This document shows, one piece after another, positions 1 through 62,334 of a DNA stretch of 62,334 nucleotides. Within the stretch, counting starts at the first letter, position 1. Every line of letters starts with the position of its first letter. A model generated the notes under the pieces. The model did no database searches. It was given only the letters and a program-made list of their open reading frames with translations, and was not told the origin of the DNA. The translations under genes and the position numbers were made by a program. The DNA comes from Bacteroidota bacterium. Its GTDB lineage: Bacteria > Bacteroidota > Bacteroidia > Bacteroidales > JABHKC01. The stretch is from NCBI GenBank assembly GCA_018692315.1, contig JABHKC010000016.1:1-62334 (forward strand), written 5' to 3'.

Positions 1-129
1 CGTGAATTTTATTGTTATCGACAATTATCAACAGTTGTTCTCACCAAAATAATTTTGATAAAAATTATAGGCGTTGGCCAGAAAAAATGGCGGGCGGGCG
101 CTGGGATGTGGGTTGTAGCATCATTTTTT

Positions 130-167
130 CTTGACTTTTTGTTACTTTTGTGTCAAGACAAAAGTAA
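130..167. repeat. Palindromic element (10-bp perfect inverted repeat)
   Basis: ttacttttgt at 142-151 is the exact reverse complement of acaaaagtaa at 158-167, separated by the 6-nt loop gtcaag. The upstream cttgac at 130-135 also complements that loop, so two alternative foldings exist. There is no T-run, so it does not look like a terminator. It may be a dispersed palindromic repeat, but no second copy was seen in the window. Confidence 0.45.
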
Positions 168-292
168 ATGATATGACAATAAACTGAACTTGATATTTCA
201 TAATTATAGGGTGAAAGTTAATTTCCAGCACCTCAAAAAAAAAGATTTAGCCTGAATTATGAGAGCAAATCTCCAAATTGTATAAATATTAT

Positions 293-300
293 TACTTTTG
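293..300 (+). promoter_or_regulatory. Bacteroidota -7 element (TACTTTTG)
   Basis: The octamer matches TAnnTTTG and ends 27 nt before the ATG at 328. No clear -33 TTTG is visible at the expected distance, so only the -7 half is supported. Confidence 0.45.
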
Positions 301-327
301 CTGATTATTAACTTAAAATTACTTATT

Positions 328-1338
328 ATGAAAAAAATTATTCTTAGCCTTTCTTTTCTGACAATAGCACTTACAATCTTTTCTCAAAGCTTTGTCTTGA
401 CAGATACTTCAGGAAATAAAATTACAAATTCGAGTATTATTGTCCAAGACTCTGATGACAATAGTATTTTAGCTGTACATGTTCACGTAACCAATGTTAC
501 CGGTTCTGATGTTAGTATTAAAGTGAAAAAATATGCACTTGATGTGTTAGAAGGAAGTTCAGATATCTTTTGTTGGTTTGAATGTTACGGACCTATGGTT
601 ACAGATTCACCTGATCCAATACAAGCTGCACCTGGTGAAACTTTAACAGATTTTATCGGCGATTATTATTTTAATGACAATTTAGGAACAAGTAAAATAG
701 GCTATACTTTTTACAATCAAGACGACGCAACTGATAGTGTCATGGTAATAGTTTATTACAAAGTTATGCCTACACCAATTTCTACAATCGCAATTGATCC
801 GATAGATACATGTTTTCAGTTTCAGCAAAATCCTGATACTGTAAATTATGGTCGAATTACTCAAGCTATTCTTGTTGATGTTAACGAAGTTGAGATTACA
901 TGGGAATTATATTCTCCTCTTAGCACTTATCAGTTAACAAGAACTTATAATTATGTTGACACTGGAGCAGTTCTTGTTAGATTAACTTTAAATTGTAGTT
1001 CATCGAAGGGCGAAGTAATTTTAGGAGATGTCATAATGAGCGAATATGTTGATACATCGAGCATTAATATAAATGAAGCAGATATTTTTTCATACAAATG
1101 CAATGTTTTCCCAAATCCTGCCGAGGGAAATATTAACTTCGACTATCAATTAGAAAATAATTTGCAGCATTCCTTAATTATTTATAATACCTTAGGAAGC
1201 AGAATGAAGAAAATTGAATTGAACAAATTTGCAAATAATCTGAATTTGAATATTTCTGATTGGAAATCAGGAATGTATTTTTATTCAATATTCAAACAAG
1301 ACGAATCGAAATTCAATGGCAGATTTATTGTAAAATAG
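328..1338 (+). CDS. Secreted protein with T9SS type A sorting domain
   Basis: A 336-residue protein with a typical signal peptide: MKK, a hydrophobic stretch, then an FSQ-like cleavage site near residue 20. Residues about 255-336 are a Por secretion system C-terminal domain, recognisable from VFPNPAEG, a central 'IYNTLGSRM' strand, SGMYFYSI and the final FIVK. Such domains direct export through the type IX system and anchoring at the outer membrane. The middle part is beta-rich with no domain I recognise. I chose the ATG at 328 because the frame's earlier TTG (298) overlaps the -7 element and would spoil the signal peptide. It is single-gene: a promoter element lies upstream and a strong terminator follows. 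Cargo function is unknown. Confidence 0.8.
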   Translation: MKKIILSLSFLTIALTIFSQSFVLTDTSGNKITNSSIIVQDSDDNSILAVHVHVTNVTGSDVSIKVKKYALDVLEGSSDIFCWFECYGPMVTDSPDPIQAAPGETLTDFIGDYYFNDNLGTSKIGYTFYNQDDATDSVMVIVYYKVMPTPISTIAIDPIDTCFQFQQNPDTVNYGRITQAILVDVNEVEITWELYSPLSTYQLTRTYNYVDTGAVLVRLTLNCSSSKGEVILGDVIMSEYVDTSSININEADIFSYKCNVFPNPAEGNINFDYQLENNLQHSLIIYNTLGSRMKKIELNKFANNLNLNISDWKSGMYFYSIFKQDESKFNGRFIVK

Positions 1339-1357
1339 AAGTCAAAAATACTTTTTA

Positions 1358-1397
1358 AAAAAGGGTGCATAGTCAAATGATTATGCACCTTTTTTTT
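1358..1397 (+). terminator. Rho-independent terminator
   Basis: ggtgcata (1364-1371) pairs perfectly with tatgcacc (1382-1389), with a 10-nt loop, and is followed by eight T. It closes the T9SS cargo gene. Confidence 0.85.
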
Positions 1398-1585
1398 ATG
1401 AAAAAACTTTGATTTTAAAAAAAAAAATGAAATTTTTTTTATTTTTTTTTCTAACTAATATTCAAACAGTTAACAAGATTATTCAAAAAAAAGTGAAAAA
1501 AACACCAAAAAAGTATGTAAGATTTTTGGTGTATTTGTTATTACATAGTGAAAGGGTTCTTTTTTAACTTGTAAAACTTTTTGAA

Positions 1586-2569
1586 ATGTCTATTAACAAT
1601 ATAAATTTTTTGGTCAATTACCGAAATGCAACTTCAGGCAAAACTGCATTAATGGATGCTGCAATAGCAAACAAAATTTCTATTGTACGAAATATTGTTT
1701 CTTTAGGAGCCGATTTGAATTTGCAATCTTCAAATGAAGGCAAAACTGCATTGATATATGCGGCACTTAACTCTAACTATAATATGATAAGATATTTGCT
1801 GCTTAAAGGAGCAGATGTTAATATTCAGGATAAGAAAGGAGAAACTGCCTTGTCTTATTCAATTCAACATTATTTCGCCGAAAACGATTCAGGAATGAAT
1901 AATTCTAAAATATCGAAAACCAAAATGTTTGAAATTATAAAATTATTGATAAACAACAAAGCTGATTTAGGCTTAAAAAACAAAAGAAATCAGACTGTAG
2001 CCTCAATAGTACGATATTATAAAGACGAAAAATTCTATGAATTCTTAAAAAAATTCTATCAGAAAAATCAAGAAGACCTTACAGAAGCTATACATACAAA
2101 TAACGAACATCTTGTAAACATAATTCTGCGCCATAAGCATAAAATCAATCAAATTAACCAATATGGAAATACGCCATTAATTGAAGCAGTTTTATCAAGG
2201 AATTTGAATATGATAAATCTTTTGATAGAAAAAGATTGCGAAATAAATATGCCCGATGAAAATGGTAACACTGCACTAATGTTTGCCGTAGAAATGGGTT
2301 TGTCAGATGCCATTTTAATTTTACTTAAAAACAAAGCAAACAGTTCTAAAATCAACAATGACAATAAATATGCTTTTCTTTTTGCAATCGAAAATCAAGA
2401 TATTGAAACATTAAAACTACTTACATGCAAAAACAATTCTATTTGCAAATGCTATATCGACAAAAAAGCCTATACCTGTGCTCAAAAGACAAACAATAAA
2501 AAGCTAATAGCCCTAATGAATTTTGATAATGAAACCTATGCCACCAAAAATACTTATAGTAGAAGATAA
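1586..2569 (+). CDS. Ankyrin-repeat protein
   Basis: A 327-residue protein without signal peptide or membrane segment. Ankyrin repeats are visible from 'GKTALMDAAIAN' near the N-terminus, 'GKTALIYAALNSN', 'GETALSYSIQ', 'GNTPLIEAVLSRN' and 'GNTALMFAVEMG', each followed by the usual IVxxLLxxGADxN pattern. The repeats fall in two blocks (residues about 10-130 and 190-300) separated by a less regular linker. Ankyrin proteins normally bind other proteins. The gene's last codons overlap the start of the receiver-domain gene downstream, which makes translational coupling and a shared function likely. It is the first gene of a four-gene run that ends with a sigma factor and a membrane TPR protein. 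Confidence 0.85.
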   Translation: MSINNINFLVNYRNATSGKTALMDAAIANKISIVRNIVSLGADLNLQSSNEGKTALIYAALNSNYNMIRYLLLKGADVNIQDKKGETALSYSIQHYFAENDSGMNNSKISKTKMFEIIKLLINNKADLGLKNKRNQTVASIVRYYKDEKFYEFLKKFYQKNQEDLTEAIHTNNEHLVNIILRHKHKINQINQYGNTPLIEAVLSRNLNMINLLIEKDCEINMPDENGNTALMFAVEMGLSDAILILLKNKANSSKINNDNKYAFLFAIENQDIETLKLLTCKNNSICKCYIDKKAYTCAQKTNNKKLIALMNFDNETYATKNTYSRR

Positions 2570-2912
2570 TATTGCAAATCAAATATTGATGATTGAGCAT
2601 CTTAAATATTTTCAAGCAAAAGTAGAAATTGCTAACAATGGATTAGAAGCTTTAGAAATGGTAAAAAATCAATCATTTGATATTGTTCTAATGGATTTAA
2701 ATATGCCTGTTTTGAGCGGGTTTGAAGCAACAAAGAAAATTAGAGAAATTTATTGCAAAGAATACCTTCCAATTATAGCCGTAACCGGAAATTCATCTAA
2801 TAATGAAGAAAAAATATGTTTAGAAATAGGAATGAATGCATTTGTTAAGAAACCTTATAGTGCAAAAAAAATAGTTTGCGAAATTGAAAAATTACTTAAT
2901 ATATTTGTTTAG
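2529..2912 (+). CDS. Stand-alone response regulator receiver (CheY-like)
   Basis: A 127-residue protein made only of a receiver domain, with no output domain. The acidic pair is E12/D13, the phospho-acceptor is D56 in 'VLMDLNMP', the switch threonine lies in 'IAVTGN', and the conserved lysine lies in 'FVKKPYS'. I place the start at ATG 2529; ATG 2538 is an alternative. Either way the first beta strand is encoded inside the last codons of the ankyrin gene, so the overlap is real. The gene lies 11 nt before the sigma factor gene. A single-domain receiver next to an ECF-type sigma factor suggests control by phosphorylation-dependent binding, but no cognate kinase is adjacent. Confidence 0.9.
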   Translation: MKPMPPKILIVEDNIANQILMIEHLKYFQAKVEIANNGLEALEMVKNQSFDIVLMDLNMPVLSGFEATKKIREIYCKEYLPIIAVTGNSSNNEEKICLEIGMNAFVKKPYSAKKIVCEIEKLLNIFV

Positions 2913-2923
2913 AACATACAAAC

Positions 2924-3556
2924 ATGAGCAGAGCAAAAGACATTGAAAAGTTCAAAAAAATTGTGAGTCGAATACAAAAAGGAGATGAAAATGCCCTTAA
3001 TGGAATTTTTGAAGAATATAGAGATCCATTTGTTTATCAATTCTTGAAAATGTTTGGCGAAGACATAAATACAGCTACAAGTATTTATATAGATGCCTTA
3101 TTAGCGTTTAAAAAAAATATCGCAGAAAATAAAACCCCAAATTTTACTGCCAAGTTTGAAACTTATCTTTTCAAAATAGGGAAAAATATTTATTTAAACA
3201 GTAAACGAGGAAAGAAAATTTCATTAATCGAATATTCAGATCGAATTGAAGAAGAAGTTCAGCAGACTATTTTCGAAGAAGAAGAAACCCAAAAGGTAAT
3301 TATAACAACAGAAGAAATCATTAAACTTGAAAATGCAATAATCCTGAAACTTGATCAATTAAAATCGAAATGCCAGGAAATATTAAAACAAACCTATTAT
3401 AATGGAATTAAAGCAGAAGAATTAGCAAATCTTATGGAATTGGAAAGCAAAAATGCCCTTTACACTCAAAGGTCAAGATGCTTGGACATTTTGAGAGAGT
3501 TAGTTTTCTCAGATTTGTCGGAATCAGAAATTAATAAACAAATTTTAGAAAAATGA
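2924..3556 (+). CDS. ECF-type RNA polymerase sigma factor
   Basis: A 210-residue protein with the size and layout of an ECF sigma factor. A region-2-like segment ('GIFEEYRDPFVYQFLKMF' through 'TYLFKIGKNIYLNSKR') is followed by an acidic linker. A region-4-like helix-turn-helix follows ('QLKSKCQEILKQTYYNGI' and 'ELANLMELESKNALYTQRSR'). It would direct RNA polymerase to a dedicated promoter set. The stop overlaps the start of the next gene by 4 nt (ATGA), the usual arrangement for a sigma factor and its membrane-bound regulator. The sequence is divergent enough that I cannot name the subgroup. Confidence 0.75.
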   Translation: MSRAKDIEKFKKIVSRIQKGDENALNGIFEEYRDPFVYQFLKMFGEDINTATSIYIDALLAFKKNIAENKTPNFTAKFETYLFKIGKNIYLNSKRGKKISLIEYSDRIEEEVQQTIFEEEETQKVIITTEEIIKLENAIILKLDQLKSKCQEILKQTYYNGIKAEELANLMELESKNALYTQRSRCLDILRELVFSDLSESEINKQILEK

Positions 3557-4329
3557 GAATAGACTTATATAATAAAATTGATGACTATATATTAAATAGA
3601 TTGTCAATTCAGGATCGCAATAAGTTTGAAAAAGCAGTATTAATAGATAATAGCTTAAGAAAGGAATTCAAATTTAGGTTAGCTCTTAAGAGAGTAATAG
3701 ATACAAGAGAAGAAAATCGTCTTAGACAAAATCTAATGAAGCTAAACCAAATAATGAAGCCTTTCAACAAGTTTTCAATGAATGTCGCAAGGTATAGGAA
3801 TTTTTTAATAATTACCTCTATTGCAGCATCATTTTCGCTTTTGATAATTGCATATTTTCAAATTCAATTAGCTAACAAAAACTATCAATATCTAAGTTCG
3901 TATTATTCGGCACCAAACAACTACTATTTTCCAACTCTTAGGTCTGCCAAAATAGAACAAAAACATTCTGAGACAGTTGATGGAATGTACGCCTATGAAA
4001 CTCAAAAATATGACATAGCTCTTGAGAAGTTGCAATCGGCATTAGAAAAAGACGAAAACAACCAAAACCTGATGTTTTATTTAGGCTCAACACATTTAAT
4101 GTTGAAAAATCTTCCGGAAGCTAAAGAATTGTTTCTGAAACTTAAAGATGCTGGAAATAAATTTTATGAAAAATATATAGATTGGTCTTTATGCCTAATA
4201 TACCTTGAGATTGGAGAAACTGAAAATGCAAAAACAGTGCTTAAAAAAATTGTAGAATCCGATAATAATTTTAGCGAAAATGCTTTAAAATTACTTTCGC
4301 AGATTGAAGATACCACCGGCAACGATTAA
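3553..4329 (+). CDS. Membrane-anchored TPR protein, candidate anti-sigma factor
   Basis: A 258-residue protein. The cytoplasmic N-terminal ~80 residues are charged and lack a zinc-finger motif. One membrane segment spans about 83-105. Residues about 140-250 outside the membrane carry tetratricopeptide repeats ('YDIALEKLQSALEKDENNQ', 'LPEAKELFLKLKDAGN', 'ETENAKTVLKKIVESDNN'). The ATG overlaps the sigma factor stop codon. This one-membrane-span layout next to an ECF gene is that of a Bacteroidota anti-sigma/TPR protein, and a second pair at 35.9-37.7 kb has the same plan. The anti-sigma role is inferred from position. Confidence 0.65.
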   Translation: MRIDLYNKIDDYILNRLSIQDRNKFEKAVLIDNSLRKEFKFRLALKRVIDTREENRLRQNLMKLNQIMKPFNKFSMNVARYRNFLIITSIAASFSLLIIAYFQIQLANKNYQYLSSYYSAPNNYYFPTLRSAKIEQKHSETVDGMYAYETQKYDIALEKLQSALEKDENNQNLMFYLGSTHLMLKNLPEAKELFLKLKDAGNKFYEKYIDWSLCLIYLEIGETENAKTVLKKIVESDNNFSENALKLLSQIEDTTGND

Positions 4330-4489
4330 TTGTAGGTGTTTTTTTTCATAGTAACCGGGGGGTTTTTGGTAGATTCCCCCCCTTACTTTTCTCTTCGCAC
4401 AATGTAAAAATACTGTAAGACAATGCAAATTCATATGAAAAGTAGAATTTCATAATTTGTAGATTTTCATGATTTTATGTTTAGTTTTC

Positions 4490-4521
4490 AAAGGGGGTAT
4501 CAATTAGGATGCCTCCTTTTT
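4490..4521 (+). terminator. Terminator-like hairpin after the sigma/TPR operon
   Basis: aaagggggtatc (4490-4501) pairs over 12 positions (two of them G-U) with gatgcctccttt (4508-4519), leaving a 6-nt loop. The T-run is short, so efficiency is uncertain. Confidence 0.5.
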
Positions 4522-4562
4522 ACATAAGCTTTTCAAAATTGGCAAAAACAAATTCATATGAG

Positions 4563-4594
4563 TTTGACTTTACACAAAATTTGTTTTATTTTTG
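4563..4594 (+). promoter_or_regulatory. Bacteroidota promoter (TTTG-N20-TATTTTTG)
   Basis: TTTG at 4563-4566 and TATTTTTG at 4587-4594 are 20 nt apart, an exact fit to the phylum's -33/-7 consensus. It precedes the secreted beta-propeller gene at 4663. Confidence 0.65.
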
Positions 4595-4662
4595 AAAAAC
4601 GAAATAACTTTTGAAAAACGTCTTATTAGAAACTAAAAAATCGTTTATTAAACTAATATGTT

Positions 4663-6609
4663 ATGAAAAACTATATAATACTTCTTTTAATAAATTTATC
4701 AATTCAAGGTTTTTCTCAAATTACTTCATACCATTGGCTAAGAACTTTGGGAGCTGATGGCAATGAATTAATTCTTCATTTATCTGAGAATAATTCTGGC
4801 TCATGTATTTTATCAATTTCAAGCCCAATGACTGCTTTAGGAGACACCTTGTTATTTGTTGACACTTCGCTAGTTGGTAGCAATAACTATTTATTAGAAT
4901 TTGATAATTTTGGAAACATAATAAATTCAGTTGGTCATCCTAGTGGTGCATTAAATTATGCAACCTGTAGTGGATTTTGTTTTTATTCAAACTACATGTA
5001 TTCAATATTTTCTAAGACAATATACAGTCCAATAACATATGGGAGTACAACTACAAATTTGATCACAAACTCTCCTGACATATACATTACAAAACAAGAT
5101 ACCCTTGGTAATCCAATTTCACTTTGCAATTTTGGCAACAGTGGTGATGACCATCCTTCAAAAATATCAATAGATAATAATGGGAACGTCATTGTTGCAG
5201 GCTACTACGACAGCCCAGCATTAACCTTCGCAGGCACCACTATTAGCAATTCGGGTAGCGAAGATGCATTTATAGCAAAATACGATTCACTTGGGAACGA
5301 GCTTTGGATAAAACGAATTTACTCATCAGACGATGATGAACCGGAAGCGCTTGCTGTGGATGAATTTGGGAATATTTATTATGCACAACGCACAAATTCA
5401 AGTTTGTTAAATGTTGATGGGAATTTATTATATGCGAATAATAGCAATGGGGTATCATTTCTAATAAAATTTGGTGCGAATGGTAACTTTGCTTGGAGTA
5501 AATTACTTCATTCAAATGCCAGCACAATATATGACCAAAACTTCATTTGTGATGTAAAGATTGATAATTCAAATAATGTTTTAGTTGCCGCATACTCAAG
5601 TGCTCTAACATCTTTATTTGATTCAGACACAATATGGGCATCTAATGTTTTTCCAACACAACCTAATTGCCATAATCCGTTGATTGCCAAATTGGATTCA
5701 TCCGGTTCCATATTATGGAAAAAGTACGCTATTACTGAAACTGCAATAGGTGAATCTATAGAACCAATAATAACTTTTGATAAGGATAATAGTGTATATT
5801 TTGATTTTTACTTTGCAGATGATACTGTTTATTTTGATAATGATACAATAATATCACCTTCTCAACCAAATGATATGTTTACAATTCTAAGTAAATTTAA
5901 TCCTTCCGGGGAAAAACTATGGCACAATATTTTTGAACAACACTTTGCATATCCTCGATTATTATATATTGATGATGCTTATGATATTTATATAAGCGGT
6001 GTTTTCAATACCATGCCTTCTATTCAATTTGACAGTCTTGTTTCACCAAGCTTTTATTTAAACAGCAATGATATTTATGTTTTAAAAGCAAGCCAATTCA
6101 TTCCTGCTCCCGATACCACAAAACAATATATAAATCTGAATCAGGGTTGGTCAATCATTTCGAGCTATGTTGATATATATGTGGCAGATTGTGATTCAGT
6201 TTTTGAAGATGTGGCTCCAGATATGGTTCTTATGAAAAACGAAACCGGGCAAACTTTTTGGCCTATGTATAATGTAAACACTATTGGCGATTTGCAAATT
6301 GGTGAAGGTTATATTATAAAAATGTACAACTTTAATATCCTTGAAGTAAACGGCATAGCTGTTGTGCCCGAAACAACACCATTGAACTTACAGTCAGGCT
6401 GGAATATAATAGGCTACCTCCGCCAAAACCCCGGAGACATCGGCACTATGCTTGCCAACATTTCATCAAATGTATATGTTGTAAAAAATGGCAATGGCTT
6501 GGTTTATTGGCCCCTCTACGGAATAAACAACATAGGAAACATGAATCCCGGCGAAGGCTACCAAATAAAAATGACTGCTGCGGATACTTTGCTTTATCCG
6601 GCGAATTAG
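4663..6609 (+). CDS. Secreted beta-propeller protein without sorting domain
   Basis: A 648-residue protein with a signal peptide (MKNYIILLLINLSIQGFSQ). Residues about 80-480 carry SBBP-like repeats of the form 'AGYYDSPALTFAGTTISNSGSEDAFIAKYDSLGNELW'-type blades (shortened here: 'FIAKYDSLGNELWIKR', 'FLIKFGANGNFAWSK', 'LIAKLDSSGSILWKK'). From about 489 to the end are two copies of a ~75-residue module with GW-S/N-II, VYWPLYGIN and GEGYQIKM signatures. The same module occurs in the three proteins at 24.3-33.0 kb. There it is followed by a further domain and a T9SS sorting domain. Here translation stops right after 'YPAN', so the sorting signal is absent. It is either naturally periplasmic or a truncated relative. 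Confidence 0.8.
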   Translation: MKNYIILLLINLSIQGFSQITSYHWLRTLGADGNELILHLSENNSGSCILSISSPMTALGDTLLFVDTSLVGSNNYLLEFDNFGNIINSVGHPSGALNYATCSGFCFYSNYMYSIFSKTIYSPITYGSTTTNLITNSPDIYITKQDTLGNPISLCNFGNSGDDHPSKISIDNNGNVIVAGYYDSPALTFAGTTISNSGSEDAFIAKYDSLGNELWIKRIYSSDDDEPEALAVDEFGNIYYAQRTNSSLLNVDGNLLYANNSNGVSFLIKFGANGNFAWSKLLHSNASTIYDQNFICDVKIDNSNNVLVAAYSSALTSLFDSDTIWASNVFPTQPNCHNPLIAKLDSSGSILWKKYAITETAIGESIEPIITFDKDNSVYFDFYFADDTVYFDNDTIISPSQPNDMFTILSKFNPSGEKLWHNIFEQHFAYPRLLYIDDAYDIYISGVFNTMPSIQFDSLVSPSFYLNSNDIYVLKASQFIPAPDTTKQYINLNQGWSIISSYVDIYVADCDSVFEDVAPDMVLMKNETGQTFWPMYNVNTIGDLQIGEGYIIKMYNFNILEVNGIAVVPETTPLNLQSGWNIIGYLRQNPGDIGTMLANISSNVYVVKNGNGLVYWPLYGINNIGNMNPGEGYQIKMTAADTLLYPAN

Positions 6610-6751
6610 AATCTGGCATCAGTCTCTGTGGGTTTTGAAAACCCACCGTATCTTTTTACGCTATCAAAATATATTCTCTCCCTTTTTTCTTAGGCTATCA
6701 AATAAAAATGCTGGCTGCTGATATTTTGCTTTAACCAACTAATTAGAATCT
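6556..6751 (+). repeat. Degenerate direct duplication of the gene's 3' end
   Basis: The last ~59 nt of the preceding gene (6556-6614, encoding GYQIKM...LLYPAN-stop) recur in diverged form at 6693-6751, 137 nt downstream. In frame, the second copy reads GYQIKMLAADILL-stop-PTN-stop. It lacks a start and is not expressed as a protein by itself. It looks like the scar of a recombination or a lost paralogue. Confidence 0.7.
6628..6657 (+). terminator. Palindromic terminator-like hairpin
   Basis: gtgggtttt (6628-6636) and aaaacccac (6638-6646) form a perfect palindrome around one G. A T-rich stretch (tatcttttta) follows 3 nt later. It lies between the two copies of the duplicated gene end. Confidence 0.5.
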
Positions 6752-6786
6752 ATTCAAAACAAAACTTTCATCATTACTCAAATTTG

Positions 6787-6794
6787 TATATTTG
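6787..6794 (+). promoter_or_regulatory. Bacteroidota -7 element (TATATTTG)
   Basis: An exact TAnnTTTG match 27 nt before the ATG of the thioredoxin lipoprotein gene. Only a partial -33 (TTTC, 6766-6769) is visible. Confidence 0.5.
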
Positions 6795-6820
6795 CCTAAT
6801 TTTAATCTAAAATATAAGTA

Positions 6821-8020
6821 ATGAAAAAGTATTTGGTTTTTGTTTTGGTTGTTGCGATTTTTAGCAATTGCAGTACCGACAATAGTAATTTTGGAGTATC
6901 AGGAAATATTAAAAATGCCGGTGAGAATTGGATATTTCTGTATGATTATGAGGATAGCAGATATATGCGTAAGGCTTTAGATTCTGCAAAAATAGGTAGC
7001 GATGGAAATTTTACAGTAAAAGCTCGTTGCGAAAAAACTACTTTTTTCTCTCTGCAAAAAGACAAATCCGATTTTATTTTGCTTCTTATAAATCCTGATG
7101 AAGAAGTTAAAATAGATGCCGATTTTTCTAATCTAAATAAAACTTATTCTGTTTCAGGCTCTAAAGAATCAGAGGCTATTAAAGAAGTTGCCGATTCTTC
7201 ATATTTTTATGACAATGAGATTCAAAAGCTAAACAAAATTTATCAGGATGCACTTGAGGACAAAACAATTGATATAGAGGCTTTAAGAACAAGCTTAGAC
7301 CAACGATCTGGAATTATTTTGTCAAAGTTCAGAAACTATCTATTGAGCTTTATCAAAAAGAATGAAAGCTCTCTTGTCTCCTTAATGGCGCTGTTTCAAG
7401 GCATTGCAGGCAGACAAATTCTTACTGAAAAAAGCGATCTGGCACATTTCGAAAATGTCGAGAGAAATCTAACTAAGTTATATCCTGAATCAAAGCACTT
7501 ATTGACTCTTAGAAGTTCAATTTCTCAGATGAAGCAAAAGTTTATTGCCGAAGAGCAGCAGAAGATACAAAAGGAACAGCCTCAGGCTTCTGTTGAAATA
7601 AATACCATAGCACCCGAAATTAATTTGCCAAGTCCGAATGGAGAAAATATTTCCTTACATTCACTTCGTGGAAAATATGTTTTATTAGATTTTTGGGCTT
7701 CATGGTGTGCTCCTTGCCGAAGAGAAAATCCGAATTTGGTAGCAAACTATAATAAATATAAAGACGAAGGTTTTGAGATATATCAAGTTTCCTTAGACAA
7801 AGCCGGCAAACGAAGCGATTGGATAAATGCAATTAGAGCTGACAAACTTGATTGGATTCACGTGAGCGATCTTAAATTTTGGCAATGTGTTCCTGCAAAA
7901 CAATACGGAGTAAAAAGTATTCCATCGAGTTTTCTTATAGACAAAGACGGAAAAGTTATTGCAAAAAATCTGCGTGCTTCTGAACTTGGTAAAAAACTAA
8001 AACAGATTTTTAATAAATAG
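6821..8020 (+). CDS. TlpA-like thioredoxin lipoprotein
   Basis: A 399-residue protein. The N-terminus is a lipoprotein signal with the lipobox-like 'FSNC' (Cys at about 17). Residues about 22-130 resemble the DUF4369 domain common in Bacteroidota, with 'VSGNIKNAGENWIFLYDY' and 'DSAKIGSDGNFTVKA'. A helical linker follows. Residues about 260-399 are an AhpC/TSA-thioredoxin fold with the active site WCAPC in 'LLDFWASWCAPCRREN' and the cis-proline loop 'VKSIPSSFLID'. It should act as a disulfide reductase or oxidoreductase facing the periplasm. It is preceded by its own promoter element and lies 51 nt before wecB. Confidence 0.85.
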   Translation: MKKYLVFVLVVAIFSNCSTDNSNFGVSGNIKNAGENWIFLYDYEDSRYMRKALDSAKIGSDGNFTVKARCEKTTFFSLQKDKSDFILLLINPDEEVKIDADFSNLNKTYSVSGSKESEAIKEVADSSYFYDNEIQKLNKIYQDALEDKTIDIEALRTSLDQRSGIILSKFRNYLLSFIKKNESSLVSLMALFQGIAGRQILTEKSDLAHFENVERNLTKLYPESKHLLTLRSSISQMKQKFIAEEQQKIQKEQPQASVEINTIAPEINLPSPNGENISLHSLRGKYVLLDFWASWCAPCRRENPNLVANYNKYKDEGFEIYQVSLDKAGKRSDWINAIRADKLDWIHVSDLKFWQCVPAKQYGVKSIPSSFLIDKDGKVIAKNLRASELGKKLKQIFNK

Positions 8021-8071
8021 TTTTGCAAATTAGTCTTGATGTCAAAAATCTACAAATTCAAATACAAAAAG

Positions 8072-9211
8072 ATGATAAAACTTTTAACAATAATAGGAGC
8101 AAGGCCACAAATAATTAAAGCTTCTGCTTTGAGCAGAAAAATTAAAAGCAATTTTTCAGATAAAATCGAAGAAATAATACTTCATACAGGACAACATTAC
8201 GACAAAAATATGTCGTCGGTTTTTTTTGAGGAGCTCCAGATTCCTGAACCAAAGTATAATTTGAGTGTTGGTTCATCATCGCATGGCAAACAAACTGCCG
8301 AAATGATTAGTGGAATTGAGGAAATTATTTTTAATGAAAAACCCAATTTTATAATTCTATATGGCGATACAAATTCTACGCTCGCCGGCGGAATTGCAGG
8401 ATCGAAACTTCATATTCCGATAGTTCATATCGAAGCTGGTTTGCGATCTTTCAACAAGTCTATGCCCGAAGAAATAAATAGAATTACTTGCGATCATTGC
8501 TCAACATTTCTTTTTTCTCCTACCAAAGCAGGATTAAAAAATTTGATTCGAGAGGGATTTAACGAAAACAACCCTCAACCATATTCAATCGACAATCCTG
8601 CAATTTTTCATTGTGGAGATATTATGTACGATAATAGCTTATTTTTCTCGGAAATTGCAAAAAAGAATTCAACAATACTAAAAGACAATCAGCTTGAACC
8701 GGGAAAATTTGCATTGATTACAATACATCGCGATAGTAATACAGACAAAAAAGTAAGGTTAGAAGCAATTTTTAAAGCTTTTATTTCAATTCTTACGAAT
8801 GAAAATATCGATTTTGTTATCCCTTTGCATCCTCGCACACAAAAACTTTTAAAAAGCAATCTTAGCAACCAGACATATAACCAAGTGATTGAACATAAGA
8901 ATATAAAATTAATTCCTCCAGTTTCATTTTTAGATATGATTGAACTTGAACGAAATTCAAAAATTGTAATTACAGATTCAGGAGGAGTTCAAAAAGAAGC
9001 ATTTTTCTTTCAAAAACCTTGTGTTATTCTGCGTCCACAAACCGAATGGGTTGAGTTGGTGGAAAATGAAACAGCAATTATTGCCGATGCCGATATTAAT
9101 AAAATTATTGAAAGTTATAATTTTCTAATTAATAAGAGCGATTTAAATTTTCCTCCAATTTTTGGTGATGGAAATGCTGCCGGTTTCATTTGCAAACAGT
9201 TGATAAAATAA
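8072..9211 (+). CDS. wecB: UDP-N-acetylglucosamine 2-epimerase (non-hydrolysing)
   Basis: A 379-residue protein of the WecB family, which interconverts UDP-GlcNAc and UDP-ManNAc for surface polysaccharide synthesis. Signature segments are 'LLTIIGARPQIIKAS' at the N-terminus, 'ILHTGQHYDKNMS', 'YGDTNSTLAG', 'HIEAGLRSFNKSMPEEINR', 'LITIHRDSN' and 'ITDSGGVQKEAFF'. I start it at ATG 8072 (MIKLLTIIGARPQ), which matches the family's usual N-terminus. An in-frame ATG at 8039 would add 11 residues. The stop is 4 nt before tex, so the two are probably co-transcribed, although their functions are unrelated. Confidence 0.93.
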   Translation: MIKLLTIIGARPQIIKASALSRKIKSNFSDKIEEIILHTGQHYDKNMSSVFFEELQIPEPKYNLSVGSSSHGKQTAEMISGIEEIIFNEKPNFIILYGDTNSTLAGGIAGSKLHIPIVHIEAGLRSFNKSMPEEINRITCDHCSTFLFSPTKAGLKNLIREGFNENNPQPYSIDNPAIFHCGDIMYDNSLFFSEIAKKNSTILKDNQLEPGKFALITIHRDSNTDKKVRLEAIFKAFISILTNENIDFVIPLHPRTQKLLKSNLSNQTYNQVIEHKNIKLIPPVSFLDMIELERNSKIVITDSGGVQKEAFFFQKPCVILRPQTEWVELVENETAIIADADINKIIESYNFLINKSDLNFPPIFGDGNAAGFICKQLIK

Positions 9212-9215
9212 AAAA

Positions 9216-11360
9216 ATGATAGAAAAGTATTTTCAAGAAATTTCAAAAGTCCTAAATGTACATGAATCCTGCGTAAAGAACACTTATAATTTATTGAAAG
9301 ATGGAGCAAGTGTTCCCTTCATTTCTCGATATAGAAAGGAAAAAACCGGTGGATTGGATGAAGTGCAGATTCTTGACATCAAAAATTTATTGGCAGATTT
9401 TGAGAAATTGATTGAGAGAAAAAAAAGCATTTTAAGTACAATTGAAAGTCAGGGAAAACTTACTGAAAAATTAAAAATTGAGATTGAACATTGTAAAAGT
9501 TTGAACGAACTTGAAGATATTTATTTGCCATTTAAACCTAAGCGGAAAACCCGTGCCACAGTGGCTAAAGAAAATGGACTCGAACCGCTTGCAAAAATAA
9601 TTATTAGTCAAAATAAAAAGAGTTTAAGTTTTTCATTAGATAAATATAAAACCGAAAAATTTGGCACAAAAGAAAAAATTGTAGCAGGAGCCTGTGATAT
9701 TATTGCCGAATGGATTAGTGAAAATCAACGAACAAGAAATATTGTAAGGAATCATTTTGCTCGGTCTGCTTCAATTTTTTCTAAAGTAAAAAAAGGAAAA
9801 GATGAGGAAGGAATAAAATATAAAGATTATTTCGATTTTGAGGAAAAGTTGGCAAACTGTCCATCTCACAGATTTCTTGCTATTTTTCGAGCTGAAAAAG
9901 AAGAAATCTTAAAAGTTGTAATCAAACCAAATGATCAAGAAATTATCGAACAACTTTCAAATTATTATGTAAATGATGACATATCAACAAATGAGTCTTC
10001 TAAGCAAGTTGCTATTGCTGTAAAAGATGCCTATAAACGCTTGATTTTTCCAACAATTGAAACTGAGTTTCGAAATCAATCGAAGAAAAATGCTGATGAA
10101 CAAGCAATTTCCGTTTTCGCAACAAATTTGAAGCAATTACTTTTAAATTCTCCATTAGGGCAAAAAAGAATATTAGCAATAGATCCGGGATACAGAAGTG
10201 GTTGCAAAATTGTATGTCTCAATGAACAAGGAAATCTATTACATAACGAGACAATTTATCCTCACAATCCTCAAAATGATACAAAAAAATCTGCCAAAAA
10301 AATTGCTTCATTGGTGAATTCATGCAAAATAGATGCTATTGCAATAGGAAATGGAACCGCCAGTCGTGAAACCGAATTTTTCGTAAAAAAACTTCGATTA
10401 GATAGAGAAGTTCGGGTTTATGTTGTTAGCGAAGATGGTGCTTCGGTTTATTCTGCGTCAAAAATTGCCAGAGAGGAGTTTCCTCAGTTCGATGTAACTG
10501 TGCGTGGTGCAATTTCTATTGGACGAAGACTTATGGATCCTTTGGCAGAACTGGTAAAAATTGAACCCAAAGCCATCGGTATTGGTCAGTATCAGCACGA
10601 TGTAGATCAAAAACAACTTCAGGAAAGCTTGCAACATGTAACTGAAAGTGTTGTAAATTCAGTAGGTGTAAATTTGAATACTGCGAGTAAGCATTTGTTA
10701 AAGTTTGTTTCTGGCTTGTCAGAGAATATTGCGGAAAACATTGTGTCTTACCGAAAAAAGTATGGAGAGTTTCATTCTCGTGAAGAGCTAATGAATATTC
10801 CACGATTTGGAACAAAAACTTTTGAGCAATGTGCTGGTTTTTTACGAATCCTAAATGCTGAAAATCAATTAGATAATAGTGCCGTTCATCCGGAAAGCTA
10901 TCATATTGTTGAAAAAATGGCAAAGAATCTTAAATGTAATATTTCCGATTTAATTGAAAATGAAAAAATTAGAGCAAAAATTAAAGCCGAGAAATATGTT
11001 TCTGAGAAAGTTGGATTACCTACAATTTGCGATATTGTCGATGAACTTTCAAAACCCGGGAGAGATCCTCGTTCAATCATTAAAGTTTTCGAATTTGCAA
11101 AAGGAATTTATAATATTACAGACCTAAAAGTTGGCATGATAGTTCCGGGAATAATTAATAATATTACAAAATTTGGTGCATTTGTCGATATCGGAATCAA
11201 ACAAAATGCTTTGATTCATGTGTCAAATCTTGCCGATAAATTTGTGAGCGATCCTGCCGAAATTGTCAGTATTCATCAACATATAAAAGCAAAAATTTTA
11301 GAAATTGACATTGAAAGAGAGAGAATTCAATTGTCCTTGAAAGAGCTTGATTTGGAATAG
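9216..11360 (+). CDS. tex: Tex-family S1 RNA-binding protein
   Basis: A 714-residue protein matching Tex over its full length. It has an N-terminal helical region ('VPFISRYRKEKTGGLDEVQI'), a YqgF/RNase H-like domain ('ILAIDPGYRSGCKIVCLN'), a helix-hairpin-helix pair ('LNTASKHLLKFVSGLSENIA', 'FGTKTFEQCAGFLRI') and a C-terminal S1 domain ('VPGIINNITKFGAFVDIGI'). Tex binds nucleic acid and affects transcription or RNA handling. Length and domain order are normal for the family. It starts 4 nt after wecB. Confidence 0.95.
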   Translation: MIEKYFQEISKVLNVHESCVKNTYNLLKDGASVPFISRYRKEKTGGLDEVQILDIKNLLADFEKLIERKKSILSTIESQGKLTEKLKIEIEHCKSLNELEDIYLPFKPKRKTRATVAKENGLEPLAKIIISQNKKSLSFSLDKYKTEKFGTKEKIVAGACDIIAEWISENQRTRNIVRNHFARSASIFSKVKKGKDEEGIKYKDYFDFEEKLANCPSHRFLAIFRAEKEEILKVVIKPNDQEIIEQLSNYYVNDDISTNESSKQVAIAVKDAYKRLIFPTIETEFRNQSKKNADEQAISVFATNLKQLLLNSPLGQKRILAIDPGYRSGCKIVCLNEQGNLLHNETIYPHNPQNDTKKSAKKIASLVNSCKIDAIAIGNGTASRETEFFVKKLRLDREVRVYVVSEDGASVYSASKIAREEFPQFDVTVRGAISIGRRLMDPLAELVKIEPKAIGIGQYQHDVDQKQLQESLQHVTESVVNSVGVNLNTASKHLLKFVSGLSENIAENIVSYRKKYGEFHSREELMNIPRFGTKTFEQCAGFLRILNAENQLDNSAVHPESYHIVEKMAKNLKCNISDLIENEKIRAKIKAEKYVSEKVGLPTICDIVDELSKPGRDPRSIIKVFEFAKGIYNITDLKVGMIVPGIINNITKFGAFVDIGIKQNALIHVSNLADKFVSDPAEIVSIHQHIKAKILEIDIERERIQLSLKELDLE

Positions 11361-11531
11361 TTTTGGATACCTGATTTAAAGAGATAGTTTTGGAAATATG
11401 CAAATGTTTCACCAAGAATAATAGATTCCTTTTCATTTCATACATTGTTCTTAATCTACCACATTAAAATCTTGACGGATAGAAAAAATCTAAAAAAAAC
11501 AAGTTCTTTTATTACATTCAATAGTTTTCTT

Positions 11532-11539
11532 TACATTTG
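11532..11539 (+). promoter_or_regulatory. Bacteroidota -7 element (TACATTTG) upstream of efp
   Basis: An exact TAnnTTTG match 25 nt before the efp ATG. No convincing -33 TTTG is seen. An AGGAG at 11557-11561 lies close to the start codon. Confidence 0.5.
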
Positions 11540-11564
11540 TATTTTATTCAAAAAATAGGAGTTT

Positions 11565-12131
11565 ATGGCAAGTACATCAGATTTTAAAAATGGTTTATGT
11601 ATCGAATTTAATAAAAATCTTTATACAATTGTGCAGTTTCAGCACGTAAAACCTGGTAAAGGACCTGCATTTGTAAGAACTAAACTAAAAAGTTTGATTA
11701 CAGGGAGAGTAATTGAAAACACATTTTCGGCAGGAGTGAAAATTAATGTTGCACGCATTGAAAGAAGAAAATATCAATTTCTCTATAAAGACGATATGGG
11801 TCTGAATTTAATGCACACAGAAACCTACGAACAGATTATAATACAAGAAACTATGATTGAAAAACCTGAACTTTTTAAGGAAGGAACAGAAGTTGAGGTT
11901 GTTTTTCATGCTGATACAGAAACTCCACTAACTTGCGAATTGCCTCCGTTTGTAATTATGGATGTAACATATACAGAGCCCGGAGTAAAAGGTGATACAT
12001 CTTCATCAACTGCACTGAAACCGGCAACTCTTGATACAGGAGCAATTATCAATGTACCTTTGTTTGTGAACGAGGGCGATAAAATAAAAATTGATACAAG
12101 AACCGGACAGTATGTCGAGAGAGTAAAATAA
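11565..12131 (+). CDS. efp: Elongation factor P
   Basis: A 188-residue protein of standard EF-P length. EF-P binds the ribosome between the P and E sites and relieves stalling at polyproline stretches. The N-terminal KOW-like domain carries the conserved loop 'HVKPGKGPAF' with K32 at the usually modified tip. The two OB-type domains follow, and the C-terminus has the family signature 'LDTGAIINVPLFVNEGDKIKIDTRTGQYVERV'-like pattern (seen in 'VPLFVNEGDKIKIDTRTG'). I see no EpmA, EarP or YmfI modification gene nearby, so the modification type is not predictable here. Confidence 0.97.
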   Translation: MASTSDFKNGLCIEFNKNLYTIVQFQHVKPGKGPAFVRTKLKSLITGRVIENTFSAGVKINVARIERRKYQFLYKDDMGLNLMHTETYEQIIIQETMIEKPELFKEGTEVEVVFHADTETPLTCELPPFVIMDVTYTEPGVKGDTSSSTALKPATLDTGAIINVPLFVNEGDKIKIDTRTGQYVERVK

Positions 12132-12269
12132 TTGATTAATTCCTGTGATTTTGGCTTACGTTGCAATTTATAATATTTCAGCAATTGTAGGATAGCCTGA
12201 ATCTTTTGAAATATTTCATTATTTTAGGAATTAATTTAAAAAATTTGTAGCTATATTTTCTAAAACACT

Positions 12270-13496
12270 ATGGCAAGGGGAAAAAGCAAAAGACTTGAAT
12301 TTTCAAATTTTAAATTAAATTATCTATTAGATATTACTCGCGCCATTAATGAAAATTATACGGTAGATGAGCTTTTGGTAAGATTTGAAAAACTTTTAAT
12401 AGAAGAATTGAACATCGGGAAAGTTTTGCTGTATAAAAAAACCAAAAAATGGGAGCAATTTATAGTTTCAGGTATCGACGAGACAAGTATTGAAAATATT
12501 GATGTAGAAAAAGATATATGCCGCTTTAAAAAAATGACAAGATGTAGTTTGTCAAGTGACAAAAAACTACGACAATTCGATTTGATTATTCCGGTGTCGC
12601 ATAAAGAGCAGATTTTAGCCTATGTTTTGATTGGCGATAAAGAGCTGGAAGAGAAGGGAGTAAGTCCAACAATAAAGCATCAGAATTTTATTGATACTAT
12701 TGCAAACATCATTATCGTTGCAATAGAAAACAAACGATTAGCCAAAGAAAATGTCGATCAGCTCAAAATTAGGCAAGAATTTCTGCTGGCATCGAAAATG
12801 CAATCAATGCTAATTCCTGATAGTAATTCCCTTCCAAAAAATGAAAAAATAAATACTGCATCCTTCTATTTGCCACATTTTGAGGTGGGCGGTGATTATT
12901 ACGATTTCATAGAACTAAACCAAAATGAAATAGGTTTTTGCATTGCCGATGTTTCTGGGAAAGGTATTTCAGCAGCAATATTAATGTCTAATTTTCAGGC
13001 AACATTAAGAGCACTATTTACAGATGAAATAAAACTGCCAGATTTGATTGTCAAATTAAACAAAACAGTTCTCGATAATGCCAAGGGAGAAAAGTTTCTT
13101 ACACTTTTTATTGCAAAATATAACTATCAAACAAGAGAACTTGAGTATATTAATGCAGCGCACAATCCCCCACTTCTCTACGAAGTGGCAAATAAAAAAA
13201 TGAAATATCTCACCAAGGGCTCAGTTGGGATTGGAATGCTCGATGAAATTCCCAAAATCTCGGTAGGAAATGAAATAATTCAATCAGAAACAAAATTATT
13301 GTGTTTCACTGACGGATTGGTTGAAATGGAATATCATAATGATATTGAGTTTGAAGCAGATCAGCTTGAAGAATACTTTGAAAAAGACCTGAACATTAAA
13401 AAAACGATTGAAAATATCATAAAAAAGCTTAATATACGTCAAAGACAGGAAACAATTTTCGATGACATTTCAATTATCGGAGTTGAATTTTTTTAG
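12270..13496 (+). CDS. SpoIIE/RsbU-type PP2C phosphatase with GAF-like domain
   Basis: A 408-residue cytoplasmic protein. Residues about 15-160 look like a GAF sensor domain, followed by a short helical linker and a PP2C-SIG phosphatase domain (about 185-405). The metal-binding aspartates sit in 'FEVGGDYYDF', 'CIADVSGKGISAAILMSN' and 'LCFTDGLVEM'. RsbU-type enzymes dephosphorylate anti-sigma antagonist proteins in partner-switching pathways. No STAS antagonist or HPK-type anti-sigma gene is adjacent, so its target is elsewhere. The ECF systems in this window do not obviously use this mechanism. Confidence 0.88.
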   Translation: MARGKSKRLEFSNFKLNYLLDITRAINENYTVDELLVRFEKLLIEELNIGKVLLYKKTKKWEQFIVSGIDETSIENIDVEKDICRFKKMTRCSLSSDKKLRQFDLIIPVSHKEQILAYVLIGDKELEEKGVSPTIKHQNFIDTIANIIIVAIENKRLAKENVDQLKIRQEFLLASKMQSMLIPDSNSLPKNEKINTASFYLPHFEVGGDYYDFIELNQNEIGFCIADVSGKGISAAILMSNFQATLRALFTDEIKLPDLIVKLNKTVLDNAKGEKFLTLFIAKYNYQTRELEYINAAHNPPLLYEVANKKMKYLTKGSVGIGMLDEIPKISVGNEIIQSETKLLCFTDGLVEMEYHNDIEFEADQLEEYFEKDLNIKKTIENIIKKLNIRQRQETIFDDISIIGVEFF

Positions 13497-13669
13497 TGCG
13501 AAGCTTGTCAAATTTCCTTTTCAAAGGATTCCTAAAACTTATACTATTAATATATTTGATATTCTTAATAATGATGTTTTATCTATTAGAATTTATTGAA
13601 CCAAACAATTTTTAAAGGAGAATCTACAATAAAATTAATGTAATTTCATTTATTAAATAAATATTTTGC

Positions 13670-16144
13670 ATGAAAAACATTAATACAAATATTTATTTTC
13701 TTCACTTATTATTGGTAATTGTTGTTTTTTTATTTTCAAATAATATATTTTCGCAATACACCAAAATCAGAGGGCATATAATCGATTCGAAAACAAAAGA
13801 ACCAATTCCTTTTGTAAATATAACTTTTCAAAACACCAGAATCGGTACAATTTCAGATTTTGAAGGAAGCTTCTTTTTAGAAACTAAAACTCCCACAGAT
13901 ACAGTTGTTTTTTCATACATTGGATATATATCGCAAAAATATTTTGTTCAAAAATTTAAGCTTTCAACTATAGATATTGAGTTAGTTCCTGAGAATATAC
14001 TGATAGATGAAATTGTTGTAATGTCCGGCGAAAATCCAGCATTTGCAATTCTTAATAAAATCTACGAAAACAATAAAAATAATAATTCAAACGATTATGA
14101 TTTTTACAATTGCGAAATTTACAATAAAACTGAGCTCGATGTATATAATTACGACGAAGAATTAAAAAATAAAAAAGCATTCAAGCAATTTCAATTCATT
14201 TTCGATTATGTCGATACATCCGTAATCTCCGGGAAATCATATTTGCCAGTTTTGATTTCTGAAAGCATGTCGGATTTTTATTACAGAAAAAGCCCTAAAA
14301 AGGAATTAGAAATTGTAAAAGCAAGTAAGATTTCAGGAATTGAAAATCAGAGTTTATCTCAATTTACCGGTCAAATGTATCAGGATTTTAATTTTTATGA
14401 AAACCATATAACAATTTTTGACCAACCATTTGTAAGTCCTATAGCAAAATTTGGAAAACTTTATTATCGATATTATCTTATCGACAGTGCGTTTATTGAT
14501 AGTTTTTGGTGCTATCAAATTTCATTTAAACCCAAACGAAAACAAGAATTTACTTTCACTGGCGATTTTTGGGTGAACGATACTACTTTTGCAATAAAAA
14601 AATACAAAATCAGAATTGCTCAGGATGTAAATATAAATTTCATGAACGATTTTGTCGATGAGTCTGAGTATAAAAAAGTTGGAGGAAAATGGTTTTTAGA
14701 TAGAACAAAATTGTATATAGATTTTAACATTGCTGAACGGACTACAGGATTTCTCGGTAAAAAAACTACTTCATATAGAAATTATCAAATTGGAGAATTG
14801 AAAAATTCTGAGATATATTCCAACATGTCGGAGGTAGTAGTTGAAGACCAGGCATTCAAAAAGTCTAATGAATTTTGGGAAAATTCGAGGCACGAAAAGC
14901 TATCAATGAAAGAAAAAAAGGTATATCAGATGGTTGATTCTATAAAAAATGTTCCTCTATTTAATACCATAGTAGATTTTATAACAACTTTTGTAACAGG
15001 ATATTACGTTAAGAATAATTTTGAATTTGGACCATATTATACATTTCTTAGTTTCAACGAAATTGAAGGTGTTAGGTTTAAACTTGGTGGTAGAACCAGC
15101 AATAAATTCAGTACAAAACTGATGTTAGATGGCCATATTGCTTATAGTACTGAAGATGAAATAAATATTGGAAAGTTGAAATATGGACTTGGAGCTCAAT
15201 ATATGTTTTCGAAAAATCCACGACAAACTCTTAGGATTCATTATCAGGACGATGTTGAACAACTTGGCAAAAGCCAAAATGCTTTTTTGGACGATAATAT
15301 TTTGTCTTCAATTTTGCAACGAAATCCTAATTATAAACTTACAAATACTCAGACATTTACATCGTTTTACGAAAAAGAATGGTTTCAGGGATTTTCAAAT
15401 ACTTTAACTTTCACTTATAAGAAAATGTATCCGAGCGATAGCATTCCATTAGTTCAAAATTCGATAGAATACATAAGTTTAATTAGTTCTGAATTGAAGT
15501 TCAATACAAGATTTGCCTATAAAGAACGCTTCGTTTATGGAGAGTTTGAAAGGGTAAGTATGGGTTCACTCTATCCTGTCGTAAATTTGAACCTCTCATA
15601 CGGAATTAACAATCTGTTTAAAAGCGATTTCGAGTATTTAAAAGTTGATTTAAACTATTATCATTGGTTCAATATCAGTACTTTTGGGTGGTTGAAATAT
15701 ACTGTAGATATGGGAAAAATATTTGGAACTTTACCCTATCCACTTTTGCGACTCCATGAAGGAAACGAAACTTATGCTTTAGACGAGTATGCTTTTAATA
15801 TGATGAATTATTACGAGTTTGTATCAGACCAATATATAAGTTTTTTTGCCGAACATCATTTTATGGGATTGTTTCTGAATAAAATTCCATTATTTAGAAA
15901 GCTAAAACTTAGGGAAGTAATCCATGCAAAAGCTCTTGCCGGCAGTTTGAAATCTGAAAATGTTGATTATTTCGATTTCCCATATTCACTTTCCGGTTTA
16001 AATAATCCATATTTTGAAGCTGGAATAGGTGTCGAAAATATTATTAAATTTATTAGAGTCGATGCAGTATGGCGATTATCGCATCTCGACAAACCAAATG
16101 TTCAGACTTTTGGAATTCGGGCTAAACTTCAAATTTACTTTTAA
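13670..16144 (+). CDS. DUF5686 / carboxypeptidase-like regulatory domain protein
   Basis: An 824-residue protein with a signal peptide ending near 'NNIFSQ'. Residues about 30-110 form a carboxypeptidase-D regulatory-like beta-sandwich ('IRGHIIDSKTKEPIPFVNITFQN', here a shortened motif 'KEPIPFVNITFQN', and 'GTISDFEGSFFL'). The rest matches the DUF5686 layout, with many aromatic alternating strands and a C-terminal beta-barrel-like end ('RAKLQIYF'). Such proteins are predicted to sit in the outer membrane of Bacteroidota; their role is unknown. The flippase gene begins 11 nt downstream, which suggests co-transcription. Confidence 0.8.
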   Translation: MKNINTNIYFLHLLLVIVVFLFSNNIFSQYTKIRGHIIDSKTKEPIPFVNITFQNTRIGTISDFEGSFFLETKTPTDTVVFSYIGYISQKYFVQKFKLSTIDIELVPENILIDEIVVMSGENPAFAILNKIYENNKNNNSNDYDFYNCEIYNKTELDVYNYDEELKNKKAFKQFQFIFDYVDTSVISGKSYLPVLISESMSDFYYRKSPKKELEIVKASKISGIENQSLSQFTGQMYQDFNFYENHITIFDQPFVSPIAKFGKLYYRYYLIDSAFIDSFWCYQISFKPKRKQEFTFTGDFWVNDTTFAIKKYKIRIAQDVNINFMNDFVDESEYKKVGGKWFLDRTKLYIDFNIAERTTGFLGKKTTSYRNYQIGELKNSEIYSNMSEVVVEDQAFKKSNEFWENSRHEKLSMKEKKVYQMVDSIKNVPLFNTIVDFITTFVTGYYVKNNFEFGPYYTFLSFNEIEGVRFKLGGRTSNKFSTKLMLDGHIAYSTEDEINIGKLKYGLGAQYMFSKNPRQTLRIHYQDDVEQLGKSQNAFLDDNILSSILQRNPNYKLTNTQTFTSFYEKEWFQGFSNTLTFTYKKMYPSDSIPLVQNSIEYISLISSELKFNTRFAYKERFVYGEFERVSMGSLYPVVNLNLSYGINNLFKSDFEYLKVDLNYYHWFNISTFGWLKYTVDMGKIFGTLPYPLLRLHEGNETYALDEYAFNMMNYYEFVSDQYISFFAEHHFMGLFLNKIPLFRKLKLREVIHAKALAGSLKSENVDYFDFPYSLSGLNNPYFEAGIGVENIIKFIRVDAVWRLSHLDKPNVQTFGIRAKLQIYF

Positions 16145-16155
16145 TAGTAGAATTT

Positions 16156-17439
16156 ATGCAGGACTTTATTAAAAAACATTTTGGAAATGAATTTGTCAAA
16201 AATGTATTGACCCTATTTTCAGGTTCATTTCTTGCACAACTCATACCATTATTAATTCTCCCTGTTTTAACCAGACTATATTCTACTGAGGTTTTCGCAA
16301 TTTTTTTTATTTATTCATCTATTGTAATGGTTTTATCCGTTTTGTCAACTTTGCAGATGGAGCTTGCAATAGTTTTACCTTCCAACAGAAAAGATGCAGT
16401 TAATGTTCTGATACTCAGTATAATTATTTCGATTGTGGTTTCTTTGGTTTTGTTAGTTATTATCATTTTCTTTTCAAAGGAAATTTCTATACTTATTGGT
16501 GAAAAGGGTATTGAAAATTGGTTGTTTTTTGTTCCAATAAGCATATTTTTTCTTGGAATTTTTCAATCGTTTAATTATTGGTGTAATAGAGTAAAAGATT
16601 ATAAATCAATTTCATACACAAAAGTATGTAAATCGGTTTCTGCTGCAAGTTCCCAAGTTTCTGCCGGACTTATGCCAACAAACAATTTCGGAATGATTGG
16701 TGGAATGTTAATTGGACAATTTTTTTCGGCAAGTTTCATAACATTTCGAGTTTTGAAAAACGAAAGAAACTTGTTAGCAGATGTTAGTTTTAGTGATATG
16801 CTTAGCTTGGCAAAAAAGTATCGTGATATTCCAAAATTAAATACTTTAATCGGCTTGTTGAATAATTTGTCAAATCATCTTCCAATATTTTTATTGACAA
16901 AATTTTTCGGTAGCCATATCACTCCTCATTTTGGGATGGCTCAGAGAATTGTAGGTACTCCAATGGGAATGCTAAGTCAAAGTATTGGGCAGGTTTTTTA
17001 TCAACAAGCATCAGATATTTACAATAGAGATGGAGATTTGTTCGCTTTTATTAAAAAAGCATACATTAATTTGCTAAAAATATCAATTGTTCCTTTTGGT
17101 ATTGCTATGATATTTGCACCGATTCTTTTCAATTTATTCCTTGGAGAAGGATGGGAAATCTCAGGACAATTTGCACAAATTTTGGTTCCATGGCTCTTTG
17201 TTATGTTCCTGAATTCTCCAATAACATTTGTGATAACCATTTTGAATAAGCAAAAACAAATGTTGGTTTATGATATTTTTCTTATTATATTTAGATTTTT
17301 GGCTTTGTTTTGTGGATATTTTTATTTCGACAGTTTTTTTGTTTCCATAATTCTATTTTCGTTGGTAGGCTTGGGTTTTAATGTTTTTTTAATGTTTTAT
17401 CTGTTTAAAATTTCAAAATCTGTCAATAATGATAGTTGA
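16156..17439 (+). CDS. Polysaccharide flippase (Wzx/MOP superfamily)
   Basis: A 427-residue, very hydrophobic protein with about 11-12 predicted membrane helices. The N-terminus 'VLTLFSGSFLAQLIPLLILPVLTRLYS' type pattern (seen in 'LIPLLILPVLTRLYSTEVF') is the hallmark of oligosaccharide flippases that move lipid-linked glycans across the inner membrane. It follows the DUF5686 gene by 11 nt. wecB, wzz and an O-antigen ligase-like gene lie in the same 15 kb but are interrupted by unrelated genes. This looks like a scattered envelope-glycan set and not one cluster. Confidence 0.88.
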   Translation: MQDFIKKHFGNEFVKNVLTLFSGSFLAQLIPLLILPVLTRLYSTEVFAIFFIYSSIVMVLSVLSTLQMELAIVLPSNRKDAVNVLILSIIISIVVSLVLLVIIIFFSKEISILIGEKGIENWLFFVPISIFFLGIFQSFNYWCNRVKDYKSISYTKVCKSVSAASSQVSAGLMPTNNFGMIGGMLIGQFFSASFITFRVLKNERNLLADVSFSDMLSLAKKYRDIPKLNTLIGLLNNLSNHLPIFLLTKFFGSHITPHFGMAQRIVGTPMGMLSQSIGQVFYQQASDIYNRDGDLFAFIKKAYINLLKISIVPFGIAMIFAPILFNLFLGEGWEISGQFAQILVPWLFVMFLNSPITFVITILNKQKQMLVYDIFLIIFRFLALFCGYFYFDSFFVSIILFSLVGLGFNVFLMFYLFKISKSVNNDS

Positions 17440-17487
17440 ATAGAGATACCAGAAAATCAATTGTAAATTTTTACTGTCAGTTAATAA

Positions 17488-17518
17488 ATTGTTAAACATT
17501 ATTATATCTGTATTTTTG
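17488..17518 (+). promoter_or_regulatory. Promoter (TTG-N19-TATTTTTG) of the sensor kinase
   Basis: TATTTTTG at 17511-17518 with ATTG at 17488-17491 (19-nt spacer) lies 16 nt before the kinase ATG. It is a good -7 and an imperfect -33. Confidence 0.5.
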
Positions 17519-17534
17519 CAAATACTTTCGCAAA

Positions 17535-18809
17535 ATGAAAAAGCTCACAATAAAAATAATTATTTTTCTTACAGCCATGGCCCTGACAGGCTTGATTTTT
17601 ATTCAACTGTTTTGGATAAAAAATGCAGTATCAATTGCCGAACAACAATACGATCATCGGGTAGCTCTGGCACTTCAAAAAGTTGTTGACGATTTGGTAG
17701 AACTAAACAACGAAAAATTTAAAGTTGAGCTTGAAGATCATAGCTTGGAATGTACATACTTTAATGCAAAAATTGGAGATGTTATAGATACGGTGGTTGT
17801 AGATTCCTTGCTGAATAAGTATTTTGAGATATTTTGTGTTGATACCATCTATGAATATGTAATTGTAAAATGCGATGAGAGTAAAACTCTTTTTGGCGAC
17901 GATAATATAATTTCAAAAAATATTTCTTTTAGTGCTCACAAAACTTGCTTGTCTTGCATTTGGAAAAAGGAATGCTATAATCTAATAACATTTTTTCCTG
18001 AAAAACGCAATTTTATATTATCTGAGCTCTTGATTTGGCTGTTCTTCTCTGGTTTCTTCTTGTTAATAGTCGTTGCCAGTTTCATATTTATAGTTTCAAC
18101 AATATTTCGACAAAAGAAATTGTCTGAAATAAAAAACGATTTTATAAATAATATGACACATGAGTTCAAAACTCCAATTTCTACAATATCTATGGCAAGC
18201 GAGGTTTTATTAAAATCGGATAAACTCTCATCATTCGAAAGAATAAAAAAATATTCTCAAATAATTTTTGATGAAAATTCTCGACTCAGAAAACAGGTTG
18301 AAAGAGTTTTGCAAATGGCAATTCTTGATAAAGGAAAATATAATCTCGAAATTGAAACAATTGATATTCATGAACTTATTCAGGAAACTGTAAACAGTTT
18401 ATGCCTCGATCATTGCGAACTTCCAGTCGAATTAGTTTATAAACTAAAAGCAAAACAAACTGAGGTTGATATAGATGTTTTGCATATTAGCAATGTGATT
18501 AACAATTTGGTTGACAATGCAAATAAGTATTCGAAAGAGGAAAAAACTATTAGTATTACAACTAATAACAATAGCAGAGGTATTTTTATCAGTGTTGCAG
18601 ATAATGGAATTGGAATGACAAAAGATACCTTAAAATATATCTTCGATAAATTTTATAGAGTCCCTACTGGAAATATTCATAATACTAAAGGTTTTGGGCT
18701 TGGTTTACACTATGTTAAAAGTATTATTGAAGCACATGGCGGAAAAATACGTGCTCATAGTGAGTTTAATAAAGGTAGCAGGTTTACTGTATTTTTGCCT
18801 TTTAGTTGA
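17535..18809 (+). CDS. Sensor histidine kinase with Cys-rich periplasmic domain
   Basis: A 424-residue protein. Membrane helices lie at about 6-28 and 163-190, enclosing a periplasmic domain of ~135 residues with six cysteines (73, 101, 113, 138, 141, 147), including C138-x2-C-x5-C. The cytoplasmic part has HisKA with the phospho-accepting H209 in 'NNMTHEFKTPIS'. The ATPase has an N box 'NLVDNANKYS', a G1 box 'VADNGIGM' and a G2 box 'GFGLGLHYVKS'. No HAMP domain is evident. No response regulator is adjacent. The OmpR-type regulator at 57991 resembles the kind of partner such RprX-like kinases use, but that link is only a guess. Confidence 0.9.
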   Translation: MKKLTIKIIIFLTAMALTGLIFIQLFWIKNAVSIAEQQYDHRVALALQKVVDDLVELNNEKFKVELEDHSLECTYFNAKIGDVIDTVVVDSLLNKYFEIFCVDTIYEYVIVKCDESKTLFGDDNIISKNISFSAHKTCLSCIWKKECYNLITFFPEKRNFILSELLIWLFFSGFFLLIVVASFIFIVSTIFRQKKLSEIKNDFINNMTHEFKTPISTISMASEVLLKSDKLSSFERIKKYSQIIFDENSRLRKQVERVLQMAILDKGKYNLEIETIDIHELIQETVNSLCLDHCELPVELVYKLKAKQTEVDIDVLHISNVINNLVDNANKYSKEEKTISITTNNNSRGIFISVADNGIGMTKDTLKYIFDKFYRVPTGNIHNTKGFGLGLHYVKSIIEAHGGKIRAHSEFNKGSRFTVFLPFS

Positions 18810-18900
18810 AATTGATTGTAGGTTAAAAAATCATTTTTAATTTATGATTATCTTTATAGTTTATATTATATTTCAATTAATAGATATAAACATAGGATTA

Positions 18901-18966
18901 ATGAACAGGATTATACTAATAGGAAATGGATTTGATTTTGCACATGGAATGCTAACAATTGACTGA
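18901..18966 (+). pseudogene. AbiH-family N-terminal remnant
   Basis: ATG 18901 opens 21 codons reading MNRIILIGNGFDFAHGMLTID and then a stop. The LIGNGFD(x)AHG motif is the characteristic start of AbiH-type phage abortive-infection proteins, which normally run several hundred residues. Nothing in the following ~120 nt continues it in another frame, so most of the gene is deleted. It sits directly before a decayed relBE module. Confidence 0.7.
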
Positions 18967-19086
18967 AAAAACTAAATCTGAAACAATGCAATGTCTGTTA
19001 AGTATTTGCAATGATTAGAAATATATATTTTTGAAACGTTCATTTTATAAATAAACTGTAAACAGTATTAATTTAAATATTTTGTC

Positions 19087-19281
19087 ATGATTACATCACA
19101 AAAATTGCATCCTCAATATCTTAAAAATGCCGAAGGTTTGCATGCGTTCGTAGTTTTGCCCTCTAAAGAATACGAAGAATTACTTGAAGATTACAATGAT
19201 TTGCTTGTTATTGCAGAAAGACGAGATGAAAAAAAAATATCCCTAACAGAACTAAGAAATGAATTAAAGAGCAATGAGTAG
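19087..19281 (+). CDS. RelB/Phd-type antitoxin
   Basis: A 64-residue, charged protein. The segment 'HAFVVLPSKEYEELLEDYNDLLVIAERRDEKKISL' (key part 'LPSKEYEELLEDYNDL') is the hydrophobic-charged pattern of the C-terminal toxin-binding half of RelB/Phd antitoxins. It overlaps the downstream relE-like reading frame by 8 nt, the classical antitoxin-toxin order. The antitoxin is intact while the toxin frame carries a stop. A retained antitoxin could still protect against related toxins, but this is speculation. Confidence 0.7.
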   Translation: MITSQKLHPQYLKNAEGLHAFVVLPSKEYEELLEDYNDLLVIAERRDEKKISLTELRNELKSNE

Positions 19282-19540
19282 ATATAGAATAGAAATTACT
19301 CATTCTGTTGAAAAGGATTTTAGGAAAATTGCTAAACATAATATTGATGATATAATCAGCGCTATATAATCTTTGGCAAACGACCCATTTCCAGTAAATA
19401 AATGCAAAAAACTAAAAGGAACTGAAAAGAGTTATAGATTAAGAGTTGGAAACTATAGAGTTATATACGAAGTTGAGAATTTAATAAAAGTAGTAACAGT
19501 ATATCATGTAAGACATAGAAAGGACGTTTATAAAAAATAA
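19274..19540 (+). pseudogene. RelE-type toxin gene with in-frame stop
   Basis: ATG 19274 begins a RelE/ParE-like frame: 'MSRYRIEITHSVEKDFRKIA' and 'NIDDIISAI', then TAA at 19367-19369. The same frame continues with 'SLANDPFPVNKCKKLKG' and 'YRLRVGNYRVIYEVE', ending 'VYHVRHRKDVYKK' and stop at 19540. These are the RelE core motifs (KKLKG, Y-R-x-R-x-G-x-Y-R-v-x-Y, HRkdvY). A single codon change to TAA therefore splits an otherwise full-length 88-codon toxin. The gene looks inactivated unless the stop is read through or is a sequence error. Confidence 0.85.
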
Positions 19541-19595
19541 ACCAATCGAATCTATTATCAGAATATTTATTTATAGATGAACTAAAGCTATTTTT

Positions 19596-19603
19596 TATCT
19601 TTG
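19596..19603 (+). promoter_or_regulatory. Bacteroidota -7 element (TATCTTTG) upstream of tyrS
   Basis: An exact TAnnTTTG match 17 nt before the tyrS ATG. The leader would be very short, leaving no room for a T-box or attenuator. Confidence 0.6.
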
Positions 19604-19620
19604 CCAAAAATTATACGTAG

Positions 19621-20904
19621 ATGAATTTTGTTGAAGAATTAAAATGGCGAGGCATGATACACGATATTATGCCAGGAACAGAAGAGCAGTTCCAAAAAGA
19701 AATGTCAAGTGCTTACGTTGGTATTGACCCAACAGCTGATTCCTTGCATATTGGGCATTTGGTTTCGATTATGATGTTGAAGCATATGCAATTGGCTGGA
19801 CACAAGCCTATTGCACTGATTGGTGGAGCAACAGGAATGATTGGCGATCCATCAGGAAAATCGGTAGAAAGAAACCTCTTAGATGAAAAAACAATTCGTC
19901 ATAATCAGAGCTGCTTAAAAAAGCAATTGATGAAATTTCTTGATTTCGATTCTGATAATCTGCCAAACTATGCAGAAATTGTGAACAATTATGATTGGAT
20001 GAAAGAGTTTAGTTTTCTCGATTATGTTCGCGATATTGGAAAACATCTTACAATAAACTATATGCTTGCTAAAGATTCAGTAAAAAAGCGACTTGAAACC
20101 GGGCTTTCTTTTACAGAATTTTCATATCAATTAGTGCAAGCATACGATTTTCTTTACCTATATGAAAATAAAAACTGCAAACTTCAAATGGGAGGTTCCG
20201 ATCAGTGGGGAAATATTACAGCAGGAACTGAACTTATCAGACGAAAAATTCAAGGTGAAGCCTTTGCTTTGACGTGCCCACTAATTACCAAATCGGACGG
20301 ATCGAAGTTTGGAAAAACTGAGGATGGAAACATTTGGCTTGACCCAAAACTTACATCTCCATATAAATTCTATCAGTTTTGGTTGAATATTTCTGATATT
20401 GATGCAGAAAAATATATTAAAATTTTCACCTTACTCACTGAAAATGAAATTGAAGATTTAAAGAAACAACATAGCGAAGCGCCGCATTTACGGCAACTTC
20501 AAAAAACTTTAGCTAAGAAAATTACATGTATGGTTCATTGCGAAACCGATTATGATATTGCCATTGATGCTTCACAAATTCTGTTTGGAAAAGGAACTTT
20601 CGATACTCTTAAAAAAATTGACGAAAAAACTTTATTAGCAGTTTTTGAAGGAGTTCCAAAATTTAATATTAGTAGAAATCTAATTGAGAATAATGTTAAT
20701 ATTTTGGATTTATTATCGTTTGATACTCAGGTTTTTAAATCGAAAGGAGAAGCAAGAAGAATGATCAAGGGTGGAGGAGTTAGTATCAATAAAATCAAAA
20801 TTAACGATGCAGAATTATCAATGAATAGCAATTATTTGATTGGCGATAAATATATAGTAGTTCAAAAAGGAAAGAAAAATTACTATCTAATAATATTGGA
20901 ATAA
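19621..20904 (+). CDS. tyrS: Tyrosyl-tRNA synthetase
   Basis: A 427-residue class I synthetase that charges tRNA-Tyr. The HIGH-type motif is HIGH itself in '[10 protein letters not shown]', the tyrosine pocket is in '[13 protein letters not shown]' and '[14 protein letters not shown]', and the KMSKS equivalent is KFGKT. An S4-like RNA-binding domain closes the protein ('[20 protein letters not shown]'). Length is normal. It has its own -7 element, and the wzz-like gene follows after 104 nt. Confidence 0.97.
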
Positions 20905-21008
20905 AATATTTGGTTTTTTTATGAATTTAAAATAATTCTATTTTCATAGAAACAAATTTGAAACGATGAGAGATTTCTTTGTTTCAATCAACAGAAAAAG
21001 TATAAAAA

Positions 21009-22037
21009 ATGGATAACACATCGAAAGTAACTTATGATTTTAATTCCTCGGATTTAATAAGTTTTATAATAAAATATATTAAACCCTTATTGATAATTAC
21101 AATTTCGGGAGCCATAGCTTCTATTATTGTGGCATTGACAATAACTCCTCGATATAAATCGACAGTTGTAATGTTTCCGGCATCTTCTTCCTCAATTTCA
21201 AATGATTTATTATCTATGAATAATAATCGGAAAAACATTTTGAAATTTGGAGAAGAAGAGGAAGTTGAACAGATGCTACAGGTGCTGCATTCCGATGGTA
21301 TTCGAGACAAAATAATTAAGAAATTTGGATTGCTGCAACATTACGAAATTGATTCAACTGCGCAGTTTAAATTGACAAAACTGCACAAAAAGTTTAGCGA
21401 CAATGTTACTTTCAAAAGAACAGAATTTATGTCGATCGAGATTGAAGTTTTAGATACAGATCCAATAACTGCTGCCAATATTGCTAATACAATTGCATCG
21501 CTGGTTGATACAGCTATGAGTAAAATGCAAAAAGATAGGGCAAAAATGGTTCTCAATATTGTAGAGAGACAGTATTTCGATTTGATTGATCAAATAAAAA
21601 TTCTTGAAGATTCAATAAACATAATTAGGACCAAAGGAATTAATAATTACGAATCACAATCGGAAGTATTTAACGATGCTCTTGCTACAGCAATAATTCA
21701 AGGGAAAACTGAAAATATAAAAAAATTGGAAGAAAAAATTGACATCCTATCGAAATATGGTGGGCAGTATGTTGCAATTCGTGATCGCTTAATATATGAA
21801 ATTGAACGACTTAGTAATTTGAAGCAGAAATATATAGAAGCAAAAATTGATGCAGAACATGAATTGCCCTACAAATATATTGTGGATAGAGCTGTTGCAG
21901 CCGAAAAAAAATCGAAACCAATAAGATGGTTGATTGTTAGTTTGTCAACTTTCTCAACTTTTATATTTGCTTTAATATTATTAATTTTAATTGACACCTT
22001 GAGAAGTCATCCAATGATTAATAAGAATATTAAATAA
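21009..22037 (+). CDS. Wzz-type polysaccharide chain-length determinant
   Basis: A 342-residue inner-membrane protein. The first membrane helix lies at about 25-47 and the second at about 305-330, with a long coiled-coil-rich periplasmic part between them. This is the typical Wzz/PCP layout. The N-terminal 'YIKPLLIITISGAIASIIVALTITPRYKSTVVMFP' pattern (key part 'TPRYKSTVVMFPA') is characteristic. There is no cytoplasmic tyrosine-kinase domain. It lies 32 nt before an O-antigen ligase-like gene, so both probably act on surface polysaccharide length and assembly. Confidence 0.85.
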   Translation: MDNTSKVTYDFNSSDLISFIIKYIKPLLIITISGAIASIIVALTITPRYKSTVVMFPASSSSISNDLLSMNNNRKNILKFGEEEEVEQMLQVLHSDGIRDKIIKKFGLLQHYEIDSTAQFKLTKLHKKFSDNVTFKRTEFMSIEIEVLDTDPITAANIANTIASLVDTAMSKMQKDRAKMVLNIVERQYFDLIDQIKILEDSINIIRTKGINNYESQSEVFNDALATAIIQGKTENIKKLEEKIDILSKYGGQYVAIRDRLIYEIERLSNLKQKYIEAKIDAEHELPYKYIVDRAVAAEKKSKPIRWLIVSLSTFSTFIFALILLILIDTLRSHPMINKNIK

Positions 22038-22069
22038 TTTGCGATACCAAAACTGTCTTTCGTAAACAA

Positions 22070-23518
22070 ATGACAAACCTTATTAGTTTTAAAAATTTTT
22101 ATAAGTTCTCAATAATTTTCATAATTCTGAATGCAATATTCATGTATAATGAAATTTATTTTTTTGCTTTGATACCATTTTTATTATTAATAGTCATGCT
22201 AACTTTTTTTTCTATTGAAAAAGTTGTTCTTTTAATAGTATTTTTCGTTCCACTTTCGGTTCCTCTGTCCGAATTTGTTGGAGATATTGGTATCGACATT
22301 TATATGCCAACAGAACCGATCCTATTTGGCATAATGATTTTGTTTATTATCAAAATCCTTTTTGAACAAAAATTTGATAAGAAAATCTTAGTTCATCCAA
22401 TTTCGATTGCGATATATTTCAATCTGTTTTGGATTTTGTTTACTAGTATTAGTAGCACAATTCCTATGGTTTCATTCAAATTTCTTTTGTCGCGATTATG
22501 GTTTGTTGTTGTATTCTATTTCCTTGCAACACAGGTTTTTACTAAAATAAATAATATTAATTATTTCATTTGGTTGTACATTATTCCATTTATTATAGTT
22601 ATTGCATATTCATTATTTCGCCACAGCACATTTGGTTTGTTCAATCAGGAAGCTTCAAATTGGGTAGTTCGGCCATTCTATAACGACCATACATCATATG
22701 GTGCATTGATAGTTATGTTTATTCCTTTATTATTTGGGTTTGTATTTAATAAGATTTATTCTTCACGTACAAAATTTCTAATTTGGGTAGTTATTGTAAT
22801 ATTCTTTACTGCTTTGGTTTTTTCATATACACGTGCTGCGTGGTTGAGTTTAGTAGGGGCAATAGGTGTTTTGACATTGGTAATCTTTAAAATTAAATTT
22901 AAATATATTTTGATAGTTGCCGGGATTTTAATTGTTTTTTTAATATCCTTTAGCACTGAAATTTTTGTTGAACTGGAACAAAATAAACAAGATTCATCGG
23001 AAGACATTGAAGAGCATATTAAATCTATGTCTAATATTGCTACCGATGCTTCAAATCTTGAACGGATAAATCGCTGGAAATGTGCACTTCGAATGTTTGC
23101 TGAAAAACCAATATTGGGGTGGGGACCCGGAACATATATGTTCAATTATGCTCCCTTTCAGTTTTCCTACGAAAAAACTTTTATTAGTACTAATGCTGGT
23201 GATATGGGAAATGCTCATAGCGAATATATTGGACCTCTTGCAGAATCCGGAATTTTTGGTTCGTTAAGTTTTCTGATAATTATTTTTGCAACTATTTATA
23301 CTGCAATAAAAACTTATAAAAAGCTAGAAAACAGTGGAAATAAGATTCTATTATTAACCACTTTATTGGGACTTATTACTTACTATCTTCATGGATTTTT
23401 AAATAATTTTCTTGATACCGATAAGGCTTCTGCACCATTTTGGGGATTTACCGCAATTATTGTAGCATTTGATGTTTATCACAATAAGAATAAGGAATCA
23501 TCGAATATTGAAAAATGA
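22070..23518 (+). CDS. O-antigen ligase / Wzy-family membrane protein
   Basis: A 482-residue protein with about 11-12 hydrophobic segments and one large periplasmic loop (residues about 300-395). That loop contains 'ERINRWKCALRMFAEKPILGWGPGTY' type residues (key part 'ILGWGPGTY') and 'GNAHSEYIGPLAESGIFG'. This H-S-x-Y loop pattern is the Wzy_C signature of O-antigen ligases and polymerases. Ligase and polymerase cannot be distinguished by sequence alone. It follows the wzz-like gene by 32 nt and is the last rightward gene before nth. Confidence 0.85.
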   Translation: MTNLISFKNFYKFSIIFIILNAIFMYNEIYFFALIPFLLLIVMLTFFSIEKVVLLIVFFVPLSVPLSEFVGDIGIDIYMPTEPILFGIMILFIIKILFEQKFDKKILVHPISIAIYFNLFWILFTSISSTIPMVSFKFLLSRLWFVVVFYFLATQVFTKINNINYFIWLYIIPFIIVIAYSLFRHSTFGLFNQEASNWVVRPFYNDHTSYGALIVMFIPLLFGFVFNKIYSSRTKFLIWVVIVIFFTALVFSYTRAAWLSLVGAIGVLTLVIFKIKFKYILIVAGILIVFLISFSTEIFVELEQNKQDSSEDIEEHIKSMSNIATDASNLERINRWKCALRMFAEKPILGWGPGTYMFNYAPFQFSYEKTFISTNAGDMGNAHSEYIGPLAESGIFGSLSFLIIIFATIYTAIKTYKKLENSGNKILLLTTLLGLITYYLHGFLNNFLDTDKASAPFWGFTAIIVAFDVYHNKNKESSNIEK

Positions 23519-23552
23519 TATTTATAAGTTTGATCTACTTAATTTTCAATTT

Positions 23553-24194
23553 CTATTTGTTGTTTTTTTGAAAAAAATGACAGTATTCAGTTAATCCACA
23601 TTCTTTGCATTTTGGTTTTCGGGCTACACAAGTGTATCTTCCGTGCAAAATTAACCAATGATGTGCAATTGGAATTTTATCTTTTTCAATAAATTCTACA
23701 AGTTGCTTTTCAGTTTCGTAAGGATTTTTGGCATTTTCTGTTAAGCCAATTCTTGCTGATACACGAAAAATATGAGTATCTACAGCCATTTCTGGTTGAT
23801 TAAAAACTACTGAAAGAATTACATTTGCAGATTTTCTCCCTATCCCAGGCAATTGTTGCAACTTCTCTCTGGTTGAAGGAACTTCTTCATCGAATTTTTC
23901 AACTAAAGTGCGAGCCATTCCAATTAGATAATTCGTTTTAGAATTTGGATAAGAGCAGCTTCTAATTAGTGCAAATACCTCATCAAATTCTGCCAAAGCC
24001 AAGTTTGAGCATTTTGGAAATTTTGTGAAAAATGCAGGTGTAATAATATTTACTCTTTTATCTGTGCATTGTGCCGAAAGGATTACTGCAACAATTAGTT
24101 CATAGGCTGTTTTGTAATGAAGTTCGGTTTCTGCAACAGGTTTATGTATTTCAAAGTAGTTAATAACATTTTTAAATCTATCCGCTTTTTTCAT
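23553..24194 (-). CDS. nth: Endonuclease III
   Basis: A 213-residue DNA glycosylase/AP lyase for oxidised pyrimidines. The helix-hairpin-helix 'QLPGIGRKSANVIL' carries the catalytic lysine, 'VDTHIFRVSARIGL' the catalytic aspartate. The C-terminal 4Fe-4S ligands are spaced C-x6-C-x2-C-x5-C ('CVARKPKCKECGLTEYC'). I start it at ATG 24194. An in-frame start at 24215 would lie inside the terminator of the upstream leftward gene and would add an unusual N-terminus. Confidence 0.95.
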   Translation of the reverse strand: MKKADRFKNVINYFEIHKPVAETELHYKTAYELIVAVILSAQCTDKRVNIITPAFFTKFPKCSNLALAEFDEVFALIRSCSYPNSKTNYLIGMARTLVEKFDEEVPSTREKLQQLPGIGRKSANVILSVVFNQPEMAVDTHIFRVSARIGLTENAKNPYETEKQLVEFIEKDKIPIAHHWLILHGRYTCVARKPKCKECGLTEYCHFFQKNNK

Positions 24195-24198
24195 AATA

Positions 24199-24236
24199 CA
24201 AAAAAATACCCCCACGAATTTCTCGTGAGGGTATTG
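24199..24236 (-). terminator. Terminator of the 24.3-26.4 kb gene
   Basis: On the minus strand, taccctcacga pairs with tcgtgggggta (one mismatch) around a short loop and is followed by seven T. It sits between the T9SS protein gene and nth. Confidence 0.85.
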
Positions 24237-24267
24237 ATTATTTTAATAAGTTATCTTAAAATTTTGA

Positions 24268-26415
24268 TTATTTCTGAATTATCATGCTTTTTGTTGAAAC
24301 AAAGTTTTCTGCTTCAATTTTGTAATAATATGTACCTGAAGCATAATGACCTGAATTGAATTCGATAAGATATTCTCCTGCATCATAATTTTCAGAAACT
24401 AATATTTCTAATAGTTCACCAACTGGATTGTACAATTTTATTTGAACATCAGAAGATTCAGCTAAAAAGAATTTAATAGTAGTTGTCTGACTAAATGGAT
24501 TAGGCATGTTTTGGTACAAGGCACTTAAAGAATTAGTAAGAGCTGTTGCTTTAAATTCTTCAACAACACTTATTCCATTGTTTGTAAAAAATTCGTCGCC
24601 TTCTATCCAGCTAACTACTTCAAGTTGATATTCATCATTTGTAGCATAGTCCCACAGAACAATTGAATAATTCTCACCATCTACTATTCCTTCAATTTCG
24701 TCTGTTGTAAAATCATCTCCCCAGATTGCTATTGAGATATTCTCTCCTGTATAAACAGTGCTTCCGAGCAATTTACCATCTAAATTGAATACTCCTATTT
24801 CGCTATTTTGTGATGGAGTAGTATCCCATGCTTTTGAAGGAATTCCAAGAGTCATATTGTTTCCAGTATTTGAAGTTTCGGTATATCTAACTGGTGTTGG
24901 AATGAAAACTTCTGTTTTAGAGGAAACTGAGTTTGCAAGGTAAGTAAGAGTTACAGCAAGATCAGTTTTAATCTGATATCCTTGTCCAGGATCTAAATCA
25001 CCAATTGCGTTGATACCGTAGAATGGCCAATAAACCATACCCAGCGCATCTTTTACAATAATAGTATTTGCTACAATTTGACTTAGTAATGTTTCAACTG
25101 AAGCAGGTGATTGACGTAAGTATCCAAAAATACTCCATCCTTCTGGAATACTTATAGGTGAAAGTTCTGGAACAACTGCATATCCAACTACAGAAAGTGT
25201 TTGAGTTGTAGTCATTTTAACTTGATATCCTTCGCCAATAGTTAAATCACCAATAGCATTAATAAAGTATAATGGCCAGTAAACCATTCCTAAACCGTCT
25301 TTTACGATTATTACCTCAGATGCAATAGCTGCAAAAGCAGAATCTAAAGAAGGTTCGAATGGATCAATGTATGTTGAAATGATATTCCAACCAGTATTTA
25401 TGACGATATCCTGAGTTTGAGAAGTTATTGCACTTAATGAAGCAACACCGCTCATGCCATTTCCAACAAAGTATGCATCATTAGGGAATGCTCCTGATAA
25501 ATCATAAGTCGCATCAGCATCAAATTCAGAGGCTGTGGTTACATCCCAAATTTTCCATTTAAATTCTTCGTTAGCTGCAAATCCGTCAAAACCTACATCT
25601 GCTCCCCAAGCTGATAAGAATAAGTTGTTACCGTTTGTTTCGTAATAAACATATCCACCGCAAACTAAATCTCCATTTGCATCATTGAAGAATACACCTA
25701 AATAGCTGCCATCAGCAATAGGAGTGCCATCAATCGTAATATTTGCAGATACAGGTACAAGAATTGTATGATTAGTTGATGTAACTGTTGGTTCAGGCCA
25801 TGGTAATCCAGAAGATATAACCACAGTATATGTAACAAGAGCGGTACAATTTGGATCAACAAGTGAATAAACATAACAACTTACATCATAACTGCCAGCA
25901 GCAGCAAATGTGTGAGTTGCATCTATTCCTGATGCTACATTACCATCATCAAAGTCCCAATCAACTGCATATTCTGCAAGGTCTATATTGGCAATTGTAG
26001 CAAAATAGTATTGCATATTACCTTGATCAGTAAAAGTAAAGTCTGCATCGGCATTACAAGGATAATTTAGTGTTGTAAACGTACTTGGTCCTGCCCAATC
26101 ACTACAATCCGAACTTACGTACCAATCATAAGTTGTAGATGGCAACAGTCCAATTAATTGGTAATTTGTAGTTGTAATACCGGAAATTAGGGTTCCTGAA
26201 CCTAATGAAAAACCAGTTGTACCCCACTCAATAAACCAAGTTGAGGAAGTTCCATTTTCTGTCCACTCCAAATCAGCAGTTGTTGTTGTGATGTTTGTTT
26301 CAATTAAATCTGTTGGTATAGGACAGGTCGTCTGTGCAAAAATACTACTCGAATACCCGAAAGTGAATAAAAGAGTTAGCACTAATAAAATTTTTGTAAA
26401 ATTTTTCTTTTCCAT
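24268..26415 (-). CDS. T9SS-exported protein with Fn3 and PKD-like domains
   Basis: A 715-residue protein with a signal peptide ending 'SSIFAQ'. A fibronectin type III domain spans residues about 33-116, a PKD-like domain about 120-200 ('VDWDFDDGN', 'HTFAAAGSYDVSC'), then an undefined module about 205-335. Two ~75-residue 'GWNII...VYWPLY...GEGYQVKM' modules follow (about 338-500), then another undefined module. A T9SS sorting domain closes it (about 634-715: 'MPNPFSQTTTIKFFL', 'VGELLEILVSENYDAGEY', 'SGTYYYKI', 'KSMIIQK'). From residue ~200 to the end it is clearly homologous to the next two leftward proteins. It is a surface or secreted protein, probably adhesive or structural; function unknown. 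Confidence 0.88.
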   Translation of the reverse strand: MEKKNFTKILLVLTLLFTFGYSSSIFAQTTCPIPTDLIETNITTTTADLEWTENGTSSTWFIEWGTTGFSLGSGTLISGITTTNYQLIGLLPSTTYDWYVSSDCSDWAGPSTFTTLNYPCNADADFTFTDQGNMQYYFATIANIDLAEYAVDWDFDDGNVASGIDATHTFAAAGSYDVSCYVYSLVDPNCTALVTYTVVISSGLPWPEPTVTSTNHTILVPVSANITIDGTPIADGSYLGVFFNDANGDLVCGGYVYYETNGNNLFLSAWGADVGFDGFAANEEFKWKIWDVTTASEFDADATYDLSGAFPNDAYFVGNGMSGVASLSAITSQTQDIVINTGWNIISTYIDPFEPSLDSAFAAIASEVIIVKDGLGMVYWPLYFINAIGDLTIGEGYQVKMTTTQTLSVVGYAVVPELSPISIPEGWSIFGYLRQSPASVETLLSQIVANTIIVKDALGMVYWPFYGINAIGDLDPGQGYQIKTDLAVTLTYLANSVSSKTEVFIPTPVRYTETSNTGNNMTLGIPSKAWDTTPSQNSEIGVFNLDGKLLGSTVYTGENISIAIWGDDFTTDEIEGIVDGENYSIVLWDYATNDEYQLEVVSWIEGDEFFTNNGISVVEEFKATALTNSLSALYQNMPNPFSQTTTIKFFLAESSDVQIKLYNPVGELLEILVSENYDAGEYLIEFNSGHYASGTYYYKIEAENFVSTKSMIIQK

Positions 26416-26859
26416 ACTTATTAATTTAGTTATTTATTTGTCTATTTAGTTAATATTTAATCTATTATAAATTTATTTATAGTCAATTTGTACTATTCAT
26501 ATAAATGTTTTTATCAAAAAAATTAATCATCTAAATTATGCTAATAATTTTATAAAACCAAACATTATATTAAAAAAAATTATTTTTTAACATTTGCAAG
26601 GTATTAGGTTCAACTTAATAATCCAATATTAGCGAAATTTTCGAAATACAAAAAAAAGTTATATATTTCTGAATATGTATAGTTTACTCGTATTGATTAA
26701 GGATTTTTCTTTAACAATTTAGTGCTTTAAGAACGCTAATTTTGTTACGAGATTAATTTGATAAAGTTAAATTGTTTGTGAATTTTATTAAATTCAAAAA
26801 AAACCTCACAATCGGAATTGTGAGGTTTTGAATTAATTAATATTTTGCTTAAAATCAGA
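26416..26859. other. Intergenic region between two T9SS protein genes
   Basis: Very AT-rich DNA with no coding sequence that I can support. It should hold the promoter of the leftward gene starting at 26415, but I find no exact TAnnTTTG on that strand. Its left-facing terminator for the gene ending at 26860 is at 26796-26828. Confidence 0.5.
26796..26828 (-). terminator. Terminator of the 26.9-30.6 kb gene
   Basis: aaacctcacaat (26801-26812) pairs perfectly over 12 bp with attgtgaggttt (26817-26828) around cgga, with a T-run on the minus strand (plus-strand A-run 26796-26803). Confidence 0.9.
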
Positions 26860-29800
26860 TTATTTCTGAATTAATAAGCTTTTAGTCGAAACAAAATTCT
26901 CTGTTTCAATTCTGTAAAAATACGTACCTGAAGAGTATTTGTCAGAACTAAACCCTATTGAATGTTCACCTTCTTCATAATTTTCTGAAACTAATACATC
27001 AAGAAGTTCTCCTACTGAATTATATAATTTCACTTTAACGTTGGCAGATTTCGCTAAGAAAAATCCAATAGTTGTTGAATGACTAAATGGATTTGGAACA
27101 TTTTGATACAGTGAGCTTAACATTTGAATAGCTGATGTAGTTTTAAATTCTTTTACAACACTTATTCCATTGTTCACGAAATTCTCATCTCCTTCAAGCC
27201 AGCTCAGAACTTCAAGTTTATATTCCTTTTTTGAAACTTGATCCCAAAGAATAATTGAATATGATTCTCCATTTTCAATCCCTTCAATTTCATCTGTTGT
27301 AAAATCGTCTCCCCAAATAGCAATTGAGATATTTTCGCCAGAGTAAACCGTGCTTCCGAGTAGTTCTCCTTGATTGTTAAAAATACCAATTTCACTATTT
27401 ATGGCAGGTACTAAATCCCATGCTTGTTGTGGAATTCCAAGAGTCATGTTGTTACCCGTATTGGAAACATTTGTATATTTAGATGGGCTTGGAATTAAAA
27501 TTTCGGATTTAAGTGAAATCGAGTTTGCAGGATATGTAAGTACAATAGCAAGATCGGTTTTTATCTGATATCCTTGACCAGGAATTAGATTTCCTATACT
27601 ATTGATTCCGTATAGAGGCCAATAAACCAGACCAATAGCATTCTTAACGATTGTAATATTGTTCACAATTGGATTTAACAGAGTTTCAATTGATGCCGGT
27701 GATTGACGTAAGTAGCCAAAAATACTCCATCCAAAAGGAATATTAATAGGTGTGATTTCAGGTACAACTGCTGCTCCTTCTACAGTAAGAGTTTGTGTTG
27801 AATTCATTTTTACTTGATATCCTTCTCCAATAGCCATGTACCCAATACTATTAATTCCGTAGAGTGGCCAATAAACCATTCCAATGCCATTTTTTACAAT
27901 TACCACTTCTGAGGCAATTACCGTAAAAACAGAATCTAATGCAGGTTCAAATGGGTCAATATAAGTTGAAATAATATTCCAACCTGAGTTGATTATCATG
28001 TCTTGGGTTTCAATACTATTTGCACTCAAGGAGACTATACCGCTCATTCCATTAGCAACAAAAAAAGCATCGTTAGGGAGTACTCCAGACATATTATAGG
28101 CCGCTGTAGCATCAAATTCGATGGCTGTTGTTATATCCCAGATTTTCCATTTAAATTCTTCGCCATTTGCAAAACCGTCGAATCCAATATCTGCTCCCCA
28201 TGCGGTAATAAACGAATTATTTCCTGAGGTTGTTTCATAATATGTATATCCTCCACAAACTAAATCTCCGATAGAATCATTGTAGAAAACACCTATATAG
28301 CTGCCATCTGAGACAGCAATTCCATCAATTGTAATATTTGCTGATATAGGAATCAAAATTGTGTGATTGGAAGAAGTAATAGTAGGATCTGTCCATGGTG
28401 CTGGCATTGATACAACAATAGTATAAGTTACTATATTAAGACATGAAGTATCAGAGTATGAATATACAAAACAACTAACATCGTAACTTCCGGGCAAAGC
28501 AAAAGTATGGATTGTTGATAAACCATATGCAGAGTTTCCATCATCGAAATCCCAATCAACGCCAAATTCACTGAGGTTTATATTTGCAATAGTTGTAAAG
28601 TCGAAAGTCATGTTCCCTTGGTCAGTGAAAGTAAAATCTGCATCAGCAGTACAAGGAATTGAGACATTTATTTGAATCCAATAATCTATCTGATCCCAGC
28701 ATGTAGGATCGTTCACATCTTCAATCAAGCAAGATACTAAATATGTACCCGAAGCCGAATAAGTATGGCTAATATTGTTATTGCTATTATTAACAACTAC
28801 TCCATCGCCAAAGTCCCAAGTAATATTATAAGCGCTTGCAGAATAAGGAGTTAATGTGTAGAATGAATATTCTCCATTTCCTAAATCCGTCCAATCATAA
28901 TCTGCGTTCACTGTGCAAGTAGATCCGGCACTAGTGTAAATCCATTGTCCTTGTGTGTCATTACAATTAGGATTATTAAGGTCTTCTACATAAACTTCAA
29001 CATAATATGAACCTGCTGCAGGATAAGTATGATAAACCCAGTCTGCACCTGATGTCATTGTCCCATCACCAAATGTCCATTCAACATAATAACCTGAGCT
29101 GTTATAAATATAGTTTGTGTACATACCCATTTCCAGTCCGTTTTCTTCCCACCAGGTGAAAGAAGCATCTACAATACAAGGTATAGAATCTGTACTAAAA
29201 ATATCTAATTCGTAATTTCCAAACGAATTGGTATAACCATATACTTTTACGTAATAGGTTCCAATATTAAGATTTGCAAATTCTAATTGCGACTGCAATC
29301 CACAGAAATCATCATTATAACCAATTTGAGTTCCTCCGCAAGCATCCCATACCTCTAATTTTGTGTCGAAAGCTGAGTCTGAGTTACATAGAGAAACTGT
29401 AACAAGTGGATATAGGCTGTCCACTTCAAAATAATACCACATTTCTCCATAGGAAATGATAGAACCGCTTACAAATGGATCGTTTACATATCCATAATCA
29501 AGAGCTGCTGAACAACCTGTAGGAATAACAACTGTATCGCAAGAAACTGTAACAGATCCTCCGGTGGGATTCACGCCACCTAAACCATCTGAAAATACTA
29601 AATTTCCAACTCCGTCATAGATGTCATATGAGTTTTCATATGCCCAGCTTCCTGGAGAATAACTTGTACTTATTATATCTCCAGTTAAAACGTTCAAGGT
29701 GTATATTCCAGGTCCATAGCCAGTTAATAATGTTGCATTAGGGATAACTAAAGTTCCATTAACACTGATGTTTAACATTCCTCCATTCCATCCATCGCCA

Positions 29801-30585
29801 TAATCATCATTTAGTGCAATTATATAATCGCATCCTAAAGATGAAACTGCAATTGTACTAGTGTATGAATCTGTACATGATGTATCATTCAAATCAGTAA
29901 CTGTGCATGTTACATCATAAGTACCATCATTTGAGTATGTATAGCTAAGATTGTCGGCATTGCTAGCTGATCCTCCGTCTCCAAAGTCCCATGAAACAAA
30001 ATAGCCGGCACTTGCAAATTGAGTATTAAGTGCAAAATCGTAGCTCATAAAGCCAGACGGATACCATGAAAACATGGCATCTACAATACAACCAGATGTT
30101 ACTATATTAACAGAATAGTCTTCAACTTCGCCATATGTAAATATTGTACATGGATCGCTTGTGTCGAAGCTTGAATCAAATAGAACAATTCTCATAGTTG
30201 TTACTCCTGCAATTGCATTTGCTGGAGCAAGAATGGATGCATTAAATGTTGAGCCAGCATTAATTGTATTATGCACTTCGCCTGCGTCCATGAAATCACC
30301 ATCTTGATTCCAGTCGATATAAACTTTGACATCATCTGTTGAATACAAGTTTGATACTGTTACAGATAGAGGCGAACCTAAAACAAAATTTACATCGTTC
30401 GAAAATGTGGTGAAATCTGTATATCCTCCATTATCAACAAAGGATGAATTACTAATTGAGCCAAAATTTACATTGCTGATGTACTCATAGGATTGAGAAG
30501 CACTTCCAGCGCTACAATAAATTTGCCCAAATGTGCTAATTGTCATAGCAATTAGCAAAATGAATAACATTAAATTTTTTTTCAT
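26860..30585 (-). CDS. Large T9SS-exported multidomain protein (GEVED, PPC, PKD)
   Basis: A 1241-residue protein with a signal peptide (ends 'STFGQ'). In order: a GEVED domain about 22-165 ('VYIDWNQDGDFMDAGEVHN', 'YGEVEDYSV') and a PKD-like domain about 168-250. Next come a 'DDYGDGWNGGMLNISVNG' domain about 252-350 and a pre-peptidase-C-like domain about 358-465 ('FDTKLEVWDACGG', 'GTYYVKVYG'). Further PKD-like domains span about 470-770. The shared C-terminal half follows, with two 'GWNII...GEGYQVKM' modules and a T9SS sorting domain ('VPNPFSHSTTIGFFL' to the final 'KSLLIQK'). The last ~480 residues closely resemble the flanking two genes. It is probably a large surface protein; no catalytic domain is evident. 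Confidence 0.88.
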   Translation of the reverse strand: MKKNLMLFILLIAMTISTFGQIYCSAGSASQSYEYISNVNFGSISNSSFVDNGGYTDFTTFSNDVNFVLGSPLSVTVSNLYSTDDVKVYIDWNQDGDFMDAGEVHNTINAGSTFNASILAPANAIAGVTTMRIVLFDSSFDTSDPCTIFTYGEVEDYSVNIVTSGCIVDAMFSWYPSGFMSYDFALNTQFASAGYFVSWDFGDGGSASNADNLSYTYSNDGTYDVTCTVTDLNDTSCTDSYTSTIAVSSLGCDYIIALNDDYGDGWNGGMLNISVNGTLVIPNATLLTGYGPGIYTLNVLTGDIISTSYSPGSWAYENSYDIYDGVGNLVFSDGLGGVNPTGGSVTVSCDTVVIPTGCSAALDYGYVNDPFVSGSIISYGEMWYYFEVDSLYPLVTVSLCNSDSAFDTKLEVWDACGGTQIGYNDDFCGLQSQLEFANLNIGTYYVKVYGYTNSFGNYELDIFSTDSIPCIVDASFTWWEENGLEMGMYTNYIYNSSGYYVEWTFGDGTMTSGADWVYHTYPAAGSYYVEVYVEDLNNPNCNDTQGQWIYTSAGSTCTVNADYDWTDLGNGEYSFYTLTPYSASAYNITWDFGDGVVVNNSNNNISHTYSASGTYLVSCLIEDVNDPTCWDQIDYWIQINVSIPCTADADFTFTDQGNMTFDFTTIANINLSEFGVDWDFDDGNSAYGLSTIHTFALPGSYDVSCFVYSYSDTSCLNIVTYTIVVSMPAPWTDPTITSSNHTILIPISANITIDGIAVSDGSYIGVFYNDSIGDLVCGGYTYYETTSGNNSFITAWGADIGFDGFANGEEFKWKIWDITTAIEFDATAAYNMSGVLPNDAFFVANGMSGIVSLSANSIETQDMIINSGWNIISTYIDPFEPALDSVFTVIASEVVIVKNGIGMVYWPLYGINSIGYMAIGEGYQVKMNSTQTLTVEGAAVVPEITPINIPFGWSIFGYLRQSPASIETLLNPIVNNITIVKNAIGLVYWPLYGINSIGNLIPGQGYQIKTDLAIVLTYPANSISLKSEILIPSPSKYTNVSNTGNNMTLGIPQQAWDLVPAINSEIGIFNNQGELLGSTVYSGENISIAIWGDDFTTDEIEGIENGESYSIILWDQVSKKEYKLEVLSWLEGDENFVNNGISVVKEFKTTSAIQMLSSLYQNVPNPFSHSTTIGFFLAKSANVKVKLYNSVGELLDVLVSENYEEGEHSIGFSSDKYSSGTYFYRIETENFVSTKSLLIQK

Positions 30586-30626
30586 ACGCGATAATTTGAT
30601 TAATTAGTTATAAATAAATTGAAATA

Positions 30627-30634
30627 CAAAAGTA
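30627..30634 (-). promoter_or_regulatory. Bacteroidota -7 element (TACTTTTG, minus strand)
   Basis: The plus-strand CAAAAGTA reads TACTTTTG leftward, 41 nt before the ATG at 30585. The -33 half is weak. Confidence 0.4.
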
Positions 30635-30714
30635 TAATTTACTAGTGAGCAAGACTGTTAAAAAATCAATATAGTTGCAGTTTTTTATTATTTGAGGTTT
30701 TTCTATTTTTCCGA

Positions 30715-30750
30715 CAAAAAAAATACCCCCACAAAGTATTGTGAGGGTAT
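30715..30750 (-). terminator. Terminator of the 30.8-33.0 kb gene
   Basis: atacccccacaa (30723-30734) pairs with ttgtgagggtat (30739-30750) with one mismatch, and T's follow on the minus strand. The stem is nearly the same sequence as the terminator at 24199-24236. Confidence 0.85.
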
Positions 30751-30791
30751 TAATATCATCAATTCAAATTATAAAATTCGAATTTTAAGCT

Positions 30792-32975
30792 TTATTTCTG
30801 AATCAACAAGCTTTTTGTATCTGTAAAGTTATTGCTGATTATTTTGTAATGGTATGCACCAGAAGCAAATTTATCAGCATTAAATTCTATAGTATGCTCT
30901 CCAGATTCAAATTCTTGCGAAACTAATACTTCAAGTAATTCTCCAACAACATTGTAAATTCCAATGTGAACATCAGATTTTTCTGCTAAAAAGAATCCTA
31001 TAGTTGTAGTAGTACTAAATGGATTTGGTACATTTTGAAGCAATTCAGAAGAGTTTGAAATGAATGATGAGGTTTTAAACTCCCCAACAACACTTATTCC
31101 ATTTTCTAAATATTGCTCATTTCCTTCAATCCAATTTGTAACTTCAAGATGATATTCTTCATTCATGAGTTGATCCCATAAAACGATAGAATATGTTTCA
31201 CCATTTGAAATACCTTCTTTTGAATTAGTTGAGAAATCGTCTCCCCAAATAGCTACAGAAAGGTTAGATCCTGTAAAAACAGAACTTCCTAAAAGATCGC
31301 CATTTTGGTTGAAAATACCTATCTCACTATTTATTGAAGGTAGAATTTCCCATGCTTGTTGTGGTATTCCTAAAATCATATTGCTTCCGGTATTTTGGAT
31401 GTCATTATAATTTATAGGGATTGGCACATAAACATCAGACTTAGTACTTGTTACAGTATTGGCTGGATATGTCAGAATATCTGTAGCATCCATTTTGAAT
31501 TGATATCCTTGTCCAGGAACCATATTGCCAATTGCATTAATTCCATACAATGGCCAGTAAACCATACCAAAACTATTTTTGATAATTGTAATATTATTTA
31601 CTATTGGATTCAGCATAACATCAATTGGTGCTGCAGAATGACGTAAATAACCAATTATACTCCACCCTGAAGGAATTGTAATTGGTGTTAATTCAGGAGC
31701 AACCATAAGACCAGTTATTGAAATGACTTGTGTTGAAAACATTTTAACCTGATATCCTTCGCCTATTGTAAAATCTCCAATAGCATTGATACCATAAGCA
31801 GGCCAATAAACCATTCCATATCCGTCTTTAACTAATTCAATTTCAGAAGAAACAGAAGCAAAGACTGAATCAACTCCAGGTTCGAATGGATCTATGTAAG
31901 TCGAAACAATGTTCCAACCTAAATCTGCTATAAGGTCCTGAGTCTGAACAGTTATTGCGCTCAATGATTGAATTCCGCTCATACCATTTGCCACAAAGAA
32001 TGCATCATTAGGGAATGCACCAGATAAATTGTAAATTGCACTAGCATCAAATTCAGTTGCTGATGTTAGATCCCAAATTTTCCATTTGAATTCTTCGCCA
32101 GTGGCAAATCCATCAAATCCTATATCGGCACCCCATGCGGTAATGAACATATTATTTCCAGTTAAGGACTCGTAATATGTATATCCACCACAAATTAAGT
32201 CGCCATTTGCATCATTAAAGAACACACCAACGTAACTTCCATCAGAAATTGGTATTCCATCAACAGTAATACCAGCTAATGATGGTACTAAGATTGTATG
32301 GTTTGTGCCAGTTAATGCTGGTAATGTCCATGGTGCAGAGCTTGATACAATTACATCGTAAGTTACTACATCAGTACAAGTAGGATCTAATAATGAAGTA
32401 ACTGTACATTCAACGAAATAAGTACCTGGAGCAGCAAATGAATGTGTAATATTCATACCTGAACCAAAGTTTCCATCATAGAAATCCCAATCAATAGAAA
32501 ATTCATTAGAGCTGAATGTTCCAACAGTTGCAAAATCAAAGGTCATATTGCCTTGGTCAACCCAAGAAAAATCTGCATCTACATTACAGATACTGATTGT
32601 TTCTGTATATGAATCAAAGCAAGTAGGATCATAAGGGTCGGTTACAGTACAAGTTACATCATATAAGCCACCAAAAGAATATGTGTAGCTTACATAATCG
32701 GCATTGCTTGCCATTCCTCCATCTCCAAAATCCCAATCAATAATGTAGCCAGCACTTGCATATTGATTTACTAATTCAAAATCGAAAGTGTAGTTTCCAA
32801 TATCATACCAATTAAACATGGCATCTAAGCCACATAGTGGGTTAAGAGGAACTGGATTAGTTTCGCCAAACTCTTCAGTTGCTATTTCAGACGAAATAGA
32901 AACAATGGGAGCTTGGCCAAATGTGCTAAAGGCTAAAGCAAATAACACACTAAATAGCATTAATGTTTTTTTCAT
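30792..32975 (-). CDS. T9SS-exported protein with two PKD-like domains
   Basis: A 727-residue protein. The signal peptide ends near 'STFGQA'. Two PKD-like domains span about 50-130 and 130-215 ('IIDWDFGDGGMAS', 'IDWDFYDGNFGSG', each with a HTF/YSF-G-x-Y-x-V-x-C strand). The same C-terminal half as its two downstream neighbours follows: an undefined module with 'GVFFNDANGDLICGGYTYYE', two 'GWNIVSTYI...GEGYQVKM' modules, another module and a T9SS sorting domain ('VPNPFSTTTTIGFFL', ending 'KSLLIQK'). I use the ATG at 32975; a TTG two codons earlier is the only upstream alternative. A complete promoter lies 34 nt upstream, so the gene is transcribed on its own. Confidence 0.88.
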   Translation of the reverse strand: MKKTLMLFSVLFALAFSTFGQAPIVSISSEIATEEFGETNPVPLNPLCGLDAMFNWYDIGNYTFDFELVNQYASAGYIIDWDFGDGGMASNADYVSYTYSFGGLYDVTCTVTDPYDPTCFDSYTETISICNVDADFSWVDQGNMTFDFATVGTFSSNEFSIDWDFYDGNFGSGMNITHSFAAPGTYFVECTVTSLLDPTCTDVVTYDVIVSSSAPWTLPALTGTNHTILVPSLAGITVDGIPISDGSYVGVFFNDANGDLICGGYTYYESLTGNNMFITAWGADIGFDGFATGEEFKWKIWDLTSATEFDASAIYNLSGAFPNDAFFVANGMSGIQSLSAITVQTQDLIADLGWNIVSTYIDPFEPGVDSVFASVSSEIELVKDGYGMVYWPAYGINAIGDFTIGEGYQVKMFSTQVISITGLMVAPELTPITIPSGWSIIGYLRHSAAPIDVMLNPIVNNITIIKNSFGMVYWPLYGINAIGNMVPGQGYQFKMDATDILTYPANTVTSTKSDVYVPIPINYNDIQNTGSNMILGIPQQAWEILPSINSEIGIFNQNGDLLGSSVFTGSNLSVAIWGDDFSTNSKEGISNGETYSIVLWDQLMNEEYHLEVTNWIEGNEQYLENGISVVGEFKTSSFISNSSELLQNVPNPFSTTTTIGFFLAEKSDVHIGIYNVVGELLEVLVSQEFESGEHTIEFNADKFASGAYHYKIISNNFTDTKSLLIQK

Positions 32976-33455
32976 ACGCAATTAGTTTTAGTTAATAAAA
33001 AAATAAATACAAATATAGATATTTGAAGTTTCATTTACAAAGTATATTCCATTTTTCACAAATATTTAGGATTTTAACCTAATACATTTTAAGACTACAA
33101 TGATTTTTGTTTTGTTGCAAAGAGTACAATTTAAAAATACTATTTCTTTTTTGAAGAAAATATTATTTCGATTTTCCATCAATTGAAGATTTCAATGAAC
33201 TAATAATTAACACCAAAATTCAATCTAAAACACCAAATTTTACTTTATTGGAACGAAGCAAATAGTTTGAATATTAATATGTTTAACAATAATTTGGATA
33301 TTATTACACTTCATACAAAATTATGTTACAATTTATGTTCATTATTAACTCTAATATTTATATTCTTCTCTTTTTAATTTCTGACAAAAAGTAACTTAGT
33401 TTTCGGAAATATTTAATAATTACTTATTTTTACGCCTGAAAAATAATATCAAATT
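32976..33455. other. Divergent intergenic region
   Basis: This 480-nt AT-rich stretch separates the leftward T9SS gene from the rightward small lipoprotein genes. It contains the leftward promoter at 33010-33041. No coding sequence or RNA gene is recognisable. No exact TAnnTTTG is seen on the plus strand ahead of 33456. Confidence 0.5.
33010..33041 (-). promoter_or_regulatory. Bacteroidota promoter (TTTG-N20-TATATTTG, minus strand)
   Basis: Reading leftward, TTTG is at 33041-33038 and TATATTTG at 33017-33010, separated by exactly 20 nt. It drives the T9SS gene starting at 32975. Confidence 0.65.
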
Positions 33456-33680
33456 ATGAAAAAAATTACAATACTATTTGCTTTTCTTTTATTAATCGGG
33501 TTCTCAATATCTTCTTGTAAAGAGTGTGCAACTTGTTACATAAGTGTCCCGAGCGGCATTGACACTACTCCTGAGAAGTTTTGTGGTACGAATTCTGAAG
33601 TGTCCGATTTTGAAAAACAATATGCTGAAGATGCAGCATCCATTCCTGGAGTTGGAAATTCTGCTGTTTGCAGTAGATAA
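33456..33680 (+). CDS. Small Cys-rich lipoprotein (copy 1)
   Basis: A 74-residue protein with a lipoprotein signal peptide and the lipobox-like 'SISSC' (Cys at about 21). The mature part is ~54 residues with C-x2-C-x2-C at its very start ('CKECATCYI'), then 'FCGTNSEVSDFEKQY' and a final 'SAVCSR'. The downstream protein at 33735 has the same cysteine layout and is clearly a paralogue. If the first cysteine is lipidated, four remain, which could form two disulfides or a metal site. I do not recognise the family. Confidence 0.75.
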   Translation: MKKITILFAFLLLIGFSISSCKECATCYISVPSGIDTTPEKFCGTNSEVSDFEKQYAEDAASIPGVGNSAVCSR

Positions 33681-33734
33681 AGTTTGAGTTTCTCAGTTTT
33701 GAATATTAGATTGTAATTCTTTAATTCTATTATA

Positions 33735-33962
33735 ATGAATAAAAAACCACTCGTTGCCTTAATTTTTGTCTTTTTTCTATTCTATTTTTCTTCATGCAAA
33801 AAGTGCACAACTTGCGAAATACAAAATGTAAATGGAGAAACTGAAGCTGCATACGATGAATTTTGTGGTACTAATACAGAAATAGAAAATTTTATTGACG
33901 ATTTAGAGATTAGTGCAGAACAACTTGGTGGAGTTGGTACAGTAGTTTGTACATCCTATTAA
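33735..33962 (+). CDS. Small Cys-rich lipoprotein (copy 2)
   Basis: A 75-residue paralogue of the preceding gene, 54 nt downstream. It has a signal peptide with lipobox 'YFSSC', then 'CKKCTTCEI', 'EFCGTNTEIENFIDDL', 'LGGVGTVVCTSY'. Conserved between the two are the C-x2-C-x2-C start, the FCGTN motif followed by an acidic helix, a glycine-valine-glycine, and a C-terminal cysteine. Tandem duplication and conservation of every cysteine argue for a real, selected function at the membrane or in the periplasm, which I cannot name. Confidence 0.75.
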   Translation: MNKKPLVALIFVFFLFYFSSCKKCTTCEIQNVNGETEAAYDEFCGTNTEIENFIDDLEISAEQLGGVGTVVCTSY

Positions 33963-34056
33963 TTTGTATGCGTTCCAGTTTTTTCAAGTTAAGACTATTA
34001 TTTCTAAAAAATAAATAGAAAAATTTGCATAATCATTTTCTGTCAAAATCAGATAG

Positions 34057-34746
34057 ATGGCTAAAAGGAAACTTCAAAGGTTTGCAGATATTAAGCAATT
34101 TGATAATGTTGTTGATATTGAAATCTCAGATATTTTAAATCAAGATTTTGAACTAAAATTATTATGGAAGAGCAAATTCTTTAACAATTCAAACCCAATT
34201 GTTCTTGAACTTGCATGCGGAAAAGGAGAATATACTATTGGTCTTGCCGAAAAAATTCCTGAAAAGAATTTTATTGGGATTGATAAAAAAGGGGCAAGGA
34301 TGTGGGTAGGAGCAAAATATGCTTTAGATAACAAACTACAGAATGTAGCATTCATCAGAACAAGGATAGAATTGTTAGCATCGTTTTTTGGGAAAAATGA
34401 AGTTGATGAAATTTGGATAACTTTTCCCGATCCTCAGCTTAAAAGTAGTAAAAAACGCTTAACATCAGCTCGTTTTTTAAATTTGTATAGGAACATAATA
34501 AAGCCAAGCTCAATAATTCATCTCAAAACCGATAGTCAGGAATTATTCGATTTTACAAACAAAATGATAGAATTCAACAAGCTAAACCTTTTGTTCTCAA
34601 CCAATAATGTCGAAAATGCAAATCTATTTTCAGATATTTTATCAATAAAAACAAATTATGAGAATATTTTTCTTGAAGAAGGAAAAAAAATCAAATACTT
34701 GAAGTTTGAATTAAATAAAGAACAAAAAGTCATTCCTTTTGACTAA
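34057..34746 (+). CDS. trmB: tRNA (guanine-N7-)-methyltransferase
   Basis: A 229-residue SAM-dependent enzyme that makes m7G46 in tRNA. The SAM-binding motif is 'VLELACGKGEYTIGLA' with the following 'IGIDKKGARMWVGAK'. The catalytic segment is 'EIWITFPDPQLKSSKKRLTS' (key part 'FPDPQLKSSKKRL'), and the C-terminal substrate motif is 'HLKTDSQELFDFT'. Length and order are typical. It starts 94 nt after the small lipoproteins and is convergent with dtd. Confidence 0.95.
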   Translation: MAKRKLQRFADIKQFDNVVDIEISDILNQDFELKLLWKSKFFNNSNPIVLELACGKGEYTIGLAEKIPEKNFIGIDKKGARMWVGAKYALDNKLQNVAFIRTRIELLASFFGKNEVDEIWITFPDPQLKSSKKRLTSARFLNLYRNIIKPSSIIHLKTDSQELFDFTNKMIEFNKLNLLFSTNNVENANLFSDILSIKTNYENIFLEEGKKIKYLKFELNKEQKVIPFD

Positions 34747-34780
34747 TTTGGAATTAACAAAATTGTTGAAGGGATAATTA

Positions 34781-35233
34781 TTATTCTTTGTTTTTTGTAT
34801 CAATAATTATTGTTACAGGCCCACTATTTATTAGTTTAACATCCATCATTGCTCCAAATTCTCCAACTTTTGGCTTTTTACCGATATCAATAGCTATTTG
34901 ACCAACGAAGTTTTCATAAAATGGTATTGCAATTTCGGGTTTTGCAGCATTTATGTACGATGGACGATTTCCTTTCTTCGTTTTAGAATGAAGAGTAAAT
35001 TGGCTGATAATCAGAACCTCTCCATTAGTTTCTTTCAATGACAAATTCATTTTTCCTTCTTCATCGTTAAAGATTCTAAGATTTGAAATTTTGTTTGACA
35101 GCCATTTAATATCTTCCAGATTATCTGCACATTCAATTCCGATTAAAATTAAAAGCCCATCTTTAATTTCTGAAAATATATTTTTATTAATTGTTACCGA
35201 AGCTTCTGAAACTCTTTGGATTACAGCTTTCAT
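34781..35233 (-). CDS. dtd: D-aminoacyl-tRNA deacylase
   Basis: A 150-residue enzyme that removes D-amino acids and glycine from mischarged tRNA. It starts 'MKAVIQRVSEASVTI' and carries the two cross-subunit active-site motifs 'LIISQFTLHS' and 'NSGPVTIIIDT' (SQxT and GPVT, the trans-Gly-cis-Pro loop). It is full length and convergent with trmB. The tmRNA gene lies on the other strand immediately upstream. Confidence 0.95.
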   Translation of the reverse strand: MKAVIQRVSEASVTINKNIFSEIKDGLLILIGIECADNLEDIKWLSNKISNLRIFNDEEGKMNLSLKETNGEVLIISQFTLHSKTKKGNRPSYINAAKPEIAIPFYENFVGQIAIDIGKKPKVGEFGAMMDVKLINSGPVTIIIDTKNKE

Positions 35234-35300
35234 ATTAATGTATTAAAACAAAATGAAAATATTGTTCAATAATAATAAATTTTTCGATAATTTCTTTTTG

Positions 35301-35308
35301 TATCTTTG
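35301..35308 (+). promoter_or_regulatory. -7 element (TATCTTTG) of the tmRNA gene
   Basis: An exact TAnnTTTG match ending 13 nt before the mature tmRNA 5' end. A short 5' leader would be removed by RNase P. Confidence 0.6.
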
Positions 35309-35321
35309 CATAAAAATTCAT

Positions 35322-35720
35322 GGGGCTGATTTGGCTTTGACAGCAAGATGAATTGATTTGTAAGCATGTCGAGCAACGCAACTAACTCGTTAAACTTTTT
35401 GCAACTTTTTAAACGGCGAAAATAACTACGCTCTCGCAGCATAATCTTGCCAGGCACGATTAGCTAAATTCCTCGCTCAAGGAGTGAGGAACGAGATGTC
35501 TCGCAAACAATGCTTCCCGGTGGTTGTTTGCACATGGGGCACCATTCACATTGGGATAGTTTGGGTAGATTTTTCGATGCCCTTGCGAAATTCAGAAAAT
35601 AAGGAAACAATAGATTGTTCTTTTTCAGTTGTTTCTCGAAAAAATTTTAAAGGACTAAACATGTAGAAAGCATTTTGGTTTCTTGTTTGGACCAGGGTTC
35701 GACTCCCTGCAGCTCCACCT
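35322..35720 (+). ncRNA. ssrA: Transfer-messenger RNA (tmRNA)
   Basis: The 5' end ggggctgattTGGCTTTGACA is recognisable in its first 20 bases as the tmRNA tRNA-like half. The 3' end has the T-arm ggttcgactccc (within 35696-35708) and the acceptor strand agctcc (35711-35716), pairing with ggggct at 35322. The CCA is not fully encoded (ACCT). The tag reading frame at 35415-35444 encodes GENNYALAA and a TAA stop, matching Bacteroidota tags. With SmpB (not in this window) it rescues stalled ribosomes and marks the product for proteolysis. It is a one-piece gene and not a permuted one. Confidence 0.97.
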
Positions 35721-35877
35721 TTTTTATTTAGTTCTCCTTAACTTCAATTTTCTATTGAAGTTTTTTTTTCGCCATACTTGCCATCAATTTCAAAAGTATT
35801 ATATGAGATTTTTATAAAAAAACAAAAAATTTATGGAAATTGAAAACAAATTGTATCCATTAATAAAAGTGTTTAAA

Positions 35878-35885
35878 TATCTTTG
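35878..35885 (+). promoter_or_regulatory. -7 element (TATCTTTG) of the second sigma operon
   Basis: An exact TAnnTTTG match 51 nt before the sigma factor's TTG start. The nearest upstream TTG is 24 nt away, so the -33 is poor. Confidence 0.45.
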
Positions 35886-35936
35886 AAATGTAAAATTTGA
35901 AAATAAAAACTTGAAGTAGTTCCAAATATTTGGCAT

Positions 35937-36521
35937 TTGTTCGGCAACAAAAATATAACAAAAATATCTGATATAGAGCTTATTATCAGTTACAAAAAAA
36001 GTAACAATCACTCAATCGTGGGCGAGTTGTTCAAACGCTATACTCAATTTGTTTTTTTAGTTTGCATGAAATACTTAAAAAATGAAGAAGATAGCAAAGA
36101 CGCAATGATGCAAATTTATGAAAAACTTTTTGTAGATCTGAAAAAGCATAATATTGCAAATTTCAAATCGTGGCTTCATGTTGTTACGAAAAATTTTTGT
36201 TTGTTGAAAATTCGTAGCAGTAAAACAAAGGTACAGTTTTCGGAATCTATTATTATCGATGATGAAAGTGATTTAATAGAAGATTTTAGTTTTTTTCATA
36301 AAGATATTGAAAATGGAAAAGAAGAAAAATTGCAAAGCTTGGAAAAAGCTATCGAAAGTTTAAACGAAAAACAAAAGAAGTGTATAGAAATGTTCTATCT
36401 TCAAGAAAAGTGTTATAACGAAATTGCTGATGCGACCGGCTTCAGTCTGAAAAACGTTAAAAGTTTTATTCAAAACGGAAAAAGAAATATTAAAATGAAA
36501 CTCCAAAAAGATTATTCTTAA
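35937..36521 (+). CDS. ECF-type sigma factor (second system)
   Basis: A 194-residue sigma-70 family protein. Region 2 is visible in 'IVGELFKRYTQFVFLVCMKYLKNEEDSKDAMMQIYEK' type residues (key part 'CMKYLKNEEDSKDAMMQIYE') and 'FKSWLHVVTKNFCLLKIRS'. Region 4 is in 'LNEKQKKCIEMFYLQEKCYN' and 'EIADATGFSLKNVKSFIQNGKRNIK'. The frame has no early ATG, so I use TTG 35937. The next in-frame ATG (residue ~43) would remove part of region 2. The next gene starts 3 nt after the stop and encodes the likely anti-sigma factor. Confidence 0.85.
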   Translation: MFGNKNITKISDIELIISYKKSNNHSIVGELFKRYTQFVFLVCMKYLKNEEDSKDAMMQIYEKLFVDLKKHNIANFKSWLHVVTKNFCLLKIRSSKTKVQFSESIIIDDESDLIEDFSFFHKDIENGKEEKLQSLEKAIESLNEKQKKCIEMFYLQEKCYNEIADATGFSLKNVKSFIQNGKRNIKMKLQKDYS

Positions 36522-36524
36522 GTA

Positions 36525-37742
36525 ATGAAAACCAAATACGATAATATTTTCTCAAAATCAGAATGTGTTTCAATAGATATGAAACAAAAATATCTTGAAA
36601 ATAAATTAGATTCGAAAGAGATGTTTTTGGTTGAAAAACATTTGCTTGATTGCGAAATGTGTTCCGATGAGATGGAAGGATTGTCTTATTTGAAAAATAT
36701 TAATCAACTCAAAGATATTAATGAGAAGATTGTCTTACCTGGCATTTTCAATAATAATTATGAAAAGCCTAAAACTATAAGGCTAAATAGCTGGAAAAAA
36801 GTTATTTCGATTGCTGCTATGGTAGTTGTTATTTCAGGGATTTTTGTAATTGTAAATAATTTAGTTGAGAAAAACCAATCTGAATATATGGCCGTTGAAA
36901 CCGAAAGTGAAATTGACAGCTCTCAGAATATCCATTTTGAGGATCTATATGAAATGACTGTAGTTGAAGAAAAGATTGAAAAAGAATTTAAGGGAATAGA
37001 AAAACAAGAACTCAATAAACAAGAAATTGAAAAACCCGAAATTGAAGATTATAAAGAGCTACAAATAGTTGAAAACGTAGAAGTTGTTGAAAATCAGTTG
37101 AGCGTGATGGATGAAGATATTACAGAAGAAGAATCTGATTATGAAAATGAAATCTATGAAATATCAGAAGAAGAAAATGAAAATCTGAAAAAACCTAAAA
37201 GCAATCAATCTTTTGAGAAATCTTCTCAGAAATCGATAAGTGCAAATGTGCCGGAGGCAAGAAGATTTAAAGCTGTTCAACCAGCATCGGAAAGTGTTGA
37301 AGAAACCAAGAGCCCAAAAAATCATTTTCAAATCTCAAATATTAGTGAGAAAAAAAGGAGCAAAAGCCATATCAAGGAGCAGACAAATGAAAAGAGCGAT
37401 TTGGATAAAGCTATGAATAAATATAATGCCGGAAAATATAAATCGGCATTAAAAATACTCAGCAAAGAAATATCAAAACAAGAAGACAATTTTCAAGCTA
37501 TATATTTTTCAGCACTTTGCTACTTTGAAACTGAAAAATATGATGAAGCTTTAAACAATTTAGACAAAATAATTTTGGCAAAAAGTCCTAATTATTTAGT
37601 GAAAGCACAAATAAAAAAAGCTGAAATTCTGATTGTGCAAAAAAAATATGAAGAAGCAAAATCTATATTACATCAGATTATTCAAAAAAATGGTGAGCTT
37701 CAACATAAGGCAATCGAATTGTTGGAAACTATTACTAATTGA
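36525..37742 (+). CDS. Zinc-finger anti-sigma factor with TPR domain
   Basis: A 405-residue protein. The N-terminal zf-HC2-type motif H39-x3-C43-x2-C46 ('KHLLDCEMC') is the zinc-binding anti-sigma signature. One membrane helix spans about 91-113. The outer part starts with a Glu-rich, low-complexity stretch (about 120-230), continues through a basic linker, and ends in TPR repeats (about 295-405: 'MNKYNAGKYKSALKILSKEI', 'EKYDEALNNLDKIIL', 'KKYEEAKSILHQIIQK'). It would hold the ECF factor at the membrane and sense an envelope signal. It parallels the TPR protein at 3553-4329, which lacks the zinc motif. Confidence 0.85.
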   Translation: MKTKYDNIFSKSECVSIDMKQKYLENKLDSKEMFLVEKHLLDCEMCSDEMEGLSYLKNINQLKDINEKIVLPGIFNNNYEKPKTIRLNSWKKVISIAAMVVVISGIFVIVNNLVEKNQSEYMAVETESEIDSSQNIHFEDLYEMTVVEEKIEKEFKGIEKQELNKQEIEKPEIEDYKELQIVENVEVVENQLSVMDEDITEEESDYENEIYEISEEENENLKKPKSNQSFEKSSQKSISANVPEARRFKAVQPASESVEETKSPKNHFQISNISEKKRSKSHIKEQTNEKSDLDKAMNKYNAGKYKSALKILSKEISKQEDNFQAIYFSALCYFETEKYDEALNNLDKIILAKSPNYLVKAQIKKAEILIVQKKYEEAKSILHQIIQKNGELQHKAIELLETITN

Positions 37743-37776
37743 AATTCAGCTTTTCTGCTCTTATCCTTATAATTAT

Positions 37777-37986
37777 TTAGTTTGTAAAGAAATCGAGTAC
37801 ATTTCCCAATTTGTTGCTTTTTTCGCTATAAAGTTCTGTAAACGAACACTTCGTGCAAGTTACAGTTGTAAACCTTTTGTTTTGTATGTTGAATATTTTT
37901 GTAACAAAACTTCCTGTAGTTCTTATTTCTCCTAATTCGCAAATGCTGCTTCCGCATTTCGGGCATTTGTATTTTATTTTGTTCAT
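37777..37986 (-). CDS. Zn-ribbon nucleic-acid-binding-like protein
   Basis: A 69-residue protein with two CxxC pairs ('YKCPKCGSS' and 'VTCTKCSFTE') forming a zinc ribbon. The pattern 'FVTKIFNIQNKRFTTVTC' and the C-terminal 'LGNVLDFFTN' match the small COG3478-type family of predicted Zn-ribbon proteins. It has no known function beyond predicted nucleic acid binding. It is convergent with the anti-sigma gene and ends 34 nt from it. It may be the last gene of the leftward SPFH/Arc run. Confidence 0.8.
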   Translation of the reverse strand: MNKIKYKCPKCGSSICELGEIRTTGSFVTKIFNIQNKRFTTVTCTKCSFTELYSEKSNKLGNVLDFFTN

Positions 37987-38049
37987 GGGTTTTTATTTAG
38001 ATTAAAAAAAAGTTGTTTAAGATTACTCAAAACTTTGAAAAAAGGTAAT

Positions 38050-38208
38050 TTATTTTTCTTTTTTTAATCGTTTTGTGTCTTTTAAAGATTTATGTAAAAT
38101 CCATTCGAGCTGTCCATTAATACTACGGAATTCATCGGAAGCCCATTTTTCTATTGCCTCCATCATATCAGGATTTAGCCTCAAAAGGAAAGTTTTTTTC
38201 TTTGCCAT
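38050..38208 (-). CDS. Arc-family ribbon-helix-helix DNA-binding protein
   Basis: A 52-residue protein starting at ATG 38208: MAKKKTFLLRLNPDMMEAIE, then 'KWASDEFRSINGQLEWILHKSLKD'. The short 'TFLLRLNP' strand followed by two helices is the Arc/MetJ ribbon-helix-helix fold. The helix sequence (WASDEFRSINGQxEWIL) is the one usually found next to SPFH genes in Bacteroidota and other phyla. It starts 32 nt after the SPFH gene on the same strand. It probably acts as a small dimeric repressor, perhaps of its own operon. It is short, but the family match is strong. Confidence 0.88.
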   Translation of the reverse strand: MAKKKTFLLRLNPDMMEAIEKWASDEFRSINGQLEWILHKSLKDTKRLKKEK

Positions 38209-38240
38209 TTTAATTGCTTTTTGATATTCTTAAATATCAA

Positions 38241-39092
38241 CTAGTGTAAAGTTCCTGCATTGATAACCGGTGTTGCGTCTTTGTCAGAACATAAAACTAT
38301 CATAAGATTGCTAACCATCGTTGCTTTTTTCTCTTCTTCCAATTCAATAATATTTTTCTCGGAAAGTTGCTCTAAGGCTGTTTCTACCATGCTCACAGCT
38401 CCCTCAACAATTTTGAAACGTGCAGCAACTATTGCTGTGGCTTGTTGTCGGCGAAGCATTGCACCGGCAATTTCCGATGCGTATGCAAGATATGCAATTC
38501 TTGCTTCCATAACCTGAATTCCGGCAATTTCAAGTCTTTCAGTAAGTTCCGCTTCAAGAACATGATTCACCTCCTCGCCTCCAGAGCGTAAAGTGATATC
38601 TGCTTCCTGATCATCAAAATTATCATAAGGATAGTGTCCTGCCAATTTTCTGATTGCTGCTTCGCTCTGAATCGAAACAAAATGTTCATAATTGTCAACC
38701 TCAAATGCTGCCTTAAAAGTTTCTTCAACTCGCCATACCAGTACAATTCCAATCATTATTGGATTTCCAATTTTGTCGTTCACCTTAATTGGTTCACTAT
38801 CGAGATTTCTTGCTCGCAATGATATTTTTTTCTTAACAAAAAATGGATTTACACAAAAAAAACCGTTTTGTTTTACCGTACCTTTATAGTTGCCAAATAA
38901 AATTAAAACTGATGATTCATTGGGATTTATAACAAGTAGTCCCGCAATAATGAGCAAAGCTACAGGTAACAGAAGGATGAACCATAATACTTTCATTGCA
39001 GCTACTCCAAAAATTCCAATTCCTAATACAATTATTAATATGGTTAACCATAAATAACCTGAGGACGGATTGTATTCTTTTTCTTTTTTCAT
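38241..39092 (-). CDS. SPFH/Band 7 membrane protein
   Basis: A 283-residue protein. Two hydrophobic segments near the N-terminus (about 12-33 and 35-53) are followed by the SPFH domain (about 55-240). Features include 'VINPNESSVLILFGNYKGTV' and 'NGFFCVNPFF', and the 'LERLEIAGIQVMEARIAYLAYASEIAGAMLRRQQA' helix (key part 'YASEIAGAMLRRQQ'). SPFH proteins form oligomeric scaffolds in membrane microdomains. It forms a leftward pair with the Arc-like gene 32 nt downstream, an arrangement that recurs in many genomes. Confidence 0.9.
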   Translation of the reverse strand: MKKEKEYNPSSGYLWLTILIIVLGIGIFGVAAMKVLWFILLLPVALLIIAGLLVINPNESSVLILFGNYKGTVKQNGFFCVNPFFVKKKISLRARNLDSEPIKVNDKIGNPIMIGIVLVWRVEETFKAAFEVDNYEHFVSIQSEAAIRKLAGHYPYDNFDDQEADITLRSGGEEVNHVLEAELTERLEIAGIQVMEARIAYLAYASEIAGAMLRRQQATAIVAARFKIVEGAVSMVETALEQLSEKNIIELEEEKKATMVSNLMIVLCSDKDATPVINAGTLH

Positions 39093-39381
39093 TTTAGTAA
39101 TTTTAAATTGATATTAAAATAATATTAAATTCATATTAATTCGATACTTAAATGATTTCAAAAAGTTACATAAAATGAATTTTTTTTCTGATATTTTAAA
39201 TGCATAAATGGAATTCTAATTATTTGAAAAAGAAATTTACTTTTGCAGAAAAGTAAGAACTATATATTTCTTTCAATTATTTAATAATGTGGCTCAAATT
39301 GAAATTATTACATTGCTTTTGTTGTTTAAGTAAAACTGAATGTAAATTAAAGAAATTTCATATTCTGAAAAAGTAAATTTA

Positions 39382-40266
39382 ATGAGAAGCTCAAAAATAA
39401 TTGTTTATACTGGAGTCATTATTGCCACTATCATTTGGAGTTTGTCATTTATTTGGTACAAAGAAATATTTGAATACTTAAAACCAATTTCAACAGTATT
39501 TCTACGACTGATTATATCCACAATTTTTTTGGCAATCATTTCTATTTTTCTTAGGAAATTGCAAAAAATTGAACGCAGACATTATAAAATATTTGTTTTG
39601 CTAACACTTTTCGAACCGTTTTTATATTTTCTTGGCGAAAGTGTTGGATTGCAATATGTTTCTTCAAGTTTGGGAGCAATTGTAATTTCAACAATTCCGC
39701 TTTTTATGCCTTTCGCTGCCTACTATTTTTTGAAGGAAAGACTTTCGAAGTGGAATTTTTTAGGAATAATAATTTCATTATCGGGAGTTTTGTTAGTGAT
39801 ATTTAGCGGTAATCATGAAGTAAGTGGAGCTGTTACGGGCATTTTAATAATGCTTATTGCTGTAGTCTCAGCAATTTTTTATAACGTAATTTTGATAAGA
39901 CTCACAAAGCATTATAGTGTTTTTACAATTATTACATATCAAAACGGATTAGGGGCAATCTATTTTTTGCCGGTATTTTTCATCTTCGAGTACAATCACT
40001 TTCAGCAGGTGGAATTTTCAATTGGACTTTTGACACCGCTATTAGAGTTGTCTCTGCTGGCTTCGGGCTTTGCTTTCATATTTTTTACATTAGCGATGAA
40101 AAAATTGGGCGTTTCGAAAGCCAATGTTTTTATAAATCTTATTCCCGTTTTTACAGCAGTATTTGCATATTTTATGCTCGACGAACCATTAGGTTTTATA
40201 AAATTGGCTGGGATAGGATTAGTAATTTCTGGACTATTTTTGTCTCAATTGAGATTGAAAAAGTAG
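39382..40266 (+). CDS. EamA/DMT-family transporter
   Basis: A 294-residue membrane protein with ten predicted helices arranged as two EamA repeats ('IIWSLSFIWYKEIFEYLKP' at the start; 'LIPVFTAVFAYFMLDEPLGFIKLAG' type residues near the end, key part 'FMLDEPLGFIKLAG'). Members export metabolites or amino acids; the substrate cannot be read from the sequence. The YkgJ-type gene follows after 28 nt and is probably co-transcribed. Confidence 0.9.
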   Translation: MRSSKIIVYTGVIIATIIWSLSFIWYKEIFEYLKPISTVFLRLIISTIFLAIISIFLRKLQKIERRHYKIFVLLTLFEPFLYFLGESVGLQYVSSSLGAIVISTIPLFMPFAAYYFLKERLSKWNFLGIIISLSGVLLVIFSGNHEVSGAVTGILIMLIAVVSAIFYNVILIRLTKHYSVFTIITYQNGLGAIYFLPVFFIFEYNHFQQVEFSIGLLTPLLELSLLASGFAFIFFTLAMKKLGVSKANVFINLIPVFTAVFAYFMLDEPLGFIKLAGIGLVISGLFLSQLRLKK

Positions 40267-40294
40267 ATAGTTGTAACTTAAACTGTTGAAATAA

Positions 40295-40795
40295 ATGAAT
40301 TTAGAGAGCCTGAAAATAAATGCTCAAAAAGAGTATCAATCAAATAAGGACTTTTTCAAGAGGTTAAAAAGAAAAAAACCCAAGAGATTAGATGAAATTG
40401 TAAACAATTTGCATCAGCAGAAATTTCAGGAAATTGATTGTTTAGATTGTGCAAATTGCTGTACTACAATAAGCCCGACTTTGTACAATAAAGATATTGA
40501 AAAATTGTCTAAGCATTTGAGAATAAAACCTTCAGAGTTTTTTGAAAAGTATCTGAGTGTCGATTCAGAAAATGACTTTGTTTTCAAAAATTCACCTTGT
40601 CCTTTTTTACAAAGCGACAATTATTGTAGAGTATATGAATATAGACCAAAAGCATGTCGGGAATATCCTCACACCGATAGGAAAAAGTTTTTTCAACTTT
40701 TAGATTTAAGTTTGAAAAATACATTTGTATGTCCAGCAGTGTTTGAAATAGTGCAAGAACTCAAAAAAGCTGACCTGTCTAATCAAAAAAAATAA
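40295..40795 (+). CDS. YkgJ-family cysteine cluster protein
   Basis: A 166-residue cytoplasmic protein. The conserved cysteines lie in 'DCLDCANCCTTISP', in 'SPCPFL' and in 'YCRVYEYRPKACREYPH', which together make the CxxCCxxC...C...C...RPxxCRxxP pattern of the YkgJ/UPF0153 family. The family is thought to bind Zn or Fe-S; its biochemical role is not established. It is the last gene before a bidirectional terminator. Confidence 0.9.
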   Translation: MNLESLKINAQKEYQSNKDFFKRLKRKKPKRLDEIVNNLHQQKFQEIDCLDCANCCTTISPTLYNKDIEKLSKHLRIKPSEFFEKYLSVDSENDFVFKNSPCPFLQSDNYCRVYEYRPKACREYPHTDRKKFFQLLDLSLKNTFVCPAVFEIVQELKKADLSNQKK

Positions 40796-40812
40796 TTGAT
40801 TAATTGACAAAT

Positions 40813-40847
40813 AAAAAAGGCTGATTTAACAAAATCAGCCTTTTTTT
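40813..40847. terminator. Bidirectional terminator
   Basis: ggctgattt (40819-40827) pairs with aaatcagcc (40832-40840) around aaca. An A-run lies upstream and a T-run downstream, so it works in both directions. It separates the convergent YkgJ and Lys/Gln-rich genes. Confidence 0.9.
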
Positions 40848-40869
40848 AAATTATTCGAGAAATGAATTA

Positions 40870-41397
40870 TTACTCTCTATTTTGCATTTCTTGTCTTCTT
40901 TTTTGTCTTTCTTCTTTTGTCATAGTAGATTTTCCACCTTTAGCTCCTGCTGCTGCTCCACCTGCTTTGTTTGCTTTGCTTGGTCTCATCAACCAAATAA
41001 AATGGGTAGTAGTTTTTTCAGTTACTGTGTATGCATTAGATATCTCCAAGCCTTTGGTATTTAATACATTAACAACATCAACTAATGAACCAGTTTCTAA
41101 GACTGCGTCGAAAGTTTTTTTCGCTTCCTGATCTCTTTCAGAATCAGTAAACAATTCTTTGTCTTTTCCATAATCAACTGTAATATCCCATTTGCCAGAC
41201 TGTTCAACTGCTTTCAACAGAACATAACTTCCTCTTCGTTCTTTTTTCTCTTTAGCAGGTTTGTCACCTTTTTGCTTTTGAGTTTTTCCCTTCTGCCCTT
41301 GTTGTTGGTCTGCTTTTGGATTTTGACCCATACATTGCGAAGCTAAAAGACTAAAGCTAAGTAACAATACCAATATCACACTTCTGTAATTACTCAT
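40870..41397 (-). CDS. Secreted, basic Lys/Gln-rich protein
   Basis: A 175-residue protein with a signal peptide ('SVILVLLLSFSLLASQC') that could be a lipoprotein signal (ASQC). A low-complexity basic region follows (about 25-55, rich in Q, K, G, E), then a folded ~85-residue core ('VLLKAVEQSGKWDITVDYG', 'FDAVLETGSLVDVVNVLNTKG'). A second Ala/Gly/Lys-rich tail runs to 'MTKEERQKRRQEMQNRE'. I do not recognise the core. It has its own strand context between a terminator and the TonB receptor promoter. Confidence 0.7.
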   Translation of the reverse strand: MSNYRSVILVLLLSFSLLASQCMGQNPKADQQQGQKGKTQKQKGDKPAKEKKERRGSYVLLKAVEQSGKWDITVDYGKDKELFTDSERDQEAKKTFDAVLETGSLVDVVNVLNTKGLEISNAYTVTEKTTTHFIWLMRPSKANKAGGAAAGAKGGKSTMTKEERQKRRQEMQNRE

Positions 41398-41504
41398 AAT
41401 TTTAATTTTTTTAATTTAACATCAAATCTCTGAACGACAAAAGTCGCTTTTATATTTAAAAAAACAAAATATTTTTAAACTATTATTGCAATTTCATATT
41501 TTTT

Positions 41505-41512
41505 TATCTTTG
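41505..41512 (+). promoter_or_regulatory. -7 element (TATCTTTG) of the TonB receptor gene
   Basis: An exact TAnnTTTG match 68 nt before the ATG at 41581. A partial -33 (ATTG) has a short 16-nt spacer. Confidence 0.45.
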
Positions 41513-41580
41513 AAGAGTATTATTCAAAAAGTCTGATACTGGCAAGAATTTTGCTAATGAACTAAATTTCATTTTTTTAT

Positions 41581-43986
41581 ATGTATAAATATTCAATAAT
41601 ATTTTTCACCTTATTAACTATATGTTCCAATATTTTTAGTCAGACTATTACCGTTGTAGAAAAATTCAGTGGAAATCCGATTGAAAATGTAGCAATTTAC
41701 AATAAAAATAGAAACATTTCTACTTTGACTAAAAGTGATGGCAAAGCAGATATTTGCTTTTTCTCACTTTCAGATAGTCTCTATTTTCAACATAGAAGAT
41801 ACAAACCTTTAGTTTTGAATAATGAATACATCAAAAAAGTAAATTATATTGTTTCTCTCGAAGTCGAAAATTTTCTATTAGAGGAATTCGTTGTATCTGC
41901 TTCAAAATCAAAGGAGAAAAAAAATAGTGTTGCATATATGACAGATTTTATAGATTCTCGCAACATATCTATTCTTTCATCAAACACTTCTGCCGAAATT
42001 TTATCTGAAACAGGAAACATTATTGTGCAGAAATCGCAGGGTGGAGGTGGTAGTCCTATCATTCGTGGTTTTGAGGCTAATAAAATATTACTTGTCTTCG
42101 ATGGAGTTCGAATGAATAATGCAATTTATAGGAGCGGACATTTGCAAAATGCAATTACAATAGATAATTCGATTTTAGAAAAGACCGAAATTGTCTATGG
42201 ACCTTCGTCAGTTATGTATGGAAGCGACGCAATTGGTGGGGTAATAAGTTACAGCACAAAAGAGCCAAAACTTTCGACAAATGAAAGTACGATTTCTGAT
42301 GGAAGAGTCGAACTAAGCCTACTTTCGCATGGGGGCAGAAAGGGACATATTGATTATACTTTTGGTAAAAGTAAATTTGCCTCTCTTTCCAGCATAACTG
42401 TAAATTCTTTTGCTGATATTGTAATTGGAGAAAATAGAAAAAATTATGAAGATGATTTCGGAAAATGTTTTCATTTAGTGGAGACTTTTAGCGGGCACGA
42501 TTCTACTTTAATAAATAATAATCCAAATGTTTTATTTGGAACAGCTTATAAACAATACGATTTTTTGCAAAAGTTCTTAATTCAAATTTCTGAAAAAGAA
42601 AAACTTATAACGAATTTTCAATTTTCAAATTCAAGTTCAATAAATAGGTACGACAAATTGAATGATTATGATGGAGAAAATCTTAAATATGCAGAATATT
42701 ATTATGGTCCACAAAAGCGCTTTTTAAGTTCAATTGAATTAAATTCAAAAAAAAGCAATAAATGGTTTAGTGAATATACAGGAATTTTGAGTTGGCAAAA
42801 AATTGATGAAGATAGAATAAGCCGAAAATTTGGAATTGAAGATAGACTAATTCAAAATGAAGACTTAAAAATCTTAACAGGAACTTTAGATTTATTGAAA
42901 AATTACTCAGATTCAAATGTGATTAATTATGGTTTTGAGATAAACTATAATTTGCTTTCGTCCACGGCAAAATATGTCAATATTTTTGAATCTGAAAGTT
43001 TCCTTGCCCAAACCCGATATCCCGATGGTGGAAGTTTTACTCAAAATTACTCTACATATTTTCGATATAAATTTTATTTAAGCGATAAGAATATTTTTTC
43101 TTTAGGGTTCAGATATAGTCTATCAAAATTAAAATCTGAGTTTAAGGACTCAAGCTTTATTAATCTTCCATTCAGCTCAATAAATATTTTAACAGGTGCA
43201 CCAACCGGAAGTTTTAGTTTTATCCATCGATTTTCGAATGATTTTCGGATTAATACAATTATTTCTACAGCTTATAGAATTCCAAATGTTGATGATTATG
43301 GGAAAATTCGCGAAAAAATTGGCTTAGTTACAATACCAAACGACAAGCTAAAACCAGAATATGCCTATAATTTTGAGCTTGGATTAGTTAAAAAAATCTA
43401 TAAGAAATTTGAATTTCAAGCTGTTGTATATAGTACATTTTTAACTGATGCAATAGTTAGATCGTTCTATACTATAAATGGAGAAGATTCAATTGTTTAC
43501 GATGGCGAAATGTGCAGAATTATAACAAATGTAAATGCAGACAAAGCTTTAATTTCCGGAGCTTCAATCTCTTTGAAAGCACAACTATCGAAAAATATTT
43601 CGCTAAAAAGTAATATTAATTTTACAAAAGGTAGAACCTTGACGGATACAATAAACCAACCATTAGGGCATATTCCTCCTGTTTTTTCACAAACAAATAT
43701 TACGCATACATATAAAAAGATTAATTCTCAAATAAGCTTTATTTACCATGCTTGGAAACATATAGAAGACTTTTCTATTTATGGTGAAGACAACGAGTCT
43801 GAGGCAACAGAACTTGGATTTCCATCATGGTATTCTTTCAATGCAAAAATTTCTTACGAAATAAATGAGTTTGCGAAAGTCAACTTATCTGCAAATAATA
43901 TATTAGACCAATATTACAAAGTATTTGCATCAGGAGTGAGCTCGCCAGGAAGGAATTTTACAATTTCATTTGTGGCTTCATTTTAA
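41581..43986 (+). CDS. TonB-dependent outer-membrane receptor
   Basis: An 801-residue protein with a signal peptide ending 'NIFSQT'. A short carboxypeptidase-regulatory-like domain (about 22-95) precedes the plug ('NIIVQKSQGGGGSPIIRGFEANKILLVFDGVRMNN' region, key parts 'GGSPIIRGFEANKILL' and 'YGSDAIGGVISY'). A 22-strand barrel follows, ending in an aromatic 'FTISFVASF'. The SPxIRGFE motif is typical of heme or siderophore-type receptors, but I cannot identify the ligand. No SusD partner is adjacent, so this is not a polysaccharide utilisation locus. It lies 264 nt upstream of the putative sulfonolipid locus. Confidence 0.92.
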   Translation: MYKYSIIFFTLLTICSNIFSQTITVVEKFSGNPIENVAIYNKNRNISTLTKSDGKADICFFSLSDSLYFQHRRYKPLVLNNEYIKKVNYIVSLEVENFLLEEFVVSASKSKEKKNSVAYMTDFIDSRNISILSSNTSAEILSETGNIIVQKSQGGGGSPIIRGFEANKILLVFDGVRMNNAIYRSGHLQNAITIDNSILEKTEIVYGPSSVMYGSDAIGGVISYSTKEPKLSTNESTISDGRVELSLLSHGGRKGHIDYTFGKSKFASLSSITVNSFADIVIGENRKNYEDDFGKCFHLVETFSGHDSTLINNNPNVLFGTAYKQYDFLQKFLIQISEKEKLITNFQFSNSSSINRYDKLNDYDGENLKYAEYYYGPQKRFLSSIELNSKKSNKWFSEYTGILSWQKIDEDRISRKFGIEDRLIQNEDLKILTGTLDLLKNYSDSNVINYGFEINYNLLSSTAKYVNIFESESFLAQTRYPDGGSFTQNYSTYFRYKFYLSDKNIFSLGFRYSLSKLKSEFKDSSFINLPFSSINILTGAPTGSFSFIHRFSNDFRINTIISTAYRIPNVDDYGKIREKIGLVTIPNDKLKPEYAYNFELGLVKKIYKKFEFQAVVYSTFLTDAIVRSFYTINGEDSIVYDGEMCRIITNVNADKALISGASISLKAQLSKNISLKSNINFTKGRTLTDTINQPLGHIPPVFSQTNITHTYKKINSQISFIYHAWKHIEDFSIYGEDNESEATELGFPSWYSFNAKISYEINEFAKVNLSANNILDQYYKVFASGVSSPGRNFTISFVASF

Positions 43987-44250
43987 TATAGCTCTCGCAT
44001 TCCTATATAAATTTACTGTGTTGTATTATTTCTTATGTATATTTTGCATTGTCATAATGAAAATATTCTTTTCCGAAAAAATTCGTTAAACGTCTATAAT
44101 ACAGTTAACTAAAGGTGCTGTCCAAGTGGTGTAAACCTTTTATACTTTAAAAAATGTCCATCCTTTCTGGTAAGTGCGAAACTCAAATATAAAAACTTAA
44201 AATTTGTTACTGAAATAATTTTCTATTAAATAAATTAATTATAAAAAGAA

Positions 44251-45510
44251 GTGGATATTTTTGAAAAACTGAAAGCAAAACAAACTCCATTAGGAAAATA
44301 TCAGACGGTTGGCGATGGATATTTTATGTTTCCAAAACTTGAGGGAGAAATAAAACCTCGAATGAGTTTCAGAGGACGAGAAGTTTTGACATGGAGCTTA
44401 AATAATTACATTGGATTAGCAAACGATCCTGAAGTAAGAAAAGCAGATGAAGACGGTGCAAAAGAATGGGGACTGGCTTACCCAATGGGAGCAAGAATCA
44501 TGTCGGGGCAGACAGAAATGCACGAAGAACTCGAAAACAGATTAGCACAGTTTGTTGGAAAAGAAAAAGCATATCTTTTGAATTATGGATATCAAGGAAT
44601 GGTTTCGATTATTGATTCATTAGTCGATAGGAACGATGTAATTGTTTACGATTCAGAATCACATGCCTGTATATTAGACGGATTAAGGCTACATCTCGGA
44701 AAACGATTTGTTTATCCTCACAACGATTTGAAAAATCTTGATAAAGAACTGGAGCGAGCTACAAAAATTACTGAAAAAACCAAAGGTGGAATATTAATTA
44801 TTACAGAAGGAGTATTCGGTATGTCTGGCGATTTAGGTAAGCTAAATGAGATAAACAAACTCAAAGAAAAATACGATTTTAGAATGTTGGTTGATGATGC
44901 CCATGGTTTTGGTACAATGGGAAATACTGGTGCCGGTACTGGCGAGCACTTAAATGTGCAGGACGGTGTTGATATTTACTTCGGAACATTTGCAAAATCG
45001 ATGGCTGGAATTGGTGCATTTGTTGCTTCCGATAAGGCAATCGTTGATATGTTACGTTTTAGCATGAGATCGCAAATTTTTGCTAAATCGCTTCCTATGC
45101 CTATGGTAGTTGGTGCTTTAAAGCGTTTGGAACTTTTACAAAACAAACCAGAATTACGAAATAAATTGTGGGATGTTGTAAATGCACTTCAAAATGGTTT
45201 ACGAGAAAAAGGTTTTAATATTGGAAATACAGAATCTCCTGTAACACCTGTTTTCTTTTCTGGAAACGTTGCACAAGGAACAAATGTTTTGATTGATTTA
45301 CGAGAGAACTATAGTATATTTTGCTCAATTGTTGTTTATCCGGTTGTCCCGAAAGGAGTTATTATGCTTCGTCTTATTCCAACTGCCGAACATACTTTAG
45401 AAGATGTAGAATATACAATAAATGCTTTTGCTGAAATCAAGGAAAAACTTGAGAAAGGACACTACAATGCCGAGGAAGTTACCGGAATAGAAGAAATTTC
45501 AAAAGGTTAA
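44251..45510 (+). CDS. Alpha-oxoamine synthase, likely cysteate fatty acyltransferase
   Basis: A 419-residue PLP enzyme of the KBL/BioF/SPT family, which joins an amino acid to an acyl thioester with loss of CO2. Visible are 'VYDSESHACILDG' (PLP-stacking His), 'MLVDDAHGFGTMG' (Asp binding the pyridine N) and the Schiff-base lysine K249 in 'FGTFAKSMAGIGAF'. The start is GTG 44251; no upstream ATG is available. It differs clearly from glycine C-acetyltransferase at 56.6 kb. The 'GKYQTVGDGYFMFPKLEGE' N-terminus and the sulfur-assimilation neighbours favour the branch that condenses cysteate with a fatty acyl group to 3-ketocapnine, the first sulfonolipid step. Serine palmitoyltransferase is the main alternative. 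Confidence 0.65.
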   Translation: MDIFEKLKAKQTPLGKYQTVGDGYFMFPKLEGEIKPRMSFRGREVLTWSLNNYIGLANDPEVRKADEDGAKEWGLAYPMGARIMSGQTEMHEELENRLAQFVGKEKAYLLNYGYQGMVSIIDSLVDRNDVIVYDSESHACILDGLRLHLGKRFVYPHNDLKNLDKELERATKITEKTKGGILIITEGVFGMSGDLGKLNEINKLKEKYDFRMLVDDAHGFGTMGNTGAGTGEHLNVQDGVDIYFGTFAKSMAGIGAFVASDKAIVDMLRFSMRSQIFAKSLPMPMVVGALKRLELLQNKPELRNKLWDVVNALQNGLREKGFNIGNTESPVTPVFFSGNVAQGTNVLIDLRENYSIFCSIVVYPVVPKGVIMLRLIPTAEHTLEDVEYTINAFAEIKEKLEKGHYNAEEVTGIEEISKG

Positions 45511-45550
45511 ACTACAGACATTAGAATTTTATCATCTTAATTTCTAAAAC

Positions 45551-46258
45551 ATGGATTTGAAGAGTTTAAATAATTATTTCAAAAATGAAAAACCGGAAAG
45601 TTTATTAGAATGGTGCATTTCTGAACTTTATCCGAATGTTGCAATGACAACCTCATTTCAGATTTCAGGACTGGTTATTATTCATATGATAAAAAAAATT
45701 ATGCCTGATTTTCCAATTGTGTTTATCGACACTTCATACCATTTTCCTGAAACAATTGAATATAAAAACAAATTGGTTGAAGAATGGGATTTAAATTTAG
45801 TAACAGTAAACTCAAATTCAGTAAATGGCAAAAATGAAATAAATCACGATAAAGAACTCTATAAAACGGATACTGAGCTATGTTGCAAGCTAAATAAAAT
45901 TGATCCTCAGAAAAAATATATGAAAGAATCTGGGATTATAAATTGGATTTCCGGCTTGCGAAAAGATCAGGGTGAAACCCGGGCAAGTCATGATATGTTT
46001 ATGAAAGACAAGTGCGGATATGTCAGAATTCATCCATTAGTTTATTGGACATGGAACGATGTGTGGGAATATATTAGAATAAATAAAATTCCTTACAATA
46101 TTCTATACGATTTTGGATACACATCAATAGGCTGTTCGCATTGCACAAGCCCAAATACAATTGGCTCGGGAGAGAGAAATGGCAGATGGAAAAATTCTAC
46201 AAAAAAAGAATGTGGATTGCATATCGAACTTCTTGAAAACAATTCAAAAATCAGTTAG
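45551..46258 (+). CDS. cysH: APS/PAPS reductase (assimilatory, Fe-S type)
   Basis: A 235-residue reductase of the CysH family, converting (phospho)adenylyl sulfate to sulfite. The PAPS-reductase fold is seen in 'VAMTTSFQISGLVIIHM', 'PIVFIDTSYHFPETIEY' and 'WISGLRKDQGETRA'. The iron-sulfur ligands C111-C112 and C195-x2-C198 are present, and the catalytic C221 sits in 'ECGLH'. The CC/CxxC pair is the signature of APS-using enzymes. It follows the alpha-oxoamine synthase by 40 nt, so the two are likely one transcript. The sulfite it makes could feed cysteate synthesis in this locus, general cysteine synthesis, or both. Confidence 0.9.
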   Translation: MDLKSLNNYFKNEKPESLLEWCISELYPNVAMTTSFQISGLVIIHMIKKIMPDFPIVFIDTSYHFPETIEYKNKLVEEWDLNLVTVNSNSVNGKNEINHDKELYKTDTELCCKLNKIDPQKKYMKESGIINWISGLRKDQGETRASHDMFMKDKCGYVRIHPLVYWTWNDVWEYIRINKIPYNILYDFGYTSIGCSHCTSPNTIGSGERNGRWKNSTKKECGLHIELLENNSKIS

Positions 46259-46294
46259 ACAACATAAATTGAATTGAATATATAGTTCATTATG

Positions 46295-46353
46295 AAAAGC
46301 GAAATTTGAAATATTTTCAAAAAATATATGAATCTGTTGCAAATTTCGCTTTT
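46295..46353 (+). terminator. Inverted repeat, terminator-like, after cysH
   Basis: aaaagcgaaatttg (46295-46308) is the exact reverse complement of caaatttcgctttt (46340-46353). The 14-bp stem has a long 31-nt loop and ends in TTTT. It may stop or attenuate transcription between cysH and the small-protein/transporter genes. Confidence 0.55.
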
Positions 46354-46413
46354 ACTATTTTTAGAAAGAACTAATAAGTTATTTATTTTGAATGATAATT
46401 ATTGAAATAAAAA

Positions 46414-46608
46414 ATGGAAAATAATCACGATAAACAAAAGAGTACATTATCGTTAATGGATAATGAACAAATGGTAGATGTATTTGATAATCCGGAACCA
46501 TGGTCGAAAATTGAAACTAAATTGGTTGTATATTCATTCATTGCTGCAATAATATCGCTTGTTGTATTTGGCTTTTTTGTGAACAAGTATTTACTAAATG
46601 CCATATAA
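46414..46608 (+). CDS. Small single-pass membrane protein
   Basis: A 64-residue protein. The N-terminal ~40 residues are polar and acidic ('MDNEQMVDVFDNPEPWSKIETK'-type region, key part 'VFDNPEPWSKIETK'). One membrane helix spans about 41-60. Its last 11 nt overlap the start of the next small gene, and the exporter homologue follows. I do not recognise the family. The overlap and the position between a sulfate-reduction enzyme and a sulfate/sulfite exporter homologue suggest it is an accessory of that transporter. Confidence 0.65.
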   Translation: MENNHDKQKSTLSLMDNEQMVDVFDNPEPWSKIETKLVVYSFIAAIISLVVFGFFVNKYLLNAI

Positions 46609-46855
46609 AATAGAACTCAAGCTAACTATGAATGGAGCTGATTGGCAAGCCGAAAACAATGAAATAAATGTATCTGCTCCAACACTTCCAGAATTGGATA
46701 CAAAAATCGGCAAAGTCTTGAAAAATAGCAATATATATAAAAATGTGAAATTGTTTCATATATATATGTATTTCGACCAGGAAACAATCCCAGAGTGGAT
46801 ACGACAGTATTCAAATCATTATTTTAATCGAATATTGGAAATAGAAAATAATTGA
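46598..46855 (+). CDS. Small uncharacterised protein next to the exporter
   Basis: An 85-residue cytoplasmic protein starting inside the previous gene (11-nt overlap). It has an alternating strand-helix-strand pattern ('YKIELKLTMNGADWQAEN', 'LPELDTKIGKVLKN', 'FHIYMYFDQETIPEWIRQY') and no cysteines or known motifs. It ends 19 nt before the exporter gene. It could be a small soluble subunit or regulator of the transporter; no function can be assigned from sequence. Confidence 0.65.
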   Translation: MPYKIELKLTMNGADWQAENNEINVSAPTLPELDTKIGKVLKNSNIYKNVKLFHIYMYFDQETIPEWIRQYSNHYFNRILEIENN

Positions 46856-46874
46856 AAAAATAATTATCAAAAAT

Positions 46875-48350
46875 ATGGAAAAAAGACGCTGGTATTCCGG
46901 AATTACAAGCACAGAAGATTGGTGGTCAGTTTGGCTTGCTTTCTTTTTTATTTTTCTTGGTTTGTGTTCATTATTTGGAGTCGATTTGGTAGGATGGATT
47001 GCATATCCTTCAAAATGGTCTGGCTTTGGAGAAAATAATGGACTTTTTTCAGCTATCAAACCACTTGGGAAATCATATCAGGCTATTGGTTTTTTAGGAA
47101 GTATCCTCTTTACTTATGTGGCATTTTCTATTCCATTGACCATTGCCGCACGATTTATGAAATGGGATGTTAAACAATTCTTCTTTGGTTGGACAATAAT
47201 TTTTGCCTTTACATATTTGATTTGGATAATTGGTCATCATGCGTTTTTTGCTGCAAATACCTTAAATAAAGAGAAATACGATATGTCGATGGTGCTATCG
47301 CTTGGTGGTGGTGCTTCTTTTATAATTGCTTTAATTGTTGGATTAATAATTGGCAATTTTTTTAAGAAATTTGCAAAATATCTTAGCGTAGCTGCAAAAC
47401 CAGAACTTTTCATTAAAATTGCGATAGTTTTTTTAGGAGTAAAAGTTGGATATCTTGCCTTCAAAGCATCAGGATTTATTTTCGATTTAGCAATTGCCGG
47501 TGCTGCCGCAACTATAGTTGCCTATCTGATTTTTTGGCCCGGGACTTATCTAATAGCCCGAAAGGTTTTCAAACTACCCCGTAAAACATCTGCTGTAATT
47601 TCTTCCGGAATTTCAATTTGTGGTGTTTCGGCAGCAGTTGCCACAGCTGGGGCTGTACGTGCAAAACCGCTGATTCCTATTATGGTTTCTGCTTTAATAG
47701 TTGTTTATGCAGTTATAGAATTAGTAATTATTCCACCATTGTTCACCGCAACAATGATTGAAGAGCCAGTGGTTGCCGGTGCAGCAATGGGCATGGCAAT
47801 AAAAACAGATGGAGCCGATGCCGCTGCAGGAGCAATCATGGACGAACTCATGCGTAACAAAAAATTGGAAATGGATGGAACTGCATGGGAGGAAGGATTT
47901 ATTACAACAAGTGCAATAATGACAAAAATCTGGATAGATATGTTCATTGGAATATGGGCATTTGTTCTTGCAATGATTTGGGTTTATAAAATAGACCGAA
48001 CACCTGGTGAAAAAGTTCATGCTTCTGAAATTTGGCATCGTTTCCCAAAATTTGTAATAGGATATTTTCTTTCTTGGTTCATATATCTGGGAATTTTGTT
48101 TATAGATAAAGAACTTGCCGATCCAGCAAAAATTGGAGCTGTTCCAGTAGAAAAAGGTATGCGAAAATTGTTTTTTATGCTGACTTTTTTTAGTATTGGA
48201 GTAAATACTGATTTTAAGAAACTTGCTGAGGCACGATTCGGAAAAATTATCTTTCTATATTTAATTGCTTTGTTTGTTTTTATCTTACCTGTTGCAATTG
48301 GTATTGCCTGGATTTTTCATCATGGAATGAAAGTGCCTGTAATTCAGTAA
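46875..48350 (+). CDS. YeiH-type putative sulfate/sulfite exporter
   Basis: A 491-residue polytopic protein of the family annotated as putative sulfate exporters (Cons_hypoth698, COG2855). Hallmarks are 'IKIAIVFLGVKVGYLAFKASG', 'VISSGISICGVSAAVATAGAV', and the C-terminal 'FFSIGVNTDFKKLAEA' segment. It is longer than E. coli YeiH because of an N-terminal ~120-residue extension with extra membrane helices ('WWSVWLAFFFIFLGLCSLFG'). Direct biochemical proof of the substrate is thin for this family. Here, next to cysH and a cysteate-synthase candidate, sulfite, sulfate or a sulfonate is a reasonable substrate. The two small genes upstream are probably co-transcribed. Confidence 0.85.
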   Translation: MEKRRWYSGITSTEDWWSVWLAFFFIFLGLCSLFGVDLVGWIAYPSKWSGFGENNGLFSAIKPLGKSYQAIGFLGSILFTYVAFSIPLTIAARFMKWDVKQFFFGWTIIFAFTYLIWIIGHHAFFAANTLNKEKYDMSMVLSLGGGASFIIALIVGLIIGNFFKKFAKYLSVAAKPELFIKIAIVFLGVKVGYLAFKASGFIFDLAIAGAAATIVAYLIFWPGTYLIARKVFKLPRKTSAVISSGISICGVSAAVATAGAVRAKPLIPIMVSALIVVYAVIELVIIPPLFTATMIEEPVVAGAAMGMAIKTDGADAAAGAIMDELMRNKKLEMDGTAWEEGFITTSAIMTKIWIDMFIGIWAFVLAMIWVYKIDRTPGEKVHASEIWHRFPKFVIGYFLSWFIYLGILFIDKELADPAKIGAVPVEKGMRKLFFMLTFFSIGVNTDFKKLAEARFGKIIFLYLIALFVFILPVAIGIAWIFHHGMKVPVIQ

Positions 48351-48403
48351 AGTGAAAAGTAAGTTAAAAAATAAATTTTATATTATTATTAAAACTTTTG
48401 ATG

Positions 48404-48429
48404 TGTGATTTTTACTGAAGAAAATCACA
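48404..48429. other. Hairpin between exporter and PLP-enzyme genes
   Basis: tgtgatttt (48404-48412) pairs perfectly with aaaatcaca (48421-48429) around an 8-nt loop. The downstream T-run is poor, so I cannot say whether it terminates, attenuates or only stabilises the transcript. Confidence 0.4.
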
Positions 48430-48478
48430 TTTCAAAAATGTCGAAAAAATTAATAAATCCCTTCAAAAATAAGTAAGT

Positions 48479-49804
48479 ATGTCAAAAGTAGATGGAAAAT
48501 TTCATTTAAAATGTAAAAAATGTAATCATATAATAAACGATTTTGCGGAATGGTTTTCTTTCAAACAAAAATGTCCCGAATGTGAAAATAAATGGGTAGA
48601 TGTTGAATACTCAAGAAATGTTCAAGATGTAGTTGAAAAAATAAAACAAAACGAAAAAAAACCTGAAAGTTTTTGGCAATATTTCGATTTTCTGCCATTA
48701 ATGGAAAAGAGCAATATTATATCGCAAGGCGAAGGGGTAATCCCAGTTGATAGATGGGATTTTTTCGAAGAGTTTGCGAAACAAAAATACAATATCAATT
48801 GCAAAGTTTTTGCCTACAGAAACGATTTGAACGGAGGAACCGGAACATTTAAAGATGTTGCAGCAGCTATGGCAGCCAGTGTTCTGAAAGAAAATGGTGT
48901 TAAGCAATATGCTGTTGCAAGTACCGGAAATATTGCAACAGCATTTTCGCACTATCTTGCACTTGCCGGAATTTCTCTTTCGGTTTTCATTCCGAGCGAT
49001 GCCCTAAAAGCTCATGAATCAGAAATAAGTAGCTACGGACAACGAGTATTTAGAGTTAATGGAGATTATGCTAAAGCTAAGAAAATTGCAGCAGAATATT
49101 CCGAAAAATATGACATTTTACTTTCCGGCGGAAACACTGATCCTATGCGTGTTGAGGCAAAAAAAACTATGGTTTTCGAATGGTTGAGGATTTTAGGAGA
49201 ATTGCCAACAGTTTATATTCAGGCTCTAAGTGGCGGAACTGGGCCAATTGCCATTGACAAGGCATGTGAGGATATAAAAGATCTTGGATTGTTTTCTGAG
49301 CTACCACGCTTTATAATGGTGCAGCCCGACAAATGCGACCCAATGACTGCCGGCTGGGAAAAGGCAAAAGCAAATAATTTTCCTGATGGATGGGAAAACG
49401 ATTATCCAATTTTAGAAAACCCTGTTACAGCTATTCCAACTTTAGCGACCGGCAATCCTGCAACTTATCCAATTATCAGCCAATTAGTTAGAAAAAGTAA
49501 TGGAGAAATTATTTCATTTTCAGAGGATGATGCCATTGATGTAGCTCGTCTCATAGCTTTCGAAACAAATAATCAAATAGGACCGGCATCGACCATTGCT
49601 GTGGGTGGATTTTTCAATTCTCTTAAAAAAGGGCTCATTAAAGATAATGATTTAGTAATGATAAATGTCGGTGAAGGAGTGAAAAGAGCTCCAGAATTTA
49701 TGGAACAAATGATTTATACTACAAAAACCATTGACTCTATCAACGACTGTGAACCTTCTGATAGAATGAAACATAGGAATAAACTTTGGGAGAAGTTTGT
49801 TTAG
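48479..49804 (+). CDS. Threonine-synthase-like PLP enzyme, candidate cysteate synthase
   Basis: A 441-residue fold-type II PLP enzyme. An N-terminal zinc ribbon uses C12-x2-C15 and C32-x2-C35 ('LKCKKCNH', 'KCPECENKW'). The Schiff-base lysine is K125 in 'NGGTGTFKDVAAAMAAS'. The substrate-phosphate loop 'VASTGNIATAFSHYLALAG' and 'ALSGGTGPIAIDKA' follow. The overall match is to threonine synthase and to the threonine-synthase paralogue cysteate synthase, which joins O-phosphoserine and sulfite. No homoserine kinase or homoserine dehydrogenase is adjacent, whereas cysH, a sulfate exporter homologue and an alpha-oxoamine synthase are. I therefore favour cysteate synthase. Threonine synthase remains possible. 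Confidence 0.6.
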   Translation: MSKVDGKFHLKCKKCNHIINDFAEWFSFKQKCPECENKWVDVEYSRNVQDVVEKIKQNEKKPESFWQYFDFLPLMEKSNIISQGEGVIPVDRWDFFEEFAKQKYNINCKVFAYRNDLNGGTGTFKDVAAAMAASVLKENGVKQYAVASTGNIATAFSHYLALAGISLSVFIPSDALKAHESEISSYGQRVFRVNGDYAKAKKIAAEYSEKYDILLSGGNTDPMRVEAKKTMVFEWLRILGELPTVYIQALSGGTGPIAIDKACEDIKDLGLFSELPRFIMVQPDKCDPMTAGWEKAKANNFPDGWENDYPILENPVTAIPTLATGNPATYPIISQLVRKSNGEIISFSEDDAIDVARLIAFETNNQIGPASTIAVGGFFNSLKKGLIKDNDLVMINVGEGVKRAPEFMEQMIYTTKTIDSINDCEPSDRMKHRNKLWEKFV

Positions 49805-49904
49805 GAAATAAGCCTCTATATATTATCTTATAGGCACTATTTAGCAAAGGGAAAATTAACTTATTTTGAACTCCAACCGCACAATTATCGAATCGTGAGT
49901 TATT

Positions 49905-51806
49905 TCAATACGACCTCACGTCATTCTTCTCAATATAATTAATAAAAGAATTATTCACCGCTTTGTTGCCGCCTGGTGTAGGGTAATTCCCTGTGAAATA
50001 CCAATCTCCTAAATCGTTTGGACAAGACTTGTGAAGGTTTTCGATAGATTGATATACAATTTCAACTTCTGCTTTGGTATTTTTGGGTTTCAAAAGTTCA
50101 GAAATTTTTGCAGAAATTTGTTCGGCAGTAAATGGTTTGTAAATATTTTTTACATAGTTGATTATTTGTTCTTTAGGCAAATTCTTTTGAGCAATAGATT
50201 TAGTGTAAACATTATCAATCACTGCTTTTTGATTGGTTTCTTTGAGGAGCTCAATAGCTGCCTGAAAAGCTATAAAATCGCCAAGTTTAGCCATGTCAAT
50301 TCCATAACAATCGGGATATCGAATTTGTGGGGCAGACGAAACAACAATTATTTTTTTTGGCCCGAGCCTATCCAAAATTCTTATTATGCTTTGTTTCAGT
50401 GTAGTACCTCTTACTATTGAATCGTCAATGATTACGAGTTTATCTTTACCCGGTTTTAAAGCACCATAGGTGATGTCATATACGTGTCCTACTAAATCGT
50501 TTCTGCCTTTGTCATTAGAAATGAACGTACGTAGTTTAATATCTTTTATAGCAATTTTTTCTACTCTGATGCGGCGATTGACAATTTTATCCAAAACATT
50601 TTGGTCAATCTTATCTTTTAGTTTAAGAATTTCCTGCTTTTTTCCTTCGTCAATTTTCTCTTCAAGGCTTTTTATCATGCCAAAAAAGGCAGTTTCAGCA
50701 GTATTTGGAATATATGAAAATACGGTATTTTCAAAATCGCCATCAATAGCTTTAATTATTGCGGGTGTAATCAATTCTCCCAGTTTTTTCCGCTCGTTGT
50801 ATATCACTTTGTCGCTTCCTCGCGAAAAATATATTCTCTCGAAGGAGCAGGATTTTCTCTCAAGAGGAATTCTTATTTGTTTCTCACAAATGTGTCCGTT
50901 TCTTTTAATAATCAGAGCATTGCCAGGCTGAAGCTCATTCACTTGTTCAAAATCTACATTCAAAACAGTCTGAATTACAGGACGTTCCGATGCAACCACA
51001 GCAATTTCATCATCGTGATAATAAAATGCCGGACGAATTCCATTAGGATCTCTGCACACAAAAGCATCGCCATGCCCAAGAAGTCCTGCAATTGTATAAC
51101 CTCCATCCCAATCTTTGCTCGATTCCATCAATACTTTTTGAATATCAAGTTCTTTGGCAATTTTTTCAGAAATATCTTCATTAACAAAACCTTCATTTTT
51201 ATATTTCGCAAAAAGTTGCTGATTTTCTTCATCAAGATGAAGTCCTACTTTTTCGAGAATTGTAACAGTGTCTGAGTAATCTTTAGGATGTTGTCCGAAT
51301 TTGATGAGCGACGAAAATAATTCATCAACATTAGTCAGATTAAAATTTCCTGCCATAACCAAATTTCGGGTTTTCCAATTATTTTCTCGCATCACTGGAT
51401 GCACATTTTCGATATTATTTTTCCCGAAAGTGCCGTATCGGAGATGCCCTAAATACAAATCGGCAGCATAGGGCAAATTTTCCCTTGCCCAGTTTGCGTC
51501 TTTCAGAAGTTTCGATGGGGAATTTTCATATTTCGAAAAGATTTCTTTTATGTGAGAGAAAACATCTTTGATAGGTTCCGATTTATTTGAGCGATAGCTA
51601 TGGATATATTTTTTCCCGGGATTAATATCCATTTTTAGACTTGCAATTCCGGCTCCGTCTTGTCCACGATTGTGCTGTTTTTCCATCATTAAATACAGTT
51701 TGTTCAAACCATACATCCAAGTTCCATATTTGAACTGATAGTGTTCTAATGGCTTCAACAATCTAATTAAGGCTATTCCGCATTCATGTTTTATTATATC
51801 GCTCAT
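49905..51806 (-). CDS. Amidophosphoribosyltransferase homologue (Bacteroidota long form)
   Basis: A 633-residue PurF-like protein. The Ntn glutaminase domain begins at C9 ('KHECGIALIRL'), implying removal of an 8-residue propeptide. Key positions include 'HNRGQDGAGI', 'YLGHLRYGT', 'NLVMAGNFNLTN' and 'CRDPNGIRPAFY'. The phosphoribosyltransferase domain has the PRPP motif 'LVIIDDSIVRGTTLKQS'. It exceeds classical PurF (about 470-505 residues) by inserts and a ~70-residue C-terminal extension, a form common in Bacteroidota. It should catalyse the first step of purine synthesis, or be a PurF paralogue if a shorter purF exists elsewhere. Confidence 0.85.
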   Translation of the reverse strand: MSDIIKHECGIALIRLLKPLEHYQFKYGTWMYGLNKLYLMMEKQHNRGQDGAGIASLKMDINPGKKYIHSYRSNKSEPIKDVFSHIKEIFSKYENSPSKLLKDANWARENLPYAADLYLGHLRYGTFGKNNIENVHPVMRENNWKTRNLVMAGNFNLTNVDELFSSLIKFGQHPKDYSDTVTILEKVGLHLDEENQQLFAKYKNEGFVNEDISEKIAKELDIQKVLMESSKDWDGGYTIAGLLGHGDAFVCRDPNGIRPAFYYHDDEIAVVASERPVIQTVLNVDFEQVNELQPGNALIIKRNGHICEKQIRIPLERKSCSFERIYFSRGSDKVIYNERKKLGELITPAIIKAIDGDFENTVFSYIPNTAETAFFGMIKSLEEKIDEGKKQEILKLKDKIDQNVLDKIVNRRIRVEKIAIKDIKLRTFISNDKGRNDLVGHVYDITYGALKPGKDKLVIIDDSIVRGTTLKQSIIRILDRLGPKKIIVVSSAPQIRYPDCYGIDMAKLGDFIAFQAAIELLKETNQKAVIDNVYTKSIAQKNLPKEQIINYVKNIYKPFTAEQISAKISELLKPKNTKAEVEIVYQSIENLHKSCPNDLGDWYFTGNYPTPGGNKAVNNSFINYIEKNDVRSY

Positions 51807-51847
51807 TTCTTTTAGTTTTAGCTATTTTTTTTCAACAAATATTTGGA

Positions 51848-53308
51848 TTATTCCAGTTCCCACTCAAATCCGTCTTTTTTATCTTTTATTTTTACTCCTT
51901 GTTTCAACAATTCATTTCTAATCTTGTCGGAAGTTTCAAAATCTTTATTCCTTTTTGCTTCTAAGCGAAGGTTCAGAAGCAAGTTTATAACTGCATCGAA
52001 TTTGTCGTTTTTATCATCACTACCTAATTCTTCTTCACTTATTCCCAAAATATCGTAAATAAAGACTTTAAATAATTTGCTCAATTTCTCCAAATCTGTT
52101 TCGCTAATGCTATCGTTTCCGGCAGCAATATTGTTTACAAGTTTCACTGCATCGAAAAGGTGCGATATCAAAATCGGCGTGTTCATATCGTCGTCCATTG
52201 CTGCATAGCACTTTTCTTCAATCGAATCAATATTGACCGATGACGATTTTTGTGGAATAATTTTTTCTAAAGTTTTAATTCCTGCCAAAAGTTTGTTCAA
52301 ACCTTTTTCGGAAGCAGCAAGAGCCTCGTTCGAAAAATCGAGAGTACTTCGGTAGTGTGCCTGAAGAATAAAAAAACGAACAGTCATTGCACTATATTCT
52401 TTTTCTATGAGCTTGTGAGTGCCTGTGAAAAATTCTTCGAGAGTGATGAAATTTCCGAGAGATTTCCCCATTTTCTGGCCATTAATAGTAATCATATTGT
52501 TGTGCATCCAGTATTTAACCGAATCGTAATTATTTGCAGCTTTCGATTGTGCAATTTCGCATTCGTGATGCGGAAACAGCAGGTCTAATCCACCTCCGTG
52601 AATATCGAATTTTTCGCCAAGATATTTAGTGCTCATAACCGAACATTCGAGATGCCAACCCGGAAAACCTTCGCTCCATTGAGAATTCCATCTCATAATA
52701 TGTTCCGGTGCTGCTTTTTTCCAAAGGGCAAAATCGAATGGATTTTTTTTCTCGTCTTGTCCGTCTAACTGGCGTGTATTTGTTTTTAGGTCGTCTAAAA
52801 CTCTGCCCGAAAGTTTTCCGTAATCGAAGTCCTGATTATATTTTTCAACATCGAAATACACAGAACCATTTTTTTCGTAGGCATATCCATTTTCCAGAAT
52901 TTTCGAAATCATTTCTTGTTGTTCGAGAATATGCCCTGAGGCGCGAGGTTCAATACTCGGTTTCAGCACATTAAGTTGCTCCATATTTTCGTGATATCTA
53001 TCAGAAAAATACTGAACTACTTCCATAGGTTCAATTTGTTCGAGCCTTGCTTTTTTTGCAATTTTATCTTCTCCTTCGTCGGCATCGTTTTCGAGATGGC
53101 CAACATCTGTTATGTTTCTGATATAGCGAACTTTATAGCCAAGATGTTTTAAATATCTGAATAGTATGTCGAAAGTTATGGCAGGCCGTGCATGTCCCAA
53201 ATGTGCATCGCCATAAACTGTTGGTCCGCAAACATACATCCCAACAAATCCATCAATTATTGATTTAAAATCTTCTTTTTTTCGTGTTAATGTATTGAAT
53301 ATTTGCAT
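51848..53308 (-). CDS. cysS: Cysteinyl-tRNA synthetase
   Basis: A 486-residue class I synthetase. '[19 protein letters not shown]' gives one zinc ligand and the HIGH motif (HLGH). The other zinc ligands are in '[10 protein letters not shown]' and '[11 protein letters not shown]', and the KMSKS motif is KMGKS ('[13 protein letters not shown]'). Length and order are typical. It ends 41 nt before the start of the purF-like gene on the same strand and starts upstream near the mazF-type toxin. Confidence 0.97.
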
Positions 53309-53346
53309 TTATTAATTTTTGATTATTTATTGATTTTTGATTATTT

Positions 53347-53676
53347 TCAATCAATTTCAAATAGTATTTTTAGTTTGTCAGTCATTATTTTATGATAAGA
53401 ATCTGGCAATTTCCCTAATTCTCTTTTTATCAGGTTTGTTGGTATCGTAACAATGCGGTGAAGCTTTATTGTGGAATTTGTCTTTAAGCCCGTATTTTTA
53501 ATATTTGTTATTCTTATATCCGTTTTTCCTGTTGTTTTAGAAATTTGGCTTGTAATAAAAGCTATTACGACATGATTATATTTATCTATTTTATCTGTTA
53601 AACAAATTGCAGGTCTAACTTTCAAATCTGAAAAATTATCAAATGGAAACGGAACTAACACTATTTTATACTTCAT
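53347..53676 (-). CDS. MazF/PemK-family toxin
   Basis: A 109-residue protein starting at ATG 53676 ('MKYKIVLVPFPFDNFSDLKVRPAICLTD', key part 'VLVPFPFDNFSDLKVRPAIC'). The VPFPF-D...K-x-RPAI beginning, the 'VVIAFITSQIS' strand and 'LHRIVTIPTNLIKRELGKL' are the MazF/PemK endoribonuclease pattern. It overlaps its antitoxin by 11 nt. The family cleaves mRNA at specific short sites. Nothing in the frame looks damaged. Confidence 0.88.
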   Translation of the reverse strand: MKYKIVLVPFPFDNFSDLKVRPAICLTDKIDKYNHVVIAFITSQISKTTGKTDIRITNIKNTGLKTNSTIKLHRIVTIPTNLIKRELGKLPDSYHKIMTDKLKILFEID

Positions 53677-53923
53677 GGCCAAAAGATTTTCCGTCTGAAA
53701 GTGAATAGATATCTTCTTCCGGTGCATTTAAAAAGCTAAATGCAGAATTATTTGAGATTGATTTTAACCATAATTTTTCATCAATTTCATCAGATTTATC
53801 ATTCTCTTCGGGAAGTAAAATTAATACTCGCACGCTTTTCTTAAGAAATTGCTTATTAATAGTTTTGTCAATTTTCAAGATATTATTATTATCAATAATT
53901 CCCGTTGTTTCTACTACTTTCAT
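53666..53923 (-). CDS. MazF-associated antitoxin (DUF2281-like)
   Basis: An 85-residue protein, start ATG 53923 ('MKVVETTGIIDNNNILKIDK'). The N-terminal half is a short beta/DNA-binding type segment. The C-terminal 'LWLKSISNNSAFSFL' and 'APEEDIYSLSDGKSF' (E-D-I-Y-S/T-L-x-D-G-K-x-F) match small antitoxins found directly upstream of PemK/MazF toxins. Overlap with the toxin (11 nt) supports co-translation. It lies 11 nt after the broken nuclease gene, probably on the same transcript. Confidence 0.8.
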   Translation of the reverse strand: MKVVETTGIIDNNNILKIDKTINKQFLKKSVRVLILLPEENDKSDEIDEKLWLKSISNNSAFSFLNAPEEDIYSLSDGKSFGHEV

Positions 53924-53934
53924 AATATTTTGAT

Positions 53935-55465
53935 TTACTGTATTCTCATTTTGCAAAATTCGTCAATGTGGACTTTATTTTCCTCTGCAAATTTAAAAAG
54001 ATGAGTTGCAATTTCATCTGCAAATTTTTCTCTTATATCTATTAGAATTTTCATTAAAGTTTCAATTTTGTTGAAATGATCTTGATAGTTTTCCCAGCAT
54101 ATCCAATGCTTACTATTCAGATTCTTATCCATAAATAAATTCTTCTTTTTAATATTCTCATCTATATCTTTTTGGTCAAAATTACCGTTTTGTGTATGTA
54201 TCCAAATACCAAAAAGAAGATTCTTAGATAATCCTTCATAGCTTGCTGAAATGTCATAAGAACCAGAAGTGAAAATATGAAGTTTTGAATAGGTGTCAAA
54301 TACATCATCTAATCGAATTGTCCATTCGAGTTTTTTTTCTTCGATTTTGCTTTCAATCTTAATCTTTACTGCTTTCCAAAAATCAGTAATAAGCTTCTTT
54401 TTTATCTCCTCCATTTGTTCAGAAACCTCAAAAGCAGCTTTGAAATTTTCACTTTTTGTAATAAAATTGAATATTGCTTCTTTGTATTCGCTCATTTGTT
54501 TTCTTTTTTAGAATGTTTCAATAATTTCAAGATACTGGTTTACAGCCACTTTCACTTTTTCAGGCTTAATTAAAGGTAATGAATTAATTAGCATTTCACG
54601 AATATGATTTCGATAGCTCATCAATTTCAGTGTTCCGTCTTCATCAAGTTGCTTAAATATTTCATTCTCAATTGAAATTTCTGATGGTTTTTTGCCATCT
54701 TTTGTTAAATAAATGAGTAAGATTTTAGTGTTGTCATTTTTAGTTTTCAAATAATCGTAATATCGTTCGAGTTGTCGTGGTTGGTCTTCCGCATCAATTT
54801 TGTTTTCTATACATATTAAAAATGGATTTTCCGCTCCATAGTGTTCAATCAAAATATCTAATCTGCCAAAAGCAGTTGTTTTTTCTGTATTTAGTGCCTC
54901 TAAGAAAACAGTTCAAAATTAAAAACATCTCTTTTTGCGATATTTCTATTTTTTTCATTTGTTTAATACAAAAGCATTTACTGCATGAAAGAAAATAGAA
55001 ATCTCATCAAAAATTTATTATTTTATAAAAATTGCCTGTTTTCTTAGAACCACTATTTACAAAAAAATAATCCTTGTCAATTTCTTTAAGAATTTTTTTG
55101 CAATCATTTTCTTTTTCAAAAAGTTGTGAAATGAAATTCCGAAAAAACAAATCGCCCTGACAATGAGAACCGTTTATATCCAACAAATTTGCAAGAAAAG
55201 GCGAATGAGTTATTTCTTCATTAGTTTTAAGGTTTCGAAGAATTGAAAAAATATTATAGTCGAAAGCTAAATGTTTAGAAAGCCTAACATAGATAGATTT
55301 TATTGCATTTAAACCTGAGAACAAATTTCCGTAGCGCTGTCGGTCATTCTCAATTTTGAGTTTTTCGACACTCTTGTGATGTTTTTCAAAACGCTCAAGA
55401 AAATATTTTATGTCAGAAAATGAGACTGGTTCTACTATATTTATATTTCGATTTGCATTTGTCAT
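53935..55465 (-). pseudogene. PD-(D/E)XK nuclease-family gene broken into three frames
   Basis: Reading leftward, an N-terminal piece (55465-55007) has 'NEEITHSPFLANLLDINGSH' and stops at 55007. A middle piece (open from about 54920, using frame 54852) reads 'LNTEKTTAFGRLDILI' and 'FLICIENKIDAEDQPRQLERYYDYL', i.e. GR-x-D and the E-x-K of the catalytic core, and stops with TAA at 54508-54510. A C-terminal piece continues in the same frame from 54507 ('MSEYKEAIFNFITKS') to 53935. The order and content match one ~480-residue PDDEXK_4-type protein. It is interrupted by stops and a frame change at about 54900-55010 and by a nonsense codon at 54508. It is probably inactive. Confidence 0.8.
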
Positions 55466-55565
55466 TTTTTCACCTCATTGAATACGGAAATATTCTATTC
55501 TGAATTAATAAACGAAGTATAATTCGTAATTAGCAACTCATAATTCATAATTCATTAACTCATAA

Positions 55566-56534
55566 CTACTTAATAGCCTTCTTCTTAATCATCCCACCTT
55601 TTGCATCTTTTATGCTGTGCATTACCACAAAAGCGTCTTTGTCAATTTTGTCGATTTCTGTTTGTAGTTTTGCAACTTCAAGCCTGGTTATCAAGGTATA
55701 AATAATCTGTGTTTCCTCCAAATTATCACCATTCATGGTATTTCCTCTTTTCCCATTATAAATTGTGCAACCCATTCCTAATTTTTCAATTATTGCAACT
55801 CTAATTTCTTCGCTTTTTTCCGAAATAATTGTTACACCAAGAAATTCTTCGATACCGGAAACAACAAAATCGACAGTTTTAGATGCGGCAAGATAAGTAA
55901 GCATTGCATATAATGAAATTTCAACAGAAAAGACATAAGCCGCAAATCCAAAAATTACAACATTGAAAAGCATAATAACATCGCCGATTGTCATAGATGT
56001 TTTTCTGCTTACAAAAACCGCAAGAATTTCGGTACCATCGATAACCGCACCTCCACGGATTGCCAAACCAATTCCGGCACCGAGAAAAAATCCACCGAAA
56101 ACGGCAATCAACAATTTGTCATTAGTTACTATGGGAAATGGCACAAAATGAACTGTAAGAGCAAGCAAAATAATTGCAATTATACTCTTAAAAGCAAATT
56201 GTTTAGAAATTGTGGAAAAGGCCAAAAACAAAAAAGGAAGATTAATTGCAACAATTAGTAGCGACAATGGAATTTCAGTCAATTCAGCTATTATCAGCGA
56301 AATTCCCATAACTCCTCCATCGATAAACAAATTTGGAAGCAAAAATCCTTTTAGCCCAAAGCCAGCAGATAGAACACCCAAAACTGCAAAAAAAATATCA
56401 TGTATTATATGAGTGAATTCGACTTTTGCAACATTTATTTTTTCCTGATACTGCTTTGGCGACAGCTTGTCTTTTTGTTTTTTAAGCCGGCGTTTAACAG
56501 TTTCAACAATTATATAATAATATATTGGGTTCAT
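55566..56534 (-). CDS. YitT-family membrane protein
   Basis: A 322-residue protein. About five or six membrane helices (residues about 45-230) carry the YitT/DUF161 pattern ('FLLPNLFIDGGVMGISLII', 'GIGLAIRGGAVIDGTEILAV'). The C-terminal DUF2179 domain (about 235-315) has 'GVTIISEKSEEIRVAIIEKLGMG' features (key parts 'CTIYNGKRG' and 'IYTLITRLEV'). Function in bacteria is not established. An N-terminal ~40-residue charged extension precedes the first helix. It is the last gene of a leftward run starting with kbl. Confidence 0.9.
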   Translation of the reverse strand: MNPIYYYIIVETVKRRLKKQKDKLSPKQYQEKINVAKVEFTHIIHDIFFAVLGVLSAGFGLKGFLLPNLFIDGGVMGISLIIAELTEIPLSLLIVAINLPFLFLAFSTISKQFAFKSIIAIILLALTVHFVPFPIVTNDKLLIAVFGGFFLGAGIGLAIRGGAVIDGTEILAVFVSRKTSMTIGDVIMLFNVVIFGFAAYVFSVEISLYAMLTYLAASKTVDFVVSGIEEFLGVTIISEKSEEIRVAIIEKLGMGCTIYNGKRGNTMNGDNLEETQIIYTLITRLEVAKLQTEIDKIDKDAFVVMHSIKDAKGGMIKKKAIK

Positions 56535-56621
56535 ATTGTGTGTTTTATAAATTCTTTAAATTTTTGAAATTTCTTCTTTTTTATAAACCCTAAATTCTGA
56601 TTTCGAAATCAACAAAACTAA

Positions 56622-57821
56622 TTAGATTGCTCCTAATTTTTTTCCAACTTTTTTGAATTTTTCAATAGCAAATTCAATATTTTCTGTCGAATGAGCAGCA
56701 GTAATTTGAACTCTAATTCGCGATTTTCCTTTCGGAACTATAGGATAATAAAATCCAATTACATAGATTCCTTCTTCTAAAAGTTCGTCGGCAAATTCTT
56801 GCGAAAGTCTGGCATCGTTTGGCAGATGCCCAAACAAAATTGGTGTAATTGGATGTGTTCCCGGAACAATTGTGAATCCGGCATTTTCCATTCCTTGTCT
56901 GAAAAGCTTTGTGTTTTCAGCGAGTTTGTCGCGCAGTGCCGTAGTTTCGTTCAGAATATTCAGAACTTCGACAGTTGCCCCGGCAATTGCAGGTGCTAAA
57001 GAGTTTGAAAATAAATATGGTCGTGAGCGTTGTCGCAAAAAGTCGATTATTTCCTTTTTCCCGGAAACGCAACCTCCTGAAGCACCTCCAAGAGCTTTTC
57101 CAAAAGTGGTGGTTATGATATCAACTCGTCCCATCGAATTGCAAAATTCTGCACTTCCTCGACCGGTTTTGCCAACAAATCCGCTTGCATGCGAATCGTC
57201 AACCAAAACTAAAGCTTCATATTTATCTGCCAAATCGCAAATCTGGTCAATAGAAGCAATAATTCCATCCATCGAAAAAACGCCATCGGTAACTATCATT
57301 TTGAAGCGACAATCTTTTGCCTCCTTAAGTTTTGCTTCAAGATCAGACATATCATTGTTTTTGTATCTGAATCGTTGAGCTTTACAAAGTCGAATGCCAT
57401 CAATTATTGAAGCATGGTTGAGCTCGTCTGAAATGATTGCAGATTTTTCGTCTAATAATGGTTCAAAAACTCCACCGTTGGCATCGAATGCCGATGAATA
57501 AAGGATAGTGTCTTCTGTGCCCAAAAATTCAGTCAATTTGTTTTCGAGCTCTTTATGAACTTCTTGAGTTCCGCAAATAAATCGAACAGAGGCCATTCCA
57601 AATCCGAATTTGAAAAAGTTGTAATTTGCGGCAGCCATCACTCTGGGTTCCGAAGAAAGTCCCAAATAATTGTTTGAACAAAAATTCAGAACATCAAGTC
57701 CTTTCACTGTTTTTATTTGAACTCCCTGAGGAGTTGTCAGGATTCTTTCATTTTTATATAAGCCGTCTTCCTTAATGTTTTCAAGCTCTTGCTGAAGGTA
57801 ATTTTTAAATTTTCCGTACAT
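56622..57821 (-). CDS. kbl: Glycine C-acetyltransferase (2-amino-3-ketobutyrate CoA ligase)
   Basis: A 399-residue alpha-oxoamine synthase. Motifs are 'NFCSNNYLGLSSEPRV', 'ELNHASIIDGIRLCKA', 'VLVDDSHASGFVGKTGRGS' and the PLP lysine in 'TTTFGKALGGASGG'; 'YYPIVPKGKSRIRVQ' lies near the C-terminus. The DSHASGF form of the Asp motif is typical of Kbl, which cleaves 2-amino-3-ketobutyrate with CoA to glycine and acetyl-CoA. I start it at ATG 57821 (MYGKFKNYL). The open frame upstream to 58004 has no family similarity and would run over the -7 element. It serves as an in-window contrast to the divergent synthase at 44.3 kb. Confidence 0.93.
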   Translation of the reverse strand: MYGKFKNYLQQELENIKEDGLYKNERILTTPQGVQIKTVKGLDVLNFCSNNYLGLSSEPRVMAAANYNFFKFGFGMASVRFICGTQEVHKELENKLTEFLGTEDTILYSSAFDANGGVFEPLLDEKSAIISDELNHASIIDGIRLCKAQRFRYKNNDMSDLEAKLKEAKDCRFKMIVTDGVFSMDGIIASIDQICDLADKYEALVLVDDSHASGFVGKTGRGSAEFCNSMGRVDIITTTFGKALGGASGGCVSGKKEIIDFLRQRSRPYLFSNSLAPAIAGATVEVLNILNETTALRDKLAENTKLFRQGMENAGFTIVPGTHPITPILFGHLPNDARLSQEFADELLEEGIYVIGFYYPIVPKGKSRIRVQITAAHSTENIEFAIEKFKKVGKKLGAI

Positions 57822-57845
57822 ATTATTACTGTTTAACTTTTTTTG

Positions 57846-57853
57846 CAAAAGTA
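57846..57853 (-). promoter_or_regulatory. -7 element (TACTTTTG, minus strand) of kbl
   Basis: The plus-strand CAAAAGTA reads TACTTTTG leftward, 24 nt before the kbl ATG. It supports the start at 57821. The -33 is not clear. Confidence 0.5.
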
Positions 57854-57990
57854 AGCAAATTGAAAATAAAATGTTTGATAATAATGTTTTAATGAATATA
57901 TAATTTGAAATGCCGGAAATAAAAGTTTTAACTATTTGTTTCAAATTGAGTAATTTTGAAATTTTTAATTTTGTACAAAAAAATGCAGTG

Positions 57991-58686
57991 ATGAGAGAAA
58001 ACATTAGGGTTTTATTAGTTGAAGACGATGAAAATTTGGGTTCTCTGTTATGTGATTATTTGAAAGCCAAAGGATTCCTAACAGAACTTTTTACCGATGG
58101 AGAAAAAGGATATAAAGCCTTTATGAAAAATCACTACGATATTTGCGTACTTGACGTGATGATGCCAAAGAAAGACGGATATAGTCTATCAAATGACATT
58201 CGTTCGGTAAATAGTCAAATTCCTATAATTTTTTTAACAGCGAAATCTCTTAAAGAGGATGTCTTAAAAGGTTTTAGTGTGGGAGCAGACGATTATATTA
58301 AAAAACCTTTCAATATGGAAGAACTTTTAGTTAGAATTCAGGCACTTCTGAAGAGAGTTGAAAAATCGGAACCTGAATCGAATAATAATGTTTTTCAGAT
58401 TGGGAAATTCACTTTCGACTCAAATATTCGACAATTGACGATAGATGGCGAAACAAGCAAACTCACCACTAAAGAATCCGGACTGCTTAAATTGCTGTGT
58501 AGCAAAACTAATGAGATTCTTGAAAGAAATTATGCTTTGCAAACAATATGGAAAGATGATACATATTTTAATGCCAGAAGTATGGATGTATATATCACCA
58601 AACTGCGAAAGCATTTGAAGCAAGATCCTTCAATTGAAATTATTAATATTCATGGAGAAGGGTATAAATTGTTAGTACATAAATAA
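57991..58686 (+). CDS. OmpR-family response regulator
   Basis: A 231-residue regulator. The receiver domain (about 5-120) has acidic residues E11/D12/D13, phospho-acceptor D55 ('CVLDVMMPKKDGY'), 'FLTAKS' and 'YIKKPFN'. The winged-helix DNA-binding domain (about 135-230) has 'LTTKESGLLKLLCSKTNEIL' and 'YITKLRKHLKQDPSIEIINIHGEGYKL' type features (key part 'SMDVYITKLRKHL'). I start it at ATG 57991; an upstream in-frame ATG (57910) adds 27 residues without family similarity. Two TAATTTTG sequences (57951 and 57966) are possible -7 elements. No kinase is adjacent; the kinase at 17.5 kb is a candidate. Confidence 0.92.
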   Translation: MRENIRVLLVEDDENLGSLLCDYLKAKGFLTELFTDGEKGYKAFMKNHYDICVLDVMMPKKDGYSLSNDIRSVNSQIPIIFLTAKSLKEDVLKGFSVGADDYIKKPFNMEELLVRIQALLKRVEKSEPESNNNVFQIGKFTFDSNIRQLTIDGETSKLTTKESGLLKLLCSKTNEILERNYALQTIWKDDTYFNARSMDVYITKLRKHLKQDPSIEIINIHGEGYKLLVHK

Positions 58687-58741
58687 ATACTTCAATTCAT
58701 TTATTAAAATATACATACTTCCAAAAATTATCAGTTTCAAA

Positions 58742-59809
58742 ATGCTACAACAACAAGATACTAATTCCAGCAATTTCATGCGAATTGATTCAGGTGTATT
58801 TGATTTTAGCGGTAATATTTTTGAGGCAGAAACTATTTTGGAAGTAGATTCCATTGCACCTGACCTTGTTTTAGATAGTTTCAAAAATGGTAATAATTCT
58901 AAGTCTCAAACTCAATTTCCTGTATCGGAGAAATCAATTCAGCCTGAAGAATTGGAAACTATAAATCAGAAAACATACTCATTCCAAGATTTTTACTCTA
59001 TTCAAAATTTTGATTCTTTTACTCAGAAAAATCAAACTTTGGATTTATCAGATCAAGTTCCTGAAGATTCAGTTTCAATGCTTAAAAATCGGACTGAGAG
59101 CAATTCTGAAATTCCTATAGATTCCCAAAATTTACTATCAAAACTTTTCAAGAAGCAAGATTTCGAATCTTCAAACGACTGGATAATTGGGGTAATTTTA
59201 GTTTCGTTTGTTGTTTTAGCCTGGATAAAGGTTTTTTATAAGAAGTTCATTTCGAGGATAATTTTATCGGGTTTCGAGTATCAAACGGCCTACAAATTGT
59301 ATCATGAAAAAAGCAGTTTGACGACAAAAATATCAAGCGTTTTATATTTAATTTACATAATTAATTTCGGATTATTTCTAACACTACTTTTCAATTATTA
59401 CGATTTTTCTCCTTTTGCGAACAATTTTTTATTGTTTTTGACATTGTGCGGCATTATTAGCATTTTTGATATTTTTAAAGTATTTATATACAAGCTTTTA
59501 GGATATTTATTTAAATCTAAAAACCAATTTTCAGAATTTCTTTTCAACGATTTTATTTTCAATAAATCGTTTGCAATTTTTTTATATCCAATAATTATTT
59601 CAATTCCATTTATGCCGGAATTGTTCTCCAAATACTTAGTTTACATAGGTATAGCTTTGATGATAATTTTCTATATACTTCATATTTTTAGAGGTTTAAA
59701 AATATTTGTAAAAAAACATTTTTATTTCTCATATATGATTTTGTACCTTTGCACCCTTGAAATTTTGCCTTTGCTTATCATTTTAAAGTATTTAAATGCT
59801 TTATTATAA
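58742..59809 (+). CDS. DUF4271-type membrane protein
   Basis: A 355-residue protein. Residues 1-145 are polar, Ser/Gln/Asp-rich and probably disordered. Residues about 150-350 hold six or so membrane helices ('WIIGVILVSFVVLAWIKVFY', 'IILSGFEYQTAYKLYHEKSS'), matching the DUF4271 family of Bacteroidota. These genes regularly sit directly before hemD, as here (32 nt), which is the main clue to any role. No catalytic motif is visible. Confidence 0.8.
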   Translation: MLQQQDTNSSNFMRIDSGVFDFSGNIFEAETILEVDSIAPDLVLDSFKNGNNSKSQTQFPVSEKSIQPEELETINQKTYSFQDFYSIQNFDSFTQKNQTLDLSDQVPEDSVSMLKNRTESNSEIPIDSQNLLSKLFKKQDFESSNDWIIGVILVSFVVLAWIKVFYKKFISRIILSGFEYQTAYKLYHEKSSLTTKISSVLYLIYIINFGLFLTLLFNYYDFSPFANNFLLFLTLCGIISIFDIFKVFIYKLLGYLFKSKNQFSEFLFNDFIFNKSFAIFLYPIIISIPFMPELFSKYLVYIGIALMIIFYILHIFRGLKIFVKKHFYFSYMILYLCTLEILPLLIILKYLNALL

Positions 59810-59841
59810 GCGAATTGGAATTAATTTAAAGTCGTTAAGTT

Positions 59842-60603
59842 TTGAAAATAAAAACAGTATTAGTTTCTCAGCCAAAACCTGAATCGGACAAATCTCCATA
59901 TTTTGAACTTGCCGAAAAGTTGAAACTAAAAATTGATTTCCGCCCATTTATTCATATTGAAGGAATTTCAATAAAGGAATTTAGAAAAAGCAGAATTGAT
60001 ATACTTGAGCACACTGCTGTAATTTTTACAAGTAGAACAGCCATTGATCATTTTTTTAGAATTTGTGAGGCAATGAGAATTAATGTGCCCGATGATATGA
60101 AATATTTCTGTATTTCTGAATCGACTGCATTTTATCTTCAAAAATATATTGTATATCGGAAACGAAAAATATTTTACGGCAAAAGCAAATTCTCTGATTT
60201 GCTTGAAGTTCTTGCAAAATATAAAACTGAAAAATTTTTAGTTCCATTATCTGATATTCACAAGCAAGAAATTCCTGATAAGCTAAAAAAGAAAAAATTC
60301 AAATTCACAAAAGCAATTTTATATAAAACAGTAATTAGCGATTTGTCTGATTTAAAGGATGTTTATTACGATATCTTAGTATTTTATAGCCCTTCGGGAA
60401 TTGCATCATTGTTCCAGAATTTTACGGATTTTGTTCAAAGCGAAACCAAGATTGCTGCTTTTGGTCCAACAACGGCTAAAGCCGTTAAAACAAATGGTTT
60501 AAGGTTAGATATTCAAGCACCAAATCCGCAATCTCCTTCAATGACGGGTGCATTGGAAAATTATATTAAAAAACATAATAAAGCAGTAGGAAAGAAAAAG
60601 TAA
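59842..60603 (+). CDS. hemD: Uroporphyrinogen-III synthase
   Basis: A 253-residue HemD-family protein that cyclises hydroxymethylbilane to uroporphyrinogen III in heme synthesis. HemD is poorly conserved. The support comes from the two-lobed pattern: 'VLVSQPKPESDKSPYFELAEK' start (key part 'SQPKPESDKSPYFELA'), 'AVIFTSRTAIDHFFRIC', 'DILVFYSPSGIASLFQN' and 'KIAAFGPTTAKAVKTNGLRLDIQAPNP' (key part 'AAFGPTTAKAVKTNGL'). The start codon is TTG 59842; no ATG is available at the N-terminus. It follows the DUF4271 gene in the usual Bacteroidota order. Confidence 0.88.
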   Translation: MKIKTVLVSQPKPESDKSPYFELAEKLKLKIDFRPFIHIEGISIKEFRKSRIDILEHTAVIFTSRTAIDHFFRICEAMRINVPDDMKYFCISESTAFYLQKYIVYRKRKIFYGKSKFSDLLEVLAKYKTEKFLVPLSDIHKQEIPDKLKKKKFKFTKAILYKTVISDLSDLKDVYYDILVFYSPSGIASLFQNFTDFVQSETKIAAFGPTTAKAVKTNGLRLDIQAPNPQSPSMTGALENYIKKHNKAVGKKK

Positions 60604-60618
60604 GGAATTTTTCTGCAA

Positions 60619-61011
60619 TTACCAATTTCCGCTTCCGGGAGGTTCATCCCAAATACTCTTAGTTTTTTTTGTTTCATCAATTGATTTTGTTGGAATTGTA
60701 ACCATTTCAGGAAATCGCCAACCAAAAATAAAACCCATTCCGTAAGAAAAATATCCTGTAAGGAAAGTTACAAAGTCGAACTTGCGTTTCAACTGCAAAG
60801 TTCCAACTTCTTTAGTTCTAAATTTTGCTACAACATCAATTTTTTTGGGAACTCCCATTCTGCGTATCTCAACGCTTCCTTTTCCTTTTTTTGAACCATC
60901 AATATAAATATCAACCTCATTGTTGTCAGCAATAATTTTGGTTGTTCCACAGCTCGAAAATAAAACTGCTATTGTGAAAAAGTAAACTATCTTGTATAAT
61001 ATCGATTTCAT
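60619..61011 (-). CDS. Small lipoprotein with PEGA-like region
   Basis: A 130-residue protein with a lipoprotein signal and the lipobox 'LFSSC' (Cys about 21). The mature part has 'VDIYIDGSKKGKGSVEIRRMG', which resembles a PEGA-type surface beta repeat, and a hydrophobic stretch 'FLTGYFSYGMGFIFGWRFP'. It is the second gene of a leftward pair, 15 nt after the beta-barrel gene. The two products probably work together at the outer membrane. It is convergent with hemD, ending 15 nt from that gene. Confidence 0.75.
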   Translation of the reverse strand: MKSILYKIVYFFTIAVLFSSCGTTKIIADNNEVDIYIDGSKKGKGSVEIRRMGVPKKIDVVAKFRTKEVGTLQLKRKFDFVTFLTGYFSYGMGFIFGWRFPEMVTIPTKSIDETKKTKSIWDEPPGSGNW

Positions 61012-61026
61012 ATTCTGTCGTTTAAA

Positions 61027-62043
61027 TCAAAAGCTGTACATCAATGAAATATTAAATAAAATACCAAAAGGATGGTTTAAATCAGGAATTTCCGGTTGAT
61101 TATTATTTGAAGACATTTGTGAAATATTGTCCACATCAAAAATTAAGTAAAACAAGTTTCCTCCAAGCTGTAGCTGCACATTCGAATTTCGTTTAAAAAT
61201 ATATCCAGCCCCTGTAAAAAGCATTAGTCCTCCACCGGTTTTCGAATATTTTGATTGATAAGAATAATCGTAGCTAATATCCTCATATTTTCTTGTATTA
61301 GTTATACCCGCAAATCCGAGCCCTCCACCAATATATGGTGTATTTGCTTTAGCGAAAAATGGATATTTTGCACTAATTTTCAAGTAATATATATCTATGG
61401 CACTAAAATATACGCTTCCCGAAATATCGAAAATAATATCTCTGTTGTCGTAAGAAGCCAATAGACCAAAGCCAGCACCAGTATTGTCATTTACATCTAC
61501 AAATGGCACACTCCCACCAAGCGATAAACCAAAAGAATAATTTGCTTGAATTTTTTTCAACTCTTGAGAATCGTAATCGGAAACACTGTAAATATTGCCC
61601 TCATCTCTATGATTTGATTCGGAACCAATGTTTTTGGCAAATTTTTGAATTACAGGATCAAGATCGTCTGGCGAATTTGCTTTCAAGAAACTACTCCAAA
61701 CTTGTGTTCCATATTGCACATTATACATTGCAAATGAGATAATTACTGTTTCTCCAATTCGATTGAGTTCGGCAATGATGAAAAATGCTGCATTCTGATA
61801 TTTTGCATTTTGCTGAGATTCTTCAAAACTCTCCTTAAATATTGATGAATCTATTTTTTCTGGTAAAATAATTTCGTATTTACCATAAGTATTAACATAG
61901 GTTTTAAATAGTTTAGCTACCGTGTATTGGTAATCCTTATGAAGATTAATGATTTCGACATAAGGCATATAAATCTTTTCTTGAGAAAAGGAAGAGTTTA
62001 TAATTATGTAGGAAAGTGTAATTAAGAGGGCTATTTTTTTCAT
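61027..62043 (-). CDS. Outer-membrane beta-barrel protein with periplasmic domain
   Basis: A 338-residue protein starting at ATG 62043 (MKKIALLITLSYIIINSSFS). The signal peptide is followed by an ~125-residue domain ('YMPYVEIINLHKDYQYTVAKLF', 'AAFFIIAELNRIGETVIISFAMYN'), which resembles the periplasmic nucleotide-independent CsgG/TolB-like fold in outline. A barrel follows (about 170-338) with alternating aromatic strands and a C-terminal phenylalanine ('FNISLMYSF'). It is first of a two-gene unit with the lipoprotein. Function is unknown. Confidence 0.75.
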   Translation of the reverse strand: MKKIALLITLSYIIINSSFSQEKIYMPYVEIINLHKDYQYTVAKLFKTYVNTYGKYEIILPEKIDSSIFKESFEESQQNAKYQNAAFFIIAELNRIGETVIISFAMYNVQYGTQVWSSFLKANSPDDLDPVIQKFAKNIGSESNHRDEGNIYSVSDYDSQELKKIQANYSFGLSLGGSVPFVDVNDNTGAGFGLLASYDNRDIIFDISGSVYFSAIDIYYLKISAKYPFFAKANTPYIGGGLGFAGITNTRKYEDISYDYSYQSKYSKTGGGLMLFTGAGYIFKRNSNVQLQLGGNLFYLIFDVDNISQMSSNNNQPEIPDLNHPFGILFNISLMYSF

Positions 62044-62142
62044 GAATTTCAATTTGATTTGATGTTCCAAATTTAAAATTCAAAGATGAATTTTCATGTT
62101 TTGAGGTTGCGTTTTTGAAGAAGACAATTTTTTAAAATGAAA

Positions 62143-62171
62143 AAACCTATGAGCTTATATTTCATAGGTTT
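62143..62171 (-). terminator. Leftward terminator near the right edge
   Basis: aaacctatga (62143-62152) pairs perfectly with tcataggttt (62162-62171). The T-run is on the minus strand. No leftward gene is visible upstream of it inside the window. Confidence 0.6.
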
Positions 62172-62203
62172 CCAATTTCATCTTTAGAAATTAGGGTGTA
62201 ATA

Positions 62204-62262
62204 GACAAAAAGGAGGCTGTTTGACCTTGATATTTTTCAAGTGGACAAAAAGGAGGCTGTTT
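62204..62262. repeat. Two 19-bp direct repeats
   Basis: gacaaaaaggaggctgttt occurs at 62204-62222 and again, identical, at 62244-62262 (40-nt period). They lie between an orphan terminator and a promoter-like site. Repeated short sequences near an end are seen in IS21-type elements, but no transposase gene is in the window. Confidence 0.6.
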
Positions 62263-62298
62263 TTTTTAGCTAAAAAAACGATTTATGTAGCAGTGTTT

Positions 62299-62306
62299 TA
62301 TCTTTG
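62299..62306 (+). promoter_or_regulatory. -7 element (TATCTTTG) for a gene beyond the right edge
   Basis: An exact TAnnTTTG match with no -33 half visible. The gene it would serve is outside the window. Confidence 0.4.
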
Positions 62307-62334
62307 TATTATCAAGTTAAACGGAAGCAAGCTC

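Follow-up and report, generated by a model that had tools for sequence, protein, structure and literature searches.

A candidate locus for the front half of sulfonolipid (capnine) synthesis from sulfate in a Bacteroidota bacterium

A locus at positions 44251-49804 of the window, by which we mean the whole 62,334-nucleotide stretch of DNA that was analysed, appears to encode the front half of a route from sulfate to sulfonolipid (capnine), with a threonine-synthase-like PLP enzyme as the cysteate synthase. We put the probability of this reading at about three in four. Sulfate would be activated by CysC, CysD and CysN, which are present on another contig of the same genome (C191), and the activated sulfate reduced to sulfite by the CysH of the window. 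The PLP enzyme would then make cysteate from sulfite and O-phospho-L-serine, and cysteate C-fatty acyltransferase (CFAT) would join cysteate to an acyl thioester, giving 3-ketocapnine in the first committed lipid step. Reduction to capnine would fall to a short-chain reductase on contig C188; a preliminary description of this DNA had placed the ketoreductase outside the window, and this protein, found elsewhere in the genome, is a candidate that probably fills that role.

Sulfonolipids are described as outer-membrane lipids of Bacteroidota in an excerpt of PMC9304779, and effects on gliding and inflammation are reported in an excerpt of PMC11211663. A literature search for sulfonolipid together with sulfite and cysteate returned none among open-licence papers.

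Layout of the locus and the intervening cassette

Six open reading frames, all on the forward strand, were recovered at the place given in the preliminary description. They encode CFAT (44251-45510, 419 aa, Aminotran_1_2), CysH (45551-46258, 235 aa, PAPS_reduct), a 64-aa frame (46414-46608), a DUF5395 protein (46598-46855, 85 aa), a long membrane protein of the YeiH-related family PF03601 (46875-48350, 491 aa) and the PLP enzyme (48479-49804, 441 aa, PALP), which together with its close relatives we call type B. The best matches in other genomes reach 77% identity for CFAT, 54% for CysH and 70% for the PLP enzyme, so these three frames are not due to chance; nor are the PF03601 and DUF5395 frames, given their family scores (76.6 bits against a Pfam cut-off of 24.5, and 93.8 bits to PF17373). 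The 64-aa frame, which is overlapped by 11 bases by the DUF5395 frame, has one hydrophobic stretch (residues 33-64) and no family match, and is likely to be a gene.

Two terminator-like hairpins on the forward strand interrupt the series. One separates cysH from the 64-aa gene (46295-46353; 25-nt arms 84% complementary, -20.4 kcal/mol, z -3.84) and the other lies 3' of the PF03601 gene and 5' of the PLP gene (48396-48437; z -5.00), and because of them the six genes probably do not form a single transcription unit. A Bacteroidota promoter pattern had no match within the locus. A six-gene operon kept in relatives was considered and rejected, since the cassette of three genes enclosed by the hairpins is missing between cysH and the PLP gene in two relatives, G144 and G069.

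The chance that this cassette has nothing to do with the pathway, being an insertion that handles a different substrate, is only a little short of even. Besides its hairpins and its absence from the two relatives, the DUF5395 protein finds a match in its own genome and in none of the other 394 of the 395 genomes sampled from the phylum, and the membrane protein, with its many hydrophobic stretches, scores 34 bits on the YeiH model TIGR00698, far below the cut-off of 232.6. Against this, the cassette sits between the gene that would make sulfite and the gene proposed to use it. The YeiH-type exporter of the preliminary description therefore keeps its PF03601 domain and a place as a candidate sulfite exporter, but not its assignment to YeiH, and the cassette lies outside the module common to relatives; that it might relieve excess sulfite is a guess.

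PF03601 proteins occur in 22 of the 149 genomes sampled from the order, our own included, with a best identity of 35% in the others, and the short flanks of 11 of these loci contained no CFAT, CysH or PLP gene. Among plasmids, the membrane protein had four weak records, the best of them without annotation there, and DUF5395 had none. DUF5395 was likewise not found in a literature search, and a structure model of the protein was too poor (pLDDT 59.4).

Identity of the synthase

The preliminary description had proposed an alpha-oxoamine synthase that forms 3-ketocapnine, and at the level of family this protein is a cysteate C-fatty acyltransferase of the CFAT/SulA/CapB type. It scores 611 bits to SulA (7u7h) over residues 2-406 of 419 and 595 bits to 28eh, compared with 254 bits to a serine palmitoyltransferase (SPT, 3a2b). 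Residues N51, H138, K249, K279 and R374 occupy the positions of SulA Asn53, His140, Lys251, Lys281 and Arg376. Lys281 is the diagnostic lysine of SulA, and SPT has Ala in its place (Radka 2022). At the corresponding position, K279 of the window protein, all 80 homologues in a set picked by similarity have Lys, and 3a2b has Ala. In a tree of synthases, the window protein fell within a clade of 24 rows that includes the solved SulA/CFAT proteins (100/100) and stands apart from seven SPT-side and three KBL rows. SPT identity was rejected on these bit scores and on the tree; grouping with SPT, which the preliminary description had named as evidence against its proposal, was not what the tree gave. 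A divergent second copy in another genome (G107, L233) also lies within the CFAT clade.

Family and linkage of the PLP enzyme

Neither of the two curated families of cysteate synthases includes this protein, and its activity is therefore inferred from context. Its top curated model by score is the threonine synthase PRK08197 (180.3 bits, cut-off 303), and it reaches 85.7 bits on the threonine synthase model TIGR00260 (cut-off 167.1). Membership of the archaeal-type cysteate synthase family TIGR03844, which we call type A, was rejected: the enzyme scores 129.9 bits (cut-off 324.9), two type A proteins score 442.6 and 477.1 bits, and it lies outside the clade (100/100) that joins PDB 9k3c to two type A rows. 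Membership of the CapA family was rejected as well, the model NF053679 being in the searched library and absent from the 15 families matched at E 0.001. Two cysteine synthases score 226 and 253 bits on that model, and CapA thus belongs with the CysK/CBS branch. A structure model of the PLP enzyme, built from two sequences, was too poor (pLDDT 55.5).

The enzyme might instead make threonine, as a second such synthase in the genome, or act elsewhere in amino-acid metabolism and be next to CFAT without a functional tie. Cysteate would then be supplied by a CapA-type protein encoded at another place or be taken from outside. We regard this reading as improbable. PRK08197 is its best model, and four of the 30 type B carriers in the order lack CFAT (G022, G036, G084 and G126, of which G084 is 77% and G126 82% complete). 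That it misses the threonine synthase cut-offs is weak evidence, because the genome's other ThrC-like protein, on contig C56, is also below every one of them (PRK08197 202 of 303, TIGR00260 160.4 of 167.1). However, the C56 protein scores almost twice as high on TIGR00260; the tree places it among 12 threonine synthase rows (99/95) apart from a single clade of 29 type B rows (93/95); and, in the tree alignment, the second residue past the PLP lysine is Arg in all but one of the 12 threonine synthase rows and in none of the 29 type B rows. Placement among the threonine synthases, which the preliminary description had listed as counting against it, was rejected on this tree. G218, Q248, A249 and N396 of type B are common to type A and hardly found in threonine synthases; of the 33 listed positions that set type B apart from threonine synthases, only four are common to all three type A rows.

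Type B genes are repeatedly linked with CFAT and with sulfate genes, which also argues against a chance neighbour. With linkage defined as gene starts no more than 10 kb apart, start to start, type B is linked to CFAT in 11 of the 26 genomes with both and to CysH in 7 of 23, and the corresponding counts for type A are 0 of 35 and 0 of 25. By the same measure CFAT and CysH are themselves linked in only 7 of the 83 genomes that carry the pair. G144 and G069 have the CFAT-CysH-PLP order of the window, with a short-chain reductase adjoining CFAT, and G056 reads CFAT-CysH-symporter-PLP. The order CysH-CysD-CysN-DASS-like symporter-CysQ-PLP occurs near CFAT in G103 and G062, and CysH-CysD-CysN-PLP in G022. 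Among 80 CFAT loci of named genomes, with at most 10 kb of flanking sequence and often less, type B was beside CFAT in one and CysH in none. The proposal in the preliminary description that the PLP enzyme gives cysteate thus fits its context and stands as a candidate activity, but outside both TIGR03844 and the CapA family.

CysH and the fate of sulfite

The window CysH exceeds the cut-offs of PRK02090 (223 bits, cut-off 154) and TIGR00434 (215 bits, cut-off 165). It is below the cut-offs of both substrate-specific models (PAPS 193 of 254, APS 166 of 235), and its substrate may therefore be either APS or PAPS. Its cysteines (CC at 111-112, CxxC at 195-198 and ECG at 220) follow the Fe-S motif rule of assimilatory CysH, CC...CxxC with ECG, so that by score and motifs the protein is of the assimilatory kind. 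Its counterparts at the equivalent position in G144 and G069 are 51-54% identical to it, and the other matches listed reach at most 40%.

Siroheme sulfite reductase (NIR_SIR, PF01077) had no match in the genome, which is 99.6% complete, and the same search was positive in 11 of 14 controls; with no sulfite reductase detectable, there is no evident way for the sulfite that CysH makes to end up in cysteine. In the survey of the order (149 sampled genomes, our own included; all tests ignore relatedness), CFAT was carried by 108 genomes, CysH by 95, NIR_SIR by 11, type A by 37 and type B by 30. CysH was found in 83 of 108 genomes with CFAT and in 12 of 41 without (p = 1.3e-7, relatedness ignored), and NIR_SIR was absent from 84 of the 95 CysH carriers and from 138 genomes overall. 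Since CysH tracks CFAT and most CysH genomes lack a sulfite reductase, sulfite from CysH probably feeds cysteate. The role of sulfite source, as proposed earlier for the reductase, fits the way the genes are arranged in relatives and the lack of a detectable sulfite reductase. It is improbable that CysH works in the usual route to cysteine, by way of a sulfite reductase that escaped recognition, with CFAT adjacency incidental: CysH is widespread, with 12 of its 95 carriers lacking CFAT, and of 20 (out of 41) genomes with CysH and CFAT and neither type A nor type B, one had CFAT near CysH and one had a cysteine synthase gene there, but the absence of NIR_SIR where controls were positive and the association of CysH with CFAT (relatedness ignored) speak against it, as does the fact that CysH is the next gene to follow CFAT in G144, G069 and G056 as well as in the window.

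Types A and B never occurred together in the 149 genomes, and within the 108 CFAT genomes there were 26 with type B, 35 with type A and none with both (p = 7e-6, relatedness ignored), leaving 47 with neither. Taken alone, type B showed no significant association with either gene: CFAT was present in 26 of 30 type B genomes versus 82 of 119 others (p = 0.067), and CysH in 23 of 30 versus 72 of 119 (p = 0.14). CysH was absent from 25 of the 108 CFAT genomes. The CysH neighbourhoods of the 20 genomes without type A or B yielded no cysteate synthase. The genome G006 has no NIR_SIR, and there CysD and CysH flank a gene for a cysteine synthase; this one PALP neighbour was rejected as a cysteate synthase, being CysK at 473 bits (cut-off 351) with 226 of 600 bits on the CapA model.

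Implications

The odds are somewhat better than even that the PLP enzyme represents a third cysteate synthase lineage, beside the archaeal type and CapA, and that in most CysH genomes of the order sulfate assimilation ends at sulfite, for sulfonolipids rather than for cysteine. If so, type B would account for how cysteate is made in 26 of the 108 sampled CFAT genomes of the order, and where sulfite reductase is absent it would be a mistake to annotate CysH as 'assimilatory sulfate reduction to sulfide'. The data suggest that, in many related bacteria, imported sulfate goes into a membrane lipid, not into cysteine.

Comparison with known systems

The window CFAT shares its active-site residues, including the diagnostic lysine, with SulA of Alistipes finegoldii and CapB of Capnocytophaga ochracea. 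It differs in its gene neighbours, CysH and a PLP enzyme without a curated family, and its activity on cysteate is predicted. The membrane protein has the PF03601 domain in common with YeiH, a sulfite resistance protein, but differs in its length of 491 aa, in its low TIGR00698 score and in the DUF5395 protein and 64-aa frame that accompany it.

With ThrC the PLP enzyme has in common the PALP fold family, N-terminal CxxC pairs and PRK08197 as best model; it differs in its separate tree group and in lacking the Arg after the PLP lysine, and a ThrC-like gene is present elsewhere in the genome. The archaeal-type enzyme (TIGR03844, 9k3c) is a PALP protein with the same proposed reaction and the four residues G218, Q248, A249 and N396 in common, but it has FKET where type B reads FKD and then V, A, K, I or L, its genes are not linked to CFAT as type B genes are, and the clades differ. 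CapA of Capnocytophaga is a cysteate synthase that uses phosphoserine, and the CapA and CapB accessions are consecutive, according to an excerpt of PMC12927429. The window PLP enzyme would share with CapA both this reaction and clustering with the acyltransferase, and differs from it in giving no match to the CapA model.

Organization of the locus

All six genes of the proposed sulfonolipid locus were found where the preliminary description had placed them, on the + strand. Reading frames and family searches identified an alpha-oxoamine synthase (44251-45510), CysH (45551-46258), a DUF5395 protein (46598-46855), a PF03601 membrane protein (46875-48350) and a PALP-family PLP enzyme (48479-49804); a 64-aa frame (46414-46608) was identified as a reading frame. 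A TonB-dependent receptor gene lies upstream and a convergent gene downstream. Strong hairpins follow both CysH (z -3.84) and the PF03601 gene (z -5.00), making three transcription units more probable than a single one. The genome is 4.98 Mb in 248 contigs and 99.6% complete, the window being contig 16. Elsewhere the window carries a tmRNA with the tag GENNYALAA (35322-35719, +) and two small overlapping frames (53347-53956, -) that by eye resemble a PemK/MazF-type toxin-antitoxin pair.

The alpha-oxoamine synthase

The synthase had been proposed to be a cysteate fatty acyltransferase (CFAT) rather than a serine palmitoyltransferase (SPT). Against the PDB it scored 611 bits with 7u7h and 595 bits with 28eh, a cysteate-C-fatty acyltransferase, versus 254 bits with the SPT 3a2b. 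The title of 7u7h is unspecific; because Lys251 and other residues fit, we take this entry to be the structure of SulA from A. finegoldii published by Radka et al. (2022), according to whom Lys281 sets SulA apart from Spt. With the residue numbers of the chain and of SulA equated by hand, starting at Lys251, K279 of the synthase occupies the place of Lys281, and Asn51, His138, Lys249 and Arg374 stand at the remaining four SulA places; the same five residues occur in every one of 80 homologues that were picked from named genomes by similarity. A 34-row tree placed the synthase within the CFAT clade, split from the SPT and KBL rows at 100/100. Tree, scores and K279 all uphold the original assignment, and the synthase is almost certainly a CFAT. 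Its nearest matches among named genomes are in Bacteroidota, mostly Bacteroidales, so the order surveyed below is probably Bacteroidales.

The genome encodes two further enzymes of this kind, both glycine C-acetyltransferases: a clear one in the window (56622-58004, -; TIGR01822, 625 bits, cut-off 493) and another on contig C198. Genome G107 has a second CFAT-like copy (L233, C8:53041-54270), 44% identical, which falls in the CFAT clade on a long branch with 28eh and could use another amino acid as substrate. CFAT is usually found in a different conserved neighbourhood, in which families that by eye are BamD-, CoaBC-, RecN- and FabI-like recur (44-58 of 80 loci, L006-L085).

The PLP enzyme

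The PLP enzyme scored below the cut-offs for threonine synthase (PRK08197, 180 bits, cut-off 303; TIGR00260, 86 bits, cut-off 167) and cysteate synthase (TIGR03844, 130 bits, cut-off 325), and NF053679, which models CapA in the same library, gave no match at E 0.001; it is therefore filed under none of these families. The threonine synthase cut-offs alone prove little, since the single other relative in the genome, a ThrC-like protein encoded on contig C56, also misses them (PRK08197, 202 bits; TIGR00260, 160.4 versus 167.1). In a 44-row tree, which is unrooted and silent on whether this lineage is closer to ThrC or to the archaeal type, the PLP enzyme and 28 relatives formed one group (type B, 93/95), 12 threonine synthase rows including that from C56 formed a separate group (99/95), and PDB entry 9k3c ('Cysteate synthase') joined two proteins of the order (archaeal type, or type A, 100/100). 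These two exceed the TIGR03844 cut-off (443 and 477 bits), and the type A protein L227 scored 567 bits against 9k3c. Of the 30 type B genomes, the tree represents all but G055 and G127; it also includes L009, from a named genome. Thirty-three positions were typical of type B, being conserved in no fewer than 28 of 29 type B rows and in two or fewer of 12 ThrC rows; four of them (G218, Q248, A249, N396) were identical in all three type A rows. Of the proposal that this enzyme makes cysteate, the separation from threonine synthases stood, but the enzyme lies outside the 9k3c clade and below the TIGR03844 cut-off. Judged mainly from its genomic context, we put the probability that it is a cysteate synthase at about 0.75.

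Distribution and linkage in the order

We surveyed 149 genomes of the order, including that of the window, with thresholds of at least 440 bits for type B, 290 for type A and 540 for CFAT, and found 30, 37 and 108 carriers, respectively. Types A and B never occurred together (0 of 149; p = 8.5e-5 overall and 7e-6 within CFAT-positive genomes, uncorrected for relatedness, although the genomes carry 119 family labels). Neither type was present in 47 CFAT-positive genomes, 41 of which have CysH.

Starts of type B and CFAT genes lay within 10 kb in 11 of 26 genomes with both; for type A and CFAT the figure was 0 of 35. Among genomes with both genes, CysH lay within the same distance of type B in 7 of 23, of type A in 0 of 25 and of CFAT in 7 of 83. 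The order CFAT-CysH-PLP recurs in genomes G144 and G069, in which a short-chain reductase gene adjoins CFAT and CysH is 51-54% identical to that of the window (at most 40% for the other matches listed). Two genomes (G103, G062) have a run of CysH, CysD, CysN, a DASS-like symporter, CysQ and the PLP gene near CFAT, that of G103 including a different reductase, only 28% identical; G056 has CFAT-CysH-symporter-PLP, G022 has CysH-CysD-CysN-PLP, and three more (G016, G010, G044) have other sulfate genes near the PLP gene. The symporters score under the cut-off of the DASS model. In total, 16 of 30 type B genes were linked to CFAT or to a sulfate gene within the surrounding sequence retrieved, which varies in length and in many cases stops at a contig end.

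Several results count against the linkage of these genes. For type B alone, neither the association with CFAT nor that with CysH was significant (p = 0.067 and 0.14, respectively), four genomes have type B without CFAT, and among 80 CFAT loci from named genomes a type B gene occurred only at L009 and CysH at none.

CysH and the fate of sulfite

CysC, CysD and CysN are encoded consecutively on contig C191, each above its curated cut-off, and of four PAPS_reduct matches in the genome the strong ones are the window CysH and CysD. NIR_SIR (PF01077), which we take to mark siroheme sulfite reductases, had no match in this genome in a search that was positive in 11 of 14 control genomes; it occurs in 11 of the 149 genomes. 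CysH (E up to 1e-20) was found in 95 of the 149, comprising 83 of 108 CFAT-positive and 12 of 41 CFAT-negative genomes (p = 1.3e-7); without 18 genomes less than 90% complete, the counts were 76 of 100 and 7 of 31 (p = 1.9e-7; both uncorrected for relatedness). NIR_SIR was absent from 84 of the 95 CysH-positive genomes, while all 11 genomes with NIR_SIR had CysH. Our reading is that many of these bacteria reduce sulfate no further than sulfite, which would serve cysteate; CysH of the window is, on these comparative grounds, a likely sulfite source. Exceptions are 25 CFAT-positive genomes without CysH and nine CysH-positive genomes without CFAT and NIR_SIR. G006 lacks NIR_SIR, yet there CysD and CysH flank a cysteine synthase gene, with which a role in cysteine agrees better. 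In G142 (C10, L288) two possible sulfite users are neighbours: roughly 4 kb separate the archaeal-type cysteate synthase gene from one for NIR_SIR, with a gene for cysteine synthase also close by.

The intervening cassette and later steps

The protein described as a YeiH-type exporter does belong to PF03601, but is far below the cut-off of the YeiH model; its other relatives in the order are at most 35% identical. DUF5395 was matched in one of 395 genomes sampled from the phylum, that of the window. Because the CysH and PLP genes directly adjoin in G144 and G069, the cassette of the 64-aa frame, DUF5395 and PF03601 genes is probably an insertion in the window; in GC content it is unremarkable. 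An exporter role for the PF03601 protein is tentative, and relief of excess sulfite by the cassette is a guess from position.

For a later step, the genome encodes at C188:5705-6496 a protein related to the reductase that adjoins CFAT in G144 (57% identity, 318 bits; runner-up 86). Relatives of at least 260 bits also lie near CFAT or PLP genes in G069, G081 and G119. The C188 protein is only a candidate, since its score for ketodihydrosphingosine reductase was 125.7 against a cut-off of 400, and the sole model whose cut-off it exceeds is an unspecific one for SDR proteins. In a mLife 2024 paper, the 3-ketocapnine reductases of C. gleum and A. finegoldii are reported as unclustered with cfat or Cys.

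Comparison with known cysteate synthases

According to a review, cysteate is made by CapA in Capnocytophaga, and Alistipes and Odoribacter have the archaeal-type enzyme in its place (PMC10191378). The accessions of CapA and CapB are consecutive (PMC12927429), so a cysteate synthase clustered with CFAT has precedent. Literature searches limited to open-licence papers listed none on the type B lineage, or on sulfonolipid supply through CysH where sulfite reductase is lacking. A PDB search with the PLP enzyme at E 0.01 returned no protein of the CysK/CBS branch. CapA, in contrast, belongs in that branch, as its model scores 226 and 253 bits on two cysteine synthases, and Liu et al. reportedly placed it there in 2022.
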